Positions 1 to 64,000 of a DNA stretch of 64,000 nucleotides are shown here, piece by piece. The DNA comes from Acidimicrobiaceae bacterium. GTDB taxonomy: Bacteria; Actinomycetota; Acidimicrobiia; Acidimicrobiales; Poriferisodalaceae. How positions within the stretch are numbered: position 1 is the first letter of the stretch; each line of letters begins with the position of its first letter. Made by a program: the position numbers and the translations under genes. The notes beneath the pieces were generated by a model, which searched no databases, was not told the DNA's origin, and was given only the letters and a program-made list of their open reading frames with translations. The DNA lies in the NCBI GenBank assembly GCA_905182565.1, contig CAJJCB010000024.1, positions 62,001-126,000 of the forward strand, in the 5' to 3' direction.

Positions 1-1
1 T

Positions 2-199
2 GAACTACCTTGTGGCATGGTTCGCCCCGACGAACTTTCTGGTAAATTTGTTCCCCACGAAGATGCAGTGTGTCGAATTGCAGAGGCGTGGTCAATGGAA
101 GTCTTTAAGCATGAATATATTCCATGTGCTCTAGTCAATAGTAGGAATCCGGTTATTGATCCAGCTTCCCTTGTCGACGATGAGACTGAAGACAGTTGA
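2..199 (+). CDS. C-terminal fragment of an unidentified protein
   Basis: Only the last 65 codons are in the window; the frame is open from base 2 and stops at 197-199. The visible part has no motif I can name. The next gene encodes a C4 zinc-ribbon protein, which in many bacteria follows a Nif3/YqfO-like dinuclear-metal protein. The fragment could be the end of such a protein, but this rests on context only. An internal ATG at 17 is unlikely to be the start because the frame is open across the window edge. Confidence 0.55.
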   Translation, partial: ELPCGMVRPDELSGKFVPHEDAVCRIAEAWSMEVFKHEYIPCALVNSRNPVIDPASLVDDETEDS

Positions 200-284
200 C
201 TTTTGCGAATTATGCAAACAACTGAGCTAGGTGAGAATGGGATAAGCATGCTAAAACTGAGGTTCGTGAATAGTTGGAGGCAGA

Positions 285-1001
285 GTGGGTGACCTAGCGA
301 TACTTGCAGACCTACAAACGTGTGATACTCGATTGTCCCAGCTGCGCCATCGTTTAGGAAACCTGCCGGAAGTAAGAGAACTCGCAGCAATCGAAGAAGA
401 TGTTTCTGATGCAAAAGAAAAACTTACACACCTTGAATCAGAAATAAGTCAAATCAAAAAAGAGCAGAAGCGTTTGGAGCATGAAGTCATTTCGCTCGAG
501 ACTAAGATTGCCAAAAGTAACGACGCTCTGTATGGAGGTGGTTTAACTTCTCCTAAAGAAGCTGAGGCGCTCCAAGATGAGATTAAGTCAGTGCAGCGAA
601 GACAGACGATCGTAGAAGACCAAATCATTGAGTTGATGGAGAAGGAAGAGCCGATAGCACTCAGTTTCACTTCCGGGTCGAACGCAATTGAACGACTTGA
701 AGAGCGTCGCGAAGAAATCAGTGGGCGCGTTCTCGGTATTCAATCAGAAATAGAAGCTGAGAAGTTTGAGGTTGAAACAGAGCGCGCCAGTTTAGTCAGC
801 TCGGTCACGGCTGATTTAATTACCCTGTATGACAAGCAAACAGTAAGAATGGGTGGAAATATCGCCGTTGCTAGGCTTACTGGCACCACTTGTGGCGCTT
901 GTTTCTTGGATCTTTCAGCGCTCGATCTGGACAAAATTCGCTCTGCTGATGAAAATGAAATAACTGAATGCCCCGAGTGCGGTGCATTTCTAGTTAAGTA
1001 A
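285..1001 (+). CDS. Coiled-coil protein with C4 zinc ribbon (zf-RING_7 family)
   Basis: This 238-residue soluble protein has a long charged coiled coil (about residues 10-180, rich in Glu, Lys and Leu heptads) followed by a C-terminal zinc ribbon. The ribbon has two Cys-x2-Cys knuckles, CGAC near residue 203 and CPEC near residue 230. This is the PF02591 architecture. Its molecular role is not established; a nucleic-acid-binding role is often suggested. The GTG start at 285 is supported by GGAGG at 276-280. It is followed after 18 nt by a membrane protein and then a histidine phosphatase, probably as one operon. Confidence 0.85.
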   Translation: MGDLAILADLQTCDTRLSQLRHRLGNLPEVRELAAIEEDVSDAKEKLTHLESEISQIKKEQKRLEHEVISLETKIAKSNDALYGGGLTSPKEAEALQDEIKSVQRRQTIVEDQIIELMEKEEPIALSFTSGSNAIERLEERREEISGRVLGIQSEIEAEKFEVETERASLVSSVTADLITLYDKQTVRMGGNIAVARLTGTTCGACFLDLSALDLDKIRSADENEITECPECGAFLVK

Positions 1002-1019
1002 AACTAGGGAAGAGTCGAT

Positions 1020-1523
1020 TTGCTGTTTTGGTTTGCTGGGACCTCATTATTGGGAATGTGGTTTACTTTTAGAGATCCGGTCATAGACCACCGCCTAATA
1101 ATATTTGGTGCATTGCTACCAGATTTAATCGACTCCGTTAGAGGAAAGCAGTGGATAGCGCACACTTTAATGTTTCCGGTGGGGATATTGTTTTTAGTCA
1201 TGTTGCTTACCATCGGCCGTCGGGCGTCGCGTCGCCGATTGTTAGCCTTGCCAATAGGTTTATTTTGGCACCTTGTATTTGATGCGTCCTGGACAAATTC
1301 AAATATTTTTTGGTGGCCAGTCGCTGGAATTAGTTTTGGTGATCACGAAATACTGCTAGTTGGGGGCAATGTAGGACAGATAATTTTACTGGAGCTATCA
1401 GGCGTTTTGTGTCTGATGTGGCTATTTAATCGTTTCGGTTTGAGTGATGCGGAGCGAAGGAAAAAATTTGTCAGAACGGGACGGATAGACCGGTCAATTA
1501 CTGAAACAAGGATGAATAACTAA
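1020..1523 (+). CDS. Small integral membrane protein, YdjM-like
   Basis: This 167-residue protein has about four hydrophobic segments (roughly residues 1-18, 45-65, 75-95 and 117-140). Conserved-looking acidic and His residues occur in LLPDLID, IAHTL and FWHLVFDAS, all near membrane segments. That pattern resembles the YdjM/metal-dependent-hydrolase-like membrane family (PF04307), but no enzymatic role can be read from sequence. The start is TTG at 1020 with a weak purine stretch GGGAAG upstream. Only two bases separate it from the next gene, so co-translation is likely. Confidence 0.7.
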   Translation: MLFWFAGTSLLGMWFTFRDPVIDHRLIIFGALLPDLIDSVRGKQWIAHTLMFPVGILFLVMLLTIGRRASRRRLLALPIGLFWHLVFDASWTNSNIFWWPVAGISFGDHEILLVGGNVGQIILLELSGVLCLMWLFNRFGLSDAERRKKFVRTGRIDRSITETRMNN

Positions 1524-1525
1524 AG

Positions 1526-2098
1526 ATGCTTACGATTGTGCGACATGGTCGAACAGCCGCAAACGCAGGTGGGTTATTGCAAGGGCATATAGATAACCCG
1601 TTGGATTCGCTTGGTAGGAGACAAGCAAGCGAAATAGCTGGTGCCCTTGGCGAAGTGGACGTGGTTGTGTGTTCACCTCTTACCCGAGCTATCGAAACCG
1701 CTAAGCCGTTAGGGATTACTCCGGTTGTCGACGAACGGTGGATCGAACTAGATTATGGCGATTGGGACGGCCAACCGGTGTCCAGCATCGGCAAAGATAC
1801 CTGGGCCCAATGGCGGTCCGATGACACTTTCACACCGCCCGGCGGCGAGTCACTGGCATCGTTAAATAGGCGTGTCCATAGCGCATGCGAAGATTTGCGA
1901 TCGTTAGCAGAGAGTCAGCATGTCGTCGTATTTACTCATGTGTCACCGATTAAATCTGCAATTTCGTGGGCGTTATCTTGTGAGCGAGAAATATCCTGGA
2001 ACCTGAGTGTATCGCAAGCACAAATAAGTCGAATTCTTGTGCGAAATTCTCAGCAAACTCTGCTTTCGTTTAACGAAGTTGCTCACCTGACGAAGTAG
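1526..2098 (+). CDS. Histidine phosphatase family protein (phosphoglycerate-mutase-like)
   Basis: The N-terminus carries the phosphohistidine motif TIVRHGRT (residues 3-10), and a second catalytic His lies in VVVFTHVSPIKSA near residue 138. PLTRAIETA supplies the usual second arginine. At 190 residues it is a standard single-domain branch-2 enzyme, so it acts in the cytoplasm on a small phosphorylated substrate. In many actinobacteria the equivalent gene next to the zinc-ribbon protein encodes an RNase H/phosphatase fusion, with the phosphatase half like CobC. No RNase H domain is present here. The exact substrate cannot be assigned. Confidence 0.85.
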   Translation: MLTIVRHGRTAANAGGLLQGHIDNPLDSLGRRQASEIAGALGEVDVVVCSPLTRAIETAKPLGITPVVDERWIELDYGDWDGQPVSSIGKDTWAQWRSDDTFTPPGGESLASLNRRVHSACEDLRSLAESQHVVVFTHVSPIKSAISWALSCEREISWNLSVSQAQISRILVRNSQQTLLSFNEVAHLTK

Positions 2099-2121
2099 CC
2101 GCAAATCCAGGTTGCTGGATT

Positions 2122-3030
2122 TCAGACCGATACAAAGCGTTTATTCTCTATTGGTCGTACCCGACCGTCCTGAATCATACGGTTTAAGTGTTGTTCTGCG
2201 CATCTTCTTTCTACAGAATCAGCGAACGCTAGCTCTACATGAGGTCGATAAACGAAGCGATGAGACACACAGTCTTCTAGCGTCCGCGGCTTTTTTAAGA
2301 AATCAAGCATTTTTTCTTCTCGATTAATAATCACTTTCTCGAAACTATTTAACTGATCTATAAACTCTGCTCGCCCGTTTATCACCCATTTGTGGTGAAA
2401 AGTAATAAAGTTTTCTGCATCGATTTGGCGACAAAGTTGAAGTGATTTTTCGAAATCGATCAGTGAAGACCATGCATCACCGTAGTACGGCCCAAATCCA
2501 GTTAATTCGATATCTCCTAGGTAAACACTTTTTGCTTCAGGTACCAAAAAAACGGAATGGCCTCTCGTGTGACCTGGTGTGTGAAGGACTTCAATAGTGA
2601 CATCGCCTAAATCAAACTTATCTCCACCTATGAAAGTTTGAACATCGGGTCTTGGTGCGTAACAAAACTCTTTAACAACTTCCAGTCGAAAGCCGGCTTC
2701 GATGTCAGCGGGCATTCCGTAAATTTCCATTAAACCATCTAAGGACTGGAGGCCCTGAGCATCAAGTGTGTGGCAATACACAGGTGTATCAGGCAGCCGG
2801 CTTAGCCCTGGAATGTGGTCTTCGTGTACATGGGAAAGCATTATCTTGTCGACTGCTATCGGACATCCTCTTTCAGCAATGGTTAAAGATGGGTCTATCA
2901 GAATAGTTTCTCGTGTTCCTTCGACTAAAACCGAGTTGCCGTGAGGGTACTTGCCTCTCTCCGTGCCAGTCAGAATGGTTAGTGGCCCAATATTGAGTGC
3001 TTCTGGCCAATAAAAACGTGACATCTCCAC
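2122..3030 (-). CDS. Metallo-beta-lactamase-fold hydrolase
   Basis: This 302-residue protein has the metal-binding signature SHVHEDHIPG (residues about 86-95, HxHxDH). HTPGHTRGH supplies the next His, LGDIELTG the bridging Asp and FHHKW the last His, so the active site looks complete with two metals. The C-terminal third is helical and charged, which is common in glyoxalase-II-like and thioesterase-like members. The substrate is unknown. The gene converges on the upstream phosphatase with 23 nt between stops. Its start lies about 50 nt from the 3' end of the RNase P RNA gene, which is read on the same strand just upstream. Confidence 0.85.
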   Translation of the reverse strand: MEMSRFYWPEALNIGPLTILTGTERGKYPHGNSVLVEGTRETILIDPSLTIAERGCPIAVDKIMLSHVHEDHIPGLSRLPDTPVYCHTLDAQGLQSLDGLMEIYGMPADIEAGFRLEVVKEFCYAPRPDVQTFIGGDKFDLGDVTIEVLHTPGHTRGHSVFLVPEAKSVYLGDIELTGFGPYYGDAWSSLIDFEKSLQLCRQIDAENFITFHHKWVINGRAEFIDQLNSFEKVIINREEKMLDFLKKPRTLEDCVSHRFVYRPHVELAFADSVERRCAEQHLNRMIQDGRVRPIENKRFVSV

Positions 3031-3080
3031 TGATAGTAGCGAGTTGGTAGTGGAGATGCTTTGCGCTTGGGATCTTTAGG

Positions 3081-3428
3081 GCGGTGAGTCGGCCTGTAGG
3101 CGGGATTCTGTCCAGCGGCTAGAAGCCGCATGAGTGACCATCCATCTAAGCGGCCTACCCGAGATCATCAGACGGGCCGCCTGATCTCTGCATGGCCTTG
3201 CTCCGAGCGGGGTTTACAAGCCATTTGAGTCACCTCAAATGCTGGTGCGCTCTTACCGCACCTTTTCACCTTTGCCTGTGGCCGACGAGCGGCCCATCGG
3301 CTGTTTATTTTCTGTTGCACTTTCCGTCGCCTCGCGGCGCCTGATTGTATTTCAGCACTCTGCCCTATGGAGTCCCGACCTTCCTCGAATCAGAAATCTG
3401 ATCCGCGGTCACTCAGCCAACTCACCGC
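3081..3428 (-). ncRNA. rnpB: RNase P RNA (type A)
   Basis: Read on the minus strand, this stretch has the conserved blocks of bacterial RNase P RNA in order. They are a CR-I-like GAGGAAGGTCGGGACTCC followed by ATAGGGCA, then AGTGCAACAGAAA, GTGCGGTAAGAGCGCACC, GTAAACCCCG, GGAGCAAGGCC, GGGTAGGCCGCTT, AGATGGATGGTCAC, and the 3' ACAGAATCCCGCC. The ends pair as helix P1 (GGTGAGTTGGCTG with CAGGCCGACTCACC), which fixes the limits to a few bases. The product is the catalytic subunit that trims tRNA 5' ends. A short frame at 3239-3466 on the plus strand is a by-product of this RNA gene. Confidence 0.95.
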
Positions 3429-3498
3429 AATATCAATCTAGGGCCAAAATAGATTGCCGGGACTGAGAAACAGAATTTCAACTAAAACTATTTTGACT

Positions 3499-3912
3499 CT
3501 ATTTGATTAGCGAACGACGAGCTATAGCAAATCTTCCACCTATTACTCCACCCAAACTGGCGAGGGAAATAGTCAACATAATCGTAAAAAATAGTGAGAG
3601 CCAAGATACATCTGCTGAGTCCCGTGTCAGCCGGACGAACTGAGCTAACAAGCTGAGCGGGATAATGGGGGCTGCTGTCAACGTGCCGTGAACAATATGG
3701 TTTCGTGGCGAGTAGATAGCTGCTACATACCCTCCAGCTAAGATTCCGATAGATAAAGCAATGGTGATGGCAACTGAGAACGAACTATCTGGATCGATCG
3801 TATTGCCGAGAAGTAGACCAAAGACCAAAACTACCGAAAGTGATACAAATACACCTTTAAGCCACGCTGAGTAGTTGATGTTGTATTTTGCAAATCGGAA
3901 CTCAGATTTCAT
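3499..3912 (-). CDS. Small membrane protein of unknown function
   Basis: This 137-residue protein has four predicted transmembrane segments (about residues 17-36, 48-66, 75-95 and 105-128) with Gly-rich faces such as GGYVAA and GGVIGGRFA. The pattern of four helices resembles small TIGR04086-like membrane proteins, but I cannot assign a function. It is transcribed away from whiB, and its ATG at 3912 lies 81 nt from the whiB start, so the two share a short divergent promoter region containing a palindrome. It lies immediately upstream of rnpB on the same strand. Confidence 0.65.
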   Translation of the reverse strand: MKSEFRFAKYNINYSAWLKGVFVSLSVVLVFGLLLGNTIDPDSSFSVAITIALSIGILAGGYVAAIYSPRNHIVHGTLTAAPIIPLSLLAQFVRLTRDSADVSWLSLFFTIMLTISLASLGGVIGGRFAIARRSLIK

Positions 3913-3941
3913 GGAACCTGGCCTTATGAGTTTATTTAATT

Positions 3942-3953
3942 AAACGTTCGTTT
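3942..3953. promoter_or_regulatory. Palindrome in the divergent whiB promoter region
   Basis: AAACGTTCGTTT is an inverted repeat of 5 bp arms around 2 bp. It sits between the divergent membrane-protein gene and whiB, and overlaps TAGTAT (3953-3958), a possible -10 element for whiB. It looks like an operator for a dimeric regulator. No matching -35 is evident. Confidence 0.3.
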
Positions 3954-3978
3954 AGTATGGACAACTGCCCTTAGTTTC

Positions 3979-3991
3979 AGGAAGACTTCCT
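3979..3991 (+). promoter_or_regulatory. Inverted repeat covering the whiB ribosome-binding site
   Basis: AGGAAG-A-CTTCCT is a perfect inverted repeat. Its left arm is the only Shine-Dalgarno-like sequence upstream of the whiB start at 3994. A five-base-pair stem with a three-base loop is possible and would hide the ribosome-binding site. Confidence 0.35.
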
Positions 3992-3993
3992 TT

Positions 3994-4377
3994 GTGATGT
4001 CTACTCTTGACTCAAATTATAAAGAACTTGCACGGTCCGATGATAGAAGTAAAGCAAATAAGATATTTGATATCGGTCAAGCAATTTGTCCCGACGTGGA
4101 TGATTGGCAAAAGCGTGCTGCCTGCCGCGGTGTTGCTACAGAAGTGTTTTTCCCGAGCGGTGACTCAACGGGAGAGGACGCAAAGTCCATTTGTGTCCAA
4201 TGTCCGGTGGCGCGACAGTGTCTTGAGTATGCTATCCGTGCGCGAGAAGAAGAAGGTGTCTGGGGCGGAGCTACTGGTGCCGAAAGAAGAAGTTTGATTC
4301 GGCGAAGACGCCGTGCGAAGGCGAAAGAACGCAAGCTTCGCAGTGTCTTGCCGAATCCAAGCTCCCAAAGTTACTAG
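3994..4377 (+). CDS. WhiB-family iron-sulfur transcription regulator
   Basis: The protein has the WhiB cysteine set: one Cys in RAACRG, then CVQCPVARQC (Cys-x2-Cys-x5-Cys), which bind a redox-sensitive [4Fe-4S] cluster. The family turn motif GVWGG follows, then a basic C-terminal tail (RRSLIRRRRRAKAK) for DNA or sigma-factor contact. At 127 residues it is typical, with an N-terminal extension of about 40 residues. GTG at 3994 is better spaced from AGGAAG than the ATG at 3997. The family is confined to actinobacteria and their phages, which supports the taxonomic call. Which Whi paralogue it matches cannot be settled by eye. Confidence 0.93.
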   Translation: MMSTLDSNYKELARSDDRSKANKIFDIGQAICPDVDDWQKRAACRGVATEVFFPSGDSTGEDAKSICVQCPVARQCLEYAIRAREEEGVWGGATGAERRSLIRRRRRAKAKERKLRSVLPNPSSQSY

Positions 4378-4431
4378 AAACTGCCAATTAAAGTCAGTTG
4401 GAAGGTTCTAATTCTGGCTAAGGTCAATGGC

Positions 4432-5508
4432 GTGTCGAATAGAGCTGAGGAGCCAACCGTACTTTCAGAGTACGGAGGGTGGCCATCAATACTGCGAGAT
4501 TTAGTAGGCGGCGTAGATCTATCGGTCAAAGCAGCCCGAGCATCTTTGAGCTCGATCCTTAGAGGTGAAGCCACAGACGCTCAGGTCGCGGGATTTATAA
4601 TTGCGATAGGCATGAAAGGCGGGTCGGTTCCAGAGCTCACTGGCATGGTAGAAGCGATGATGGAAGCGGCTGCACCTTTGCACCTACCAGATGGAGCTAT
4701 TGATATTGTTGGAAGCGGCGGAGCACCCGCAAGATCAAAGAATGCTCTCAACGTCTCTACTATGTCATGCTTTGTAGCTGCTGCGGCCGGCGCTGCTGTT
4801 TGTAAGCACGGATCTGTAGCTGCTTCTTCTAGTAGCGGCTCTTTTGATTTACTCGGAACGCTCGGGATCAATATCGAAGCAACTGGAGACGAAGTTGCTC
4901 GATGTATGGCCCAGACAGGTATTGGGTTTGCTTTTGCAAAAGCCTTTCACCCTGCGATGCGGCATGTCGGCCCAGTTCGGTCCGAGCTCGGGGTACCAAC
5001 CACCTTCAATTTTTTGGGCCCATTGTCTCACCCTGGAGGTGTAAAACGTCAAGTGATAGGCGTCAGCGACCCGGCGATGGCTCCACGTGTCGCAGCTGTG
5101 CTAGCGGCTCGAAACATTAAGCACGCGCTCGTGGTACATGGGGCGGACCGCTTGGATGAAATCACGACAACCGATCTCACGCGAATCTACGAAGTACGAG
5201 AAGGTGAGCTCATCAAGGATTACGAGTTTGATCCCAGGTCTGTCGGGATCAAACTGGTGAACAGAGCAGATCTCGTCGGTGGCGGTCCAGCCGAAAATAG
5301 TGAAATCATGCAACGAATATTTAGTGGAGAAGACAAAGGTCCGCGTTCTGACATTATTGCGTTAAATGCAGCGGCGGGTTTAGTGGTTGCTGGGATCGCG
5401 GACAGTTTTGCAGAAGGCGTAGAATTGTCGCGCGAAGTAATGGCGGACGGCTCAGCTAATTCGAAGGTGACGCAAGTGCAAGCCTTTATGGCAAGCGTCC
5501 GGGATTGA
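4432..5508 (+). CDS. trpD: Anthranilate phosphoribosyltransferase-like protein
   Basis: TrpD moves phosphoribose from PRPP to anthranilate in tryptophan synthesis. The 358-residue protein has the family layout: helical N-terminal domain, then a Gly-rich loop (DIVGSGGAPARS), NVSTMSCFVAAAAGA, HPAMRHVGPVRSELG and DRLDEITTT, the metal-binding Asp-Glu pair. Two usual motifs are changed: GTGGD reads GSGGA and KHGNR reads KHGSV. The fold is clear, but the exact substrate is less certain. The start is GTG 4432; the ATG at 4427 is in another frame. No other trp genes lie nearby, and in mycobacteria a trpD also sits beside the same nuclease gene. Confidence 0.8.
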   Translation: MSNRAEEPTVLSEYGGWPSILRDLVGGVDLSVKAARASLSSILRGEATDAQVAGFIIAIGMKGGSVPELTGMVEAMMEAAAPLHLPDGAIDIVGSGGAPARSKNALNVSTMSCFVAAAAGAAVCKHGSVAASSSSGSFDLLGTLGINIEATGDEVARCMAQTGIGFAFAKAFHPAMRHVGPVRSELGVPTTFNFLGPLSHPGGVKRQVIGVSDPAMAPRVAAVLAARNIKHALVVHGADRLDEITTTDLTRIYEVREGELIKDYEFDPRSVGIKLVNRADLVGGGPAENSEIMQRIFSGEDKGPRSDIIALNAAAGLVVAGIADSFAEGVELSREVMADGSANSKVTQVQAFMASVRD

Positions 5509-5515
5509 GTTTTAG

Positions 5516-5767
5516 ATGGTGATTGGAGCATCACTTCCCTTCGGCGTGGGTGACGTGATTACTTTGACTGCTACCGAAGACGAGAGTCGAAAGCATCTAG
5601 TGGGTGAAACCGGGACGGTTGTGGCAGTCCAGCCCGGCAATAGATATGTAATGGCGGCCGTTAAGTTTGAATCCAGCGAGCGACGCTGGACAATGGTTTA
5701 CGGTGTGGATGAACTTAAACTAATCGATCGTTATGGTCATGGTGTAAAGTTCCTTGGCCGAAAGTAG
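5516..5767 (+). CDS. Small hypothetical protein, possible SH3/KOW-like fold
   Basis: This 83-residue protein starts 7 nt after trpD, so it is probably in the same transcript. It is rich in short beta-strand-like stretches with turns (VGETGTVVAVQPG, MAAVKFE, MVYGVDELKLI), which is compatible with a small beta-barrel such as SH3 or KOW. It has no cysteine pair, signal peptide or membrane segment. I do not recognise the family. It is probably real, because it fills the space to the convergent nuclease gene, leaving 19 nt. Confidence 0.55.
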   Translation: MVIGASLPFGVGDVITLTATEDESRKHLVGETGTVVAVQPGNRYVMAAVKFESSERRWTMVYGVDELKLIDRYGHGVKFLGRK

Positions 5768-5786
5768 CCGAGACGAAGTTGTTTCC

Positions 5787-7439
5787 TCAGAGCGTTTCTA
5801 GACGGCTCTCTGCGCCAATCGTTGGTTCGAAGGACTGTAGGCCTGGAAATTGTGAAGCTAAAGGTAGGTCGCAGTAAATTATCTTCAACTTAGATGATTG
5901 TGAGTTGACCCACCTGCTGACACACCAGAGTTCGTCTGCGTCTTCTTTTTTAACTATCTCAGCGGCTTTGTTGGGTTCGTTTGTGAAGTTGCTCCTAGGC
6001 TCTGGCCCATCGAGAACATTTACTAAAAATCCGTTTTGAATCTCGGCACGTCCCCATCCCGGTATTTCCACAATGATTCGGCCTGCACTGCGCAATGAAT
6101 CAATTTTTCGCTGTCGTTGAAGTAGACCACTTAGGGCAGCCGCTTGGTCACGTACTTTAGTCGCTTCCTCGAATCGACGTTCAAGCGCTAATGAACGCAT
6201 TCTATTCTTCAGGGGGAGCAACACTAATTCAGGTTTGTCGGTTAGGGCTTGAAGCGCAGACTCGACAATGGGCTGATATGCAATTTCTTTAACTGCGCCA
6301 GTGCAAGGACAAGCGTTAGAGCCTATTTGAATTGAAGTGCAGCGAGTATCGGTAGGGTTCGCTGAAATTTTCTTGGTACATCTTCGAAGTGGAATTGCAC
6401 TCTCTATGGCAGAGGCTGCCAAGCGAGCTATCCGTCGCGAAGAAATCGGCCCTAAGTAAAAAGCATTATCGTCAAGGGTTTGACTCACTACGGTCAGTCG
6501 TGGAAACCGTTCGTTGGTAGTGAGCTTTAAATAAACGTACTTGTTCCAATTAGCTGCCTGCCTGTTAAATCGAGGCTGGTGGCGATGGATGAGCTGGACC
6601 TCAAGAACTTCAGCTTTGAGCGGTAGTTCGCAAACTGTGCATTCGATGAACTTAGTCTCTTTCAAGAGTTGTGTAACTTTTTTGCGGGGGTCGCTAGAAA
6701 AGTAGGAACGTACTCGAGAGCGTAAGTTGGTTGCCTTTCCTATGTATAGAACCTCGCGTTTTGCATTAAGGAACTGATATACACCTGGTTTCCTTGGGAG
6801 GTTGGTGGTTAGCGATAGCTTGCCTGCTTGTGGGTGCCTGTGAAGTTTCGGTAGTTCGAGCAGGTCGTCTAATCCAAGTACTCCAAGTGATGCAGCTTTT
6901 TCAAGCAAAACGTGGAGAAGGTCAGATGTAGTTAAAGCATCTTCCAGGGCTCTGTGAGCGGTTCGTTTCGGAAGATTCATGCATCTTGACAGCGTCGACA
7001 GTTTGCAATTCGGCACCTCATCTCTAACAAGTCTTCGCGCTAGCGCTAACGTGTCGACGACTTTGTTGTTTGGTTTGGGGTAGTTAACCCTCTCTAGCGC
7101 CGCATTCAGAAACCCAAGATCAAATTGGACATTGTGTCCGACTATTACTGAGTTGCCTAGGAATTCAAGAAAGCTAGGAAGTACCGTCTCAATTCGTGGA
7201 GCATTCTCGACCATCGCCGTCGTGATTCCAGTTAGGTAGCTAATCCCTGTGGAGATGGGTCGGCCTGGATTGATAAGCGTTTGGTATGAACCTAGAACCT
7301 GCCCGCCAGCGATTTTCACGGCTCCGATCTCGGTAATCATGTCTTCGCCCCGACGGCCACCGGTTGTTTCTAAGTCCAGGACACAGAAGGCAACTTGCTG
7401 AAGGGGAGTCCCAAGATCGGTGAAGGACTGCTGAAACAC
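5787..7439 (-). CDS. DEDDh exonuclease fused to a GIY-YIG (UvrC/Cho-like) nuclease
   Basis: Residues about 15-180 form a DnaQ-like 3'-5' exonuclease with LDLETTG (DxE), HNVQFDLGF and HRALEDA, the DEDDh set. Residues about 210-295 are a GIY-YIG domain (KPGVYQF, LYIGKATNLRSRVRSYF). A UvrC-like helical region with RRFEEATKVRDQA near residue 430 follows. The architecture matches the actinobacterial family that includes Rv2191 of M. tuberculosis. A role in trimming or incising damaged DNA is inferred. The GTG start at 7439 lies just downstream of a perfect actinobacterial LexA box, so SOS induction is likely. It is read in the same direction as the kinase but has its own promoter. Confidence 0.9.
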   Translation of the reverse strand: MFQQSFTDLGTPLQQVAFCVLDLETTGGRRGEDMITEIGAVKIAGGQVLGSYQTLINPGRPISTGISYLTGITTAMVENAPRIETVLPSFLEFLGNSVIVGHNVQFDLGFLNAALERVNYPKPNNKVVDTLALARRLVRDEVPNCKLSTLSRCMNLPKRTAHRALEDALTTSDLLHVLLEKAASLGVLGLDDLLELPKLHRHPQAGKLSLTTNLPRKPGVYQFLNAKREVLYIGKATNLRSRVRSYFSSDPRKKVTQLLKETKFIECTVCELPLKAEVLEVQLIHRHQPRFNRQAANWNKYVYLKLTTNERFPRLTVVSQTLDDNAFYLGPISSRRIARLAASAIESAIPLRRCTKKISANPTDTRCTSIQIGSNACPCTGAVKEIAYQPIVESALQALTDKPELVLLPLKNRMRSLALERRFEEATKVRDQAAALSGLLQRQRKIDSLRSAGRIIVEIPGWGRAEIQNGFLVNVLDGPEPRSNFTNEPNKAAEIVKKEDADELWCVSRWVNSQSSKLKIIYCDLPLASQFPGLQSFEPTIGAESRLETL

Positions 7440-7453
7440 AATCTCATGATACC

Positions 7454-7465
7454 GAACATACGTTC
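7454..7465 (-). promoter_or_regulatory. LexA (SOS) box
   Basis: GAACATACGTTC matches the actinobacterial SOS consensus GAAC-N4-GTTC exactly. On the minus strand it contains TATGTT, a plausible -10, with TCGACT 18 nt upstream as a weak -35. The nuclease start codon follows 14 nt after the box, so LexA bound here would block the promoter. Confidence 0.65.
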
Positions 7466-7489
7466 TTAAACGTAAAAAAGTCGATAATA

Positions 7490-8368
7490 TTAACGACGCG
7501 TTATGCGTTGTATAAGGCTTTTTTTCGATGGCGTTGCTGGTTCAACGTTCTCTAATTTAGTAAGCTCATCGGCAAAGTCGCTGCCGCTTTGAAACCGTTC
7601 ATCAGGATTTTTGGACATTGAACGTAGGATGAGAGTGGCCAATGCATCCGGGACACCTGCGCCGCGAGGATCCGGAGGAGTCAGGTTCACATGGGCATGC
7701 AATAGATCATTTCGTTCTCCATAAAAAGGTGCGGCGCCTGCGGTTAGACGATATAGCGTCGCCCCGAGACAGTAGAGATCTGTCCGCTGGTCCACGGGAT
7801 GGCCGAGAGCTTGCTCTGGTGCCAGAAACATAGGCGAACCAAAAACTCTTCCTTCCGGTGGTGGGGGTCCTTGGAGGTCATGAGCAAGACCAAAGTCGAA
7901 TAAAATCGCCTGCCCATCATCAGTCAGCATGATGTTCGACGGCTTCACATCTCTGTGGATAATGTTGTTTTCGTGCACGTGGTCGAGAGCCATGCAAATC
8001 TGCCTAGTAATCGAAATACTTTCAGTAACGCTAAGACGTTTTTTTTCTTGAACAATTTGCCAAATTGTTCTTCCCGCTATAATTCCAATCTCCATATAGT
8101 GGGTGCCAGCGATCGTGCCAGCCTCGTCAACGTTTAAGACGTTCGGATGGTTGAGCCGTTTCATTAATCGGTGCTCTTGCTCGAATAACTCTCTAATTTC
8201 AGCACGCGCTTCTGCAAAAGGGGTAAGTATTTTTAGGCCGACTTCTTCAGTCCCACCTTTAATTTCTGCTCTGTAGACATGTGCGACTGTTCCGCGTCCG
8301 AGCAGACTGGTGATGTTGTAGGGGCCGAACTGGCGCCCGACCCATATGTCTGCATCTTCGCCGAACAT
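7490..8368 (-). CDS. Soluble serine/threonine protein kinase
   Basis: A Hanks-type kinase domain fills the protein (about residues 12-272). It has a Gly loop (LLGRGTVAHVYRAE), the ATP lysine in VGLKIL, the catalytic loop HRDVKPSNIML, DFGLA for magnesium, and FLAPEQA closing the activation segment, so it should be active. Unlike PknA or PknB it has no membrane helix and no PASTA domain; the chain ends about 20 residues after the kinase fold in a basic tail. ATG 8368 is preferred over TTG 8371 because of GAGG 7 nt upstream. No phosphatase or FHA partner lies next to it. Confidence 0.92.
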   Translation of the reverse strand: MFGEDADIWVGRQFGPYNITSLLGRGTVAHVYRAEIKGGTEEVGLKILTPFAEARAEIRELFEQEHRLMKRLNHPNVLNVDEAGTIAGTHYMEIGIIAGRTIWQIVQEKKRLSVTESISITRQICMALDHVHENNIIHRDVKPSNIMLTDDGQAILFDFGLAHDLQGPPPPEGRVFGSPMFLAPEQALGHPVDQRTDLYCLGATLYRLTAGAAPFYGERNDLLHAHVNLTPPDPRGAGVPDALATLILRSMSKNPDERFQSGSDFADELTKLENVEPATPSKKSLIQRITRR

Positions 8369-8371
8369 CAA

Positions 8372-8798
8372 GATTCCTCTACCAACAGGTTACTTGTGTT
8401 CGAGGACAAGTCTGCTGACTCCCAAGGGCCTGATTTCGGAATTATTTTTGATTACGCTAATAATAAGGAAAAAACGGCTTGACAATTTCCTTACAGTCGC
8501 GCGCAGAGCTACGCGTTGCTCTGGCAACGATATGACATTAGACAAAAAATTAGGCATAGATTCTGACCTTCGAAAGTCGTTGAAATTGTTCATTGCGCCG
8601 GTCGTTCAATCATATTTATTCTAAGAAACCGCAGATCGTTAACGGTTACGTGCGCAAACGTCCTTAGCACTCCCAGAAATCTAAGAGATGGTGGTTTTGC
8701 TAACGGCGCAAGGATAAAAGCCCTCGATAATTAGATAGCTAGTATTTAAATTTTTAGTTGAAGGGTTGAACTGGTTTTACAGCTATTAAAACGCGACT
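8372..8798. other. Intergenic region between the kinase gene and queG
   Basis: This 427-bp region separates two divergent genes. I see no tRNA, repeat or convincing small gene in it. Short frames on both strands lack ribosome-binding sites and recognisable protein character. It contains one plausible promoter for the kinase gene (8457-8485) and AT-rich sequence before queG. Confidence 0.5.
8457..8485 (-). promoter_or_regulatory. Possible sigma-70-type promoter for the kinase gene
   Basis: On the minus strand TTGTCA and TATTAG are separated by exactly 17 bases, about 90 nt upstream of the kinase start. This is a sequence match only. Confidence 0.35.
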
Positions 8799-9920
8799 AT
8801 GGAGTTCGTGGATGACCGGCTTCTTTTCTCAGAGCTTCGTGAATTAGCTATTTCTGAAGGCCTAGACGATATCGGAATAGCATCTGTAGATCCTCTAATG
8901 GAGGCTCGCAGAGAGCTTGAAGACCGAAAACAACGAGGACTTCATGGTGGAATGCATTTCACTTACGGCAACCCTAAAAGGGCTACTTCTCCGGCTGATT
9001 TGATGGAAGGTGCCCAGTCTCTTGTTGTCGCTCTTCGTCGCTACGACGCTCCCTCAGACGTTACAAGGCCCGGGTTTGGCTCGATAGCTCATTATGTGGC
9101 TCGAGATGAATATGGTCAGCTACGCTCCGGGCTTGAAGCGGTTGCGTCCTTCTTGCATGCTCAAGGTTCAGCAGCTGAGGTGGTGTTCGATGATAATCGA
9201 TTAGTCGACCGAGCAATAGCTGTTCGGGCTGGGCTCGGTTGGATCGGCAAAAATAGTATGCTGCTCAATCCTGAACTGGGTTCTTGGACGGTAATTGGCT
9301 CAGTGGTTACTGATCGACTGATAATAGTCGAAAGCCAAGGTCACAGCGACGGCTGTGGAGATTGCAGCCGTTGTCAAGTCGAATGCCCAACAGGCGCTCT
9401 CGATGAAGAAGGGGTGTTGGATGCGAATAAATGTTTGGCTTGGCTAGTTCAAGCACAAGGAATTTTCCCAGTTGAATTTCGTGTTGCATTAGGCAACCGT
9501 CTATACGGCTGCGATGACTGTCAAACGGTATGTCCGGTGAACGATGGGAAAGAGACAGTTCGAATTCAAGCTAGTAATCGAAGCCGAACAGTTGAATTGG
9601 TTAAGCTACTACAGTCCACAGATGAAGCTCTTATGAAAAAATATGAACACTGGTATATTCCACGTCGCAGAGCAGAATACCTTCGAAGGAATGCATTAGT
9701 GGTCCTCGCTAATGTAGCTAATGGTGCAGATTCTGCTGTTCAGTCGGTCGTCTTTAGCGCTCTCAAGTCAGACTCTGCAATGGTTCGTGCGCATGCTGTT
9801 TGGGCTGCTCGTCAACTGGACTTAACTCACTTGTTCTTGCAAATCGGCTACGAATCTCTGACTAGAGATGATTCGAATGGCTGGGTGCGTAAGGAATTGG
9901 AAATGATGGAATCGGCGTGA
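8799..9920 (+). CDS. queG: Epoxyqueuosine reductase
   Basis: QueG performs the last step of queuosine synthesis, reducing epoxyqueuosine in the tRNA anticodon with cobalamin and two [4Fe-4S] clusters. The two cluster motifs are CGDCSRCQVECP (near residue 187) and CDDCQTVCP (near residue 238), each completed by further Cys. FDDNRLVDRA and GLGWIGKN are the catalytic and cobalamin-domain signatures. A C-terminal HEAT-like helical part (about residues 290-370) reaches the usual full length of 373. It overlaps the next gene by 4 nt (GTGA). No other queuosine genes are in the window. Confidence 0.93.
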   Translation: MEFVDDRLLFSELRELAISEGLDDIGIASVDPLMEARRELEDRKQRGLHGGMHFTYGNPKRATSPADLMEGAQSLVVALRRYDAPSDVTRPGFGSIAHYVARDEYGQLRSGLEAVASFLHAQGSAAEVVFDDNRLVDRAIAVRAGLGWIGKNSMLLNPELGSWTVIGSVVTDRLIIVESQGHSDGCGDCSRCQVECPTGALDEEGVLDANKCLAWLVQAQGIFPVEFRVALGNRLYGCDDCQTVCPVNDGKETVRIQASNRSRTVELVKLLQSTDEALMKKYEHWYIPRRRAEYLRRNALVVLANVANGADSAVQSVVFSALKSDSAMVRAHAVWAARQLDLTHLFLQIGYESLTRDDSNGWVRKELEMMESA

Positions 9921-11029
9921 AACGTCACTTACTAGTAACGAACGATTTCCCCCCTAAAGTAGGCGGGATTCAGAATTACTTATGGGAACTTTGGCGCAGG
10001 CTTCCTTCAGACCAATTTGCTGTAATGACTACTCCGCATCCAGAAGCAGCGCAATGGGACCTGACCCAACCCTACAAAATAGTAAGAGATAAGAATAAAG
10101 TTCTCTTGCCTCATCCTCGCTTAGCTCAGCGAATCAGAGAGGAAGCTGCAGCTATGGAGGCCGAACTGGTCGTGCTAGACCCGGCGTTGCCTTTAGGTCA
10201 TTTGGGTCCATCTCTTGGACTGCCTTATGCGGTCGTGCTCCATGGCGCAGAAATCACTGTTCCCGGGCGGCTACCAGTTAGCCGGCACCTTCTAGGTCGG
10301 GTATTGAGAAAGTCAGAGTTCGTTTTGTCAGCCGGTGGATATGCTGCCAAAGAGGGTGAACTTGCTGCAAGGACATCGTTGACGGTTAAGGAAATCCCTC
10401 CGGGAGTTGATACCGAAAGATTTAAACCGCTTAGCTCAGTGGAAAGAAAGTCCACTCGTGACCAATATGGGCTGCACTCAGGGCCGCTAATTCTTGCGGT
10501 AAGTAGGCTAGTTCCTCGGAAGGGATTCGACCGATTGATTCGTGCGGTTGACCTTGTCAGGGCTGATGTGCCAGACGTCCAGCTCGCGATAGGCGGTAGT
10601 GGTCGTGATCATAAAAGACTAAGAAGCATTAGCAAAAAACTAGGATTGCCCGTTGCTTTCCTAGGTCGAGTTGATGATTCAGACTTACCCGCAACATTTG
10701 GAATGAGCGACCTCTTCGTAATGCCTTGCCGGAATCGTTGGGCTGGACTCGAACAAGAAGGTTTCGGCATTGTCTTCGTTGAAGCAGCGGCCAGCGGGGT
10801 CCCGCAGATTGCAGGTAGATCTGGTGGAGCTCACGAAGCTGTAGAAGATGAACTATCAGGCTTAATCATTGATGATCCTACAGATGAGCACCAACTTGCT
10901 GAAATGGTAACTTCTCTACTTCGAGACCCTAGTAAGCGGCGCTCTATGGCTAGCTATGGGAGGAAAAGATCAGAGTCACTATTCTCTTATGATGTCTTAG
11001 CAGAACAGTTAGAGATAGCACTTAGTTGA
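9917..11029 (+). CDS. GT4 glycosyltransferase, PimB-like alpha-mannosyltransferase
   Basis: This is a GT-B enzyme of family GT4, most like the phosphatidylinositol mannosyltransferase PimB' (Rv2188c). The start VTNDFPPKVGGIQNYL and the later blocks PPGVDTERF, VSRLVPRKGFDRL, MPCRNRWAG and EGFGIVFVEAAASG match that family closely; Glu in EGFGIVFVE contacts the sugar nucleotide. It should use GDP-mannose at the inner face of the membrane to build glycolipids. Acceptor specificity is inferred. The GTG start overlaps the queG stop by 4 nt, so the two are translationally coupled. Confidence 0.82.
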   Translation: MKRHLLVTNDFPPKVGGIQNYLWELWRRLPSDQFAVMTTPHPEAAQWDLTQPYKIVRDKNKVLLPHPRLAQRIREEAAAMEAELVVLDPALPLGHLGPSLGLPYAVVLHGAEITVPGRLPVSRHLLGRVLRKSEFVLSAGGYAAKEGELAARTSLTVKEIPPGVDTERFKPLSSVERKSTRDQYGLHSGPLILAVSRLVPRKGFDRLIRAVDLVRADVPDVQLAIGGSGRDHKRLRSISKKLGLPVAFLGRVDDSDLPATFGMSDLFVMPCRNRWAGLEQEGFGIVFVEAAASGVPQIAGRSGGAHEAVEDELSGLIIDDPTDEHQLAEMVTSLLRDPSKRRSMASYGRKRSESLFSYDVLAEQLEIALS

Positions 11030-11085
11030 GAAACCTAAGTTTAAGCAGTTCAAAATCATTGAAAGAGGGGAGAATCTGACCTGAT

Positions 11086-11541
11086 ATGGATAGAGACGCT
11101 TTAACCAATGGCGAGAGTGAGGGGCTTTGGATCATCGCTCTTGCATGGCAGTCCACTGTTGCCTTGATCCCATTCCTTCTAGTTGGACTGATCAATGTCG
11201 ACCGTTTTGGCATTTTCGTTGTTGTTATTTCCTGCAGCTATTTTTTTATTGGCCTCAGTTGTTTACTAAGCGCTTTATTGATCGGGTTAAGTCGAAGCAA
11301 ATTTGAAATTGTGAATGTGGGAAACTTATTTTTACTTCAAGGATCAGCACCGAAGCCTGTCCAAAAAATTTTCTTGGCCTCGCTTTTTTTCCAAAGTTTA
11401 TCAGTGGTCGTAGTGGCGGCTATGCGACCATATTCAATGCTTGCTTTTGGTGTGTTAGCCCCAACCCTAGTAATTGGCCTTTTGGCACTCTGGGGAGCCA
11501 AGCATGGAAAATTTCCTAGTCGAGATGACTCGATGCATTAA
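11086..11541 (+). CDS. Four-helix membrane protein of unknown function
   Basis: This 151-residue protein has four hydrophobic segments (about residues 14-34, 38-64, 96-114 and 117-136) and a short charged tail. I recognise no family. The ATG at 11086 follows a purine-rich tract (GAAAGAGGGGAG) about 13 nt upstream, a long but usable spacing. It lies between the mannosyltransferase and the START-domain gene on the same strand, which could suggest an envelope-lipid link, but that is context only. Confidence 0.65.
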   Translation: MDRDALTNGESEGLWIIALAWQSTVALIPFLLVGLINVDRFGIFVVVISCSYFFIGLSCLLSALLIGLSRSKFEIVNVGNLFLLQGSAPKPVQKIFLASLFFQSLSVVVVAAMRPYSMLAFGVLAPTLVIGLLALWGAKHGKFPSRDDSMH

Positions 11542-11588
11542 CAGAACCATGGTTAGATGGTAATGCCTCGGATGCGTAGGAGCCGGTA

Positions 11589-12032
11589 ATGGTTGATGAA
11601 CTAAAAGTCGCTCGGACAATAGACGCAAGTCCGTCACAATGCCATGATCTCGTAGCGGACATAGAGAGCTATGCGCTATGGGTGAACGATTTACGGGAAG
11701 TAAACATTATTTCTAGAGATGCTCAAGACCGGCCTAATGAGGTGGCATTTCGAGCTGCGGCTATGGGTCGTAGCGCTACCTATACGCTTGCTTACGACCA
11801 TTCTGAATCTCCCAACGTAATTAGTTGGCATCTCCTGAGCGGCGACATAGTAAAAAAACTTGATGGCTGTTATCGCTTTCTCCCGCTAGATGATGACGAA
11901 GGAAAAACTCAAGTTGTCTATGAATTGGCAGTAGAACTCGCTATCCCACTTCCAGGTTTTGTAAAACGTAGAGCAGAAGGCAGAATCATGCATGCAGCGC
12001 TTGATGACCTTCAAGCGCGGCTGGAGAAATAA
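11589..12032 (+). CDS. SRPBCC (START/polyketide-cyclase-like) protein
   Basis: This 147-residue single-domain protein has the typical SRPBCC pattern. It opens with VARTIDASPSQCHDLVADIE, continues with alternating strands, and ends in a long C-terminal helix (FVKRRAEGRIMHAALDDLQ) that closes a hydrophobic cavity. Such proteins bind or carry lipids and other small hydrophobic molecules. It resembles the Rv2185c type found near pimB' in mycobacteria, so a role in envelope lipid handling is possible but unproven. The ATG at 11589 is preceded by GGAG about 8 nt upstream. Confidence 0.82.
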   Translation: MVDELKVARTIDASPSQCHDLVADIESYALWVNDLREVNIISRDAQDRPNEVAFRAAAMGRSATYTLAYDHSESPNVISWHLLSGDIVKKLDGCYRFLPLDDDEGKTQVVYELAVELAIPLPGFVKRRAEGRIMHAALDDLQARLEK

Positions 12033-12097
12033 GCTAACTTAGAACAAGCCGGTGGAATAGATGTTTACTGAGGCGAGACGCCGGTACCCTCATTAAA

Positions 12098-13276
12098 GTG
12101 GAATTCAGACGCATAAACAATCTCCCACCATACGTGTTCACGATCATAGATTCATTAAAGGTCGAACGAAGACGAGCCGGAGAAGATGTAATCGATTTAG
12201 GTTTTGGGAATCCTGATATCCCTTCTCCGGAGCGTGCGGTAGCTAAATTAGGTGAGGCAGCTGAGAACGAAAGAAATCATCGTTATTCTGCAAGCAGAGG
12301 CATCCCTAAACTTCGTCAGGCAGTAGCCGATCTTTATAAACGTAACTGGAATGTTGACTTAGACCCTGAGACCGAAGTGATAAACACCATCGGTGCTAAG
12401 GAAGGTTTTTCGCATTTAATGTGGACACTTTTGGGGCCAGGAGACGCTTGTCTGGTGCCTGCGCCCTCGTACCCGATTCACATATTTGGTCCGTTGTTCG
12501 CCGGTGCTGATGTTCGAGAGGTTCCCCTAGCAACTGGAGAAGATTTTTTCGACAACTTGGTAGAGCGTTTTGAGTATTCATGGCCGCGCCCAAGGGTCAT
12601 CGTCCTTTCGTTTCCTCACAATCCGACGACGACATGTGTCGACCTTCCGTTTATGCAACGGATTGTAGATTTCGCCAAAGAGCGAGAAGTGATACTAGTT
12701 CATGATTTCGCCTATGCCGGTATAGGGTTTGATGGGTATAAGCCTCCTTCGATTTTGGAAGCTGACGGAGCTAAAGATGTGGCCGTTGAATTTTATAGCT
12801 TGACAAAAACGTTCTCGATGCCTGGCTGGCGAGTAGCGTTTTGTGTTGGAAACCCTGAAGTGATAGCTGCTCTAGCGAAGCTTAAAAGTTATCTTGACTA
12901 TGGAACTTTCCAACCGATACAAATAGCTGCGACAGTCGTGATGAACGAAGAACGAGATTTTCCAAACCAAGTTTTAAATGTGTATCAGTCTCGTCGGGAT
13001 ACGTTGGTTCGGGGCCTTAATCGTTTAGGTTGGAAGGTAGATGCTCCTAAGGGCACGATGTTTCTGTGGGCTCCTATACCTGACCCCTATATAGCAATGG
13101 GGTCAGTAGATTTCTGCAAGCACGTTCTAAATTCTTCTAATGTAGCCCTCTCTCCCGGGGTGGGTTTTGGTCCAGGAGGAGAAGGGTATGTGAGATTCGC
13201 TCTAGTGGAGAATGAGCAAAGAATCCGTCAAGCTATGACTCAGATAGCGGGTGGGTTAGAACTGCTTAAAAAATAA
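12098..13276 (+). CDS. alaC: Class I aminotransferase, AlaC-like
   Basis: This PLP-dependent aminotransferase is very close to E. coli AlaC, which makes alanine from pyruvate and glutamate. It starts FRRINNLPPYVFTIID, has YSASRGIPKLR, PAPSYPIHIFGP, HNPTT and SLTKTFSMPGWR with the PLP lysine at residue 237, and ends with PGVGFGPGGEGYVRFAL. At 392 residues it is full length. The start is GTG 12098, which matches the family N-terminus. It is followed by the convergent glpK with 40 nt between and no clear terminator hairpin. Confidence 0.88.
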   Translation: MEFRRINNLPPYVFTIIDSLKVERRRAGEDVIDLGFGNPDIPSPERAVAKLGEAAENERNHRYSASRGIPKLRQAVADLYKRNWNVDLDPETEVINTIGAKEGFSHLMWTLLGPGDACLVPAPSYPIHIFGPLFAGADVREVPLATGEDFFDNLVERFEYSWPRPRVIVLSFPHNPTTTCVDLPFMQRIVDFAKEREVILVHDFAYAGIGFDGYKPPSILEADGAKDVAVEFYSLTKTFSMPGWRVAFCVGNPEVIAALAKLKSYLDYGTFQPIQIAATVVMNEERDFPNQVLNVYQSRRDTLVRGLNRLGWKVDAPKGTMFLWAPIPDPYIAMGSVDFCKHVLNSSNVALSPGVGFGPGGEGYVRFALVENEQRIRQAMTQIAGGLELLKK

Positions 13277-13316
13277 AGTTTTTAGAGAATGTTATCAAAA
13301 CTATTAACGAGAATTA

Positions 13317-14786
13317 TTAGCTCGCCCAGGCACGGGATCTCTCGATCGCTCTTTTCCACTTTTCGTGGAGTTCAGCAGCTTCTGCTGCCGGTTGTTGCGG
13401 CAAAAACTCTTGACCTAATGTCCAAGCGTCTTGTACCTCGCTGACGTTAGACCAAACACCTTCTGCTAGGCCTGCAAGCATGGCAGCGCCAAGAGCCGTT
13501 GCCTCAGTAACTCCTGAGCGCTGAACCGGAACACTGAGTTGGTCTGCTTGGATTTGTAGAAGTAAATCAGATACTGATGCTCCTCCGTCTACGCGTAATG
13601 CTTTGATTTCGTAGTTAGCGGAAGTGGTCATTGCGTCAATAACATCTCGCGTCTGGAGCGCAATAGCTTGAAGCGTAGCTAGCGCTATTTCTGCTCGGCC
13701 GGTTCCACTTGTAAGCCCTAGTAGCGTTCCGCGAGCCGTGGGGTCCCACCACGGACTGCCAAGTCCTGCGAATGCTGGAACAAAAAAAACTTCACCGTTC
13801 GAGTCTGCAGACTCAGCTAATAGAGAAATATCTGATGCTTGTTCTATGATTTGCAAACCGTCTCGTAACCACTGTATTGCTGCCCCAGTCGCAAAAATTG
13901 CTCCCTCCAATGCGAAGATAGGGCCATCGCCTAAGTCCCAAGCAATGGTGTTCAATAGACCATCAATAGGTTTCGGACAAACTTCGCCGACGTTCATTAA
14001 TACAAAAGAACCGGTGCCGTAGGTGTTTTTGGTCATTCCGGGTTCTAGGCATGCCTGGCCAAAGAGAGCTGATTGCTGGTCGCCGGCGACACCGCTTATT
14101 GGAATTCCCGGGCCAAATGCGGTCGAATCTGCTGTTGTTCCGAGACGTCCCGAGGAAGGAAGGACATCGGGCAACGTAGATTGAGGTATTTTGAACAGTT
14201 CGCAAAGTTGGTCAGACCAGCAGCTTCGAGATATGTCGAACAACATTGTTCGTGACGCATTGCTTGGATCGGTGGCATGTACCGACCCACCGGTTAGCTG
14301 CCATATGAGCCAAGAGTCGATAGTCCCAAAAGCTAAATCTGCCGATAGTTGAACGCCCCCGGATTCGAGAAACCATTCAAACTTAGTTGCACTAAAGTAC
14401 GGGTCAAGGACAAGACCTGTTGCGTTTCTCACTAGACCCAGATGGCCTTGCTGCTCTAGCTCGATGCAGCGCTTCGTGGTTCTCCTGTCCTGCCAAACAA
14501 TCGCCGGGGCCAAAGGTAAACCACTAGCTCTGCTCCAAGCCACGGCCGTTTCGCGCTGGTTAGCGATACCGATACAAGCAATTGGTTCACTCAGAGTCTT
14601 AGCAAGCTCTTTTATCGTGTCTTGAACAGCAACCCATATTTCTGTGGGGTCATGTTCCACCCACCCAGGAAACGGATAGTGCTGGGTGAATTCTTTGTAG
14701 GCAAGCCCGACTTGAATTCCATTTTCGTTTAGAGCAAACGTTCGAACTCCGGTTGTGCCGGCGTCAATAGAAATGATTACAGCCAT
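13317..14786 (-). CDS. glpK: Glycerol kinase
   Basis: GlpK phosphorylates glycerol with ATP to sn-glycerol 3-phosphate. The FGGY signatures are present: ISIDAGTTGVRTFALNENG for phosphate binding, GIANQRETAVAW with the glycerol-contacting Arg-Glu, SWLIWQLTGG, GVAGDQQSALFG with the catalytic Asp, and RVDGGASVSDLLLQIQADQL. At 489 residues it is full length. No glpF or glpD lies next to it, so glycerol uptake and oxidation genes must be elsewhere. It is divergent from trkA with a 77-bp gap. Confidence 0.93.
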   Translation of the reverse strand: MAVIISIDAGTTGVRTFALNENGIQVGLAYKEFTQHYPFPGWVEHDPTEIWVAVQDTIKELAKTLSEPIACIGIANQRETAVAWSRASGLPLAPAIVWQDRRTTKRCIELEQQGHLGLVRNATGLVLDPYFSATKFEWFLESGGVQLSADLAFGTIDSWLIWQLTGGSVHATDPSNASRTMLFDISRSCWSDQLCELFKIPQSTLPDVLPSSGRLGTTADSTAFGPGIPISGVAGDQQSALFGQACLEPGMTKNTYGTGSFVLMNVGEVCPKPIDGLLNTIAWDLGDGPIFALEGAIFATGAAIQWLRDGLQIIEQASDISLLAESADSNGEVFFVPAFAGLGSPWWDPTARGTLLGLTSGTGRAEIALATLQAIALQTRDVIDAMTTSANYEIKALRVDGGASVSDLLLQIQADQLSVPVQRSGVTEATALGAAMLAGLAEGVWSNVSEVQDAWTLGQEFLPQQPAAEAAELHEKWKRAIERSRAWAS

Positions 14787-14863
14787 GTGTGCACCTTACC
14801 GTTACCTCTACTTTTCTCGAAGCGTTCTAGCCCTGAGAATTCCCCTAAGCCTCTGATGGTTGT

Positions 14864-16225
14864 ATGTTCGGGAACGTGCGAATCGTTGTAGCGGGTGCGG
14901 GTGAAGTGGGTTCTTACGTCGCCGAGCGTTTAAGTCGAGAAGGTAATGAGGTCGTTGTTATCGATCTAAGTCGAGAACAGCTAGAACCCTTAGAGAAGCT
15001 CGACATAATGACGGTGACTGGAAATGCAACCAATCCAACGACGTTGAAGGAAGCCGGTGTCGATAAGGCCGAAGTTATGGTGGCTGTGACTGATAGCGAC
15101 CAGGCTAATTTGCTCGTGTGTCTTCAGGCTCGTCAAGCGCGAGACGATCAGTCGTTGTCGACTATCGCTCGGATTGCAGACAGAGAGCTTAGGGGCCCTG
15201 ATGGTCGACAGTTACGAGAGACCATGGGCGTTGACTTGGTCCTCGACCCTGATGAACAAACAGCTGGAGCCATTCATGAGTTGCTTGTTTATCAAGGAGC
15301 TTCTGATATTTATGAGATGGCTGGCGGTGAAATACTTTTAGTTGGCGCCCGGTTGGGAGACGATGCTCCGGTAGTCGGTAGGTCTATGCAAGAAATAGGC
15401 GCGGATTATGAGCCTGAATGGGACTTCATATTTGGAGAGATTATTCGTAACGGTGTAAGCGAGGTGGTTCGAGATGATACTCGGCTTCTGGCTCATGATC
15501 TGTTACGTGTTGTTTGTCGTCGAAAAGGTCGCAGAGAACTGATGGAGATACTCGGTCTACACCGAGCGGAACTCCGAAGAGTGATGTTGCTCGGGGGTGG
15601 TCGCACAGCTGAACTTCTTGCCATTCGCCTGGTCGATCGAGGCGTAGAAGTAGTGATAGTCGAGAGAGACCCGAACCGTACAAAGGTGCTTTCCGAAAAA
15701 CTTTTTGGAGCATTGGTTTTGCAAGGAGACATCACTGATACTGATTTCTTGCAGAGCGAAGATGTAGGAAATTTTGATGCCGTAGTTGCAGCAACGGGCG
15801 AAGATGATGCAAACGTTCTTGCATGTCTATATGCCAAATCTCAAGGCGCTGCGGAGACAATCGCCGTTGTGCACCGTTTGAGTCTTTTAAGCCTGCTCGA
15901 AGAAGTTGGAATTGATGCAGCGTTATCACCTCGTACAGCAAGCGCTAATAGTGTTTTGCGATATGTGCGCGGAGACGTGACAGCCGTTGCAACTTTCCTT
16001 GAAGGCGATGTAGAGGTCGTTGAGTTCGAAGTTGCCCCAGGAGCCCCGGCAGACGGGACCGCTGTTCGGGATCTTGGATTGCCGACTCAAGCCCTTCTAG
16101 CTGCGATAGTTCGCGATGGTAACGCCCATATAGCTCGTGGGCGTAGTGTGCTGAGAACGCGCGATCATGTCATCGTGTTCGCAAAACCAAATATGGTGGA
16201 TGAGGTCAAGCGGGCTTTCGGGTGA
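14864..16225 (+). CDS. trkA: Trk potassium uptake regulatory subunit TrkA
   Basis: TrkA is the cytoplasmic gating ring of Trk channels. The 453 residues contain two RCK_N-RCK_C modules. The first nucleotide-binding motif is GAGEVGSYVAERL (residues 10-22) ending in Asp (VVVID). The second is LLGGGRTAELLAIRL near residue 245 with Glu (VVIVE). C-terminal RCK_C domains follow each. It overlaps the first trkH gene by 4 nt (GTGA), and trkH overlaps a second trkH, so all three are probably made from one message. Confidence 0.93.
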   Translation: MFGNVRIVVAGAGEVGSYVAERLSREGNEVVVIDLSREQLEPLEKLDIMTVTGNATNPTTLKEAGVDKAEVMVAVTDSDQANLLVCLQARQARDDQSLSTIARIADRELRGPDGRQLRETMGVDLVLDPDEQTAGAIHELLVYQGASDIYEMAGGEILLVGARLGDDAPVVGRSMQEIGADYEPEWDFIFGEIIRNGVSEVVRDDTRLLAHDLLRVVCRRKGRRELMEILGLHRAELRRVMLLGGGRTAELLAIRLVDRGVEVVIVERDPNRTKVLSEKLFGALVLQGDITDTDFLQSEDVGNFDAVVAATGEDDANVLACLYAKSQGAAETIAVVHRLSLLSLLEEVGIDAALSPRTASANSVLRYVRGDVTAVATFLEGDVEVVEFEVAPGAPADGTAVRDLGLPTQALLAAIVRDGNAHIARGRSVLRTRDHVIVFAKPNMVDEVKRAFG

Positions 16226-17811
16226 CGCCAAGGCCGTCTAGAGGTGGACCGAGCCTCGGACGATTGAAGATCCGAATAACTAAGAGTCTGCATGTTGTCA
16301 AGTTGGCAGTGAGAGGTTACTCAAACGGCCGGGTTGAATCGGTTGGGGCGGTAACGGTTGGGACAGTGGCGTTGTGTGTTTGGCCTATGTTCATGGTGTG
16401 TGCTCTGTTCGATAGCGCCCGTGGAGGAAGCGTTTGGCTAGAGCTTTCAGTCGTTGGCACTACCTCAGCAGTTATCGGCTTGTTTATTTTAAGATATGCG
16501 CGCGTTCCTAAATATCTAAGCACAGCGCGACTGTTTCGAGCATTAGCATCGGGAACTTTAGCTTCGCTAGGAATCGTAATGGTTGGCCTATTGGCGACTG
16601 GAGCTACTGGAAGCATCACTCTGGCCCTTGTTGAGGCTGCGTCGACGATTACAGGTACTAACGCGAGCACGATTGATATTTCTAAGATTGAGCCGGGAGT
16701 CATGCTTCTACGCGCCCTTGGGCAGTGGATCGCCGGTGCTGCTCTCATCGTTATCTTAGTACGCGTTTTGCCGCATCTAGGAGTTGGTGGGCTCGATGCA
16801 GATGGCGGAGTGGCGACTCGTTCTGCCCGACGTTTGTCACCTAAAAGCAGTGGCACTGTTTTCAGGCTATTGCTCCTATATGTCATGTTGACAGCGTTAA
16901 TAGGAGTGGGCTACGCAGCAGCCGGCATGCCGTTAGTTGATAGTGCGATGCACGCGTTAACGACTATCTCTACTGGCGGTTTTTCGACTCAGCTCGGTTC
17001 GATTGGCGCCTATCAATCAGGACCAATCGAATGGGTGGCTGTCGGTGGAATGTTTATTGCTGGGATCAGTCTGCCGCTTATTTTCTTAGCTATACGGCGT
17101 AAAGACCCAAAGCGATTTTGGAGAAGCTATGAATTTCGTTTTTATTCATTAGTTGTACTTGCTGCCGCCTCGTTCGTCGCTATTTTTGCTAGGCAACCAT
17201 TGACGCTAGACATTGTTAGATCCTCGTTGTTTAAAGTCACTTCTGCCGCTTCGACGACAGGCTATATCGATAGTGCGAGCGATCTGACATCTGCCGGCGG
17301 ACAGTCGCTGGTCATCATTGTGATGTTGATCGGTGGCATGTCAGCGTCAATGACTGGGGGCTTCAAGGTGATGCGTCTTTTGGCCATTAGCTCTTATATC
17401 GGTCGTGAGCTGAAGCGTGTGATTCACCCGACTGCAGTTCTACCTATTCGTGTTGGTCATTCGTCGATTGGGCAAACGGCGTTTTCTAGAATAGTAGGCG
17501 AAATTTTTTTGTCGCTCTTGGTTCTGATTCCAGGAGCGTTGATACTGACTAACGGTGGTCTAGATTTGGAGGGCGCTTTTTCTTTTGCACTTTCATGTCT
17601 TTCTAATTTTGGCCCGGCTTTTGGCGGTGCAGCCCAGATCAACCATTTAAGTGAATTGTCGGGTATTGGGCAGATTTTTTCAGCGGGCCTAATGGTTGTT
17701 GGCCGAATATCCATAACACCGGTATTAGTGGTTTTGGCATTCATTACCGAGCCACTGGCCAGAACATTAAGGCGTAAATCATTTGGCCGTAGAAAAATGG
17801 CAGTCCGATGA
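16222..17811 (+). CDS. TrkH-family transporter, divergent paralogue
   Basis: This 529-residue protein has the TrkH/KtrB plan of four M1-P-M2 repeats. The second, third and fourth pore loops are recognisable (TISTGGFST, SAASTTGYID, LSNFGPAFGG) and keep the selectivity glycine. The first loop (residues 141-150) reads STITGTNAST where the partner gene has GFTCTGST. Aligned from the conserved QW downstream, the filter glycine is replaced by Asn147. A basic N-terminal tail of about 35 residues is also unusual. It could be a subunit or paralogue with changed ion selectivity. Its place between trkA and a normal trkH argues for joint function. Confidence 0.85.
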   Translation: MTPRPSRGGPSLGRLKIRITKSLHVVKLAVRGYSNGRVESVGAVTVGTVALCVWPMFMVCALFDSARGGSVWLELSVVGTTSAVIGLFILRYARVPKYLSTARLFRALASGTLASLGIVMVGLLATGATGSITLALVEAASTITGTNASTIDISKIEPGVMLLRALGQWIAGAALIVILVRVLPHLGVGGLDADGGVATRSARRLSPKSSGTVFRLLLLYVMLTALIGVGYAAAGMPLVDSAMHALTTISTGGFSTQLGSIGAYQSGPIEWVAVGGMFIAGISLPLIFLAIRRKDPKRFWRSYEFRFYSLVVLAAASFVAIFARQPLTLDIVRSSLFKVTSAASTTGYIDSASDLTSAGGQSLVIIVMLIGGMSASMTGGFKVMRLLAISSYIGRELKRVIHPTAVLPIRVGHSSIGQTAFSRIVGEIFLSLLVLIPGALILTNGGLDLEGAFSFALSCLSNFGPAFGGAAQINHLSELSGIGQIFSAGLMVVGRISITPVLVVLAFITEPLARTLRRKSFGRRKMAVR

Positions 17812-19283
17812 AAAAAATTAAAGGGACCCCCTTGAGAGTCTCTGGCTCTGCGTTGGTCGCCATCTCATTAGGAATGTTTGCCTCTTCGGGAGTTGCTTTA
17901 GCAGATGGGGGCGGTGGGGCTTCAGGTCTATTGGTCTCGGCCCTTTTAACTTTATCGATAGGTACCATCATGTTTGGTGCTTCTTCGGTATCTGATCGAG
18001 CTGATACCCCGGTTGCTCTTGCCTCTGTTGCGTGGAGCTGGCTTGCTGTTTCGATAGCTGGTGCTTTGCCTTTCTTGATGACCGGGTCAATCCCATGGGC
18101 TCATTTTGATGATGCTCTATTCGAGTCAATATCGGGATTTACGTGCACCGGCTCAACGATTTTTTCCGATATTGAGGCTGTGCCTCGAGGAGTCCTGTTC
18201 TTTCGAAGCATGATTCAGTGGTTTGGTGGGATGGGTTTAATTGTCCTAGCGGTAGCTGTATTACCAGCCTTAAAAATTGGAGGTCTGGAGCTAATAGCCA
18301 ACGAAGCCCCTGGGCCAACGGCTGACCGGTTAACACCGAAAGTTACTGACACTGCGCGCCGTCTATGGTTACTATATGGCGGAATAACGCTAGCTATGAT
18401 TGCTGCCCTTATGGTCGTAGGTTTATCGCCCTACGATGCTGCTACTCATGCATTCACGACTGTTGCGACTGGGGGCTTTTCTCCCTATAACGCGTCGATC
18501 GCTCATTTCGATTCCTTGCTAGTCGAATTCATTATCATCGCAGGCATGATTTTCTGCGGCGCTAACTTTTCGCTGCATTGGTATGCCTTCAAAAACGGCC
18601 CAAAAGCGTACCATCGGGTGAGTGAGCTGCGTTGGTACTTGGGGTTGATTGTTGGGTCAACATTTATTTTAATATGGTTAAATTTTGGGAATCTCTCATT
18701 AGGTAGAAATATTCGAGAGTCATTTTTTTATACTGTTTCATTAGGAACCAGCACTGGCTTTGGGACTAGTGATTTTACTATTTGGGCGCCTGCCGCTCAG
18801 GTAGTCCTCCTGACATTAATGATCGTTGGCGGTATGACCGGGTCGACTGCCGGGGGCATGAAAATATTGCGTCTCCAAATTTTGGTGCGCTATTCTTTTC
18901 GCGAAATCGTTAGAGCGCGCCACCCCAAGGCCGTAGTTCCTATTCGTATGGGAGCGGTATCAATAGATGAGCAAATTGCTGCGAAAGCGGTCGGTTTCAT
19001 ATTGTTGTATATGGGGTTAATCGTGCTTGGAGGGTTAACGCTGGCAGGTTTGGGTGTTGAACCTGTTACTGCATTCTCGGGAGCGGTTTCAGCGATCGGA
19101 AATGCCGGCCCGGGGTTGGGAGAGGCAGGACCGGTAAGTGACTTTTTGGTATTTCCTCGGCTCGGACGCGTAATCATAATGTTTTTAATGATGTTTGGCC
19201 GTCTTGAGGTTTTCCCAATGATGCTTATGTTTGTGGCATTCGCCCGAGCAGTATCGAGATCTCGCCATACGATTCGGCAATAA
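17808..19283 (+). CDS. trkH: Potassium uptake channel TrkH
   Basis: This is the canonical membrane subunit of the Trk system (491 residues). Its pore loops are GFTCTGSTIF (residues 110-119), VATGGFSPY, GTSTGFGTSDF and IGNAGPGLGE, each with the selectivity glycine, and M1-P-M2 helices surround each loop. The positively charged residue typical of the intramembrane gate is found in RMGAVSIDEQ or nearby. The ATG overlaps the stop of the divergent paralogue by 4 nt. After its stop there are 26 nt to the convergent lpqB-like gene, without a clear terminator. Confidence 0.93.
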   Translation: MKKIKGTPLRVSGSALVAISLGMFASSGVALADGGGGASGLLVSALLTLSIGTIMFGASSVSDRADTPVALASVAWSWLAVSIAGALPFLMTGSIPWAHFDDALFESISGFTCTGSTIFSDIEAVPRGVLFFRSMIQWFGGMGLIVLAVAVLPALKIGGLELIANEAPGPTADRLTPKVTDTARRLWLLYGGITLAMIAALMVVGLSPYDAATHAFTTVATGGFSPYNASIAHFDSLLVEFIIIAGMIFCGANFSLHWYAFKNGPKAYHRVSELRWYLGLIVGSTFILIWLNFGNLSLGRNIRESFFYTVSLGTSTGFGTSDFTIWAPAAQVVLLTLMIVGGMTGSTAGGMKILRLQILVRYSFREIVRARHPKAVVPIRMGAVSIDEQIAAKAVGFILLYMGLIVLGGLTLAGLGVEPVTAFSGAVSAIGNAGPGLGEAGPVSDFLVFPRLGRVIIMFLMMFGRLEVFPMMLMFVAFARAVSRSRHTIRQ

Positions 19284-19309
19284 TTTTGGTTGCAATAATG
19301 TTGAGTAAC

Positions 19310-19945
19310 TTATAAATTTTTATTCTGGGCGCGCAATGGGGCGAAATCATCTGCTGTTAGCGGCTGAACGAAGCCGTCAGAAGCTTTTTCGGCGATAATG
19401 CCTCGACTATCCGGGAGCTGCTGAGCGACACCATCTAAAAGGAAGAGGATGCCTTGAGCATCGGTTACTAACCCGAGGCCAGTGAAAACTAGTTGAGCTG
19501 TGGCTCTAATTCGTTGAGCACCCTGAAGAGCAAAAAAATTGGCATTTAGATGAATGGCAACGATGTTGTTTCGTGAGACTTGAACATTGACTATCTCGGT
19601 GCCTTCAGGTATCGCTGACTCTAGTCCAGTTGCCGCTTCTGAAGAGGAGGGGCCAATTAGCAGATTGTTAAGTGGGGCTTCTAAAAATACTGGAGAAAGT
19701 AGACGCCGTTTTACCTCAACTATCTGACTATCCAATAGGAAATAAACCGGATGAATAGTCGTGCCGACGTCTAACTCAAGTGAATCATCAGGGTTAAGGT
19801 CTGCTGGGAGTCGCCCTCCGTCAGGGAAAACATCCTCAGGAACTTCTAAAACGTTTGGGGTTTCATTTGAAGAGAGGCCACAGGCTGGGAGGGCGAAAAG
19901 AATAAAGACAACCGCGTTCAGTATTAGAAGCTTAGATTTACTCAT
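19310..19945 (-). CDS. LpqB-like lipoprotein with GerMN domain (short form)
   Basis: The protein begins with a lipoprotein signal: Lys-rich start, hydrophobic run and lipobox LPAC (Cys22). The rest is a GerMN domain: VYFLLDSQIVEVKR, LLIGPSSSEAATGLES, IPEGTEIVNVQV, VAIHLNANF. The cassette order RR-kinase-GerMN lipoprotein is that of mtrA-mtrB-lpqB, in which LpqB is thought to modulate MtrB outside the membrane. Mycobacterial LpqB is more than twice as long because of a C-terminal propeller; this 211-residue version ends after GerMN. Its ATG overlaps the kinase stop by 4 nt. Confidence 0.85.
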   Translation of the reverse strand: MSKSKLLILNAVVFILFALPACGLSSNETPNVLEVPEDVFPDGGRLPADLNPDDSLELDVGTTIHPVYFLLDSQIVEVKRRLLSPVFLEAPLNNLLIGPSSSEAATGLESAIPEGTEIVNVQVSRNNIVAIHLNANFFALQGAQRIRATAQLVFTGLGLVTDAQGILFLLDGVAQQLPDSRGIIAEKASDGFVQPLTADDFAPLRAQNKNL

Positions 19946-21351
19946 TTTCTTCCAACCATCGGCAGGTCAATTGTGAAGCGAGCTCCGCGGTGTCCGTCCT
20001 TACGATTTCCTGCTTTCGCTGAGCCTCCGTGCCGTCGTGTGTGCTCATCGACTAGAGCAAGCCCCAGGCCTGCGCCCCCGCCTGTACCTCGGTTTTTTGC
20101 TGCGTTTCCGCGAGTGAAGGCTTGAAAGATGAGTTCTCGCTCGGAAGGAGATACCCCGGGTCCCGCATCCTCGACGGATACGTACACCCTGCCTTCTGAC
20201 TGAGTTATCTCTATCAAGGTGGCTCCGTTCGCATATTTTTCTGCGTTGCGGAGCAGATTATCGAACACTTGAGCTAGCCGGCGTTTATCTCCGATCACTA
20301 GAGCGTTGTTCGCTCCATCGAGAATACTTATAGGTGGCTGTTTTTCGAACATTGCTACGGTGGCTTCAACCAGTTCCGTCATGTTGACTAGGTCAGATGG
20401 GATAGACCCTGAATTGGATCTTGCTAAGTCAAGGAGGTCTTGGACTAGTTTTTCAAACCTATCTACATCACCAGCGAGGAGGTCAAGGGCTTGTGAGGCA
20501 CGCTCGGGGAGTTCGATGCGTCGACTTTGCATCACTTCGATAGACGCTCTGAGAGTCATGAGTGGTGAACGAAGCTCATGGCTAACGTCGGACGCAAATC
20601 GAGCATCTTTCGCTATGCGTTGTTCCATAGTCGCAGCCATGTCGTTGAATGACCTGATAATTGGCATAAGGTCTGGGTCGTCAGTTGTCTCAACTCTGGC
20701 CGCGAATTGTCCGTTCGCAAGGGCTTGCGCCACAGCGGATATATCGGTTAATGGGCTTAGAACTCTGCCGCTAGCCCACAAGCCGGCTGAAGCACCGATT
20801 AAGACGGTTGCTATGGCACCTAAAATAAGTATTAAGCCGAGACTTTCCAGAGTATTTTCGATCTCTGAAAGTGGCGTAATCTCGAAATAAGCAACATCAG
20901 TTAAGGTCGAAATTTGGCTTGGGCGCAGCCTGAGACCAACGGCTAGCTGTGATTCTCCTTCTAGGCGATAGCGCATTTGTCTTGCTGTCGAAGCATTTTT
21001 TACTTCATCGATTAAGAGAGTCGGAAGGTCGCTTGGAGCTAAAGAAAGAGAAACCCACGTGTTTTCACTGGTTCTAAGGATTGACCTACTGCCGCTTAAG
21101 CTTGGTAACGATTCAAGGAGTAGAGCGAAGTCGGGATCCTCTGCTCTGAGAGCCCCTTGGACTTGTCTTGCATTAGCAAAAAATTGTTCCTGTGAGGAGG
21201 TTTCTCGTTGCCGCAGCATTGACTCTCGAGATAAGCCGTAGGTGATTATCACTAGGAAAAGAGCTGCAATGATTGCGCCTAGAGTAAAGGCTCCAATGAT
21301 GCGCGCTCGAAGAGGTAATCTCCTATGCCAAAGTCTTGATCTGTTTTTCAT
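19942..21351 (-). CDS. mtrB: Sensor histidine kinase, MtrB-like
   Basis: This is a membrane sensor kinase of 469 residues. It has a TM helix at about residues 16-38, an extracytoplasmic region of about 140 residues, a second TM near 175-198 and then HAMP. The dimerisation box FASDVSHELRSPLMTLRASI contains the phosphorylated His. The ATPase domain has DNLLRNAEKYA (N box), VEDAGPGVS (G1) and GGAGLGLALVDEH (G2). It works with the response regulator encoded upstream. In mycobacteria MtrAB couples envelope growth, division and osmotic response; that role is inferred here from the shared gene order with lpqB. Confidence 0.88.
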   Translation of the reverse strand: MKNRSRLWHRRLPLRARIIGAFTLGAIIAALFLVIITYGLSRESMLRQRETSSQEQFFANARQVQGALRAEDPDFALLLESLPSLSGSRSILRTSENTWVSLSLAPSDLPTLLIDEVKNASTARQMRYRLEGESQLAVGLRLRPSQISTLTDVAYFEITPLSEIENTLESLGLILILGAIATVLIGASAGLWASGRVLSPLTDISAVAQALANGQFAARVETTDDPDLMPIIRSFNDMAATMEQRIAKDARFASDVSHELRSPLMTLRASIEVMQSRRIELPERASQALDLLAGDVDRFEKLVQDLLDLARSNSGSIPSDLVNMTELVEATVAMFEKQPPISILDGANNALVIGDKRRLAQVFDNLLRNAEKYANGATLIEITQSEGRVYVSVEDAGPGVSPSERELIFQAFTRGNAAKNRGTGGGAGLGLALVDEHTRRHGGSAKAGNRKDGHRGARFTIDLPMVGRK

Positions 21352-21495
21352 TCAGGCGAGTTATTCTTCAAATGGTGTCCTCGCTTATGAGACGCTAACG
21401 GGGTCTTCGGTTTAGCTACATGATCTTTTGGTAACTGATCAATAAAAGTAGTTCACGATAGTACACGAGAACTAACTGAGAGCGGATTGGTCTAC

Positions 21496-22176
21496 TTAGT
21501 GTTGAAGCTTGTAGCCCATCCCTCTGACTGTCACTACGTACTGTGGGCTAGCTGCATCTACTTCTATTTTTGTCCGCAGGCGGCGTACATGAACGTCAAC
21601 TAGTCTCCCATCGCCGAAGTAGCCATAGCCCCAAACTTTTTCCAGAAGATATTCTCTGCTGCGAACTTTATTGGGGTTTTCGGCGAGCTCGTAAAGAAGG
21701 TGAAACTCAGTCCGTGTTAGGTGAATTTTTTTGTCTCCTAAAGAAACCACTCCTTCGTCACGATTAAGTTCAAGGTCTCCAACTCTTAGCAGCGGTTCGT
21801 TCGTGGAGTCTGATCTCGAGCGCCTCAATAAAGCTCTAATTCGCGCAGATAGTTCTTTAGGAGCGAATGGTTTAGTTAAGTAATCGTCAGCACCTGCTTC
21901 GAGCCCGGCAACTATGTCGTGAGTATCGTCACGTGCTGTGACCATGATAATCGGAACGTCGCTTATGCTTCGAATTTCTCTGCAAAGTTCGAAGCCATCA
22001 ATTCCCGGCAACATGATGTCTATGAGAACTAAATCAATTGTTTCTTTATGGAATTCTGCTAGAGCGACTTCGCCGGAGTCTGCTTTAACAACCTGCCAGC
22101 CTTCGTCTTCAAGAGCGAAGGTAAGGGCTGTAAGGATTCGTTCGTCGTCTTCAACCGCCAGGATTCTGATATTCAC
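21496..22176 (-). CDS. mtrA: OmpR-family response regulator, MtrA-like
   Basis: The receiver domain (residues 1-120) has the acidic pair in AVEDDERI, the phosphorylated Asp in LVLIDIMLPGIDG and the Lys in YLTKPFAPKEL. The OmpR winged helix (about 130-225) ends TVRGMGYKL. At 226 residues it is complete. A 144-bp gap separates it from the mtrB-like gene, longer than usual in this window, so a second promoter or 5' control there is possible. MtrA identity rests on context with the kinase and GerMN lipoprotein. Confidence 0.88.
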   Translation of the reverse strand: MNIRILAVEDDERILTALTFALEDEGWQVVKADSGEVALAEFHKETIDLVLIDIMLPGIDGFELCREIRSISDVPIIMVTARDDTHDIVAGLEAGADDYLTKPFAPKELSARIRALLRRSRSDSTNEPLLRVGDLELNRDEGVVSLGDKKIHLTRTEFHLLYELAENPNKVRSREYLLEKVWGYGYFGDGRLVDVHVRRLRTKIEVDAASPQYVVTVRGMGYKLQH

Positions 22177-22218
22177 ACTTTAAATTGTGCCTGATCTGAG
22201 ACTCAATGCGTTAATGCA

Positions 22219-23010
22219 TTAATGTTTTTTCTCTGCTTTGAGAATAGCTCTATTCAAGGTGGCCCATATCCCTGTTCCTGATGCGACGATTTTCTTTGAG
22301 TGGACATCGTAATTTGCTTGTCCTCCAGCTTCTTCAACGATGAGAACTCCAGCTTGTACATCCCAAGGATGAGGGCCTCTTTCGTAAAATGCGTCTAAGC
22401 GACCTGCTGCGGTCCAACAAAGATCCAGAGCGCAACAGCCAGATCGTCTAATATCTCTAACTTTTGGAACCAAGGAGACCAAGGTTTCTGATTGCTTTAG
22501 CCTTTCCTTGGAATCATAAGAAAAACCAGTTCCGAGTAAAGTCTGAGATAATAATGTTTCGTTGGTGACGGCAATGGGTTGTCCGTTGCAAAATGCTCCG
22601 CCACCGAGTCTGGCACTGTAGACATCGTTGAGCGCTGAGTCATGCACGACTCCAACTAAAGGTTTTCCCTCATACTCAACTGCGATAGAAACTGCATGGC
22701 TTGGAATCCCATACAAGTAGTTAACTGTGCCGTCTAACGGGTCGATGACCCAAATAAAACCAGACTTCCCCAGTAGCTGAGTTCCTTCCTCTCCAAGAAT
22801 TCCGTCATCGGGTCTTTGAGATCTGAGAGCATCGACTATCAACTGTTCTGAGTCAGTATCAACCTGGGTGACCGGGTCAGTTGGAGTGGATTTCTTTGAG
22901 ACGGCACCTAGAGAGCCTTGCTGGTGGCGATTTACAGCTTTGAGCGCAAGAGTCTTTGCCATGTCAAGAAGATCATCAAGCATCCGATCTTTATGTCTAA
23001 TAGGTCCCAC
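22219..23010 (-). CDS. Inositol monophosphatase family protein
   Basis: This magnesium-dependent, lithium-sensitive type phosphatase has 263 residues. Signature motifs are GEEGTQ (metal-binding Glu), WVIDPLDGTVNYLYG near residue 90 and HPWDVQAGVLIVEEAGG near residue 220. Members include inositol-1-phosphatase (SuhB) and actinobacterial histidinol-phosphatase HisN; sequence inspection does not separate these. The start is GTG 23010, directly abutting the stop of the upstream small membrane protein; ATG 22983 is an alternative. Inositol phosphatase would fit an organism that makes phosphatidylinositol and mycothiol. Confidence 0.88.
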   Translation of the reverse strand: MGPIRHKDRMLDDLLDMAKTLALKAVNRHQQGSLGAVSKKSTPTDPVTQVDTDSEQLIVDALRSQRPDDGILGEEGTQLLGKSGFIWVIDPLDGTVNYLYGIPSHAVSIAVEYEGKPLVGVVHDSALNDVYSARLGGGAFCNGQPIAVTNETLLSQTLLGTGFSYDSKERLKQSETLVSLVPKVRDIRRSGCCALDLCWTAAGRLDAFYERGPHPWDVQAGVLIVEEAGGQANYDVHSKKIVASGTGIWATLNRAILKAEKKH

Positions 23011-23331
23011 TTATTTCTTCTTTCTAGCAGACCGCGTTCGCGCAGAAGCTTGGTCACTCCATTCGGCCATAGCTCTCAGGACTAGCACTACTACGATCGC
23101 CACTCCTGGAGCAGCTACTAGCGAGCCGATGACGCCGCCAAATAGCAGCCACAACTCATTTTCTGGTTCGAATTGCAGACTTGTCAGCGAAAATCCCATA
23201 AGTCCTCCGCAGGACGATGCAACTATTATTGCCAGGAATGCGAATATTCTCGCTCTAACGGAAGGCAGAGCTGTCGGCGCTGCGAACTCATCTAAGTTCA
23301 CAAAGTCTTGCGGGATGGAATCAGACTCCAT
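23011..23331 (-). CDS. Small two-helix membrane protein
   Basis: From ATG 23331 the product has 106 residues with two transmembrane segments (about 26-48 and 56-84) and a basic C-terminal end (ARTRSARKKK). I chose this start because AGGGTG lies 6 nt upstream. A longer TTG start at 23370 has no ribosome-binding site and would run into the divergent Nudix promoter. I do not recognise a family. The stop codon abuts the start of the phosphatase gene, so the two are co-translated. Confidence 0.6.
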   Translation of the reverse strand: MESDSIPQDFVNLDEFAAPTALPSVRARIFAFLAIIVASSCGGLMGFSLTSLQFEPENELWLLFGGVIGSLVAAPGVAIVVVLVLRAMAEWSDQASARTRSARKKK

Positions 23332-23389
23332 ATGTTTCACCCTATGTGAATGCTTCCCAAAGTGCACCAACTAGTGGCAGACTAGTGAT

Positions 23390-23875
23390 GTGCGAAATTG
23401 GTCTGTCGGCGGAGGAATGCTTTTTCAAGGGGACAACATATTGATGGTCAATAATTCGCGTAGAGGTGGGCGAACGGACTGGAGTACTCCCGGAGGAGTT
23501 ATTGATGAAGGCGAAACAGTTATAGAAGGCCTTACTCGAGAGGTTCGTGAAGAAACTGGATTGGCCGTCACGGGCTGGAGTGGTTTGGCTTATACAGTTC
23601 GCGTGAAGGCTCCAGATATGGACTGGGATCTTAAAGTCGAGGTTCATTTGGCCAACGGGCACGAAGGCCAGATTGTGTTAGATGACCCAGATGGAATTGT
23701 TATTGGGGCCGAGTGGGTTCATCTAAAAGATTTACCGGGGCTGCTTAATGGACAGCACCCTTGGCTATCAGAGCCACTCCTAGAATTCCTCGATAAACAA
23801 GTCGAACCCGGTCACGCGTTCTCCTACAGCGTGAGCGGAAGAGATATAAACAACCTAGATGTTCAACGACTCTGA
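23390..23875 (+). CDS. Nudix hydrolase
   Basis: The Nudix box is complete: GGVIDEGETVIEGLTREV followed by REETGLAV (residues about 35-60), matching G-x5-E-x7-REUxEExGU. At 161 residues it is a single-domain enzyme that splits nucleoside diphosphates linked to another group. The GTG start lies at 23390. Its end overlaps the DNA polymerase IV gene by 17 nt. That coupling suggests a MutT-like role in cleaning oxidised nucleotides, but the substrate is not evident from sequence. Confidence 0.88.
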   Translation: MRNWSVGGGMLFQGDNILMVNNSRRGGRTDWSTPGGVIDEGETVIEGLTREVREETGLAVTGWSGLAYTVRVKAPDMDWDLKVEVHLANGHEGQIVLDDPDGIVIGAEWVHLKDLPGLLNGQHPWLSEPLLEFLDKQVEPGHAFSYSVSGRDINNLDVQRL

Positions 23876-25157
23876 ACTGAGCTTCGCAACGGGCGAAGCT
23901 GAAGAAGCGTTGCCGATTTTACACGTCGACATGGACGCTTTCTATGTAGAGGTAGAAAGGCGACGCAACCCCTCATTGGTCGGTAAGCCCTTAGTCGTCG
24001 GCGGTACCAGCGTGCGCGGTGTCGTTGCGTCAGCTAGCTACGAAGCTCGCTTAAAGGGAGTGCGGTCGGCGATGTCGAGCGTTCAAGCGAAACGACTTTG
24101 CCCTGAAGCGATTTTTGTGAGTTCAGATTTTTCCACATACGTCGAAGCGTCTAAAGAAATCCATGAAGTCTTTTTTTCCATAACGCCATTCGTCGAGACC
24201 ATTTCTCTCGACGAAGCTTTCCTAGATGTGCGGCATGCCCTCAGGTTGTTTGGATCTTCGGAGAGCATTGCTTGGCGAATTAAAAATGATGTTTGGGAGA
24301 CTGTGGGTTTAGATTGTTCGGTTGGAGTAGCAAACTCCAAGCTCTTGGCGAAACTGGCCTCGGTAGCAGCTAAGCCGCAGATAACAGAATCGGGTGTGTC
24401 AGCTGGCTTGGGTGTCAAAATCGTAAGAGAAGCAGATGAGAGATCTTTTTTACATGCTCACCCTGTTCGTTCTCTTTGGGGTGTTGGAGCCGCTACATTT
24501 GCAAAGTTGGAATCTTTGGGCGTCTCGTCGATAGGGGATCTAGCTCAAGTTCCAGTGTCTTCTTTGGTGTCCGTTCTTGGAGTAGCTCACGGTAAACATC
24601 TAGCGATGCTGTCCAAAGGTGACGATTCGCGCTCAGTTGAGATCAAACGGCCTACCAAATCGATTAGTCACGAGCGGACATTTGAGGTGGATATTCATCG
24701 ATATGAAGTTCTCAAATCTGAAATAATAAGTCTAAGTGATGCTGTCGCAGCGCGATTGCGTTCCAAAGGTCTTGTAGGCAAGACCATTTCACTAAAGTTG
24801 CGGCTTTCCGATTTCTCTTTAGTTAGCCGCTCGATAAGCATCAAAGAAGGCACAGATCTATCTGGGCAAATAAGCGCAAAAGTGTTAGGTCTAATGGCCA
24901 AAGTGGACTTTAGCGATGGCGTTCGACTAATTGGTATTCGCATAACAGGTTTAGGAACCAAAGGACCCGAGCAGCTCGGGCTCGACTATGAGAGTTTTGA
25001 TCAAACAGAGTCCAATCAATTAGCATTGAGCGTGACTGAGCAGAAAAAATTAGCAATAGCCGTAGATAAAATTCGTGCGCGTTTTGGCCAAAGCGCCATT
25101 AATCCCGGCGCTTCTGGAAAAAATTTTCGCGAACCTGGGCAACAGAGATGGGCTTGA
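23859..25157 (+). CDS. dinB: DNA polymerase IV (Y family)
   Basis: DinB is an error-prone translesion polymerase. The catalytic motifs are LHVDMDAFYVEVERRRNP (first Asp pair), SYEARLKGVRSAMSS and SLDEAFLDV (Asp-Glu), followed by SVGVANSKLLAKLAS and a helix-hairpin-helix region with LWGVG. The little-finger domain occupies about residues 245-360. At 432 residues it is full length plus a C-terminal tail. A short clamp-binding motif is not obvious. The ATG at 23859 lies inside the end of the Nudix gene. No LexA box is seen upstream of the pair. Confidence 0.93.
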   Translation: MFNDSELSFATGEAEEALPILHVDMDAFYVEVERRRNPSLVGKPLVVGGTSVRGVVASASYEARLKGVRSAMSSVQAKRLCPEAIFVSSDFSTYVEASKEIHEVFFSITPFVETISLDEAFLDVRHALRLFGSSESIAWRIKNDVWETVGLDCSVGVANSKLLAKLASVAAKPQITESGVSAGLGVKIVREADERSFLHAHPVRSLWGVGAATFAKLESLGVSSIGDLAQVPVSSLVSVLGVAHGKHLAMLSKGDDSRSVEIKRPTKSISHERTFEVDIHRYEVLKSEIISLSDAVAARLRSKGLVGKTISLKLRLSDFSLVSRSISIKEGTDLSGQISAKVLGLMAKVDFSDGVRLIGIRITGLGTKGPEQLGLDYESFDQTESNQLALSVTEQKKLAIAVDKIRARFGQSAINPGASGKNFREPGQQRWA

Positions 25158-25203
25158 GGTTTACCTTGGGCGAGGTTGCTCGTAGACTATAGATAGGACT
25201 ACT

Positions 25204-25216
25204 GGAGAATTTCTCC
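25204..25216 (+). promoter_or_regulatory. Inverted repeat next to the DUF3040 ribosome-binding site
   Basis: GGAGAA-T-TTCTCC is a perfect inverted repeat. Its right arm can also pair with the following GGAG of the Shine-Dalgarno sequence (CTCCGCGGAG). It lies 14-26 nt before the GTG start of the next gene. Confidence 0.3.
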
Positions 25217-25229
25217 GCGGAGGCTTATA

Positions 25230-25604
25230 GTGCCGCTTTCCGATGACGAACAGCGAATACTGCTCGAGATTGAGAAAGAGTTTTATGACTCGGACCCAAA
25301 ATTGGCGCGAGAGGTCGGAGAGACCTCTTTGTATAAGCATTCGCTGCGAAACATAAAGTGGGCAGTTTGTATTGGGGTCTTCGGGTTAGTCGGAGTCGTG
25401 GCGTCATTGCAGATTCACTTCGCTGCAGCCTTCGCTTCTTTCTTGATCATGTTTGTTTGCACCGTGGTAGTTGAACGTAACTTAAGAAAAATGGGCAAAG
25501 CAGGTCTTAGAAAAGTTAGTGGTTCGGTAAAAAGTGGACAGGTTCGCCAGAATATGGGAGGACTGGGCGAAAAGATCCGTAACCGTCTGAAACGCGAGGG
25601 TTAA
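25230..25604 (+). CDS. DUF3040 membrane protein
   Basis: The N-terminus LSDDEQRILLEIEKEFYDSDPKLA is the DUF3040 signature in shortened form, starting PLSDDEQ. Two adjacent transmembrane helices follow (about residues 47-66 and 68-87), then a basic cytoplasmic tail. DUF3040 proteins are widespread in actinobacteria and have no settled function. At 124 residues it is typical. The GTG start at 25230 has GGAGG 6 nt upstream. It follows dinB after 72 nt. Confidence 0.85.
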   Translation: MPLSDDEQRILLEIEKEFYDSDPKLAREVGETSLYKHSLRNIKWAVCIGVFGLVGVVASLQIHFAAAFASFLIMFVCTVVVERNLRKMGKAGLRKVSGSVKSGQVRQNMGGLGEKIRNRLKREG

Positions 25605-25644
25605 TATCGTTTTTCAGTAGCGGCTCGATTCGCTCAGGTGACGT

Positions 25645-26553
25645 ATGGAGATGGGCACGAGTTCGAACCAAGTCGCATTAGCAGTAGATATCGGGGGGAC
25701 TAAACTTGCTACGGGTCTCGTTGATAAATCAGGAGAGTTACTTTGGTCCTCAGCGGCATTAACTCTGGTCTCGCGAAGCGCAGAAGATATCTATGGAACA
25801 CTAAGCCGGCTTCTGGATAAGGCGCTCAAAGCTTCCGCACAGATGGGGGTCGTGCCTATTGTCGTGGGAGCTGGTTGTGGTGGGCCTATGGCTATGGGGG
25901 GAAAAGACGTTTCACCTTTGAACATTCCAAGCTGGCGAAAATTTCCTTTGAAGCAAAAGTTAGAAAGATCCTGTGGCTTAGAGGCATTCGTCGATAATGA
26001 TGCTAAGGCCATTGCATTAGCTGAGCTTTGGGCAGGAGCGGCTAAGGGCACAAGAAATTTTATTGGGATGGTTGTCTCCACGGGTGTCGGTGGCGGTCTT
26101 GTGGTGGATGGCAAGCTTCTGGGCGGGGAAGCTGGCAATGCCGGACACATCGGTCACGTAGTAGTTGAACCAGACGGAGCAGATTGCGCCTGCGGAGCGA
26201 AGGGTTGTCTTGAGGCAGAGGTCTCAGGGCTCTCGATACAGCGACGTATTGGTATGCCTGCTGAATTTGCCTCTCTTGACGAGCGCAAAAGAGCCGGGTG
26301 CTTAACCGGTAGAGCGATCGCTTGCGCAGCTAACCTGTTGGATCTGAAGTTGGCTGTGATTGGAGGGTCTGTTGCTCTCGGGTTTGGGTCAGTTTTTTTT
26401 GCATCAGCTCAAAAAGAGTTAGACCGCTTAGCTTGTCTCGATTTTTCACTTGGAAGTAAGGTAGTTCCGGTTGCATTAGGTGAGAAGGCGCCGTTGGTAG
26501 GAGCCGCAGCCGTGGGCTTTTCGGGCCTTGATATCGCCACGTTAGGGGATTGA
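25645..26553 (+). CDS. ROK-family sugar kinase (glucokinase-like)
   Basis: ATP binding is shown by AVDIGGTKLATGLVD (residues 13-27). The catalytic Asp is in VDNDAKAIALAE, and GHIGHVVVEPDGADCACG with GAKGCLEAEVSG forms the ROK zinc-binding region (His plus three Cys). It has no N-terminal helix-turn-helix, so it is an enzyme rather than a repressor. It should phosphorylate glucose or a related hexose; specificity is not certain. At 302 residues it is full length. Confidence 0.9.
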   Translation: MEMGTSSNQVALAVDIGGTKLATGLVDKSGELLWSSAALTLVSRSAEDIYGTLSRLLDKALKASAQMGVVPIVVGAGCGGPMAMGGKDVSPLNIPSWRKFPLKQKLERSCGLEAFVDNDAKAIALAELWAGAAKGTRNFIGMVVSTGVGGGLVVDGKLLGGEAGNAGHIGHVVVEPDGADCACGAKGCLEAEVSGLSIQRRIGMPAEFASLDERKRAGCLTGRAIACAANLLDLKLAVIGGSVALGFGSVFFASAQKELDRLACLDFSLGSKVVPVALGEKAPLVGAAAVGFSGLDIATLGD

Positions 26554-26571
26554 TGTGGTTATGGTGGAAGC

Positions 26572-26868
26572 GTGGCAACGTGGCTTAGACGCAGGGCAGG
26601 AAGTAAAGTCACTTTCATGCTGAAAATCGCTTGGAACGTTAGCTTTCGACCGTGGTTGTGGGCTGCTGCAGCGAAAACTGTATTAAGGGCTGCCCCGAAC
26701 GGCTGGTACCGCACTTGGCCTTTCCTTCCTGTCCCTGATCCCGATTATCTGAAATTTCGATTGCTCACGATGTATGGCTCGGATGGCGAGGAGCCCGCCG
26801 AGATCAATCATAAAGATGTAATTCTTTGGCTTGAATGGTGCCGGCAGTGGCCGGCAATAGCGTCGTAA
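26572..26868 (+). CDS. Conserved small hypothetical protein
   Basis: This 98-residue basic and Trp-rich protein (eight Trp) has an N-terminal amphipathic stretch (RPWLWAAAAKTVLRAAP) and a motif-like WYRTWPFLPVPDPDYLKFRL. Actinobacteria carry similar small proteins of unknown role. The start is GTG 26572, 18 nt after the ROK kinase. It ends 2 nt before the preferred HNH start. No signal peptide or enzyme motif is seen. Confidence 0.65.
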   Translation: MATWLRRRAGSKVTFMLKIAWNVSFRPWLWAAAAKTVLRAAPNGWYRTWPFLPVPDPDYLKFRLLTMYGSDGEEPAEINHKDVILWLEWCRQWPAIAS

Positions 26869-26870
26869 AT

Positions 26871-27401
26871 ATGAGTTGGCGTTCTTTGCTGTCGGAAAGA
26901 ACGCTGTTGCTAAATGTAACTTTTCAACCTCTATCGATTATTTCGGTGCGGCGCGCTGTGCTGCTTGTTCTTGCCGGAAAAGCTGAAACGTTGAATTGCT
27001 CTGACGAGGTGCTGCGTTCGGAAAGTTTAGAGATACAGGTACCGTCAGTTGTTCGATTGAATTATTATGTTAGAGCCCCATTTCGCAACCGGGCACCATT
27101 GCACAGAAAAGCGCTTTTCGCTCGGGACTTCTATTTGTGCCAGTACTGCGGCGAGAGAGCGGACTGTATCGATCATGTCCTCCCGGTGAGCAAAGGAGGG
27201 CGAAACACGTGGGAAAACATGGTGGCGTGTTGTCGGCCGTGTAATGCAGCCAAAGCTGACTTGTTGCTTGAAAATAGTAGATTTAAGCTTAGGAGAGCTC
27301 CTTACGCGCCACAGCCTTTAGCTGTTGCGGTTGCAATGAAAGCAGATGTTCCATTGGATTGGGAATGTTATCTCCCCGCTGCGCTTACGTTAACGGCGTG
27401 A
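26871..27401 (+). CDS. HNH endonuclease family protein
   Basis: The HNH motif is complete. Zinc knuckles are CQYCG (residues 90-94) and CCRPCN (120-125). The catalytic His is in CIDHVLPVSKGG (99-110) and the Asn in WENMVACC. The N-terminal part (LLLNVTFQPLSIISVRRAV) matches the common stand-alone HNH family whose members start with a similar LNxxxxPL stretch. Its function is unclear in bacteria outside mobile elements. ATG 26871 gives 176 residues; TTG 26907 also fits the family and would place a strong hairpin just before the start. No mobile-element genes flank it. Confidence 0.85.
   Translation: MSWRSLLSERTLLLNVTFQPLSIISVRRAVLLVLAGKAETLNCSDEVLRSESLEIQVPSVVRLNYYVRAPFRNRAPLHRKALFARDFYLCQYCGERADCIDHVLPVSKGGRNTWENMVACCRPCNAAKADLLLENSRFKLRRAPYAPQPLAVAVAMKADVPLDWECYLPAALTLTA
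26879..26904 (+). promoter_or_regulatory. Nine-base-pair inverted repeat at the HNH gene start
   Basis: GCGTTCTTT (26879-26887) and AAAGAACGC (26896-26904) form a perfect 9-bp stem with an 8-nt loop. It overlaps the first codons if ATG 26871 is used, or ends 2 nt before TTG 26907. Confidence 0.4.
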
Positions 27402-27407
27402 TTGTAA

Positions 27408-28034
27408 ATGCAAAAATGGACTATTGAACAATGGCACGCAGGAGCTCAATTTTTGCACTCGCGACCAATGTCGGTAGATGGAATACGTCGAATATCTATT
27501 CTCTCATTTCCTAGCCCTACTTTAGTTCTGGGATCAACGAGCGCTGGTCTTCCAAAGAGCATGGCTGACAAAAATTTTGATGTTGTTCGCCGTGCGAGCG
27601 GCGGTGGCAAAGTATGGCTAGATCCGATCGAGTCGAGGTGGATAGATGTCACGATTCCCTCAACGGATCCGTTGTGGGAATCAGATTTACGTAAATCATT
27701 TTTGTGGTTAGGGCATCGTTTGAAGAAAGCTTTCAATAGCCAGAGCATTTTCCCTTTAGTCCACGAAGAGCCGTTAGACCTTGGAGGAGACCCTGAGTGG
27801 TGTTTCTCGAAGGTCGGAGCAGGCGAATTAAGTTTCCAAGGTAAAAAAATATTGGGTATTTCCCAAAGACGTTCTCGTTTAGCTGCACGATTCCAATGTG
27901 TGTGGTATCGAACTTTTAACTCAGGGCCCTTTGTTGGGCTAGATCTGCCAGGAATCGGGTCCTCCGACGCTGGTTTCGGCGTTGATTCGGATTCTCTTTT
28001 CCAAGCGGTGCTGACTTCGATTCAGAAATCTTGA
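27408..28034 (+). CDS. Lipoate-protein-ligase-like (BPL/LplA family) protein
   Basis: This 208-residue protein has the biotin/lipoate ligase fold. RRASGGGKVWL matches the RRxSGGG-x-V ligand loop, and GKKILGISQRRSRLAARFQ matches the block with the catalytic lysine. It should transfer lipoyl or octanoyl groups to carrier domains, or act as a related amidotransferase. It is shorter than LplA because the C-terminal adenylation accessory domain is absent. The ATG at 27408 lies 6 nt after the HNH stop. It precedes the mraZ promoter region by 228 nt. Confidence 0.78.
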   Translation: MQKWTIEQWHAGAQFLHSRPMSVDGIRRISILSFPSPTLVLGSTSAGLPKSMADKNFDVVRRASGGGKVWLDPIESRWIDVTIPSTDPLWESDLRKSFLWLGHRLKKAFNSQSIFPLVHEEPLDLGGDPEWCFSKVGAGELSFQGKKILGISQRRSRLAARFQCVWYRTFNSGPFVGLDLPGIGSSDAGFGVDSDSLFQAVLTSIQKS

Positions 28035-28147
28035 GGACCATGATCACGTTAAAAATATTACTGGTCGTGATGTTTTCGTAAAATAAGTTCAACATCAGCA
28101 TCGAAATTCACGCTTTGTGAGAAAAATGTCCCAATATGATTGCTAGG

Positions 28148-28200
28148 TGGGTTAAATAGTCATAAAGTGGGGGATTGTGGTGCAAAAGGGAGACATGGGT
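28148..28200 (+). promoter_or_regulatory. Putative MraZ operator with repeated TGGG elements
   Basis: TGGG-like pentamers occur at 28148 (TGGGT), 28168 (TGGGG), 28178 (TGGTG), 28187 (AGGGA) and 28196 (TGGGT). They are about one helical turn apart, except for one missing element. E. coli MraZ binds TGGGN repeats separated by 5 nt upstream of its own gene. These repeats lie 63-115 nt before mraZ. Confidence 0.45.
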
Positions 28201-28262
28201 ACTTGTGACCCCTGTTGGTACGTGGCAAATAACAAAATTCTTGATGTTGGAGTCTAAAAAGC

Positions 28263-28724
28263 GTGGATGAACTGTTTGTTGGCCAATTCGAGCATTCGCT
28301 TGATGTCAAAGGCCGCATTGTTCTGCCCGCATCTTTTAGAGGGGCATTTGAGCAATCGGGCTACTTGACAAAAGGTAGCGAAGGCTGTCTTGCCTTGATG
28401 ACGCCAACGCAGTTTCGAGAGTTGGCATTAGAAATGTCGACAAGGTCTAAAGAAGGCGATATCAGACATCGTGCAGCTAAACGGTCCTTTGGGGCTGGAG
28501 CAGCGAGAGTGCTGCCTGACAAACAAGGTCGAATCGCCATTCCGGAAGAGCTAAGAGAATTCGCACAGCTGCAAAGAGATTGTGTAGTTGTCGGCTCGAT
28601 AGATGAAGTCGAGTTATGGTCTGCGCAACGCTGGACCCAGATAAACGAAACTGGCGACTCTCTTCTTGAATCTCCTGACAGTTTTTCGAGACCCTTGGCT
28701 GAGGAAGCGGGTGACGTCTCGTGA
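28263..28724 (+). CDS. mraZ: Transcriptional regulator MraZ
   Basis: MraZ heads the dcw cluster and represses it. The 153-residue protein has two AbrB-like half-domains, FEHSLDVKGRIVLPASFR (residues 9-26) and AARVLPDKQGRIAIPEELR (about 80-98), each with the conserved DxKGR/DxQGR turn, preceded by the usual GQFEH. The GTG start at 28263 has GGAG 10 nt upstream. It overlaps rsmH by 4 nt (GTGA). Autoregulation is supported by the repeated TGGG elements upstream. Confidence 0.95.
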   Translation: MDELFVGQFEHSLDVKGRIVLPASFRGAFEQSGYLTKGSEGCLALMTPTQFRELALEMSTRSKEGDIRHRAAKRSFGAGAARVLPDKQGRIAIPEELREFAQLQRDCVVVGSIDEVELWSAQRWTQINETGDSLLESPDSFSRPLAEEAGDVS

Positions 28725-29680
28725 CGGAGCGAGATTCGGTGCCGGTTGACTTTGAACACGCTCCAGTGATGCTGCAAGAAGTTTTGGAAACCTTCGAGAC
28801 CATTGGCGGAGGATTGCTCGTAGACGCAACAGTCGGAGGAGCTGGACATTCGTTAGCGCTTCTTGAACAGCAGGTAGATCGGCAAATCCTTGGCATTGAT
28901 CGCGATGAAACAGCGGTTATGGTTGCTCGGGAACGGCTCGAAAAATATTCAAATCGGGCCAAAGTAGTGCACGCAACCTTCGACCAAATCGGGGCACTAG
29001 TCGATGATTCTCAACAGCCACTAGCCGGAGCAATTTTTGACCTCGGTGTAAGTAGTTACCAACTTGATACAGCTGGTCGAGGATTCTCGCATCGTTTTGA
29101 TGCCCCGCTCGATATGAGAATGAACTCTAAACAAGACCTGAATGCGGACATTGTCGTAAATACCTACGAAGAAAAAGAACTCCGCTGGTTACTGAGACGC
29201 AATGCAGATGAGAAACATTCTTCACGAATAGCAGCAGGGATTGTTAATGCACGACCGGTCCGAACGACAAGAGAGCTAGCAGACGTAGTTCGTGATTCAG
29301 TTCCTGCAGCTGTTCGCCGGCTGGGCCGCCATCCAGCGATGCGAACTTTTCAGGCAATCAGAATAGAAGTGAACGACGAGTTGAGTCTTATAGAGCCGGC
29401 CATCCGTTCCGTCATCGAAAGACTGCAGACCGGCGGCCGCATAGCGGTGCTTTCATACCACTCCGGAGAGGACAGAATAGTGAAACATTTGTTACGAGAA
29501 GCGGCTGATGGTCTTTGTCATTGTCCATCCTCTTTGCCATGCGTTTGTGGAGCAGGACCGACTGTGCGACTACTGAAACGAAAGGTACGACGCCCGACTG
29601 AAAGTGAGATTGCGCATAATCCACGTGCGACTAGTGCGCGTTTTCGTTCAGCTGAGCGGCTTCCTGCAGGGGAATTGTAA
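28721..29680 (+). CDS. rsmH: 16S rRNA m4C1402 methyltransferase
   Basis: RsmH (MraW) methylates N4 of C1402 in 16S rRNA using SAM. It begins with HAPVMLQEVLE, has the SAM loop DATVGGAGHSLALL and the Asp in ILGIDRDETAV, and ends with the RxxSARFRSAER-type tail (ATSARFRSAERLP). The FDLGVSSYQLD and GFSHRFDAPLDMRM blocks are diagnostic. It has 319 residues. The gene is translationally coupled to mraZ and lies 5 nt before ftsL. Confidence 0.96.
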   Translation: MTERDSVPVDFEHAPVMLQEVLETFETIGGGLLVDATVGGAGHSLALLEQQVDRQILGIDRDETAVMVARERLEKYSNRAKVVHATFDQIGALVDDSQQPLAGAIFDLGVSSYQLDTAGRGFSHRFDAPLDMRMNSKQDLNADIVVNTYEEKELRWLLRRNADEKHSSRIAAGIVNARPVRTTRELADVVRDSVPAAVRRLGRHPAMRTFQAIRIEVNDELSLIEPAIRSVIERLQTGGRIAVLSYHSGEDRIVKHLLREAADGLCHCPSSLPCVCGAGPTVRLLKRKVRRPTESEIAHNPRATSARFRSAERLPAGEL

Positions 29681-29685
29681 AGCAG

Positions 29686-30165
29686 GTGACTTTAACGTTA
29701 CTTCCAGAATCTGCTTATTTCAAAGATGCGACTGACACTTCACAGCTCGCGGTTAGCTCGCTAACGAGAAAGCCCCTGGCTCGACGTTTTGTTAGCGCAA
29801 CAGCGTTCCTTGGCGGCTTAACTCTTCTGGTTCTCTTCGTGTTCGCTATTTTGCAATCGCTTAGTGATGGCGTTCATTTCGAACTGCAAAATATCGGAGA
29901 GCAAATCGAAAGCGAGCGGACCGAACTTCGGAAATTGCAAATCGAGTTAGACCGCCGACAGGCCCCTCAAGAAATTTTTCGGTGGAGTGATGGTGTCCTA
30001 GGGCTAGTTGCGGCCGCTGAACCAACCATAATCCGAGTTGATCCTGCTTATATCAGCGCGTCGGCCAATGTGTCTCTTGACACCGGGACCCGTAGCTCTT
30101 CTGATTGGCAGTCAGTGAAGACACTCTTAACTGATTCAGTGTCTTCACGTACTCGTCGTGGGTGA
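29686..30165 (+). CDS. ftsL: FtsL-like division protein
   Basis: This 159-residue single-pass protein has a cytoplasmic N-terminus of about 37 residues, one TM helix (about 40-62) and then a Leu/Glu coiled coil (QNIGEQIESERTELRKLQIE). FtsL sequences diverge fast; the call rests on this topology and on its position between rsmH and ftsI. It should form the FtsQ-FtsL-FtsB complex that activates FtsW-FtsI. The GTG at 29686 is used, and it overlaps ftsI by 8 nt. Confidence 0.8.
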   Translation: MTLTLLPESAYFKDATDTSQLAVSSLTRKPLARRFVSATAFLGGLTLLVLFVFAILQSLSDGVHFELQNIGEQIESERTELRKLQIELDRRQAPQEIFRWSDGVLGLVAAAEPTIIRVDPAYISASANVSLDTGTRSSSDWQSVKTLLTDSVSSRTRRG

Positions 30166-31927
30166 GAATGAATTTGATAAAGCATCTAGTGGAGAAGCGC
30201 CAATTCTTGACTCGGTAAGCGAAGCAAAGTCAATTAAAGCTGGCTCGCCTAAACGCCGAGTAGCAGTTCTGATGCTCATAGTCTTAGCCGGGTTACTACT
30301 GGCAGTAGTGAAACTTGCCTATATCCAGGTAATTAATGCTGAAGAAACTATAGCGGCAATGAGGAAGGATCCTAAACCAGAAGAGTTAACCGGCCATCGG
30401 GGTGCGATTTTAGACACAGAGTTCAGTCCGCTTGCTCAATCAACAGAGATGGTAGAGATCGGAGTTAACCCCGCTTTAGTTTTAGATGTTGAGCGAACAG
30501 CAAGACTATTGACGCCAGTCCTAGGACATAGTGAAAAATGGCTGCGTGAAAGGCTATCAAGACCGAACAAGGAGTATGTTCTTCTGTCTCCCTTGGTTGA
30601 GTTACAGGTCACAGAAGATGTTAAGTCATTGGAGCTGCCTGGGTTAGAGTTCAGAAGCGTGCAAGGCCGCCAGCGTCCATCTGGCGACATCGCCCTAGGG
30701 CTGATAGGAAGGGTCAATCCACAGCAAGAACCTTCTTCAGGTCTTGAACTCCAATTTAATGATGTTTTGGAAGGTAAATCCGGGACATCAAGCGCCTATC
30801 GTTCACGAGGCATTAACAAAATCGTCCTTCCAAATGGGCAATTAGATTACCGAGCTGAAAAAAGTGGTGATGACCTAGTCTTAGCTCTGCATGCGCCAAC
30901 ACAATGGTTAACTGAAAAAGTTTTGAAAGATGCTGTTGAAAAGTCGGGAGCCAAAAAAGGAACAGTAGTAGTACTAGAAGTAGAAACAGGAAATGTGCTC
31001 GCTGTGGCTGGAGTCGTCCGAGATTCGCTTTCCAATAAAGTGGAAAACGCCAACTATTTGATGGCATACGTAGACACCTACGAGCCTGGCTCAGTTAATA
31101 AACCCTTTACTATCGCAGCAGCGTTGGAAACAAATCGAATTAGCGCTGACCAAGTTTTTGATGTTCCTCGGACATATCTGTTTTCCGATAAGTTGTTTCG
31201 TGAACCTTACTTTAGTTCCACTGGGAGCCTTAGTGTCCCTGAAATCTTAGCCAAGTCATCAAACATTGGAACTATTCAAATCGCTGAGACGCTCGGTCGA
31301 GACCTGTTGCACCAATACCTATCTAAATTCGGGTTTGGCTCTTACAGCGGTGAAAGCGACGTTCAATCATTCCCGGCGGAGTCACGAGGCATTCTTAAAC
31401 ATCCAAGAGATTGGGATGGGACAGGCCTGGCGACTATTGCTTTTGGACAGGGTATTTCAGTTACTTCCATTCAGCTAGCTGCTGCATATAACGCCATTGC
31501 AAATGGCGGGGTGTATCTCACTCCTAGGCTCGTGCGCGGTACTCTCGGTTCCAATGGGTTCAAACCTGAGGAGTTTGTCGTTGGGAAACGAGTTTTGTCG
31601 GCTGAAACAGCCACTGAGATGCAAGAGATGTTGACTGGCGTCGTTCTGAACGGAACAGGTAAAAGAGCTGCTGTGAATGGGTACGCAGTCGCCGGCAAGA
31701 CAGGCACTGCCCAAAAAACTCGGACCGGTGGTCCTGGCTATAGCGATTTTGCGTATACGAGTACTTTCGCAGGGTTTGTTCCTGCTGAATCACCTGCGAT
31801 TACCATCGTGGTAACGCTAGACGAACCTGTGGAGTACATGGCAGGTCTAGTTGCGGCTCCAATTTTTTCAGACATAGCGAGACAGGTGTTGCAAACGCAG
31901 CGAATAGCACCCTCGGAAATCGGATAA
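30158..31927 (+). CDS. ftsI: Septal peptidoglycan transpeptidase FtsI (PBP3)
   Basis: This class B penicillin-binding protein crosslinks septal peptidoglycan. It has a short cytoplasmic tail, a TM helix at about residues 32-54, a pedestal domain starting with GHRGAILD, and a transpeptidase domain. Catalytic motifs are S312-V-N-K in EPGSVNK, SSN near residue 367 and KTG near 514 (AGKTGTAQK). The chain ends soon after the catalytic domain at 589 residues, so no PASTA domain is present. The GTG start at 30158 overlaps ftsL by 8 nt. Confidence 0.95.
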   Translation: MGENEFDKASSGEAPILDSVSEAKSIKAGSPKRRVAVLMLIVLAGLLLAVVKLAYIQVINAEETIAAMRKDPKPEELTGHRGAILDTEFSPLAQSTEMVEIGVNPALVLDVERTARLLTPVLGHSEKWLRERLSRPNKEYVLLSPLVELQVTEDVKSLELPGLEFRSVQGRQRPSGDIALGLIGRVNPQQEPSSGLELQFNDVLEGKSGTSSAYRSRGINKIVLPNGQLDYRAEKSGDDLVLALHAPTQWLTEKVLKDAVEKSGAKKGTVVVLEVETGNVLAVAGVVRDSLSNKVENANYLMAYVDTYEPGSVNKPFTIAAALETNRISADQVFDVPRTYLFSDKLFREPYFSSTGSLSVPEILAKSSNIGTIQIAETLGRDLLHQYLSKFGFGSYSGESDVQSFPAESRGILKHPRDWDGTGLATIAFGQGISVTSIQLAAAYNAIANGGVYLTPRLVRGTLGSNGFKPEEFVVGKRVLSAETATEMQEMLTGVVLNGTGKRAAVNGYAVAGKTGTAQKTRTGGPGYSDFAYTSTFAGFVPAESPAITIVVTLDEPVEYMAGLVAAPIFSDIARQVLQTQRIAPSEIG

Positions 31928-31935
31928 ATCAGTCG

Positions 31936-33366
31936 GTGTCTACCATTAAGCTTTCTGCACTCACTCACCACCTGGGGGGCACTCTGAAATTTCCTATGGG
32001 TTGCGATCAGAGCGACCTAGCCATTAAAGAAGTAAGTCACAACAGTCTAAATATTCCTATCGGTGGGCTATTTGCAGCTATCACTGGAAAAGTAAACGAT
32101 GGACATGACTTCGCTGCAGAGGCTGTGAAAAACGGAGCGGCGGCGTTACTGGTAGAGCGGTCCGTAAGTGTGAAGGTGCCACAAATCATCGTAGAGGATG
32201 TGGCCTCAGCACTCGGAGTAGCAGCATCGAAAATTTTTGGTGACCCATCCCAAAAGCTTAAAATAATAGGAGTCACGGGGACATCAGGTAAGACAACGGT
32301 TGTCCAATATTTAAAGCAGATGCTTGATTATTTTGGTTTCAAGTCGATGACATTAGGAACCCTAGAAGGAACCCGAACTACCCCCGAAGCACCCGATTTG
32401 CAAAGATGGCTAGCGAGACAAGTTGAAGGTGCTGTTGATTTTGTTTGTATGGAAGTTTCATCGCATGGCCTTGAGCTAGGTCGCGTAAACGGTGTCACAT
32501 TTAACCTAGGCATATTTTTAAATCTAAGTCCGGAGCACCTCGATTTCCATTCCGATATGGAAGCTTACTTCTCGGCAAAAAAGCAGTTGTTTGATGGGCG
32601 TTCAGCTACTGCGCTCGTGAATTTAGAAAATGATTGGGGGAAGAGACTGGAATCTGAGTTATCGCCTTCAATGCCGACCGTTTCATTTTCTTTAAAAGAT
32701 TTCAGTGATGTTGATAGCGACTTTAATGGGCTCAAGTTCAGATGGCGGGGCTTGGAAGTTGCAACCAGAATAATCGGTCGTTTCAATCTCGAGAATTTGG
32801 CTGCTGCTGCCGTTGCTGCTTCTCAGATTGGGCTGAGCGATGCAGAGATAGCAAAAAGCATGGAGGCGCTTGTGCCAGTTCCTGGTCGCATGCAGCCTGT
32901 AAGCCTTGAGGAGAGCGACATTTCAGTTATCGTCGATTACGCGCATAAACCTGAGGCATTGCAAGCTGCGCTTCGAGCAATATCTGACTTAACCGATGGC
33001 AGAATTTGGGTAGTTTTCGGTGCCGGCGGGGACAGAGATAGAGGCAAACGCCCGTTGATGGGAAAAATAGCGTCTGAGTTAGCAGATTTTGTAATCATTA
33101 CTTCCGATAACCCTCGATTCGAGAACCCAGATGTCATAGCACAAGAAATAGCTGGGAATATAGACGAATTAGCGGTTGAGCTGGACAGAGAGAAAGCGAT
33201 CGGGTCTGCTATCAGCCGAGCAAAACCTGGTGATGTTGTTCTGATCGCAGGAAAAGGTCATGAGAAAGTCCAGATTTTTGGCAGTTCAGAGTTACCTTTT
33301 GATGATGTTGCGATAGCCCAAAAAAGTCTCTACTTGCGAAAAGCGGCGAAAGGAAAAAAGTCTTGA
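31936..33366 (+). CDS. murE: UDP-MurNAc-tripeptide synthetase MurE
   Basis: MurE adds the third amino acid to UDP-MurNAc-L-Ala-D-Glu. The ATP loop is GVTGTSGKTTVV (residues 112-123), and MEVSSHGLELGRV and LNLSPEHLDFH are family blocks. DNPRFENP near residue 391 contains DNPR, the determinant for meso-diaminopimelate, so the peptidoglycan is predicted to be DAP-type. The 476-residue protein is full length. Its stop overlaps the TTG start of mraY, leaving no room for murF. Confidence 0.95.
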   Translation: MSTIKLSALTHHLGGTLKFPMGCDQSDLAIKEVSHNSLNIPIGGLFAAITGKVNDGHDFAAEAVKNGAAALLVERSVSVKVPQIIVEDVASALGVAASKIFGDPSQKLKIIGVTGTSGKTTVVQYLKQMLDYFGFKSMTLGTLEGTRTTPEAPDLQRWLARQVEGAVDFVCMEVSSHGLELGRVNGVTFNLGIFLNLSPEHLDFHSDMEAYFSAKKQLFDGRSATALVNLENDWGKRLESELSPSMPTVSFSLKDFSDVDSDFNGLKFRWRGLEVATRIIGRFNLENLAAAAVAASQIGLSDAEIAKSMEALVPVPGRMQPVSLEESDISVIVDYAHKPEALQAALRAISDLTDGRIWVVFGAGGDRDRGKRPLMGKIASELADFVIITSDNPRFENPDVIAQEIAGNIDELAVELDREKAIGSAISRAKPGDVVLIAGKGHEKVQIFGSSELPFDDVAIAQKSLYLRKAAKGKKS

Positions 33367-34415
33367 TTGCGTTACTCATTGCTGCTGCAGTTTCTATGAC
33401 GGTTTCACTCCTAGGAACGAAATACCTCATCCCATGGCTTCAAGCTGCCGGAGTTGGGCAACCGATTCGTTTAGATGGCCCAGAGGGACACCTGGTAAAA
33501 GCAGGTACTCCCACTATGGGCGGGTTGGCTATCGTGCTCGGAGCAGTAGCAGGATATGTAGTGAGTCATTTGCGAGCAGAGACAGTGATCACCCGCAGTG
33601 GGATTACTCTTACTATGGCAATAATTGGAGCGGGTTTAGTAGGATTCTTAGATGATTTAATTAAAGTAAGTCGGGAACGTAACCTTGGACTAAACAAAAA
33701 AGCAAAAATTATTGGTCTGCTGAGCGTCGGGACCAGTTTTGCGCTTCTAGCTATTTATTGGGTTGACGTAGACTCAATAATTACTTTTACGCGCGCTGAT
33801 TTTCCTAACCTTGTTGTGCCTAAGGCGGTCTGGGTCGTTTGGGCAGTGGTGCTGATATTGGCGACTTCCAATGCAGTGAATTTGACCGACGGGCTTGATG
33901 GATTGGCGGGCGGGTCCGCTGCGATTGGGTTTTCCGCGTTCATGGTCATCGGCTACTGGGCGTTTCGACACCCTGACACATATGGAGTGAGTCACTCACT
34001 GGATCTAGCTATCGTTGCTGCGTCGATGGCTGGTGGTTGTGTAGGTTTTTTGTGGTGGAATGCGCCACCGGCGCAAATATTTATGGGAGACACGGGTTCC
34101 CTAGCTATCGGAACAGCGATGGCAGGGCTGGCTTTACTGTTGGAAACCCATTTATTACTTCCAGTAATTGGCGGTCTGTATGTGCTCGAGACCGTCTCAG
34201 TGATCCTGCAAGTGGGTTCTTATAAGCTTGCAGGACGGCGGATATTCAGAATGGCTCCGATACACCATCATTTCGAGCTAGGTGGTTGGCCTGAAACAAC
34301 TGTATTGATCAGATTGTGGATCCTAAATGGTCTCTGCGTAGCTTTTGCTTTGGGTATTTTTTATGCGGACTATGTCAGCTTAGATTTAGTTCAGCTTCCA
34401 GCAGGGTCCTTATGA
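33363..34415 (+). CDS. mraY: Phospho-MurNAc-pentapeptide transferase MraY
   Basis: MraY makes lipid I at the inner membrane from UDP-MurNAc-pentapeptide and undecaprenyl phosphate. It has about ten TM segments, the acidic motif FLDDLIKV, NLTDGLDGLAGG with metal-binding Asp residues, and MGDTGSLAIG plus APIHHHFELGGWPE, the MraY-specific His motif. It has 350 residues. The TTG start at 33363 overlaps murE by 4 nt, and the gene overlaps murD by 4 nt. Confidence 0.95.
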   Translation: MIALLIAAAVSMTVSLLGTKYLIPWLQAAGVGQPIRLDGPEGHLVKAGTPTMGGLAIVLGAVAGYVVSHLRAETVITRSGITLTMAIIGAGLVGFLDDLIKVSRERNLGLNKKAKIIGLLSVGTSFALLAIYWVDVDSIITFTRADFPNLVVPKAVWVVWAVVLILATSNAVNLTDGLDGLAGGSAAIGFSAFMVIGYWAFRHPDTYGVSHSLDLAIVAASMAGGCVGFLWWNAPPAQIFMGDTGSLAIGTAMAGLALLLETHLLLPVIGGLYVLETVSVILQVGSYKLAGRRIFRMAPIHHHFELGGWPETTVLIRLWILNGLCVAFALGIFYADYVSLDLVQLPAGSL

Positions 34416-35758
34416 CTCATGTCGATTTAAGTCGCTGCGCCGTAGCAGGCCTTGGTGTTACCGGCCGTGCTGTCGCCAATGCCCTTATTGACAGAGGGTC
34501 ACAGGTGGTGTTGATGGATGACAAGCCATCAGCTACCACTGAATTTGGTCTCGCAGCAGGGCTTGAGGTGTGTGACTCTTCGAACAGTGCTGATCTAGAA
34601 ATAGCGCTTTCAGGAGTGACAGCTCTCAGCATCGGCCCTGGAATTTCAGCTCACCACAACATATACAGGATTGCAGCCTCAAAAGGTTTGCCAGTCGTTA
34701 GCGAATTAGACCTCGCAGCGATGTGGGACTCACGACCTTGCGCTGCTATTACTGGCACTAATGGCAAAACAACGGTAACCGATCTAGTGACTAAAATGTT
34801 GCTGCAATCGAATATCGAAGCAGTTGCAGCGGGTAACACCGATATACCGTTAGTAGAGGCCTTGTCGATTAGAGATCCGACCCCGGAAGTTTTCGTTGTT
34901 GAAGCTTCTTCTTTTCGACTTCATAATGTTGAGCTCTTTCGACCACGTGTTGCAGCTTGGCTAAATTTTGCTCCTGATCATTTAGATTGGCATGGGGACC
35001 TTGAAAGCTACGCTAATTCAAAAAAGAAAATTTGGGAGCAACAAGAAGCGGGCGATTTAACTGTTTTGCCATATGAAGATGAATTTATAAATTCCTTATA
35101 TAAGGGTGCAGCGTCTCAACTTCTGACGTTTGGACCCGGGGGCGACGTGTCTGTCCAGGGCTCTCACATTGTAGATCGTGGTGAAAAAATTGTTGCTATT
35201 GAAAAGATGCCGTTAGGGCGTCCCCATGATCTTTTGAATGCTTGCGCAGCTGTTGCTGTCGCCCGAGAAATGGGTGCAAAAGTTCGAGCGGTGGAGTCGG
35301 TACTCATTAATTTTTCGGGTCTATCCCATAGGCTTGAGTTCGTAACCAAAACCGGCGGCGTCAATTTTTTTAATGACAGTAAAGCCACGACGCCGCATGC
35401 GACAGTAGCGGCGCTCAAAGGTTTTGAGAATGCAGTACTCATAGTTGGTGGGCGAAACAAAGCTATAGAATTCACTCCTCTATTGGGTGCAATTGCGAAC
35501 TTAGGTGCTGTGGTGTGTATCGGCGAAACCGCTGATTTGCTTGTGTCGTTATTTAGCCCGTATATGCCAGCCTTTAGGGCGACGTCAATGAAGGAAGCGG
35601 TGAATGTCGCTGCTGCTATGGCTCAAGATCTCTCTGGGTCGGTACTGCTTTCCCCTGCATGTGCGTCTTTCGACTGGTATTCAGGGTATGAGGCCCGAGG
35701 CGACGACTTTAAGAAAGCGGTTAAGCAAGTCTCTTTAGGAGAGGGACAAGATGACTAG
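34412..35758 (+). CDS. murD: UDP-MurNAc-L-alanine:D-glutamate ligase MurD
   Basis: MurD adds D-glutamate to UDP-MurNAc-L-Ala. The N-terminal Rossmann part has AVAGLGVTGRAVANAL, the ATP loop is ITGTNGKTTVTDL (about residues 112-124), EASSFRL follows, then LNFAPDHLDWH and FNDSKATTPHA. ATG 34412 overlaps the mraY stop (ATGA) and gives 448 residues. A longer frame from 34316 would add 32 residues lying inside mraY and is rejected. It overlaps ftsW by 8 nt. Confidence 0.95.
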   Translation: MTHVDLSRCAVAGLGVTGRAVANALIDRGSQVVLMDDKPSATTEFGLAAGLEVCDSSNSADLEIALSGVTALSIGPGISAHHNIYRIAASKGLPVVSELDLAAMWDSRPCAAITGTNGKTTVTDLVTKMLLQSNIEAVAAGNTDIPLVEALSIRDPTPEVFVVEASSFRLHNVELFRPRVAAWLNFAPDHLDWHGDLESYANSKKKIWEQQEAGDLTVLPYEDEFINSLYKGAASQLLTFGPGGDVSVQGSHIVDRGEKIVAIEKMPLGRPHDLLNACAAVAVAREMGAKVRAVESVLINFSGLSHRLEFVTKTGGVNFFNDSKATTPHATVAALKGFENAVLIVGGRNKAIEFTPLLGAIANLGAVVCIGETADLLVSLFSPYMPAFRATSMKEAVNVAAAMAQDLSGSVLLSPACASFDWYSGYEARGDDFKKAVKQVSLGEGQDD

Positions 35759-36887
35759 CCTCCTGCCCAAGAAAAAACTATTACCTACTGTGGGTTTATC
35801 TGACTCACCGCTTAAGTATGTGGCAATGCTGGCATCAGTGCTCATGCTCTTGCTAGCCGGTGCAGTGGCTGTCGTGGAGGCTTCCCGCCTGTCGGGCATA
35901 GAGAACTCTGGAAACTCTTTTCATTATTTTTTGCGCCATATCGCTGCGGTTGCGCTAGCGATAATTTTTCTTTTAATCACATTGCACATTGACTACAGGA
36001 AATGGCGAAAGTTAGCAGGAGGGTTAATATTTGTCAGTTTTTCAGCACTAATTGCAGTTGAAATACTCGGCTATGTAGCGAATGGATCGAGGAGGTGGAT
36101 TGACCTCGGACCATTCAATTTTCAGCCGTCGGAATTACTGAAACTTTCGACAGTAATTGGATTGGCGTCATTTCTGGCTCAACGGAGAAGTCAGATTGCT
36201 AGTGCAAAAAAGTTAGTTGTTCCCGTGATGGTTGGCTTGGGTGCGGTGGGCTTTGTGATAGCGAAACTACAATCTGACTTAGGCACCGCAATTCTCTTAG
36301 CCGTGATCGTGGCCGGGATGCTATTTGTGTCGGGTGTTCCAATTCGGTATCTCTTGTTCCCGCTGAGCGGGGTGGTAGCAGTTGGCGCAATGTTTATTGC
36401 CAGCGTTCCATATCGGCGTGGGAGAATGGTGGGCCTGTTAAATCCAAGCGCTTATTGTAGCGATGAAACGTACCAAGTTTGTCAAGCCATGGCGACGCTA
36501 GCGAATGGCGGGCTTACAGGCACTGGGTTCGGCAGTGGTCAAGCAAAATGGGGTTGGGTGCCCGCTGCTCATACAGATTTTGTTTTTGCTGTAATCGGAG
36601 AAGAAGTCGGCTTTCTGGGTGGGGTAGTAATCATAGGACTGCTTGGAGTGCTGAGTCTGTTGGGGTTTAGGACTGCGCAAGAAGCCCCCGATTTTTTTGG
36701 CTCATTGTTAGCTGCTGGGATAACAATTTGGTTCACAGGTCAAACATTTATCAATCTCGGAGGTGTTCTCGGACTAATACCGGTCACCGGGATTCCCTTA
36801 CCATTCATTTCATATGGAGGTTCAGCGTTGTTAGCTACTGTTTCAGCGGCAGGAATTTTACTTAATATTGCCCGTCAATCACGATGA
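35751..36887 (+). CDS. ftsW: Septal glycan polymerase FtsW
   Basis: FtsW is the SEDS-family glycosyltransferase that polymerises lipid II at the septum with FtsI. The 378-residue protein has about ten TM segments. Family motifs are NGSRRWIDLGPFNFQPSEL, KLQSDLGTAILL, VPAAHTDFVFAVIGEE with the catalytic-site region, and PLPFISYGGSALLAT near the C-terminus. It overlaps murD by 8 nt and murG by 4 nt (ATGA). Confidence 0.94.
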   Translation: MTSLLPKKKLLPTVGLSDSPLKYVAMLASVLMLLLAGAVAVVEASRLSGIENSGNSFHYFLRHIAAVALAIIFLLITLHIDYRKWRKLAGGLIFVSFSALIAVEILGYVANGSRRWIDLGPFNFQPSELLKLSTVIGLASFLAQRRSQIASAKKLVVPVMVGLGAVGFVIAKLQSDLGTAILLAVIVAGMLFVSGVPIRYLLFPLSGVVAVGAMFIASVPYRRGRMVGLLNPSAYCSDETYQVCQAMATLANGGLTGTGFGSGQAKWGWVPAAHTDFVFAVIGEEVGFLGGVVIIGLLGVLSLLGFRTAQEAPDFFGSLLAAGITIWFTGQTFINLGGVLGLIPVTGIPLPFISYGGSALLATVSAAGILLNIARQSR

Positions 36888-38023
36888 TCAGACTGAGAAA
36901 GGCTAAACCAATTCTTCTTATAGCGGGAGGCGGTACAGCCGGTCACCTAATCCCTGGTTTGGCTGTTGCCGACGCACTAGTGAAAGCTGGTTGGCCTCGG
37001 GAAGATATTCGTTTTATGGGGAGCGAACGAGGAGTTGAACAATTAATGGTTCCTCAAGCTGGATTTCATCTAACTACTTTCCAAGGGAGGGGCTACAACA
37101 GGCGGCAAGTGAGTTTCCAGAATCTGAAAAATTTACTTAAGTTAACTGTTGGTATTTCAAAAGGTGTTTGGAGCGTTTACCGAATTAATCCCGCTGCTGT
37201 TCTATGTCTGGGTGGCTATGCCGCTTTGCCAGCCTCCATTGGAGCAGTCATTAAGTCGACTCCGTTGATTATCTCTGAACAGAACGCTGCTGCGTCTGCG
37301 ACTAACCGACTGCTCGCAAGGTTTGCGAAAGTTTCAGCAGTACCAACTGTTGGCACTGGTTTAGTGCGAGAAGTAGCAACGGGCAACCCGGTCAGAGAAC
37401 TGGTGCACGAAGCAAAAGGAAATAGAAATAAAACACGAACAAAACGTGGTTGGCCGGAATCGATCCAAGTCGTTGCAATTTTTGGAGGGTCCTTGGGGGC
37501 GACGAGCCTCAACAACGCAGTTTGGGCAGCTAGCGACCAGATAGCAGAGAGACCAAATGTTCTTTTCTACCATGTAGTGGGAGAAAGAGATTGGGAAGAA
37601 CGCCCGGAAATACCGGCAGAAAATTATGTGGCAGTCCAATACGATCACGATCTTCCGAACTCCCTCGGGGCGGCTGATTTTGCTATCTGTCGAGCTGGTG
37701 GCTCCACTGTTGCGGAACTACAAATACTTCAAATTCCATGTTTATTGATTCCGCTACCGTTCGCTCCGAACAATCATCAACAAAGAAATGCAGAAATGTT
37801 AGAGAAAATCGGTACTGGCAAAATTTTGCAAGATGCTGCCTTAGATTCTGTTGCTTTAATTACTGAGATTGATCGGGCATTAGGCGCAGACCCCCAACAA
37901 AAAAAGCAGCTAATTGATGAGAAGGTGCCGCCGAATGCTGCCAAAGCCGTGTCAGAATTGATAGTTAGACACGCGCTGGAAATCCCAGCCGACCTAGACA
38001 GGGAAGCATTCGGTAGTGACTGA
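36884..38023 (+). CDS. murG: Lipid II synthase MurG
   Basis: MurG transfers GlcNAc to lipid I at the cytoplasmic face of the membrane. GGGTAGHLIPGLAVADAL (residues 15-32) is the first Gly-rich loop, IFGGSLGATSLN the second, and CRAGGSTVAELQ with PLPFAPNNHQQRNAE forms the UDP-GlcNAc site. The 379-residue protein is full length. ATGA overlap with ftsW and an 8-nt overlap with murC show coupling. Confidence 0.95.
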   Translation: MIRLRKAKPILLIAGGGTAGHLIPGLAVADALVKAGWPREDIRFMGSERGVEQLMVPQAGFHLTTFQGRGYNRRQVSFQNLKNLLKLTVGISKGVWSVYRINPAAVLCLGGYAALPASIGAVIKSTPLIISEQNAAASATNRLLARFAKVSAVPTVGTGLVREVATGNPVRELVHEAKGNRNKTRTKRGWPESIQVVAIFGGSLGATSLNNAVWAASDQIAERPNVLFYHVVGERDWEERPEIPAENYVAVQYDHDLPNSLGAADFAICRAGGSTVAELQILQIPCLLIPLPFAPNNHQQRNAEMLEKIGTGKILQDAALDSVALITEIDRALGADPQQKKQLIDEKVPPNAAKAVSELIVRHALEIPADLDREAFGSD

Positions 38024-39392
38024 AATAGATTTGTCGGCTCCTTCTGAAATTCATTTGATTGGCGCCGGTGGCGCAGGCATGAACGGAATAGGTGCAGTCT
38101 TGTGTGAAATGGGGCACCGCGTTACCGGCAGTGACATTCGTGAGTCGGCAGGTGTAACTCGCCTCCGAGCGCTCGGAGTGCAGGTGGCCATCGGGCACAG
38201 CCCCGCTAATGTGACCGCTTCACAGTTAGTAGCGCGCTCAACAGCGATTGCAGATGACAATGAAGAGGTCCTGGAGGCTAGATCAATCGGAGCAACTGTC
38301 TTATCTAGGGCAGACATTCTCACAGCAATATGTAAGCTAAAAGTAACTATCGCTGTAGCAGGAACACATGGTAAAACAACCACTTCATCGATGTTGTCGT
38401 TGGCTCTTGTGTCGGCCGGGCTACGGCCGTCATTCATAATTGGCGGTGACCTAAATGAGATAGGTTCTGGCTCAGTTTGGGACCGTACCGGTGAGCTCTT
38501 TGTCGTCGAAGCAGATGAGTCAGACGGTACTTTTACTCAGCTAGGGGCGCACGCCGTTGTTGTTACTAATATCGAATGCGATCACCTTGACTACTATGGG
38601 TCTATAGAGGCAATTAATGAGGCTTTCGAGGACTTTGCATCTGCGGCTCAGGGCCCAAAAATTATTTGTATTGACGATGTAGGCGCAGGTTTGCTAGCCA
38701 AGAAATTAGAAAAGTGCACCACGTATGGCGAGCATTCAGAGAGTGATTACCGGATCGCAAATGTAACATTGTCTCGATACAGCTCGACATTCTCGATATT
38801 TAAACGAGGTGAATTACTCGGTCATTGTGAATTGCCAGTGCCTGGCTTGCATAATGTCTTGAACGCTACGGCGGCAGTCGCAGCCGCAGTTGAACTAGGA
38901 GCTAAGCCCGAAAAAATCATTTCGGCATTAGCTAAATTTGCTGGTGTTGCACGCCGTTTTGAGTTCAGAGGTGAGAGCGATGGCGTCACTTTCGTGGATG
39001 ACTATGCGCATTTGCCTACCGAGGTGGAGGCTGCTTTGGCGGCGGCTAAAGCAGGAGATTGGAAACGTGTAGTAGCAGTTTTCCAGCCTCATAGGTACAG
39101 CCGCACAGCAGAACTTTGGAATGAATTTAGGCATTCCTTTCGTGACGCGGACCATCTGGTCCTAACTGATGTATACGCAGCCGGAGAAGAGCCACAGCCA
39201 GGTATAACCAGTGACCTAATCCTTCAGGCGATACTTGCTGAGTACCCAAGCGCTTCGGTGGAATATCTTCCGCAACGAGCTTCTTTGAAAACTTACTTAA
39301 ACAAGTATCTAAAATCCGGTGATCTCTGCTTGACAATGGGCGCTGGCGACTTGACTTTACTGCCAGACGAAATCCAGCACCGAGTCGGCTGA
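38016..39392 (+). CDS. murC: UDP-MurNAc:L-alanine ligase MurC
   Basis: MurC adds the first amino acid to UDP-MurNAc. It opens HLIGAGGAGMNGIGAVL, has the ATP loop AGTHGKTTTSSM (about residues 114-125), EADESDGTF, NIECDHLDYYG, VDDYAHLPTEV and FQPHRYSR. At 458 residues it is full length. The GTG at 38016 is the start. murB follows one base after the stop, which is the common actinobacterial arrangement. Confidence 0.95.
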   Translation: MTEIDLSAPSEIHLIGAGGAGMNGIGAVLCEMGHRVTGSDIRESAGVTRLRALGVQVAIGHSPANVTASQLVARSTAIADDNEEVLEARSIGATVLSRADILTAICKLKVTIAVAGTHGKTTTSSMLSLALVSAGLRPSFIIGGDLNEIGSGSVWDRTGELFVVEADESDGTFTQLGAHAVVVTNIECDHLDYYGSIEAINEAFEDFASAAQGPKIICIDDVGAGLLAKKLEKCTTYGEHSESDYRIANVTLSRYSSTFSIFKRGELLGHCELPVPGLHNVLNATAAVAAAVELGAKPEKIISALAKFAGVARRFEFRGESDGVTFVDDYAHLPTEVEAALAAAKAGDWKRVVAVFQPHRYSRTAELWNEFRHSFRDADHLVLTDVYAAGEEPQPGITSDLILQAILAEYPSASVEYLPQRASLKTYLNKYLKSGDLCLTMGAGDLTLLPDEIQHRVG

Positions 39393-39393
39393 T

Positions 39394-40317
39394 ATGGCTT
39401 GGTCGGACCAGGAACGTATTGATTCAGCCGCACGGTCATTAGGCACACTTGGGGAAATAGACTTTCCTCTGGGGAGCGTGACTACGTACCGTGTTGGCGG
39501 TCCAGCTGCGATTTGTGTAAAAGCAGAAACTGAGCAAGACCTACTCAAAGTAGTGAATGTTGGCAAGATTTTCGATCTAGATATCCTCGTTTTTGGGCGA
39601 GGTTCTAACCTGTTGATCTCTGATCAAGGGTTCGAGGGAATAGCTGTCGTCCTTTCTGAATCATTTGGTGAAATTACTATAAATGGCCATGAAGTGAGTG
39701 TCGGCGGCGCTGTTCCCTTGCCTGTCCTAGCTCGTAAGACTGTTAGCGAAAATCTTTCTGGACTTGAGTGGATGGTCGGGGTTCCTGGATCAGTGGGCGG
39801 AGCTATTCGAATGAATGCTGGGGGACATGGAAGTGATACATCGAGAAGCTTGGTCACAGCACAAATAATGAATATGCGAAGCGGCACAGTTCATCAGCGA
39901 ACAGCTCAGCAACTAAATTTTAGTTACCGAGGTAGTAACGTTAAGCAATCTGAAATCGTATTGTCTGCTCGGTTTAAATGCGATTCAGATCTTCGTGGCG
40001 ATGGTCAAGTTCTGCTCTCTGAGATCGTTCGATGGAGAAGAGAAAACCAACCTGGTGGACAAAATGCTGGATCGGTATTCGTTAACCCCGAGAATGGAAC
40101 ATCTGGATCACTAATCGAAGAAGCAGGATTAAAAGGTTTGCGCATGGGCAGCGCTTTTGTATCCCCTCGCCACGCCAATTTTATTCAATGCGAACCTGGA
40201 GGTTCGGCGGAAGATGTAAAGGCTTTAATCGATCATGTGCGATCGACGGTAGAGAAACATTCTCAAATTAAGCTCACTTCCGAAATTCGATTTGTTGGTT
40301 TCGGTGAAGGTTCCTAG
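39394..40317 (+). CDS. murB: UDP-N-acetylenolpyruvoylglucosamine reductase MurB
   Basis: MurB reduces UDP-GlcNAc-enolpyruvate to UDP-MurNAc with FAD and NADPH. TTYRVGGPAAIC, FGRGSNLLISD and GVPGSVGGAIRMNAG form the FAD site. NQPGGQNAGSVFVNPE carries the Ser that protonates the substrate, and SPRHANFI lies near the C-terminus. With 307 residues it is the short type lacking the extra loop of E. coli MurB. It starts one base after murC and is followed 6 nt later by ftsQ. Confidence 0.94.
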   Translation: MAWSDQERIDSAARSLGTLGEIDFPLGSVTTYRVGGPAAICVKAETEQDLLKVVNVGKIFDLDILVFGRGSNLLISDQGFEGIAVVLSESFGEITINGHEVSVGGAVPLPVLARKTVSENLSGLEWMVGVPGSVGGAIRMNAGGHGSDTSRSLVTAQIMNMRSGTVHQRTAQQLNFSYRGSNVKQSEIVLSARFKCDSDLRGDGQVLLSEIVRWRRENQPGGQNAGSVFVNPENGTSGSLIEEAGLKGLRMGSAFVSPRHANFIQCEPGGSAEDVKALIDHVRSTVEKHSQIKLTSEIRFVGFGEGS

Positions 40318-40323
40318 AGATCA

Positions 40324-41076
40324 ATGACTGAAAAAGTTGAGGAAAATAATCAAGCTGACCCACCGAGAAGGGTTTTTAAAGTTCTGGCTTTGTCATTCGC
40401 TTGTCTCGCTACTCTTCTCGGCAGTCTTATCATCACGATTCGATCTGAATTTTTAGATGTTGACAAAATCGAAATTCGGGGTTTAACCAGACTCACTTTC
40501 AATGAAATTGCGAATTCATTGGAGTTTGAAATAAATTCCAGACTGGTTGGTTTGAAGATCTCAGAGTCCGAAAAAGCTTTAACGAAATTGCCGTGGGTCG
40601 AAATAGCTCATGTCGATCGTTCATGGTCAGGGCTAGTCGTCGTGAAGGTACGAGAGCGACGTCCCATCGCATTAGCTCTGTCAGCTCCCTCGAAATGGGT
40701 TCTAGTCGATCGAAATGGAGGAGTGCTCACAGGTCCCCTTGCAAACCCGAGTTCATACCCAAGACTCTCGGGAGTTAGAGCAGCCTCTGAACCGGGAACT
40801 TTTTTGGAAGAAGACAGCGGTGCGTTACTAGCGATTCTTGAAGCAGTGCCCCAAGAGCTATACGAAAACGTCGAGGCGATATATCGAGATGGTCGATCTG
40901 ACATATGGATTCGACTTAGGACAGGAGAGAATATAGCAATGGGTGATGATTCTAGGTTGGGAGCGAAAGTTGCTTCTTTGGCTACGATGGTCTTAGAGGT
41001 TCGAGAAGGAGAACTTCGTGGAGCATTTATTGATGTTTCGGTTCCTGATTTGCCGATTGTGCGCCCAAGAAGCTAA
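40324..41076 (+). CDS. ftsQ: Division protein FtsQ
   Basis: FtsQ is a single-pass scaffold of the divisome. The protein has a cytoplasmic N-terminus, a TM helix (about residues 20-42), a POTRA domain (VDKIEIRGLTRLTFNEIANS, about 49-70 onward) and an FtsQ domain (WVEIAHVDRSW, VKVRERRPIALAL, WVLVDRNGGVL). At 250 residues it is typical. It closes the tightly packed mraZ-ftsQ block; 162 nt then separate it from ftsZ. Confidence 0.92.
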   Translation: MTEKVEENNQADPPRRVFKVLALSFACLATLLGSLIITIRSEFLDVDKIEIRGLTRLTFNEIANSLEFEINSRLVGLKISESEKALTKLPWVEIAHVDRSWSGLVVVKVRERRPIALALSAPSKWVLVDRNGGVLTGPLANPSSYPRLSGVRAASEPGTFLEEDSGALLAILEAVPQELYENVEAIYRDGRSDIWIRLRTGENIAMGDDSRLGAKVASLATMVLEVREGELRGAFIDVSVPDLPIVRPRS

Positions 41077-41238
41077 GAACCTAGAATCTGGGGATTGACT
41101 AAATAATTTGGCGCAGGTGTGGGAAACTATAGGAAAGACCTTGTATTGTCTTGTTCTCAAGACGATCTATCGGTACTTTGATCTAGTGACCGGTCTGTTG
41201 GTTCAGACGTAGATTTTTCCATAGAAATAGGAAACCAG

Positions 41239-42333
41239 ATGGCTTCTCCCCAGAACTATCAAGCAGTAATCAAAGTTGTTGGCGTAGGCGGTGGAGGTTG
41301 CAACGCTATTAACAGGATGATCGAGGCAGACTTACAAGGAGTCGAGTTCATTGCTATTAACACAGACGCGCAAGCGCTTTTGATGAGCGATGCAGATCTC
41401 AAACTCGACATCGGGCGTGATCTAACTCGAGGGTTAGGCGCTGGCAGTGATCCAGAAGTCGGAGAGCAAGCTGCTGAAGCGCATCGAGAAGAAATCACGA
41501 ATGTGCTGAAAGGCGCTGACATGGTCTTCATAACGGCTGGCGAAGGCGGTGGAACTGGGACTGGTGGTGCACCGGTAGTGGCTGAGATAGCACGAGAGTG
41601 CGGTGCTTTAACGATTGCCGTTGTCACTCGGCCATTTGGGTTTGAGGGGCGTAGGCGTTCAGTGCAAGCTGATCAAGGTATCCAGAAGCTAAGAGACAAA
41701 GTTGACACACAAATAGTTATTCCAAATGACCGGCTTCTGTCAGTAGCGAATGAACGCACGACAATGGTCGATGCCTTCAATATGGCCGATGATGTACTTC
41801 GTGAGGGAGTGCAGGGCATCACAACCCTCATCACAACTCCAGGCTTGATAAACACAGACTTTGCAGATGTAAAAATGATAATGTCCAATGCTGGATCGGC
41901 ATTGATGGGTATTGGTCGGGCTCATGGAGAGCAAAGGTCTGAAAACGCCGCAAGGCAAGCTGTAGCTAGTCCACTTTTAGAGGCATCTATTGAAGGTGCA
42001 AGGGGAATATTGCTGAACATTACGGCCGCTACCGGCTTAGGGCTGTATGAAGTTAATGAAGCTGCTTCCGTTATTCAAGATGTTGCGCATCCCGATGCGA
42101 ATATAATTTTTGGCACCGTTATCGATGACAGCCTTGGTGAAGAAATCAGAGTGACTGTTATTGCAGCGGGGTTTGACCGTTGGGAGGACGGAGTTAAGTC
42201 TGCGGCGAAGGCCTTTGACTCTGACCCACTGCTAGAAGAAGATGAATTAATAACTGATATTTTTTCGAGTGGCAACGATGACGATGACGATGGCGATGGC
42301 GACGATATTGATGTTCCGTCGTTCCTTCGGTGA
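41239..42333 (+). CDS. ftsZ: Cell division GTPase FtsZ
   Basis: FtsZ polymerises into the Z ring. It has [15 protein letters not shown], the tubulin signature [11 protein letters not shown], and the synergy-loop [10 protein letters not shown] region. The C-terminus has a very short acidic linker ([10 protein letters not shown]) before IDVPSFLR, the peptide that binds SepF and other partners. At 364 residues it is shorter than most actinobacterial FtsZ because of this linker. The ATG follows AGGAAA. In the 162-nt leader TTGTTC (41151) and TACTTT (41174) are 17 nt apart, a possible separate promoter. Confidence 0.96.
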
Positions 42334-42387
42334 GAGACTTTTTAGTAAATTAGCGAAAAGTTCAACTTAACGAGAATCGGGATTATC

Positions 42388-43044
42388 TTGCTTAGTTTTT
42401 CTCGGGGTTTAGAAAATGGAAGCATATTGCGGGTGCGTTTCACTGACCGCCAAGACGGAGATACAAATAGTCAAGTCGCATTTCTGAAAGAACGTGAGCA
42501 TTGGGCTCTAGCGGAACAAGTTCATGGTGCTTCAGTAGCAACTGTCTCGAGCAGTGGCCATGTAGACCTCGTGAAAGCTGATGCTTTATTTACTGAAGCT
42601 ACTAGTGTTGTCTGTGTCATAAAAACCGCAGATTGTGTACCTATTGCGATATATGGTGAATCCTGTTTCGTCGCAGTTCATGCGGGTTGGAGGGGTCTAG
42701 CATCGGGCGTTATAGGAGCTGCAGCAAATATGTTCAGAGGGAAAAAACGCAACCTTCGAGCGATTATCGGGCCACACATTAAGGTGGGTGAATACGAGTT
42801 TGGAAATAGCGATTTGAAACGCCTTGGGGAACAGTTCGGAATGCATTTAATTGGTGCTACCGCTGCGGGATTTCCAGCACTAGATCTTTCGAGTTGGGTT
42901 TTTTCAGAGTTAGAGAAATCAGGCATCCAGGTGGATTACAACGTCGACCGTTGCACGAGCGCTGACGAACGGTACTTCTCGCATCGCGGAAGTGGCGATA
43001 TCGGCCGCATGGCAATGCTGGCTGAAATTGAACCTCGGCCTTGA
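42388..43044 (+). CDS. pgeF: Peptidoglycan editing factor / multicopper-like PgeF (YfiH)
   Basis: The protein belongs to the YfiH/YlmD family (DUF152). Its metal site is formed by EQVHGASVA, IKTADCVPIAIYG and FVAVHAGWRGLASGVI, with conserved His and Cys. Family members cleave nucleosides or remove L-Ser-containing precursors from peptidoglycan synthesis, which fits its place after ftsZ. The start is taken as TTG 42388, giving 218 residues; it has only a weak ribosome site. It overlaps yggS by 4 nt (TTGA). Confidence 0.88.
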   Translation: MLSFSRGLENGSILRVRFTDRQDGDTNSQVAFLKEREHWALAEQVHGASVATVSSSGHVDLVKADALFTEATSVVCVIKTADCVPIAIYGESCFVAVHAGWRGLASGVIGAAANMFRGKKRNLRAIIGPHIKVGEYEFGNSDLKRLGEQFGMHLIGATAAGFPALDLSSWVFSELEKSGIQVDYNVDRCTSADERYFSHRGSGDIGRMAMLAEIEPRP

Positions 43045-43715
43045 CTATTCCTAAGGAAGCGGCGCTACCGTTTGAAGTTGTTGAACAACGCTTTCAAGAC
43101 GTGAGATCAAGAATCGCGTCGTGTGAGGTCGACCCGACGAGTGTAAAAATTGTTGCTGTCACAAAGGGGTTTGGGACTTGGGCTATACAAGCCGCTATTC
43201 GTCTTGGTTGTGAATTCATTGGTGAGAGCTACGCACAAGAATTGAAAACGAAGTACGAAAAGCTATCAAGCATCGAGAAAAATTCTTGCAAAGTTCACTT
43301 TATTGGTGGTTTGCAAAGTAATAAAATTAAATTGGTAAGTAAGCATGTGGATGTTTGGCAGAGCGTTGATCGTGTTTCGTTGATCGATGAGATAGCGAAA
43401 CGTAGCCCGAACGCGAAAATAATGCTGCAGCTCGATTTGGCTGGAGAGAGTACTCAAGGCGGATGCGGTTTAGATAGCGCACCTGCGCTGCTTGAGAGTG
43501 CTATTGGTGCCGGCTTGGAAACTATTGGGTGTATGGCCATTGCTCCTCGTGGATCACCGTCAGTTATTGAAAAATCTTTCTTAGAATTGTGCGCTTTTGC
43601 TGACACGCACGGCCTGGTGGAGAGGTCGATTGGAATGAGTGGTGATCTTGAGATTGCGGTTAAATCTGGGAGCACAATGGTGAGAGTTGGAACTGCTCTG
43701 TTCGGTGCGCGGTAA
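43041..43715 (+). CDS. yggS: PLP homeostasis protein YggS
   Basis: This YggS/PROSC-family TIM-barrel protein binds pyridoxal phosphate without known catalysis and keeps the free vitamin B6 pool steady. The PLP lysine is in KIVAVTKGFG near residue 38. FIGESYAQELKTKYE, HFIGGLQSNKIK and GMSGDLEIAVKSGSTMVRVG are family blocks. At 224 residues it is full length. It starts with TTG overlapping the pgeF stop and lies 43 nt before sepF, the common order in Gram-positive division clusters. Confidence 0.92.
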   Translation: MTIPKEAALPFEVVEQRFQDVRSRIASCEVDPTSVKIVAVTKGFGTWAIQAAIRLGCEFIGESYAQELKTKYEKLSSIEKNSCKVHFIGGLQSNKIKLVSKHVDVWQSVDRVSLIDEIAKRSPNAKIMLQLDLAGESTQGGCGLDSAPALLESAIGAGLETIGCMAIAPRGSPSVIEKSFLELCAFADTHGLVERSIGMSGDLEIAVKSGSTMVRVGTALFGAR

Positions 43716-43758
43716 GAAGGCTTCGAGCGCGGTACCCTCAGAGTCGGAAGGAGGTCCG

Positions 43759-44292
43759 ATGGCTTCAATGTGGCGACAAGCAATGCTTTACTTGGGTCTC
43801 GGTCCAGATGAGGACTACGACGATCTAAACAGTCAACAGGCGAATGGACAATTTGCCTCTGCGGAAGTTGAAAGGGGAGAAGGTGCAGTTACGGTGGTAA
43901 CCAGCCCCAGAAATAATAGCTCTGATAACTCGAGTACGGACTACGATGACGGGCAAAGAAGTAACTTACCGGCGGCTGGTATTACAGCAACGGGATCGGT
44001 TCGGACGATTCCGATTTCTAGTGCTAAACCGCATGTGATCGCTCCGCGCTCATTCAATGAGGCCCAGCAAGTTGCCGACCGGTTCAAAGCCGATCAACCA
44101 GTAATAATCAACCTTCAAGCAGCCGATCGTGATCTTGCTCGCCGGCTAATCGACTTTACGAGTGGTCTCTGTTATGCGCTCAACGGAAATATGGAAAAAG
44201 TAGCCGATCAGGTTTACCTACTTGCCCCATCTAACGTGAGTCTTGCTGAGGAAGAACGTCAACGCCTTCAAGAGCGTGGGCTACATTATTAA
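43759..44292 (+). CDS. sepF: Cell division protein SepF
   Basis: SepF anchors and bundles FtsZ filaments in organisms without FtsA, binding the FtsZ tail. The N-terminus MASMWRQAMLYLGLGPDED is an amphipathic membrane-binding helix. After a disordered acidic linker the C-terminal domain has VIAPRSFNEAQQVADRFKA, VIINLQAADRDLARRLIDF, TSGLCYALNG and VYLLAPSNV. ATG 43759 is chosen because GGAAGGAGG lies 5 nt upstream; a longer frame from 43687 would overlap yggS. It has 177 residues. Confidence 0.94.
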   Translation: MASMWRQAMLYLGLGPDEDYDDLNSQQANGQFASAEVERGEGAVTVVTSPRNNSSDNSSTDYDDGQRSNLPAAGITATGSVRTIPISSAKPHVIAPRSFNEAQQVADRFKADQPVIINLQAADRDLARRLIDFTSGLCYALNGNMEKVADQVYLLAPSNVSLAEEERQRLQERGLHY

Positions 44293-44321
44293 TTAATCCG
44301 TGTTTTAGGCGTAAGCCCTTA

Positions 44322-44603
44322 TTGTTTTGGAACTTTGTGATCAGTATTCTATGTACCATTTGTAACTTATTTGTCTTGGCGATCTTTGGGCGAATTATTT
44401 TTAGTTGGATTCCGATTGCCGGAAACAGTCCTGTAGCAACAGTAGGCGCGATTCTAATTCGGATAACGGAACCTGTCATGGGCCCTCTAAGACGGGCGCT
44501 GCCGCCGTTGCGTCTTGGCGGTATGTCGCTGGACCTTTCACCAATTATCGTGCTGATTATGATTCAAACAGTTTTGATGGGAAGAATTCTTCAATGTGGG
44601 TAG
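44322..44603 (+). CDS. YggT-family membrane protein
   Basis: This 93-residue protein has two YggT-type hydrophobic segments (about 7-27 and 68-88). Between them lies the motif SWIPIAGNSPVATVG followed by RITEPVMGPLRRALPP, which is typical of the family. YggT proteins lie next to sepF in many bacteria and may link division with membrane or osmotic state; the function is not settled. The start appears to be TTG 44322. Confidence 0.85.
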   Translation: MFWNFVISILCTICNLFVLAIFGRIIFSWIPIAGNSPVATVGAILIRITEPVMGPLRRALPPLRLGGMSLDLSPIIVLIMIQTVLMGRILQCG

Positions 44604-44651
44604 GTCCAATAAACCGCTTCACGGGTTTGAATTGATTACTATGATGAAATC

Positions 44652-45470
44652 ATGAAGTTGACCCCCCGTTTACTCGAGACGCAACAGTTTCCCGAAAAGT
44701 TTCGCGGATACGATAGAACCGCAGTTAATGACTTTTTATTACGAGTCGCTATGGGGCTTACTGACCTCCAAGCCCGCCTTGAGGACGTTAGCTCTCGAAT
44801 TACTGAGCTTGAACGTAACAGTGTTATTGTCGGTTCAGCGGCTCCGCAAATAGCGCTGAGTGGAGATGATACGGCTATATCGAGAACGCAAGGACCAGTT
44901 GTCGCGTTGACCCCAGCTTCTGTCGAGAGTCAACGTATGGCTGAGCTTATTCAGCTAACGCGTTCTGCTGCTGCGGGTGCTGTAGATGATGTGATAGCGG
45001 CGACACGAGACCAGGTTGCTGACCTTCTAGTAGATATTGTTGTGGCTGAAGCTGGTCAAGCTGCGGTCGAGATGGAGGGTTCCCGTCGATTGGAACTTGA
45101 ATCAGAACTACAGGAGCTTGAAATTAGGGCTTCTGATCGCCGTAAGGAAGCAGAACAACTAGCGGGACTCATTGAGAGCAGGCGAAGTGCGCTTGGAGAC
45201 ATTGCTCGAGATCTCGGCGGGGAGTCGAACACTCCTCGAGAAGAGGAACCTGTGATATCGGGAATTTCTCCAAAAGATCGAGCTATCTCACAAAGTGTAA
45301 ACTCCGATGAAGTTCCAGTCATTAGTGGTGTTTCTCAAGATGAGGATACTGATGACTCAGAGGCTGAAAAATCTCTTTCTGAAACTGAGCCAGTTCAGGA
45401 AGCGCAAGTGGAGGACCCTTTCTTCGCTGAATTAATTGCTAAAAGCTCAGAGCAAAAAGAAGAAGAGTAA
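44652..45470 (+). CDS. DivIVA/Wag31-like polar growth protein
   Basis: DivIVA proteins sense curved membrane and recruit growth or division factors. The N-terminus LTPRLLETQQFPEKFRGYD is the lipid-binding part with the FRGYD turn, and a coiled coil follows (about residues 30-50). A second coiled coil occupies about 125-180 (ELQELEIRASDRRKEAEQL). The last 80 residues are acidic and low-complexity, with repeated PVISG motifs (EEPVISGIS, EVPVISGVS). At 272 residues it is complete. It converges on ileS with only 7 nt between stops. Confidence 0.88.
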   Translation: MKLTPRLLETQQFPEKFRGYDRTAVNDFLLRVAMGLTDLQARLEDVSSRITELERNSVIVGSAAPQIALSGDDTAISRTQGPVVALTPASVESQRMAELIQLTRSAAAGAVDDVIAATRDQVADLLVDIVVAEAGQAAVEMEGSRRLELESELQELEIRASDRRKEAEQLAGLIESRRSALGDIARDLGGESNTPREEEPVISGISPKDRAISQSVNSDEVPVISGVSQDEDTDDSEAEKSLSETEPVQEAQVEDPFFAELIAKSSEQKEEE

Positions 45471-45477
45471 ATTACTG

Positions 45478-48400
45478 TCAGATAGTTTTTTTAATCGTAA
45501 TTGATGGTTCCAGATCACCTGGCAGCCAGTTCAAAGAATCAGCTAGAACGGCCGCAGAAATCGTATCTGCATGAGTTCTAATGTCGACGAGGTTGTCAGG
45601 GCTCCATCTGATCTCAACGCGAATCCGGTCTGTGACATTGAGGTCGTTGTCCTTCCTCGCCTGTTGGATGCTCCGTATGAGATCTCTGGCAGCGCCTTCA
45701 GCATGAAGTTCCGGAGTTACGTTTACATCCAAGATCACGACCACATCGTTTGTCTTTAAAGCAGCCGTCGTTCCTGAATCCACCGGTTCAAGAAGCAACT
45801 CATATTCACCGAGTTGCAAAGATTCGTCGGCAATTGTTACGACTCCGGTGTCCGATCGACTCCATTTTCCTTGTTTCGCTGCCTGGAAAACCTTCTGAAC
45901 ATTTTTACCTAACCTTGGGCCTAACATCTCGCCATTGGGTTTAAGGATCATCGAAGCGTGGTCGCTTATCTCATTGGTCAAAATAATTCGGCGAACGTTA
46001 ATTTCTTCGGCCAGGAGGCTGCTGATCTCTGACAGATCCTCAGCGCCTTTGCCAGCCACAGTAGCGGTATTGAGTGGAAGTCGAACTCGCAACCCAGCGT
46101 CTTCTCGCAGCCGTAATCCGGTTGAAGCAGCATCGCGGAGTTTGTCCATGTTTACAACGAGCGCATTATCGGCAGGAAGATGTTGCGGGTCTGGCCAGTC
46201 TTCTAGATGAACGCTTTTCCCACCTGTGAGGCCGCCATATATTTCTTCCATGATCATCGGAAGAAATGGAGCAGACACTAGAGCAAGAGTAGTTAGTACC
46301 GTATATAAAGTGTCATACGCATCTGGATCGCCTATAGCAGGTTGTTCCTTGCCGGTACCCCAAAATCTGTCGCGACTTCGGCGAATGTACCAGTTGTTCA
46401 GGGCATCAATGAAGGATTGTATCTCAGAAGCTGCCCCGGGTAAGTCATATGCATCAAGCGCCGCAGTGGTTTGCTCCACTAGATTGCGCGTTTTGGCAAG
46501 TAGATACCTATCTAGAACATTAGGGGAGTCGACGCGATTCGAGGCCTTATAGTTATCTACATTGGCGTATAAGGTGAAAAATGAGTAGGCATTCCAGATA
46601 GGTATCAGCACTTGACGAGTTACGTCATCTATACCGCTATCAGAAATGCGAGTATCGCCGCCTCTGACTATGTTCGTTGACATGAGATACCATCTCAGAG
46701 CGTCTGAGCCTTGGCGATCAAAAATTTGAGATGGCTCCGTATAGTTCCGGAGTCGTTTAGATAGCTTGTTGCCATCTTCTGCAAGTAAAATCCCATGGCA
46801 GATAACGTTTTGAAAAGCGGGCTTGTCAAACAACGCTCCGGCTAGAACATGCAGTGTGTAAAACCAACCTCGTGTTTGATTGATGTATTCAACAATGAAA
46901 TCTGCGGGGAAATGGTCTTCAAACCACTCTTTGTTCTCGAACGGGTAATGGACCTGAGCGAAAGGCATTGAGCCTGATTCGAACCAACAATCTAGTACCT
47001 CAGGAACCCTGCGCATGATGCTGTTGCCCGTTGGGTCATCAGGGTTGGGTCGTGTTAAGTCATCTATGTACGGTCGGTGTAAATCAACTGGTCTAGTGCC
47101 AAAATCTCTTTCAATTTCATCAAGGCTCCCGTACACGTCTGTACGCGGATAATTTGGGTCGTCACTCATCCATATTGGAATTGGAGATCCCCAAAATCTG
47201 TTTCTGCTAATTGACCAATCTCTTGCACCTGCCAGCCACTGTCCGAAACGGCCGTCCTTGACATGGTTTGGGACCCAATTGATTTCTTGATTTATGTCTT
47301 GGAGTCGATCTCGTATATCGGTGACCTTTACGTACCACGATGAAATCGCTTTATAGATAATTGGAGTGTCTGTTCTCCAGCAGTGTGGGTAATTGTGTTC
47401 GTAAGTTTCGTGTCGAAGTATGAGGTTTCTATTTTTTAGTTCCTTAATGATTTCTGGGTTTGCATCAAAAACGTTTAGGCCAGCCCAGTCAGTAACGTCA
47501 TCGGTGAAACATCCTTTGTCATCAACTGGAACGACAGAGCCTATTGGTATGCCATTCGATTCGCAGACAAGCTGATCGTCCTCTCCGAATCCTGGTGCCA
47601 TGTGCACAACGCCAGTGCCTTCTGCCGTATCAATAAAATCAGCTGAAAGGATCCGAAAGGCATCATTTCGTTCCGCAAAGAATGAGAATATTGGCTTGTA
47701 TCGGAGCCCTACGAGTTCAGAGCCCTTTGCAGTTTTGAGAACTGAGTAATCCCCTAGCTCAACTTCGTACTTTGGAAGTGCCTCGGTTCCAATGAGATAG
47801 TTATTATTGTTACTGGAGATGATCGAGTAATCAATACTAGGTCCTACTGCTAGCGCTAAATTCGACGGTAATGTCCAAGGGGTAGTAGTCCAAGCCAGGA
47901 CTTGAATTGATTCATAGCCAAAAAGAGGACTTTCGAGTTCGAAACCTACCGTTACAGCTGGATCTTGCCTTGGTCTTGTCGAGTCATCAAGGCGAATTTC
48001 AAAGTTGGAGAGCGGTGTTTCTGCCCCCCACGAATAGGGCATGACGCGAAAGGCCTCATAGATAAGACCTTTGTCCCAAAGCTGCTTAAATGCCCACATG
48101 ACTGATTCCATGTAGGACAAGTCCATTGTTTTGTAGTCATTATTGAAATCTACCCAACGAGCCTGGCGAGTTACGGTTTCTTCCCATTCGTTAGTGTAAC
48201 GCAGCACTGATTGACGGCATTGAGCGTTGAAGTTTTCTATTCCGTATTCAGTGATAGCAGCTCGCCCACTGACGTTCAGTTCTTGTTCAGTCTCCATCTC
48301 TGCAGGGAGGCCATGGCAATCCCAGCCGAATCTTCGTTCAACTTTTTTTCCACGCATAGTTTGATAACGAGGCACTACGTCTTTAACGAAGCCAGTTAGC

Positions 48401-48597
48401 AGATGGCCATGGTGCGGAAGTCCGTTGGCAAAGGGGGGGCCGTCATAGAAGACGTATTCGTTATCAGATGATCTGTTAGCCACCGATTCTTCAAAACTTT
48501 TATTTTTGTCCCAAAGCGCGAGGACACGCTCTTCGATAGCCGGAAAATCCGGCCGATTCGGAACTTGTGGATAAGGAGAATCTGAAGAGTCACTCAT
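45478..48597 (-). CDS. ileS: Isoleucyl-tRNA synthetase, type 2
   Basis: IleRS charges tRNA-Ile and edits mischarged valine. The class I motifs are FANGLPHHGHLLTGFVKD (HIGH variant HHGH, about residues 48-65) and GNKLSKRLRNY (KMSKS variant KLSKR near residue 615). WTLPSNLALAV starts the editing domain and the WYVKVTD, DCWFESGSMPFAQ blocks follow. KLSKR and the long C-terminal region mark the type 2, eukaryote-like group. ATG 48597 with AGGA upstream starts at the family N-terminus; a longer frame from 48735 adds 46 basic residues unlike the family. It has 1039 residues. Confidence 0.95.
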   Translation of the reverse strand: MSDSSDSPYPQVPNRPDFPAIEERVLALWDKNKSFEESVANRSSDNEYVFYDGPPFANGLPHHGHLLTGFVKDVVPRYQTMRGKKVERRFGWDCHGLPAEMETEQELNVSGRAAITEYGIENFNAQCRQSVLRYTNEWEETVTRQARWVDFNNDYKTMDLSYMESVMWAFKQLWDKGLIYEAFRVMPYSWGAETPLSNFEIRLDDSTRPRQDPAVTVGFELESPLFGYESIQVLAWTTTPWTLPSNLALAVGPSIDYSIISSNNNNYLIGTEALPKYEVELGDYSVLKTAKGSELVGLRYKPIFSFFAERNDAFRILSADFIDTAEGTGVVHMAPGFGEDDQLVCESNGIPIGSVVPVDDKGCFTDDVTDWAGLNVFDANPEIIKELKNRNLILRHETYEHNYPHCWRTDTPIIYKAISSWYVKVTDIRDRLQDINQEINWVPNHVKDGRFGQWLAGARDWSISRNRFWGSPIPIWMSDDPNYPRTDVYGSLDEIERDFGTRPVDLHRPYIDDLTRPNPDDPTGNSIMRRVPEVLDCWFESGSMPFAQVHYPFENKEWFEDHFPADFIVEYINQTRGWFYTLHVLAGALFDKPAFQNVICHGILLAEDGNKLSKRLRNYTEPSQIFDRQGSDALRWYLMSTNIVRGGDTRISDSGIDDVTRQVLIPIWNAYSFFTLYANVDNYKASNRVDSPNVLDRYLLAKTRNLVEQTTAALDAYDLPGAASEIQSFIDALNNWYIRRSRDRFWGTGKEQPAIGDPDAYDTLYTVLTTLALVSAPFLPMIMEEIYGGLTGGKSVHLEDWPDPQHLPADNALVVNMDKLRDAASTGLRLREDAGLRVRLPLNTATVAGKGAEDLSEISSLLAEEINVRRIILTNEISDHASMILKPNGEMLGPRLGKNVQKVFQAAKQGKWSRSDTGVVTIADESLQLGEYELLLEPVDSGTTAALKTNDVVVILDVNVTPELHAEGAARDLIRSIQQARKDNDLNVTDRIRVEIRWSPDNLVDIRTHADTISAAVLADSLNWLPGDLEPSITIKKTI

Positions 48598-48753
48598 TGT
48601 TGATCCTAGGCAGCCAATGCGATTAGCTAGCGTATCGTGTTGCGGCGCTGAGAGCGTCTTCTTCAGTTTCCTGTTGGTTTGAGAGTTGTTTTGTGTCCGT
48701 CTAGCCATATAATGCGTCACCTTTTGAGTTCCCAATTACTTGGGTAGGGAGTT

Positions 48754-49326
48754 ATGACTAGAGCAGTGAAAAATAAAAAAGCGACGGCTAAGAAGGCCCC
48801 TGTGGCTAAGAAGGCCCCTGTGGCTAAGAAGGCCCCTGTGGCTAAGAAAGCGACGGCTAAGAAGGTCCCTGTGGCTAAGAAGGCCCCTGTGGCTAAGAAA
48901 GCACCTGTGGTTAAAAAAGCAGTGACTAAGAAGAAAATTTTGGCTAAGGATCGATTTACTCCTGCATGGCTAACTAAACAAAAAGAATCTTTGTTAGCAG
49001 AACGGGCGCGTTATACACGTCACGCTGAATTCTTGCAGGCAGAGGCCGCTCAACTCGCAAAAGATCGTGAGCCTGGTGACGTTCAATTTGATGAAGAGTC
49101 AGGTGAAGGTGATTCAATCGCCGTGGAACGCGACAGAGACTTGCAGTTGTCTGCTCAGGCTCTCGCAGCAGTCGAGGAAATAGATGCCGCTTTGCATCGG
49201 CTAAAAGATGGCAGCTATGGCGTTTGTATCGTTTCAGGTATGCCGATCCCTAAAGAGCGTCTCGAAGCTATCCCTCACGCAAATATGCGGGTAGCTGAGA
49301 AGGCGGCCGGAATGTCTTGGCGATAG
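48754..49326 (+). CDS. DksA/TraR-like protein with repetitive Lys/Ala-rich N-terminus
   Basis: The first 65 residues are a Lys, Ala, Pro, Val repeat (KKAPVA units), like histone-H1-type tails that bind nucleic acid. Residues about 66-190 are a DksA/TraR-type coiled coil (LLAERARYTRHAEFLQAEAA, RLKDGSYGVC) and its C-terminal region. The zinc finger is degenerate: only one Cys remains (GVCIVSG), and the final Cys pair is missing (NMRVAEKAAG). It may bind RNA polymerase without zinc. The ATG follows GGGAG. It is divergent from ileS and precedes lspA by 4 nt. Confidence 0.85.
   Translation: MTRAVKNKKATAKKAPVAKKAPVAKKAPVAKKATAKKVPVAKKAPVAKKAPVVKKAVTKKKILAKDRFTPAWLTKQKESLLAERARYTRHAEFLQAEAAQLAKDREPGDVQFDEESGEGDSIAVERDRDLQLSAQALAAVEEIDAALHRLKDGSYGVCIVSGMPIPKERLEAIPHANMRVAEKAAGMSWR
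48787..48909 (+). repeat. 18-bp tandem coding repeat
   Basis: Seven units derive from GCTAAGAAGGCCCCTGTG: three identical at 48787-48840, one 15-bp variant, then three more with one or two substitutions. Each full unit encodes AKKAPV. Near-identical DNA copies point to recent expansion, and the number of units may vary between strains. Confidence 0.95.
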
Positions 49327-49330
49327 GTGC

Positions 49331-49849
49331 ATGAAGGTTAGTTCGATTAAACGTCGCAAGACCTTCATTCTTTTTAACGTAAGCTCAGTTCTATTAGCTT
49401 TGGACCAGCTCACTAAATCGCTTGCTCTGAGCCGTCTAGGTGACGGACCTGTTGAGATATTCTGGACTTTAAGATTTTTTCTAGCCTCGAATACTGGCTT
49501 TGCTTTCGGCACAGCTGAGGGCTATGGCCCATGGGTCGGAGCCGTAGCTTTAGTAATTGCAGGAATGCTTATACGAATGAAAAACCAAATCGAAGTTACT
49601 GGTGGATTAATCTCGCTCGGCTTAATTCTGGGAGGGGCCCTAGGTAATTTGGCAGATCGAATGTTTCGAGGAGCTGGGTGGGGGCGGGGAGCTGTAGTGG
49701 ATTTCATTGACCTACAGTTTTGGCCAATTTTCAATCTCGCAGATGCTGGCATCGTCATTGGTGTCGGGTCTTTGGTTTACTACTTGTGGAAGCAAGAAAA
49801 GATTGGGCTGAAGATAAAAAGCTCTGGTACAAGAAATTCGGATGCTTAG
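49331..49849 (+). CDS. lspA: Prolipoprotein signal peptidase
   Basis: LspA removes signal peptides from lipidated prolipoproteins in the membrane. It has four TM segments and the two catalytic aspartates, in GALGNLADRMF and FNLADAGIVIG; VVDFIDLQFWP lies between. It has 172 residues. It is needed for lipoproteins such as the LpqB-like one in this window. It starts 4 nt after the DksA-like gene and lies 3 nt before the pseudouridine synthase, an operon order common in actinobacteria. Confidence 0.94.
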   Translation: MKVSSIKRRKTFILFNVSSVLLALDQLTKSLALSRLGDGPVEIFWTLRFFLASNTGFAFGTAEGYGPWVGAVALVIAGMLIRMKNQIEVTGGLISLGLILGGALGNLADRMFRGAGWGRGAVVDFIDLQFWPIFNLADAGIVIGVGSLVYYLWKQEKIGLKIKSSGTRNSDA

Positions 49850-49852
49850 AGG

Positions 49853-50785
49853 ATGAAAGATATTGTTCCATCAGCCCTAGCAGGCGAGCGCCTTGACCGT
49901 GCAGTAGCTCTCATGACCGGATTGAGTCGGAGCGCTGTCAGAAAGATGATTCAAGAAAATGGCGTGGTTTGCGACGGAAGCCTTATTTTTTCTCCAACTC
50001 GACGGGTGGCAGAAGGGGAGTCAATCGAGGTTAAAGTCGCTGATCCGAAATTAATTGATGATATTCATTTGGAAGCGAACGAAAATATAAATTTCGATGT
50101 TGTATATGTCGATGACTATTTGATCATCGTTAATAAGCCTGTCGGGTTGGTTGTCCATCCGGCACCTGGCCACGCTCAAGACACTTTAGTCAACGGACTT
50201 GTGGCAAGGTTTCCAGATATTAGAGGAGTCGGACAGCCGGAGAGGCCTGGGATTATTCACAGGCTAGATCGTGACACTAGTGGGCTGTTGGTAGTTGCTC
50301 GGACGCAAGATTCTTATGACCATCTTGTTGAGCAATTAGCTGAGCGCACTATGGGCCGAATTTATTTAACCATTACATCCGGTATCGCGGACGCACCGAC
50401 TGGGACAATTGACGCTCCAATTGGTCGAAGTCGTCGAGCTCGGACGCGCATGTCGGTCAGCGCTGAGGGAAGAGACGCGAGAACGCACTATGAGACTCTA
50501 GAGACTTGGCATGAGCCTGTAGTTGCCTCGTTAGTCAGATGCACTCTCGACACTGGCCGAACACATCAGATACGTGTGCATCTGAAAGCTATTGGACTGC
50601 CAGTTCTTGGAGATTCGATATACGGTCGTAAAGATCCGTTTGAGATAAACAGGCCGCTGCTTCATGCGACGAAACTTTCTTTCAATCATCCCAACAGTGG
50701 TGAGTGGCTTTCGTTTGAAGAGCCGCCGCCTGAGGATTTCCAATTGGCGCTTCAACTATTTAGGAATGCAAAGTTAGATTCCTGA
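49853..50785 (+). CDS. RluA-family pseudouridine synthase (RluD-like)
   Basis: An S4 RNA-binding domain occupies about residues 10-65 (GERLDRAVALMTGLSRSAVR). The catalytic domain has the RluA motif HRLDRDTSGLLVVART with the catalytic Asp, and the LDTGRTHQIRVHLKAIG block. At 310 residues it has the RluD size and layout, so it probably modifies the 23S rRNA helix 69 region; the exact site is inferred. The gene end overlaps the convergent Rrf2 regulator by 12 nt. Confidence 0.92.
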   Translation: MKDIVPSALAGERLDRAVALMTGLSRSAVRKMIQENGVVCDGSLIFSPTRRVAEGESIEVKVADPKLIDDIHLEANENINFDVVYVDDYLIIVNKPVGLVVHPAPGHAQDTLVNGLVARFPDIRGVGQPERPGIIHRLDRDTSGLLVVARTQDSYDHLVEQLAERTMGRIYLTITSGIADAPTGTIDAPIGRSRRARTRMSVSAEGRDARTHYETLETWHEPVVASLVRCTLDTGRTHQIRVHLKAIGLPVLGDSIYGRKDPFEINRPLLHATKLSFNHPNSGEWLSFEEPPPEDFQLALQLFRNAKLDS

Positions 50786-51223
50786 AGTGGAATCAGGCCA
50801 GCGTTCTTTAGCTTTGGCAATATCTGCTACTTGTGCCAGAGTGTAGGAATCAAGTCGTTTTTGCATCAAGACGCTTACATCACTCCAGATGGATAAAAGA
50901 ACGCATTGGCCCTCGTGATCACACGCATTATCTTGATGAGGTTGCCCAAAGTCTCCAAGGCCAATTGGCCCGTCAACTGCGCTTACTATCGCTCCGATTG
51001 TAATTTCTTCTGCGGCTTTAGCTAGAACGTAGCCGCCGCCTACTCCACGTTTGGATTTAACTAGACCCGCTCCCTTTAAGGCCAGCAGAATTTGCTCGAG
51101 ATACGGTTGAGGCAACCCTGTTCTAGTCGCTATATCGCGCACAGACGTGGGGAAACCCTCATCATTCAAAGTCAAAGACAGTAAAGCTCTGCTTGCGTAG
51201 TCACCTCTTGTAGATACAGCCAC
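50774..51223 (-). CDS. Rrf2-family transcription regulator
   Basis: The winged helix begins VSTRGDYASRALLSL and has the Rrf2 signature TGLPQPYLEQILLALKGAGLVKSKRG split over two blocks, then GGYVLAKAAEEITI. The cluster loop keeps only two cysteines (ACDHEGQC), spaced Cys-x5-Cys, while IscR has three, so iron-sulfur binding is possible but atypical. I chose GTG 51223 because it gives the usual N-terminus; a TTG at 51262 adds 13 unlike residues and overlaps a TTGACA. The regulator is divergent from the phosphodiesterase gene. Confidence 0.88.
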   Translation of the reverse strand: MAVSTRGDYASRALLSLTLNDEGFPTSVRDIATRTGLPQPYLEQILLALKGAGLVKSKRGVGGGYVLAKAAEEITIGAIVSAVDGPIGLGDFGQPHQDNACDHEGQCVLLSIWSDVSVLMQKRLDSYTLAQVADIAKAKERWPDSTSGI

Positions 51224-51278
51224 ACAACTTATCGTAGCCGCTGCGCTGCTATGGTTTGTCAAGTCGTAGGTTAGTAGT

Positions 51279-52385
51279 GTGGATTTATCTGAGTCGGACT
51301 TGAACTTAACTTTGCCTCAACACAATGATCTGTGCGTGACATCGATCATGCCGGGTCTAATTGGACGTTGGTCAAACAATGTTATATCTGATGATGCAAT
51401 AGGTGCGAAAGCAGCAGTGGTTCTCGTTATTGATGGTTTGGGCTGGAATCAATTGCAGAGGTATGCGGATTCTGCTCCGTTTCTAGCTAGCGCTAATGGT
51501 AAAGCAATAACTACTGTTGCTCCAAGTACAACGGCTGCTGGCTTGACGTCAATCACCACAGGAGTAGCCCCAGGAGAGCATGGAATAATTGGTTATAGAG
51601 TGAGAACTCCTGAAGGATTATTAAATTGTTTGCGGTGGTCAGCAGGAGGTATCGATGCCTTAGCTGAAATACCGCCAGCTGAATTCCAGCCGGTAGAGCC
51701 ATTTCTGAACTCTTCGCCAACGGTGGTTACTCGAGCTGAATTTAAGAATACGGGTTTCACAGAAGCCCATTTGAGGAATGCTAAATTATCGGGTTGGTGG
51801 ACACCATTTACGATGATTACACAAGTCGAAAATGCCATTAAATTAGGCGAAAAACTTGTGTACGCTTATTACGACGGACTAGATAAAATTGCCCATGTTC
51901 ATGGAATGAATGAACACTATTTAGATGAGATTGCCTTTGTCGACCACCTAGTGCGAAGGCTAGTTGATTCACTTCCCGCAGATGTAACGCTGTTGGTTAC
52001 AGCGGATCATGGATTAGTTGAGGTGGGTAGTTCAGTAATTGAAATCGATCAGGATATCTTGCGTCTATGTACTTCAACCTCAGGTGAGGCAAGGTTTACC
52101 TGGTTGCATGCGCGACGGCAGGAGTCAAAGGCGTTACTCGCTGAGAGCGCGCGTTATAAAGATAATGCTTGGGTGGTGGATGTCGAAGAAGTGCTCGACG
52201 AAGGTTGGTTTGGACCCAAAGTGACGCCTGAAGCAAGAAATCGTTTAGGCGATGTCGCGTTGGTAGCTCGCGAGCCTGTTGCCTATATAGACCCAAGTTT
52301 GCCAGACGGGCCAGAGATGTTGGGTAGACATGGAAGTCTCACTGCTGAAGAAATGCTTGTTCCAATAATCGAATTCAACTGTTGA
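51279..52385 (+). CDS. Alkaline-phosphatase-superfamily phosphodiesterase
   Basis: This protein belongs to the type I phosphodiesterase/nucleotide pyrophosphatase group. The first metal Asp is in VLVIDGLGWNQ, the nucleophile Thr in APSTTAAGLTSITTG, and further metal ligands are in YYDGLDKIAHVHG, LLVTADHGLVEV and GRHGSLT. At 368 residues it is complete. It has no signal peptide, so it acts in the cytoplasm. The substrate is not determined. The GTG start lies 55 nt from the divergent Rrf2 start. Confidence 0.87.
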   Translation: MDLSESDLNLTLPQHNDLCVTSIMPGLIGRWSNNVISDDAIGAKAAVVLVIDGLGWNQLQRYADSAPFLASANGKAITTVAPSTTAAGLTSITTGVAPGEHGIIGYRVRTPEGLLNCLRWSAGGIDALAEIPPAEFQPVEPFLNSSPTVVTRAEFKNTGFTEAHLRNAKLSGWWTPFTMITQVENAIKLGEKLVYAYYDGLDKIAHVHGMNEHYLDEIAFVDHLVRRLVDSLPADVTLLVTADHGLVEVGSSVIEIDQDILRLCTSTSGEARFTWLHARRQESKALLAESARYKDNAWVVDVEEVLDEGWFGPKVTPEARNRLGDVALVAREPVAYIDPSLPDGPEMLGRHGSLTAEEMLVPIIEFNC

Positions 52386-52427
52386 TGTTCTACTCGCAGT
52401 GGTCAATTACGCCGGTAGTATTTTCTT

Positions 52428-52955
52428 ATGTCTGAGATGCAAGAAGATCAGTTAGAAAAGGCTGAGCTCATCGAGCCTGCAATCGTTGACCCTGGGCTAG
52501 CAGCTGCGGGTGAATTATTGGGAACCGCACCAGCAGTATCCGAACCAGCGAAAGTAATGCGGATCGGTGCGATGATTCGAACTCTATTAGATGAGGTGCG
52601 CCAAGCAGAGTTAGATGAGGCGAGCCGAGACCGAATGCGAGAGATTTACGAGCAATCTGTAAGTGAACTTTCGGGTGCGCTATCAACAGAATTGAGAGAA
52701 GAGCTCCAACGCTTGGCTCTTCCTTTTGACTCTGAAACTCCATCTGAGGCTGAGTTGCGCGTAGCCCAAGCTCAACTCGTGGGGTGGCTTGAAGGTCTTT
52801 TTCATGGTATTCAAGCAGCTGTAGCTGCTCAACAAATGATGGCACAAAGACAACTTCTAGAGATGAGGCAAGGGGCATTACCTGCAGGGTTAACGAATCC
52901 TGAAGATGTTGAGACTAAAGGTGCTGATAAGCATCCGGGAGGCGTCTATTTGTGA
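52428..52955 (+). CDS. bpa: Bacterial proteasome activator Bpa/PafE
   Basis: The core PAKVMRIGAMIRTLLDEVR, REELQRLALPF and AELRVAQAQLVGWLEGLFHG matches actinobacterial Bpa (PafE, Rv3780), which forms a ring and opens the 20S proteasome gate without ATP. The C-terminus ends GGVYL where mycobacterial Bpa ends GQYL, the motif that docks in the proteasome. The four-helix bundle spans about residues 40-155; both ends look disordered. It has 175 residues. Its presence predicts a 20S proteasome in this genome, though prcBA is not in the window. Confidence 0.92.
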   Translation: MSEMQEDQLEKAELIEPAIVDPGLAAAGELLGTAPAVSEPAKVMRIGAMIRTLLDEVRQAELDEASRDRMREIYEQSVSELSGALSTELREELQRLALPFDSETPSEAELRVAQAQLVGWLEGLFHGIQAAVAAQQMMAQRQLLEMRQGALPAGLTNPEDVETKGADKHPGGVYL

Positions 52956-53037
52956 TGAAAACGTTTGGCTCAAAGGTTCAAGTTTTGTTCGCTGAGCTGT
53001 ATGCTCTAACGGTTCAATAAATGAGGGCTTCTTAGAT

Positions 53038-53703
53038 ATGGCTATGACCTCAGATACTAAAGACTGCACTGCTCTCAGCGATGCTGAGATAGAGGAGATG
53101 GCGGATTTATTGTCCGATGAAACTCTTATCCTCGATATCGGTGAGATTTCTAAGCAAAGCCAGACTTGGGTGCTCTCTACGCAAGTGAGAGATGGCGACA
53201 AACTAGCTGCCTATGGATTTTGCACATTGGAACGTGTCGGGGGAGACCCAACCGTGCTGATTGGTTTAGCTGGAGTAGGCCGTTCAAGCGAGCGAGACAG
53301 CGCTTTGCGTTCCTTGATCGGAGAGCAGCTTCGTCGGGCAGTTCTCGCTTTTCCAGATGAAGATGTTTTGGTGGCAGCGCAGATGACTGATCCTGCAGCA
53401 TTCGGAGCTTTTAATTCCTTAGACAGGGTTGTCCCGCGACCCGGTTATGAGGCTAATGGCGAAGATCGGGCATGGGGAAAGCGATTAGCGAAGCGTTTTG
53501 ATGTACGCGGCGATTATAAAGCGAAAGAGTTTAAAGTTTGCGGAGAGGGAATCCCCTCGTTGGTCATAGACCATATTGCAGAGGATCCGGAAGACGCTGA
53601 ATTAGAACTTCGCGAACTGTTTAGCGGACACGATGCTAAGAACGGCGATGCTCTTTTGGTGTTCGGTTGGGCTACCCGCGAAGACTTAGCAAAACTGGTT
53701 TAG
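53038..53703 (+). CDS. Hypothetical protein, possible acetyltransferase-like fold
   Basis: This 221-residue soluble acidic protein follows bpa by 82 nt. The stretch AAYGFCTLERVGGDPTVLIGLAG resembles the central strands of GNAT enzymes, and a helix-rich part follows, but the acetyl-CoA loop (RxxGxG/A) is not clear. The C-terminal half (GIPSLVIDHIAED, DALLVFGWATREDLAKL) has no recognisable motif. No signal or membrane segment is present. I cannot name its function; position after bpa may be chance. Confidence 0.6.
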   Translation: MAMTSDTKDCTALSDAEIEEMADLLSDETLILDIGEISKQSQTWVLSTQVRDGDKLAAYGFCTLERVGGDPTVLIGLAGVGRSSERDSALRSLIGEQLRRAVLAFPDEDVLVAAQMTDPAAFGAFNSLDRVVPRPGYEANGEDRAWGKRLAKRFDVRGDYKAKEFKVCGEGIPSLVIDHIAEDPEDAELELRELFSGHDAKNGDALLVFGWATREDLAKLV

Positions 53704-53748
53704 TTCCCTAAAGCGATTTGTTAGAAGGTTCCGCAGGAGATTTTTCGT

Positions 53749-54366
53749 ATGGACTTCGAAGACCTAGTTCGTAGGCGAAAAATGACTCGGTCTTTCTCCG
53801 ACTTATTAGTAGACCAGAGCTTATTGAGTCACGTCTTAGATCAAGCGAGAAGAGTTCCCTCTGCGGGTAATAGTCAAGGGTTCGATTTCGTGGTGCTCCA
53901 AGGCGCAGAGACTAGTCATTACTGGGATGTCTCGCTACCCGCAGAGAAGCGAGAAAAGTTTAAATGGAAGTCATTGCTTAGAGCTCCAGTGGTAGTGACA
54001 ATTTGGGCTAATCCAGATGCGTACTTAGAGCGCTACTCCGAAGAAGATAAAGCTTCGACAGGGCTTGGAAAGTCTAGGGAAGCTTGGGCGACTGAATACT
54101 GGCTTGTTGACGGCGCTTTTAGCGCTATGGCCCTTCAATACGCTGCTATAAATGCGGGCCTTGGGGTTCTATTTTTTGGTATGTTCGATAAGGCCCCAGC
54201 TATAGCCAGGGCACTGAATGTACCCCCTGGCCGGGTGCCAGTCGGCACGGTTGCTATTGGATGGCCTAAAATATCGGACGAAGAGGATGGAAAAAGCGTA
54301 AATCGTGAGCGGAGACCATTAGATGCAGTCGGCCAAAACGGAATTGTTCACTTTGGCGGGTGGTAG
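53749..54366 (+). CDS. Nitroreductase-family FMN oxidoreductase
   Basis: The N-terminus RRRKMTRSFSD is the FMN-binding RRSxRxF-type motif, and RRVPSAGNSQGFDFVVL gives the next flavin contact. AINAGLGVLFFGMFD and PVGTVAIGWPK complete the fold. At 205 residues it is a single-domain nitroreductase. It may use NAD(P)H or F420H2 on a small aromatic or quinone substrate; this cannot be settled by sequence. ATG 53749 lies 45 nt after the preceding gene. Confidence 0.86.
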   Translation: MDFEDLVRRRKMTRSFSDLLVDQSLLSHVLDQARRVPSAGNSQGFDFVVLQGAETSHYWDVSLPAEKREKFKWKSLLRAPVVVTIWANPDAYLERYSEEDKASTGLGKSREAWATEYWLVDGAFSAMALQYAAINAGLGVLFFGMFDKAPAIARALNVPPGRVPVGTVAIGWPKISDEEDGKSVNRERRPLDAVGQNGIVHFGGW

Positions 54367-54475
54367 GAAGCAGATTGGCTCAAGGCTATTGACTTCGATT
54401 AGGTAGCGCTGGTCTATTTCGGCTACCGCATTTGTTTGATCATTTAGCTTTGTTCATATCCTTAGGTCCGACGGC

Positions 54476-54502
54476 AATAATTTGATATAGAAGCAAATTA
54501 TT
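54476..54502. promoter_or_regulatory. Nine-base-pair inverted repeat upstream of the unknown 347-residue gene
   Basis: AATAATTTG (54476-54484) and CAAATTATT (54494-54502) form a perfect inverted repeat with a 9-bp spacer. It ends 48 bp before the start at 54551 in a 184-bp gap. It may be an operator or an AT-rich hairpin; no T-run follows. Confidence 0.4.
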
Positions 54503-54550
54503 ACGGCGATTAAAAGTGTTGCTATAGCTAGTAGCTGCCACGATGTAGCT

Positions 54551-55594
54551 ATGAGGACAGTTCCTGAGTCGCATGAAAAAGACAATTCGGCATTAAGTGA
54601 TCTATTCCATCGTTACTTAACTGGCGTTTTGCTCACATTATTGTCTGAGGAGGATGAGGATTGCGCTGCTGAAGTAGTTCAGGCACTATTTAGACGACAG
54701 CACCACGAAAAATTTATACCTGGGCTTCATAAGCTGGGCCTAGCTCAAGAGCCACACGCAGTCGCATGCGCTAAGTATCACTATCTCTCGAATCATTTGG
54801 GTGGCGTATCTGTAGCATTTGTTGCTGAATCGGAAAAAAAAGCTTGGGTGAGGTATTTACCCCCTAGATGGATTTTTGATGGGACAGCTCTGGCTTCGAT
54901 CCCAACTAAAGTCGCACGGGCAATGTTGCATGGTTGGCATGGTCACAACGGAGTCTCATTAGAAAATCCGCGTCTCGGGTTCGTTTGCACTGGCCAGACT
55001 ATGGATGGATTTCCTGGTCTCGAGGGGTATTACATCGAAGAGGACTATGAATTAGATCCTGACCAGCGCCTCCGATTTCGCTTTGGCGAGCAATGCCCGC
55101 CTATTGACTACGCGTCGTTACCTCAACTTTCATCTGAGGAATGGCCAAGTGAGCGAATAGCGAAGGCATCTCGTAAATACTCGATGGAATACATCAGAAA
55201 TCTATTGCCAGTGTTGTCAGAGGTTCTGGGACCTCTCCAAGCCCAAGGAATTCTTTACCGAGCAGGTCGTCGAATTGGGATGCAGTTTTCTGCAGAGACT
55301 CAGAAAATGCTCGGAACTAACGACCCGATTAACATGTTGGCCAGTTTATTTAGCGCTCAAGGTGACAGAATCACGGTAGCGGGCACTCAGATACAACAGC
55401 ATGGCTGGCGACTTATGGCAGGCCTCGAAAAAGAGTGCGTTCCAGAGTGGATGGATGGCTTAGCTGGCCTTTGGGAAGGTTTAATTGCTGTGGCGGACTC
55501 GCGACGCCGGTTAGTTCTCAGCGATCGCATGGATCTGGGAGACAGCTCATTTACTTGGGATTTGCGGTATGCAGCAGAGCCAAAGCCGTTTTAA
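54551..55594 (+). CDS. Unknown protein, possibly V4R/ATC-hydrolase-like
   Basis: This 347-residue soluble protein has no family I can name with confidence. The C-terminal part (about residues 205-345) has a pattern that recalls V4R or ATC-hydrolase-like ligand-binding domains: EVLGPLQAQGILYRAGRRIG, then HGWRLMAGLEKECVPEW, WEGLIAVADSRRRLVLSDRM and a final strand. The N-terminal part is helical with several His and Trp. No metal motif is certain. The ATG at 54551 lacks a clear ribosome-binding site. It converges on the LLM oxidoreductase gene with a 4-nt overlap. Confidence 0.6.
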   Translation: MRTVPESHEKDNSALSDLFHRYLTGVLLTLLSEEDEDCAAEVVQALFRRQHHEKFIPGLHKLGLAQEPHAVACAKYHYLSNHLGGVSVAFVAESEKKAWVRYLPPRWIFDGTALASIPTKVARAMLHGWHGHNGVSLENPRLGFVCTGQTMDGFPGLEGYYIEEDYELDPDQRLRFRFGEQCPPIDYASLPQLSSEEWPSERIAKASRKYSMEYIRNLLPVLSEVLGPLQAQGILYRAGRRIGMQFSAETQKMLGTNDPINMLASLFSAQGDRITVAGTQIQQHGWRLMAGLEKECVPEWMDGLAGLWEGLIAVADSRRRLVLSDRMDLGDSSFTWDLRYAAEPKPF

Positions 55595-56478
55595 TGTGAG
55601 CCGTTAAACGTCGCTATAACTTCAGTGAGTTGATCTATGTACGTTAGCGTCTTGTCGGCAGACGGAAGATCAAAGTTCACCGGTGTGAAGACGAACTGAG
55701 TAACACCAGCTTTAGCGTATTGCTCTAACCTTTCCATCTTCGGTTGGCCCCAGATGTAAAGGCTTATAGGTATCGCTTTACCGTCTCTACCAGCTTGATC
55801 TGCTAAATTCGTAAATCGTTCGATTCCGCCTACGACATCAGGCTTACCGTCTGTGTTCATTATACCTACGTCAATTGGACACCATTCGTCTGCGTATTCG
55901 GCGGCATGTTGTATGCCTAAGGGTCCGGCGTTACCTAAGGCTATTGGAACAGTTCCATTAGTTGGTTTGGGGTATACCCAAGAACGGGAGTAGTTGTCCC
56001 AAACTCCATTAAATTCAGCTTCTTCATTACCCCACGCGACTCTGAGTGCTTGTACCCGTTCCCTCATAGCGCTATAGCGCTTAGCAAAAGGTAGATCGGG
56101 GCGGTGATTTTCTAGCTCTTCTTTGTTCCAACCTACCCCAATTCCCATAGTTACTCGACCGTCGGAAAGAGCGTCTGCCGTCGCGACGGTACAAGCTAGG
56201 TCGAGAACATCATGTTCCAAGAGTAAGCAAACTCCAGTAGCTAATTGAATTTTGGAAGTTACCGCTGCGGCGGTTGCGACTGAAACCCAAGGGTCCATCA
56301 TGTGGACGTAGGAACCTGGGAGTTGACCGCCATTAGGGTAGGGCGTTAATTGCTCAGTCGGTATATGGGAATGTTCAGGAAACCACACTGAATCGAAGTT
56401 TCTGTCCTCTAGCTCACGCGCTAAATCTCCCGGACGAATCCCATCAATATGATTGCCCGTTAAATATCCAAATCTCAT
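55591..56478 (-). CDS. LLM-class F420-dependent oxidoreductase
   Basis: This TIM-barrel luciferase-like enzyme begins MRFGYLTGN and has FDSVWFPEHSHIP, KIQLATGVCLLLEHD, LSDGRVTMGIGVGWNKEE and a C-terminal barrel end. It matches the group of Rv2161c-type F420 enzymes found widely in actinobacteria. It should use reduced or oxidised F420 on an unknown substrate. I chose ATG 56478, which gives the family N-terminus; TTG 56496 adds six residues. A small 3' overlap joins it with the convergent unknown gene. Confidence 0.86.
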   Translation of the reverse strand: MRFGYLTGNHIDGIRPGDLARELEDRNFDSVWFPEHSHIPTEQLTPYPNGGQLPGSYVHMMDPWVSVATAAAVTSKIQLATGVCLLLEHDVLDLACTVATADALSDGRVTMGIGVGWNKEELENHRPDLPFAKRYSAMRERVQALRVAWGNEEAEFNGVWDNYSRSWVYPKPTNGTVPIALGNAGPLGIQHAAEYADEWCPIDVGIMNTDGKPDVVGGIERFTNLADQAGRDGKAIPISLYIWGQPKMERLEQYAKAGVTQFVFTPVNFDLPSADKTLTYIDQLTEVIATFNGSH

Positions 56479-56518
56479 AATCGAACTATAGGCCAACTTT
56501 CTCTTCTATGGTTCCTAT

Positions 56519-57286
56519 ATGGATTTACGTTTAGATGGCAAAGTCGCATTAGTTACTGGTGGCTCAAAAGGCATTGGTCGCGAAATAGCGACTGCATATG
56601 CTGAGTCTGGAGCCAAGGTGATGATTACCTCACGCAAGGCAGATGCGTGTGAGCTTGCGGCCTCAGAAATAGGCAACGGATGCGAATGGTTTGCTTCAAA
56701 TGTAGGCTATGAAGACCAAGTGGAATCGCTAGTAGACCATACTTTGGACACATTCGGTGCCGTAGATATTTTAGTTAATAATGCCGGGGCTAACCCATAT
56801 GCAGGTCCAACTATCGATGTTGACGTCCCTCGTTGGAACAAGACTATTCAGGTTAATATGACGGCTCCGTTAGTTCTTACTCAGTTGTGTTGGAACAAAT
56901 ACATGAAAGAGAGCATGGGGGGTTGCTCTATTATCAACATCAGTTCGGTCGGGGGATTGACAACTAACGAGCAGCTGGGAGTCTATGACGTGGCGAAAGC
57001 CGGATTGATTCACTTAACGAAGCAGTTAGCAGCAGAACTGGGTCCTAAGGTACGAGTCAACTGCATAGCGCCAGGTTTAATAAAAACTGACTTTGCCAAG
57101 ATTCTGTGGGATGGAGAGCGAGGAGCAGAAGTGGCTGCAAGCTATCCAATGGGAAGGTTGGGAGAAACATCAGATATTGCTGGTTGCGCTACTTGGTTAG
57201 CGGCTGAGACTGGTAGCTGGATTACAGGGCAAACGATAGTTATGGACGGCGGGGGTCTGATTGCTTTCAAAAAGGATACTGAATGA
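56519..57286 (+). CDS. Short-chain dehydrogenase/reductase
   Basis: The NAD(P) loop is TGGSKGIGREIATAYAE (residues 14-30), followed by NNAGANPYAG, and the catalytic triad is Ser in INISSVGG and YDVAKAG (Tyr-x3-Lys). The C-terminal part GQTIVMDGGGLIAF is typical. At 255 residues it is a classical FabG-like SDR. Arg-rich coenzyme choice (TSRKADA) suggests NADP. Its stop overlaps menA by 4 nt (ATGA), so the two are co-translated, yet a role in menaquinone synthesis is not established. Confidence 0.88.
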   Translation: MDLRLDGKVALVTGGSKGIGREIATAYAESGAKVMITSRKADACELAASEIGNGCEWFASNVGYEDQVESLVDHTLDTFGAVDILVNNAGANPYAGPTIDVDVPRWNKTIQVNMTAPLVLTQLCWNKYMKESMGGCSIINISSVGGLTTNEQLGVYDVAKAGLIHLTKQLAAELGPKVRVNCIAPGLIKTDFAKILWDGERGAEVAASYPMGRLGETSDIAGCATWLAAETGSWITGQTIVMDGGGLIAFKKDTE

Positions 57287-58149
57287 ATACTTTTTCGAAG
57301 TGGCTAACCGGAGCGAGGCCTAAAACCTGGCCAGCTGCAATAGTGCCCGTAATTGTGGGAACGGCAGCTGCTGAAAGCGAGTTGATTTATTGGAGGGCGT
57401 TAGTTGCACTCGTAGTTTCTTTGTCTTTGCAGATTGGGGTAAATTTAGCGAATGATTACAGCGATGGGATAAGAGGAACAGACAAGGATCGCGTTGGCCC
57501 AATTCGCTTAGTAGCGTCGGGTTTAGCTTCGCCACGGGCAGTTATGTTAGGCGCCTTTGTTGCATTTGGAGTTGCCGCATTTAGCGGAGCAATAGTAGCC
57601 ATTGCTGTTTCCTACTGGTTAATTGCAGTGGGAGTTGCCGCTATAGCTGCGGCTTGGTTCTATACCGGCGGCTCTAAGCCTTATGGATATTTAGGTTTAG
57701 GTGAAGTTTTTGTTTTTGTTTTTTTCGGATTAGTTGCTTCATGTGGTTCGACGTTTCTTCAGGATGAGCGGATTACTGCTTTGGGGGTTGGTTGCTCCAT
57801 CCCGGTTGGCCTTTTTGCTGTTGCGTTGTTGATAACAAATAATTTACGTGATCGACCAGCAGACTTGCTCAGCAATAAGAAGACTCTTGCGGTTCGAATG
57901 GGGGATGGTCCAACAAGGGTCCTATATTGCATAGTGGTTAGCATCGCATTTGGCTTTTTGCTTTATTTGGCGTTACTGCGCCCTTGGGTGTTGCTGGGGC
58001 TGTTGGGAGTTCCGATAGCTGTTTCTCCAATAAAAACAGTGGCCAGAGGAGCAAAAGGACAAGAGCTGATAGCGGTACTTGGCGCAACAGGCAAGGTGCA
58101 GATGGTCACAGGTCTGGCGATGGCAGTTGGCTTAATAGTAGGAAAATAG
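57283..58149 (+). CDS. menA: 1,4-dihydroxy-2-naphthoate polyprenyltransferase
   Basis: MenA joins a polyprenyl chain to dihydroxynaphthoate in menaquinone synthesis. The protein has about eight TM segments (UbiA superfamily). The first Asp-rich motif is NDYSDGIRGTDKDRVGP, the second NNLRDRPADLLSNKKTLAVR, both diagnostic for MenA. It begins with a short SKWLTGARPKTWPAA, also typical. At 288 residues it is complete. It converges on menG, the next enzyme of the pathway, with a 6-nt gap. Confidence 0.93.
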   Translation: MNTFSKWLTGARPKTWPAAIVPVIVGTAAAESELIYWRALVALVVSLSLQIGVNLANDYSDGIRGTDKDRVGPIRLVASGLASPRAVMLGAFVAFGVAAFSGAIVAIAVSYWLIAVGVAAIAAAWFYTGGSKPYGYLGLGEVFVFVFFGLVASCGSTFLQDERITALGVGCSIPVGLFAVALLITNNLRDRPADLLSNKKTLAVRMGDGPTRVLYCIVVSIAFGFLLYLALLRPWVLLGLLGVPIAVSPIKTVARGAKGQELIAVLGATGKVQMVTGLAMAVGLIVGK

Positions 58150-58155
58150 CTGAAC

Positions 58156-58842
58156 TTAAAGGTCTCTTGTTGCGCTTATCATTTGTGTAATACCGCCGCT
58201 AAGTAACTGGCGCTTGGCATCGCTGAAGCCTGATTCTTTAAGCGACTGCATCATTTCATCAGGTGGGGGTAGATAGCTCACCGACTTTGGGAGGTATCTA
58301 TATGCAGATTTATCTGAAAGCGCTGAGCCGATTAACGGCACTATTTTTCCGAAATACAAACTATGGCCAGTCCTCAAAATTCTGCTCTTCGGTTGAGCTA
58401 CATCAAGAAGAGCTATTCGTCCTGCGGGCTTAACGACTCGACTTATCTCCTGAAAAAAAGAATCTAGATCGGTGAAGTTTCTCAAGGCGAATCCACAGGT
58501 AACGCCGTCAATGCTATTTTCAGAGAGAGGCAGGCATAAAACATCAGCGCGAACAAGTGGCGCTAATGTGCGAGAAGCTCCTAACATTCCTTGGCTAAAG
58601 TCAACGCCAATGGGAGACAAACCGGCAGCTAACAAGTCATTACACATATCGCCTGTGCCACAAGCAAGATCTAAAATTTTGGAACCTTTAGGTAGTGACA
58701 ACTCTCGTACTGTTTTGCGTCTCCACCTGACGTCTAGACGAAATGTCATTAGTCGATTTACTAAATCGTACCGAGGCGCAATACGGTCGAACATATCTTC
58801 TACGAGTGCCGCTTTGGCTTTCCCTTGGGGAAGCTTGTCCAT
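58156..58842 (-). CDS. menG: Demethylmenaquinone methyltransferase
   Basis: MenG (UbiE family) methylates demethylmenaquinone with SAM. Motifs are VEDMFDRIAPRYDLVNRLMT, DLACGTGDM for SAM, GVDFSQGMLG, GVTCGFALRNF and FGKIVPLIGSALS near the C-terminus. At 228 residues it is full length. It acts directly after MenA, encoded by the neighbouring convergent gene. The ATG at 58842 follows the MaoC gene by 15 nt on the same strand. Confidence 0.93.
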   Translation of the reverse strand: MDKLPQGKAKAALVEDMFDRIAPRYDLVNRLMTFRLDVRWRRKTVRELSLPKGSKILDLACGTGDMCNDLLAAGLSPIGVDFSQGMLGASRTLAPLVRADVLCLPLSENSIDGVTCGFALRNFTDLDSFFQEISRVVKPAGRIALLDVAQPKSRILRTGHSLYFGKIVPLIGSALSDKSAYRYLPKSVSYLPPPDEMMQSLKESGFSDAKRQLLSGGITQMISATRDL

Positions 58843-58857
58843 GGTGCTAGTCGACTC

Positions 58858-59316
58858 TCATGTGTAGACCCGGTAAATACATTCAGCTACACAGGCTGGT
58901 CTTTCTGAACCTTCTATTTCAAATATTAGTTCTACGATGTATTGGGCTCCGCCACTAAAGTCTTCCACTGCTTGTAACGTCGCTCCCATTCTTACTCGGG
59001 AGCCAACCGGAACTGGAGCTGTGAATCTGAGTTTATTTGCTCCATAGTTGACGCCCATCTTCACATCGCCGCCAATGACAAAAGCTTCTGACATGAGCAT
59101 CGGAGCGAGAGACAAAGTCAGGTAGCCGTGGGCAATGGTCATTCCGAAGGGGCCGGCCTTTGCCTTCTCTTCATCAAGGTGTATCCACTGATGGTCACCA
59201 GTCGCATCCGCAAATAATTGCACCTGGGCAGGAGTGATTGTGTGCCATTCGCTAAAGCCTATTTGTTCACCGATTCTTGACTTAAGGTCTTCGATTCCGT
59301 CTATCTGAGTCGTCAT
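58858..59316 (-). CDS. MaoC-family hydratase
   Basis: This 152-residue hot-dog-fold enzyme has the catalytic hydratase-2 motif in ATGDHQWIHLDEEKAKAGPF followed by TIAHGYLTLSL (Asp and His). The start is EWHTITPAQVQLFADATGD-like. It belongs with (R)-specific enoyl-CoA hydratases that act on acyl-CoA, such as in fatty-acid or PHA metabolism. The closely spaced menG downstream suggests joint transcription, but a functional link is not evident. Confidence 0.9.
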   Translation of the reverse strand: MTTQIDGIEDLKSRIGEQIGFSEWHTITPAQVQLFADATGDHQWIHLDEEKAKAGPFGMTIAHGYLTLSLAPMLMSEAFVIGGDVKMGVNYGANKLRFTAPVPVGSRVRMGATLQAVEDFSGGAQYIVELIFEIEGSERPACVAECIYRVYT

Positions 59317-59362
59317 AGTCTTAAGTCTATTGGTCTATTCGGGTTACCTAAACTTTAATGAC

Positions 59363-59764
59363 TCAACGGAACCAAATTTTTTTGTAGGAACGACTATGGG
59401 AATGAAATAGCAAAACTACCAGGACGATATCAAACATTAAACGGAGTATGAAACCCATGCCCATACTAAAGTTTATGCCTACCCAAAGAGTGGCAAGCAC
59501 AGAATAACACGCAGAGAACACGGCTAAGATATAGCCCCATTTTCGTTCGTTCGTAATACCGATGCCACCAGCTACAAAAGTTCCAGTGAGGAAAAGTGCG
59601 AATAGCGTTGCCACTCCGGAGCCAAATAAGTCAAGTGGAAGCTGACGGTAGTAGGCACTGCCGAATAGAACCATCCCCACAGCACGAAAATATGAGAGCA
59701 TAACTGCGCTGTATAGAGTTTGGGGTTGCGTTGGGTTTAACCATCGAAAATTTTGCGAACTCAC
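59363..59764 (-). CDS. Small four-helix membrane protein
   Basis: This 133-residue protein has four hydrophobic segments (about residues 15-33, 46-66, 74-93 and 101-120). The start appears to be GTG 59764. No family is recognised. The last residues SHSRSYKKIWFR are basic. It lies upstream of the MaoC gene on the same strand with a 46-nt gap, and downstream of rlmN by 145 nt. Confidence 0.6.
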   Translation of the reverse strand: MSSQNFRWLNPTQPQTLYSAVMLSYFRAVGMVLFGSAYYRQLPLDLFGSGVATLFALFLTGTFVAGGIGITNERKWGYILAVFSACYSVLATLWVGINFSMGMGFILRLMFDIVLVVLLFHSHSRSYKKIWFR

Positions 59765-59909
59765 AGAATTTGCCTCCGGAACCCATGCTAGCTAGATCAC
59801 TCGAAAGACCTATGTATTTTTAGATTCCTAGGCTTTAAGTCTTCTAACTTTTTAAATTCTTAATCTCATATGATTCGGTATAGCTGCCCGTTGACTTAGG
59901 AACTACTAA

Positions 59910-60953
59910 TCAAGTCGATTTAGCTTTCCGACGAGGTTTAAGAACTACCTGCTGTTCGGCGCGCAACTGTCCGCAGGCGGCGTCAATATCGCTACCCCTA
60001 GTATTCCGGACTGTCGCATTTACTCCTAAGGACTCTAAAAGGTCTCTAAATTCAAGAATCCTTTTCGGATCAGTGCCACGAGTTTGGTAGCCAGGAGTGG
60101 CATTCAACGGTATTAAATTAACGTGCGCCCGCAGCGGAAGTGAGTAGGAGGCGAGCTGTCTGGCGTCAGTGTCAGAGTCGTTAATTCCTTCGATCATCGC
60201 CCATTCAAAGCTAATCCGCCTAGTTTTTTGACGCATGTAGAACTGGAGAGCATCTGCAAGTTCTCTGAGTGGATAAGTCTTATTTATAGGGGCAATTTTG
60301 TTGCGTGTCTGGTCGTTTGCAGAGTGAAGAGACACCGCAAGGTTTATGGGTAAGTCTTCGTTAGCCAATCGTTTGATACCAGGTACCACGCCTACGGTGG
60401 ACATGGTTATGTGCCTTGCCCCAATCCCCATGTCTGAATTGATGCGAGTAACAGCGTTCCAAACTGAATCGAAGTTCGCTAATGGTTCTCCCATCCCCAT
60501 GAAAACAATGTTGTCAATACGTTTATCTCCTGCACGTTGGGAAGATCGGATGACTTGTTCAACTATCTCTCCGGTCGTTAGGTTTCGGTCAAAGCCAACT
60601 TGGCCAGTGGCGCAGAAGCTACAGCCCATAGCGCAACCCGCTTGCGAACTCACGCAGACCGTTGACCGGTGTCGATAGTGCATTAGTACCGATTCAACGA
60701 GTAGGCCATCTGGTAACGACCAAAGTTGTTTGACCGTTGTTCCGTTATCGGCCTCGGTCTCTCGCACAAGCGTGAGGGCCGCAGGCAAAAGTTCGCTGAA
60801 AGCTGTTCGCAATTGTTTAGGAACATTAGTGATTTCGTGGGGTTCTTTACATTGAGAGTAAAGCCCATCCCAAACTTGATCAACACGGTACTTGGGTTCG
60901 CCGTCTAAAAGTTCAGCTAACTCTTTTCGGGATAATTCATAACGAGTGGTCAC
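59910..60953 (-). CDS. rlmN: Dual 23S rRNA/tRNA m2A methyltransferase RlmN
   Basis: RlmN is a radical-SAM enzyme that methylates C2 of A2503 in 23S rRNA and A37 in tRNA. The cluster motif is CAMGCSFCATG (Cys-x3-Cys-x2-Cys, about residue 105), and FMGMGEPLANFD, SLHSANDQTRN and a late Cys in DIDAACGQL, the methyl-carrying residue region, are present. At 347 residues it is full length. The GTG at 60953 is the start. It is divergent from the VIT1-like transporter. Confidence 0.95.
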   Translation of the reverse strand: MTTRYELSRKELAELLDGEPKYRVDQVWDGLYSQCKEPHEITNVPKQLRTAFSELLPAALTLVRETEADNGTTVKQLWSLPDGLLVESVLMHYRHRSTVCVSSQAGCAMGCSFCATGQVGFDRNLTTGEIVEQVIRSSQRAGDKRIDNIVFMGMGEPLANFDSVWNAVTRINSDMGIGARHITMSTVGVVPGIKRLANEDLPINLAVSLHSANDQTRNKIAPINKTYPLRELADALQFYMRQKTRRISFEWAMIEGINDSDTDARQLASYSLPLRAHVNLIPLNATPGYQTRGTDPKRILEFRDLLESLGVNATVRNTRGSDIDAACGQLRAEQQVVLKPRRKAKST

Positions 60954-60985
60954 TACTAAGAGGGTACGCCTATATTCTGTAATTC

Positions 60986-61696
60986 ATGTCCGGGCACCGA
61001 TATGACGACCATCATAAGAACATCGCTGGGGGTGGCGTCAGGGCGGCCGTGTTCGGTGCCTCAGATGGCTTAGTATCAAATGTGCTTCTTATCATCGGAC
61101 TTGCCGCAGCCGATGCGTCAGCTGGAGTTGTCCGGACTGCGGGTTTAGCAGGGTTGTTAGCCGGTGCGATTTCGATGGCGTCAGGCGAGTACGTTTCTGT
61201 TCGAGCTCAGAATGATTTAGTTGAACGAGAGATAGATAAAGAGAAGAAAGCTCTTGAAGAAGATCCAGAGGAAGAGGCAGAAGAATTGGCTCAGCTCTAC
61301 GTTGAGCGGGGGATGGCTCCGAAGCAGGCTCGTGAAATGGCCAATTTGCTAATGGAGAATCCTGAAGTGGCTCTAGAAGTTCACGTACGTGAAGAGCTTG
61401 GTGTATCTCCAGACGAGTTGGCGTCACCATTCTCTACCGCAGCGTGGTCATTTTTTTCGTTCAGTATTGGTGCGCTAATACCGGTCCTTCCGTGGTTGAT
61501 TAGCTCGGGTAATGCGGCCATGATTGGATCCCTCGCACTAGCGATAACTGCGGCTGCGGCAATCGGCGTTGCAATAGCACTGGTAACTGGCCGATCAATC
61601 ATCAGAAATATCTTTCGACACGTCGGTATTGCTTGCATGGCGGCTGCGGCAATCTATTGCATCGGGAGCTTGATCGCCGGCGTCGTGGATATGTGA
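60986..61696 (+). CDS. VIT1/CCC1-family iron/manganese transporter
   Basis: The N-terminal HHKNIAGGGVRAAVFGASDG and LVSNVLLIIGLAAAD, then GAISMASGEYVSVRAQ, are hallmarks of VIT/CCC1 transporters. A charged cytosolic metal-binding region (EREIDKEKKALEEDPEEEAE) follows, then three more TM helices. About five TM segments in 236 residues is the usual form. It should move Fe2+ or Mn2+ out of the cytosol. It is divergent from rlmN and converges on the mshD-like gene with 17 nt between. Confidence 0.9.
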   Translation: MSGHRYDDHHKNIAGGGVRAAVFGASDGLVSNVLLIIGLAAADASAGVVRTAGLAGLLAGAISMASGEYVSVRAQNDLVEREIDKEKKALEEDPEEEAEELAQLYVERGMAPKQAREMANLLMENPEVALEVHVREELGVSPDELASPFSTAAWSFFSFSIGALIPVLPWLISSGNAAMIGSLALAITAAAAIGVAIALVTGRSIIRNIFRHVGIACMAAAAIYCIGSLIAGVVDM

Positions 61697-61713
61697 ATGG
61701 TGTGCGGTTGCGT

Positions 61714-62412
61714 TTAACTAATCTGATTCGTATACAGCCTGCGCACTAAGCCAACTGTGAGGCCAATGTCCTTGTAAAGAGTTACAGCAGCGATGTTCTC
61801 TGCATCAACATAGAGCGTTCCCTTTGTGATTCCGGTGGAATGTAAGTGTTGGTAGCCGGCAAGAGTTAAGGCTCGTCCAAGTCCCTTCCCATGGTGTTTC
61901 GGGTCAACAGCGATGACGTAGACCTCACCTATGTGGGGCTTTTCGTTCTTGTGAATTTTAGTCCAGCAATACGCAGCTAGTTTGTCATCGGTTTCGTAAA
62001 TTCGGAATCCTTCAGGATCAAACCAACTTTCCAATTGGCGTTCAAGAACCATTTCTACCGTCCAGCCGCTTTGCTCTCTATGCCAAGAAAAAGCTTTGTT
62101 ATTTATGGTGCACCATTCTTCTTCGTCTTGGCCTGGGCGAAACGACCTAGTCTCGATGTCAGTAGTTTGCTCCAGGGGTAACTCGCAGTCCATTCGGAAG
62201 AGGTCTCTCTGGAAAGTGAATTTGAGTTGTTGTAGATCAGAATCAGTAGCTGGCGTTGGATTATCAATCCACAGCGAAATTTTCCCATTGTGTTGATCTA
62301 AGATTTTTGTTAGAGCATCGGCTAGAGCGCCTTTGGTCCATTGCTCAGCATCGACTTCTATGGTTGTTCCGTCTCTGTCGGTACCAACTATGATTTTTGA
62401 TTCTTCGTTCAC
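61714..62412 (-). CDS. GNAT acetyltransferase, mycothiol-synthase-like
   Basis: The C-terminal half is a complete GNAT domain (GEVYVIAVDPKHHGKGLGRA, LTLAGYQHLHSTGI, LYVDAENIAAVTLYKDIGL) and closely follows MshD, which acetylates Cys-GlcN-inositol to make mycothiol. MshD has two GNAT domains and about 300 residues; here the N-terminal one is reduced to about 80 residues without an acetyl-CoA loop, giving 232 in total. Mycothiol is an actinobacterial thiol, and the inositol phosphatase in the window would fit. Specificity remains inferred. Confidence 0.8.
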   Translation of the reverse strand: MNEESKIIVGTDRDGTTIEVDAEQWTKGALADALTKILDQHNGKISLWIDNPTPATDSDLQQLKFTFQRDLFRMDCELPLEQTTDIETRSFRPGQDEEEWCTINNKAFSWHREQSGWTVEMVLERQLESWFDPEGFRIYETDDKLAAYCWTKIHKNEKPHIGEVYVIAVDPKHHGKGLGRALTLAGYQHLHSTGITKGTLYVDAENIAAVTLYKDIGLTVGLVRRLYTNQIS

Positions 62413-62505
62413 TGCATTAAACTTATCTCATATATTGATAGTCATCGAAGTAATAATAGACATGGTTCTGAATAAGATCGACATTTGTTTAGGCATAAGT
62501 GAGCG

Positions 62506-63147
62506 ATGGGCAAACCAAGATCACCAGTAGGGCGGGCGACTCTAGTACATGCTCGTCTGAAAAAAGAATATGCCGCACATTGCGAGCTGGTGTACAGCAA
62601 TGCTTTTGAACTTCTAGTTGCGACTATTCTGTCCGCTCAATGCACTGATGTTCGAGTTAACGCCACGACACCAGCCTTGTTTAATTATTATCCTGATCCG
62701 TTTGCTATGGCATCAGCCGAGCTTACTCACTTAGAAGAATTGATTCGTTCAACCGGTTTCTACAGGAATAAGGCGAAAAATTTATCACGAATGGCAAATC
62801 AGCTGCTGGACTCTCACGACGGCGAGGTCCCGCAGAGTAGGAAACAACTTGTTGAGCTGGCGGGGGTAGGTAGAAAGACAGCAAACGTTATTAGATCAGT
62901 GGCTTTCGGTTTACCAGGTTTACCAGTCGATACACATGTTGGGCGTTTGGCCCGTCGGCTATCGCTTACAGAGGAAGAGGACCCTGAGCGAGTTGAGATG
63001 GTGTTGAATCCGTTAATCCCCAAAAAAGAAAGAGGCGAGTTCAGTCTGCGACTAATTTTGCACGGACGTCAAGTGTGTTTCGCTCGAAACCCTAAATGTG
63101 GTGACTGTTTATTGAATGATTTTTGTCCCAGCGCGTTTATGGTCTAG
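62506..63147 (+). CDS. nth: Endonuclease III
   Basis: Nth is a DNA glycosylase/AP lyase that removes oxidised pyrimidines. It has LSAQCTDVRVN, the helix-hairpin-helix ELAGVGRKTANVI with the catalytic Lys, and VDTHVGRLARRL with the catalytic Asp. The [4Fe-4S] cluster ligands are spaced Cys-x6-Cys-x2-Cys-x5-Cys in CFARNPKCGDCLLNDFC. At 213 residues it is complete. The ATG at 62506 is used; the gene starts 93 nt after the divergent mshD-like gene. Confidence 0.95.
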   Translation: MGKPRSPVGRATLVHARLKKEYAAHCELVYSNAFELLVATILSAQCTDVRVNATTPALFNYYPDPFAMASAELTHLEELIRSTGFYRNKAKNLSRMANQLLDSHDGEVPQSRKQLVELAGVGRKTANVIRSVAFGLPGLPVDTHVGRLARRLSLTEEEDPERVEMVLNPLIPKKERGEFSLRLILHGRQVCFARNPKCGDCLLNDFCPSAFMV

Positions 63148-63194
63148 AGAAGTTCACTAAGTTACTACTAGCAGCTGTATAGCAAGGAGTTATT

Positions 63195-64000
63195 ATGACA
63201 ATTCGACGGGCGGCTCATTTCGTACCTGGTGCAAACGAAAAAATGTTAAGTAAGTCTTTAGATACAGAAGCTGACAGCTTGATTCTTGATCTTGAGGATG
63301 CTGTAACACCAGATAATAAGAGTATCGCTCGATCAGTTGTTGCCGGCTGGCTTAGGGATGTAGATTTTGGACGCCAAGAGAAGGTAGTGCGAATCAATGA
63401 TTTGCATAGTCCTTGGGCCGAAGAAGATATAGCCGAGACTATGGCCAACCCTCCTGATGCCTACCTTGTTCCTAAGGTTAATTCGGCGACCGAGATTGCT
63501 CAGTTAGATCAAATAATCGAAGGACATGAAATTAGCAATGGATACGACGTTGGGTCGGTGAAGCTACTAGTTCTAGGAACCGAGACGCCTCTTGGGTTGC
63601 TGAACATAAAGGATCTGGCATCCCATAAACGCGTTGAAGCGTTGACCTGGGGAGCGGAAGATCTTTCTGCTGCGATCGGATCGCGAGGGAACAGAGACCT
63701 GCATGGCGCATATCTGCCGGTCTTTGAATATGCACGAATAATGTGCTTAGTTGGTGCGACGGCTTGGCACAAGCAGCCGCTTGACACGGTTTTCGTTGAC
63801 TTTAATGATCCAGATGGTTTGAAAGCCGAATGCCTGGCCTCAGCAGCGATGGGATTCACTGGGAAAATTACGATTCATCCGAATCAGATTAATATAGTGA
63901 ATGAAGCGTTTACTCCATCTGAAGCTGAGGTGTCAGAGGCTAAAGAACTCTTGCTCTTGTTCGCCGAGAACGAGGCAAAGGGCCTTATGGCATTCAGCTA
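63195..64000 (+). CDS. HpcH/HpaI aldolase/citrate-lyase (CitE-like) family protein, partial
   Basis: The frame opens at ATG 63195 with AAGGAG 7 nt upstream and runs past the window end with 268 codons visible. It has FVPGANEKMLSKSL, LILDLEDAV with the metal Asp, GTETPLGLL, TWGAEDLSAAIG and GFTGKITIHPNQI, typical of CitE-like CoA-ester lyases such as malyl-CoA or citramalyl-CoA lyase. These cleave a hydroxyacyl-CoA to acetyl-CoA or propionyl-CoA and a keto acid with Mg2+. The exact substrate is not assigned. Confidence 0.9.
   Translation, partial: MTIRRAAHFVPGANEKMLSKSLDTEADSLILDLEDAVTPDNKSIARSVVAGWLRDVDFGRQEKVVRINDLHSPWAEEDIAETMANPPDAYLVPKVNSATEIAQLDQIIEGHEISNGYDVGSVKLLVLGTETPLGLLNIKDLASHKRVEALTWGAEDLSAAIGSRGNRDLHGAYLPVFEYARIMCLVGATAWHKQPLDTVFVDFNDPDGLKAECLASAAMGFTGKITIHPNQINIVNEAFTPSEAEVSEAKELLLLFAENEAKGLMAFS

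Follow-up and report, generated by a model that had tools for sequence, protein, structure and literature searches.

A divergent TrkH paralogue with asparagine in its first filter loop is paired with a canonical TrkH in a trkA-trkH-trkH operon of Acidimicrobiales

The stretch of Acidimicrobiaceae DNA analysed here (64,000 nucleotides, referred to as the window) carries a trkA gene followed by two trkH genes, which we labelled TrkH1 (the first of the operon) and TrkH2 (the second). TrkH1 has an asparagine where canonical TrkH proteins have the glycine of the first selectivity filter loop. TrkH1-type proteins form one clade and occur together with a canonical TrkH, and TrkH1 is under purifying selection. 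We propose, with a probability of about 0.4, that TrkH1 still conducts under the control of TrkA, that its loop 1 is no longer of the K+ type, and that it works with TrkH2, probably as a heterodimer.

As shown in Table 1, the three genes lie head to tail and overlap by four bases at both junctions, which is the usual sign of translational coupling. The initial annotation had described this tandem arrangement, and both trkH reading frames indeed matched Pfam PF02386, with 94.3 bits for TrkH1 and 204.3 bits for TrkH2 against a cut-off of 27 (TrkH1 scored 88.6 bits in the genome search). Both were below the NCBIfam TIGR00933 cut-off of 331, with 152 and 270, respectively, and the two proteins were 31% identical in a pairwise alignment. 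Vibrio parahaemolyticus TrkH matched TrkH1 with an E value of 2e-39 as a single sequence and of 1.6e-92 with a profile of the clade, to which KtrB was far more distant (1.9e-19 at best). Bacterial TrkH and KtrB were the only matches when this profile was searched against solved structures. TrkH1 is not of the KtrB type, since TrkH was closer by profile and the TrkA partner has two TrkA_N stretches according to Pfam. Of the family traits, TrkH1 has the linkage to TrkA, through the overlapping trkA gene, and three of the four filter glycines. The host genome (2.65 Mb, 95.6% complete) contained one TrkA and two TrkH, and a profile search of this 95.6% complete genome found no KdpA, Kup, or further TrkH or TrkA. 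No Trk, Kdp or Kup system other than this operon is therefore recognised in the genome.

Table 1. Positions in the window of the trkA-trkH-trkH operon and of the TrkH1 filter and gating features.
Feature	Positions	Strand	Basis
trkA, two-RCK regulatory subunit, 453 aa	14864..16225	+	ORF; TrkA_N/TrkA_C Pfam; NCBIfam TrkA over cut-off
GTGA overlap, trkA stop / TrkH1 start	16222..16225	+	sequence
TrkH1, divergent TrkH paralogue, 529 aa, GTG start, filter N-G-G-G	16222..17811	+	ORF, Pfam, filter alignment
TrkH1 loop 1, residues 141-150 STITGTNAST	16642..16671	+	ORF, alignment
Asn147 codon, filter-1 position (Gly in canonical TrkH)	16660..16662	+	Vibrio TrkH and relatives alignments
Gly252, filter-2 glycine of TrkH1	16975..16977	+	alignment
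Gly347, filter-3 glycine of TrkH1	17260..17262	+	alignment
TrkH1 intramembrane gating loop, residues 369-386 LIGGMSASMTGGFKVMRL, canonical GST-x-GG-x-K partly lost	17326..17379	+	alignment
Gly464, filter-4 glycine of TrkH1	17611..17613	+	alignment
Arg495, conserved D4M2 pore arginine, kept	17704..17706	+	alignment
ATGA overlap, TrkH1 stop / TrkH2 start	17808..17811	+	sequence
TrkH2, canonical TrkH, 491 aa, filter G-G-G-G	17808..19283	+	ORF, Pfam, filter alignment

Each pore loop of a TrkH channel contributes a single filter glycine. All four are present in TrkH2 (Gly115, Gly222, Gly317, and Gly434), and TrkH1 keeps those of loops 2-4, as had been read from the sequence, with a first loop of EAASTITGTNASTI compared to ESISGFTCTGSTIF in TrkH2. 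In a phmmer alignment to V. parahaemolyticus TrkH (3pjz), Asn147 was opposite the filter glycine Gly113, and a profile of 29 TrkH1-type relatives placed T-T-T-[A/S/N] on T-T-T-G113 of Vibrio TrkH without a gap. The earlier assignment of Asn147 to the filter was thus upheld, but not the count from the conserved QW that had led to it, which without a gap puts Thr146 opposite the glycine. The stretch between QW and the filter is one residue shorter in TrkH1, and Asn147 is reached when aligning from upstream, or when a single gap is allowed downstream. The register of this column was settled by close relatives in family f57, which read CTT[N]LSVL and CTT[G]ISVL. Gly145 was also considered as the filter residue by matching TITG to TCTG. 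This would need a shift of two residues in the pore helix, and relatives reading V-S-T-T-A and F-C-T-T-N are in register with V-T-G-T-N. Both structure-anchored alignments placed Asn147 or its equivalent at the filter, two residues after Gly145, and no alignment placed Gly145 there. AlphaFold2 run on four sequences gave a model with a pLDDT of 37, in which weak helix ends would leave Asn147 three residues beyond pore helix 1, like Gly464 beyond pore helix 4, a placement of little meaning at that confidence. The N-glycosylation sequon N-x-S/T at residues 147-149 was judged to be a by-product, because the Ser/Thr two residues on is also conserved in canonical copies.

An assembly or sequencing error was rejected, as independently assembled genomes carry the substitution too. 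The nearest named relative, and the only one found in a contig scan with the single protein, was an uncultured Acidimicrobiales bacterium (CAJQGN010000090.1, 87% identity). TrkH matches were found in 38 of the 39 genomes of the family, and the genome without a match is 65% complete. Loop 1 is covered by 37 of the 38 first-position copies, with Asn at filter 1 in 31, Ala in 3, Ser in 2, and one unread; glycine was never found there among these 37 copies. Six of the ten genera have Asn and the other four Ala or Ser. Of the 38 last-position copies, 37 have the full GGGG pattern and one is a fragment. The family alignment that the initial annotation called for thus showed Asn147 to be conserved in most copies, and the substitution was retained rather than lost in the nearest relatives, including the same genus (L003/L032). 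Between the window and the same-genus L032, TrkH1 had a dN/dS of 0.17 (NG86) or 0.23 (YN00), and TrkH2 one of 0.07 or 0.12 by the same methods. TrkH1 is under purifying selection, and error or lineage-specific decay was rejected on these values together with the 31 of 37 copies.

Across the order, 111 of the 298 genomes drawn had a match, and the loci analysed came from a chosen part of these 111 genomes (56 loci, not counting that of the window itself, then 20 more). The arrangement trkA-trkH1-trkH2 was present in 16 families (f1, f12, f14, f17, f20, f25, f27, f28, f35, f36, f52, f53, f55, f57, f58, and f59), and the gene order trkA, divergent TrkH, canonical TrkH was nearly invariant, with TrkH2 on another contig in G096. 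The 93 TrkH1, each from a different genome and together spanning 16 families, read NGGG in 36, AGGG in 31, SGGG in 15, and GGGG in 10 cases, with one unread, and filter glycines 2, 3, and 4 were each present in 93 of 93. The 97 TrkH2-type copies read GGGG in 96 cases and GGAG in one. In other genomes of the order there is only one trkA-trkH, which belongs to a different lineage and read GGGG in all 18 counted, and none of the genomes analysed had this single type together with TrkH1. TrkH pieces with fewer than 380 aligned residues (the TrkH1 fragment of G002, the TrkH2 pieces of G027, and a short extra piece of L065) were excluded from the counts.

On a 147-row tree inferred with the loop-1 columns omitted, which contained 71 of the 93 TrkH1 (22 near relatives of f1 were left out), all 71 fell into one group with an SH-aLRT of 99. 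On a 68-row tree without the two longest rows, the groups of TrkH1 (31 of 31 rows) and TrkH2 (18 rows) had supports of 100/100 and 100/99, respectively. Within TrkH1, the filter-1 residue changed at least 13 times on the 147-row tree (5 changes between Gly and not Gly, 4 between Asn and not Asn), and filter positions 2-4 were invariant in those rows. Glycine was found at filter 1 in 7 of 7 TrkH1 of f28, 2 of 6 of f57, and 1 of 3 of f52, and asparagine in f1, f57, and f52; one close pair in f57 has Asn in L140 and Gly in L142. As the Gly rows are nested inside the TrkH1 clade, they represent reversions or several losses, which the tree cannot tell apart. A residue other than glycine is thus not obligatory at filter 1, since 10 of the 93 TrkH1 have Gly.

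This variation bears on whether the substitution matters at all. Asn, Ala, or Ser might replace Gly almost neutrally, in which case TrkH1 would be a normal K+ channel with reduced affinity, and the two TrkH would make up a high- and low-affinity set. Only small residues (N, A, S, G) occur at filter 1, and glycine itself recurs within the clade in three families. Asparagine tolerates the left-handed backbone adopted by the filter glycine, so the filter of the window might still be K+-like. In addition, changing one filter glycine of KtrB to alanine, in work attributed to Tholema in 1999, reportedly lowered the affinity for K+ and Na+ about 100-fold and left the protein active. Yet 97 of 97 TrkH2-type and 18 of 18 single-copy TrkH of the order keep the glycine, which indicates that filter 1 is not neutral in canonical copies, and we regard a near-neutral exchange in TrkH1 as rather doubtful.

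A full TrkH2 was found in 92 of the 93 TrkH1 genomes, the exception being G027 with TrkH2 in pieces, and the one TrkH2 genome without a full TrkH1 was G002, where TrkH1 is cut by the contig end. Among the 93 TrkH1 genomes, TrkH1 was never found without TrkH2 where the data permit a check. The initial annotation had offered an Na+-permeable subunit, a heterodimer partner, or a regulatory paralogue as possible roles, and the strict pairing and the single TrkA fit a heteromer. TrkH1 might instead form homodimers with TrkA and act on its own as a channel that is Na+-permeable or weakly selective, with TrkH2 homodimers taking up K+ and the tandem serving co-expression only. The conservation of the filter fits this equally well. 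Moreover, the known TrkH and KtrB are described as homodimers (PMC12059179), and TrkG and TrkH are reported to coexist in Escherichia coli as separate systems, of which TrkG takes up Na+ (PMC9898762). An independent channel would not need TrkH2, yet TrkH1 did not occur without it where this could be checked, and the genome has a single TrkA for both; we consider independent channels unlikely. The identities of TrkH1 and TrkH2 correlate at 0.95, which is no evidence of contact because shared descent accounts for it.

Tandem pairs of other kinds were also seen. In f102, from another class of the phylum and a separate lineage on the tree, 5 of 5 tandem trkA-trkH-trkH loci analysed had Ala in filter loop 3 of the first TrkH (GGAG), and the second TrkH was canonical in four and cut in one. 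These pairs suggest that filter changes in the copy next to trkA arose more than once. The tandem pairs of L118 and L119 have two canonical filters, which shows that a pair can exist without any filter change.

The mean identity over 88 loci was 34% for TrkH1 and 48% for TrkH2. Canonical copies conserve 62 columns to 95% or more, of which 18 stayed at least 90% conserved in TrkH1. These include filter Gly2 and its neighbour, Gly3, Gly4, four positions in the intramembrane gating loop (Gly371, Ser376, Gly379, and Gly380), Arg385, Gly494, and the pore arginine Arg495. Because filter and gating columns are among the 18, the pore core appears to be what selection keeps, loop 1 excepted. The D4M2 arginine was present in 89 of the 93 TrkH1, and the loop glycines were retained too. 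The conserved loop Thr was present in 4 of 93 and the loop Lys in 31 of 93 (lost in 62; the window keeps Lys382), the Glu of GRLE was retained in 11 of 93, and the E-x-P-G of the D1-D2 loop was lost. In KtrB, the S3 K+ site is described as lined by backbone carbonyls from the four filter loops, and the proposed gate consists of the intramembrane loop and the D4M2 arginine, with K325A at the loop lysine raising Vmax (PMC12059179). In Vibrio TrkAH, ADP-bound TrkA is reported to keep TrkH shut via Thr175, Arg177, His377, and Arg379 of TrkH (PMC6987127). The TrkH1 counterparts in the phmmer alignment to Vibrio TrkH were Ser206, Lys208, His402, and Thr404. A loss of the closing contact with TrkA (HN1), raised by the missing E-x-P-G, is not claimed, because contact residues are kept or conservatively replaced (Ser206, Lys208). 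That TrkH1 has stopped conducting and serves TrkH2 in a regulatory or structural role at the TrkA ring would agree with its faster evolution and the lost E-x-P-G, loop Thr, GRLE Glu, and, in most members, loop lysine, but is improbable, as a blocked pore would not need filter glycines 2-4, the loop glycines, and the pore arginine, which are among the few fixed columns.

TrkH1 shares with V. parahaemolyticus TrkH (3pjz, 4j9u, 6v4j-6v4l; TrkAH) the family, the trkA partner, and filter glycines 2-4, as well as the D4M2 arginine and an intramembrane loop of which the motif is partly lost. It differs in that filter glycine 1 is replaced (by Asn here; mostly Ala, Ser, or Asn in the clade), that it is paired with a canonical TrkH, and that the GST-x-GG-x-K loop motif, GRLE, and E-x-P-G are altered. 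KtrB of KtrAB is, like TrkH, a dimer with two pores in which every loop supplies one filter Gly, and its Gly to Ala mutants have been studied. It has a different RCK partner, the single-RCK KtrA. To our knowledge, TrkG and TrkH of E. coli do not form a trkA-trkH-trkH operon. Like TrkH1 and TrkH2 they provide two TrkH-type pores per cell, and TrkG is the one reported to take up Na+, but both are described as having the conserved glycine in each pore loop (PMC9898762), unlike TrkH1 with its clade-wide change in loop 1.

The initial annotation had compared the substitution with plant HKT, in which replacing the loop-1 glycine shifts selectivity from K+ toward Na+. Class I HKT proteins such as AtHKT1;1 are described as SGGG and mostly Na+ uniporters, with GGGG members also carrying K+ and with glycine nearly always in P2-P4 (PMC7918770). 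The pattern of the analogy was borne out, as the TrkH1 clade also departs from glycine in loop 1 alone, and its [N/A/S]GGG may be regarded as a parallel to SGGG. This likeness is one of filter pattern, and our trees comprise bacterial genomes only; TrkH1 is bacterial, groups with bacterial TrkH, lies in an RCK-regulated operon, and has Asn rather than Ser in the window (NGGG), with SGGG itself in 15 of the 93 clade members. A corresponding shift from K+ to Na+ can be put forward only conditionally, because 10 of 93 TrkH1 keep Gly and wild-type Vibrio TrkH is already described as having just a slight preference for K+ over Na+ (PMC6987127). An exchange of four filter residues between TrkG and TrkH is reported to have abolished K+ uptake (PMC9898762), which calls for caution against simple predictions of selectivity.

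Returning to a conducting TrkH1 that works with TrkH2, the protein would be an ancient, vertically inherited paralogue that is still a gated cation pore and has given up the K+-type glycine of loop 1. It would be made in step with trkA and TrkH2 through the overlaps on both sides, would share the only TrkA of the cell, and would most likely pair with TrkH2 in a heterodimer that sits on a single TrkA ring. Since each protomer of a TrkH dimer has its own pore, this heterodimer would combine one K+-type pore (TrkH2) with one unlike pore (TrkH1). The TrkH1 pore may be less K+-selective, lower in K+ affinity, as the KtrB exchange would suggest by analogy, and Na+-permeable, and both pores would be opened together by ATP on TrkA. 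A bolder form, which we consider quite unlikely, is a natural hetero-double-barrelled Trk, in which a TrkA ring gates a K+ barrel and an Na+-permeable barrel and ATP opens both at once, coupling Na+ and K+ entry (or membrane potential) in one complex. A search of the open-access literature found no paper on a paired, loop-1-altered TrkH.

This large clade offers a natural experiment, in which loop 1 has been changed repeatedly (to Asn, Ala, Ser, and in some members Gly) and loops 2-4 have been left untouched. If TrkH1 and TrkH2 co-assemble, they would form a Trk channel with two unlike pores. The hetero-double-barrelled Trk, if true, would mean that bacteria evolved their own counterpart of class I HKT filters independently, and that 16 families of the order have it in common.

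In family f102, which belongs to another class of the same phylum, trkA-trkH-trkH operons were found at the loci L120, L121, L122, L123, and L124. The first TrkH carried Ala at the loop-3 filter position in all five of them (GGAG, the residues at the filter positions of pore loops 1–4), and the filter of the second TrkH was canonical wherever the copy was complete. A single-copy TrkH from the same clade (L132) kept Gly at the loop-3 filter position.

At locus L065 (genome G051, family f14), three TrkH genes were arranged in tandem; their filters, listed in turn, read AGGG, GGAG, and GGGG, so that one is canonical and the other two are altered in different ways. The TrkH of the lone trkA-trkH at L126 (G546, family f97) had the filter SGGG, the same pattern as plant class I HKT, and the filter of its sibling L125 was GGGG.

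Within genus g9, the divergent paralogue TrkH1 of L015, L016, L017, and L018, representing four of the five genomes, had Thr in place of the intramembrane-loop lysine (GGFTVMR), whereas Lys was retained in the other Asn-bearing TrkH1 copies of f1, the window's own family.

The neighboring three-gene set in the window may resemble the actinobacterial mtrAB-lpqB set.

Neighboring gene set in the window
Feature	Position	Strand
Convergent three-gene set: Germane (GerMN) domain protein, histidine kinase, response regulator	19310-22176	-
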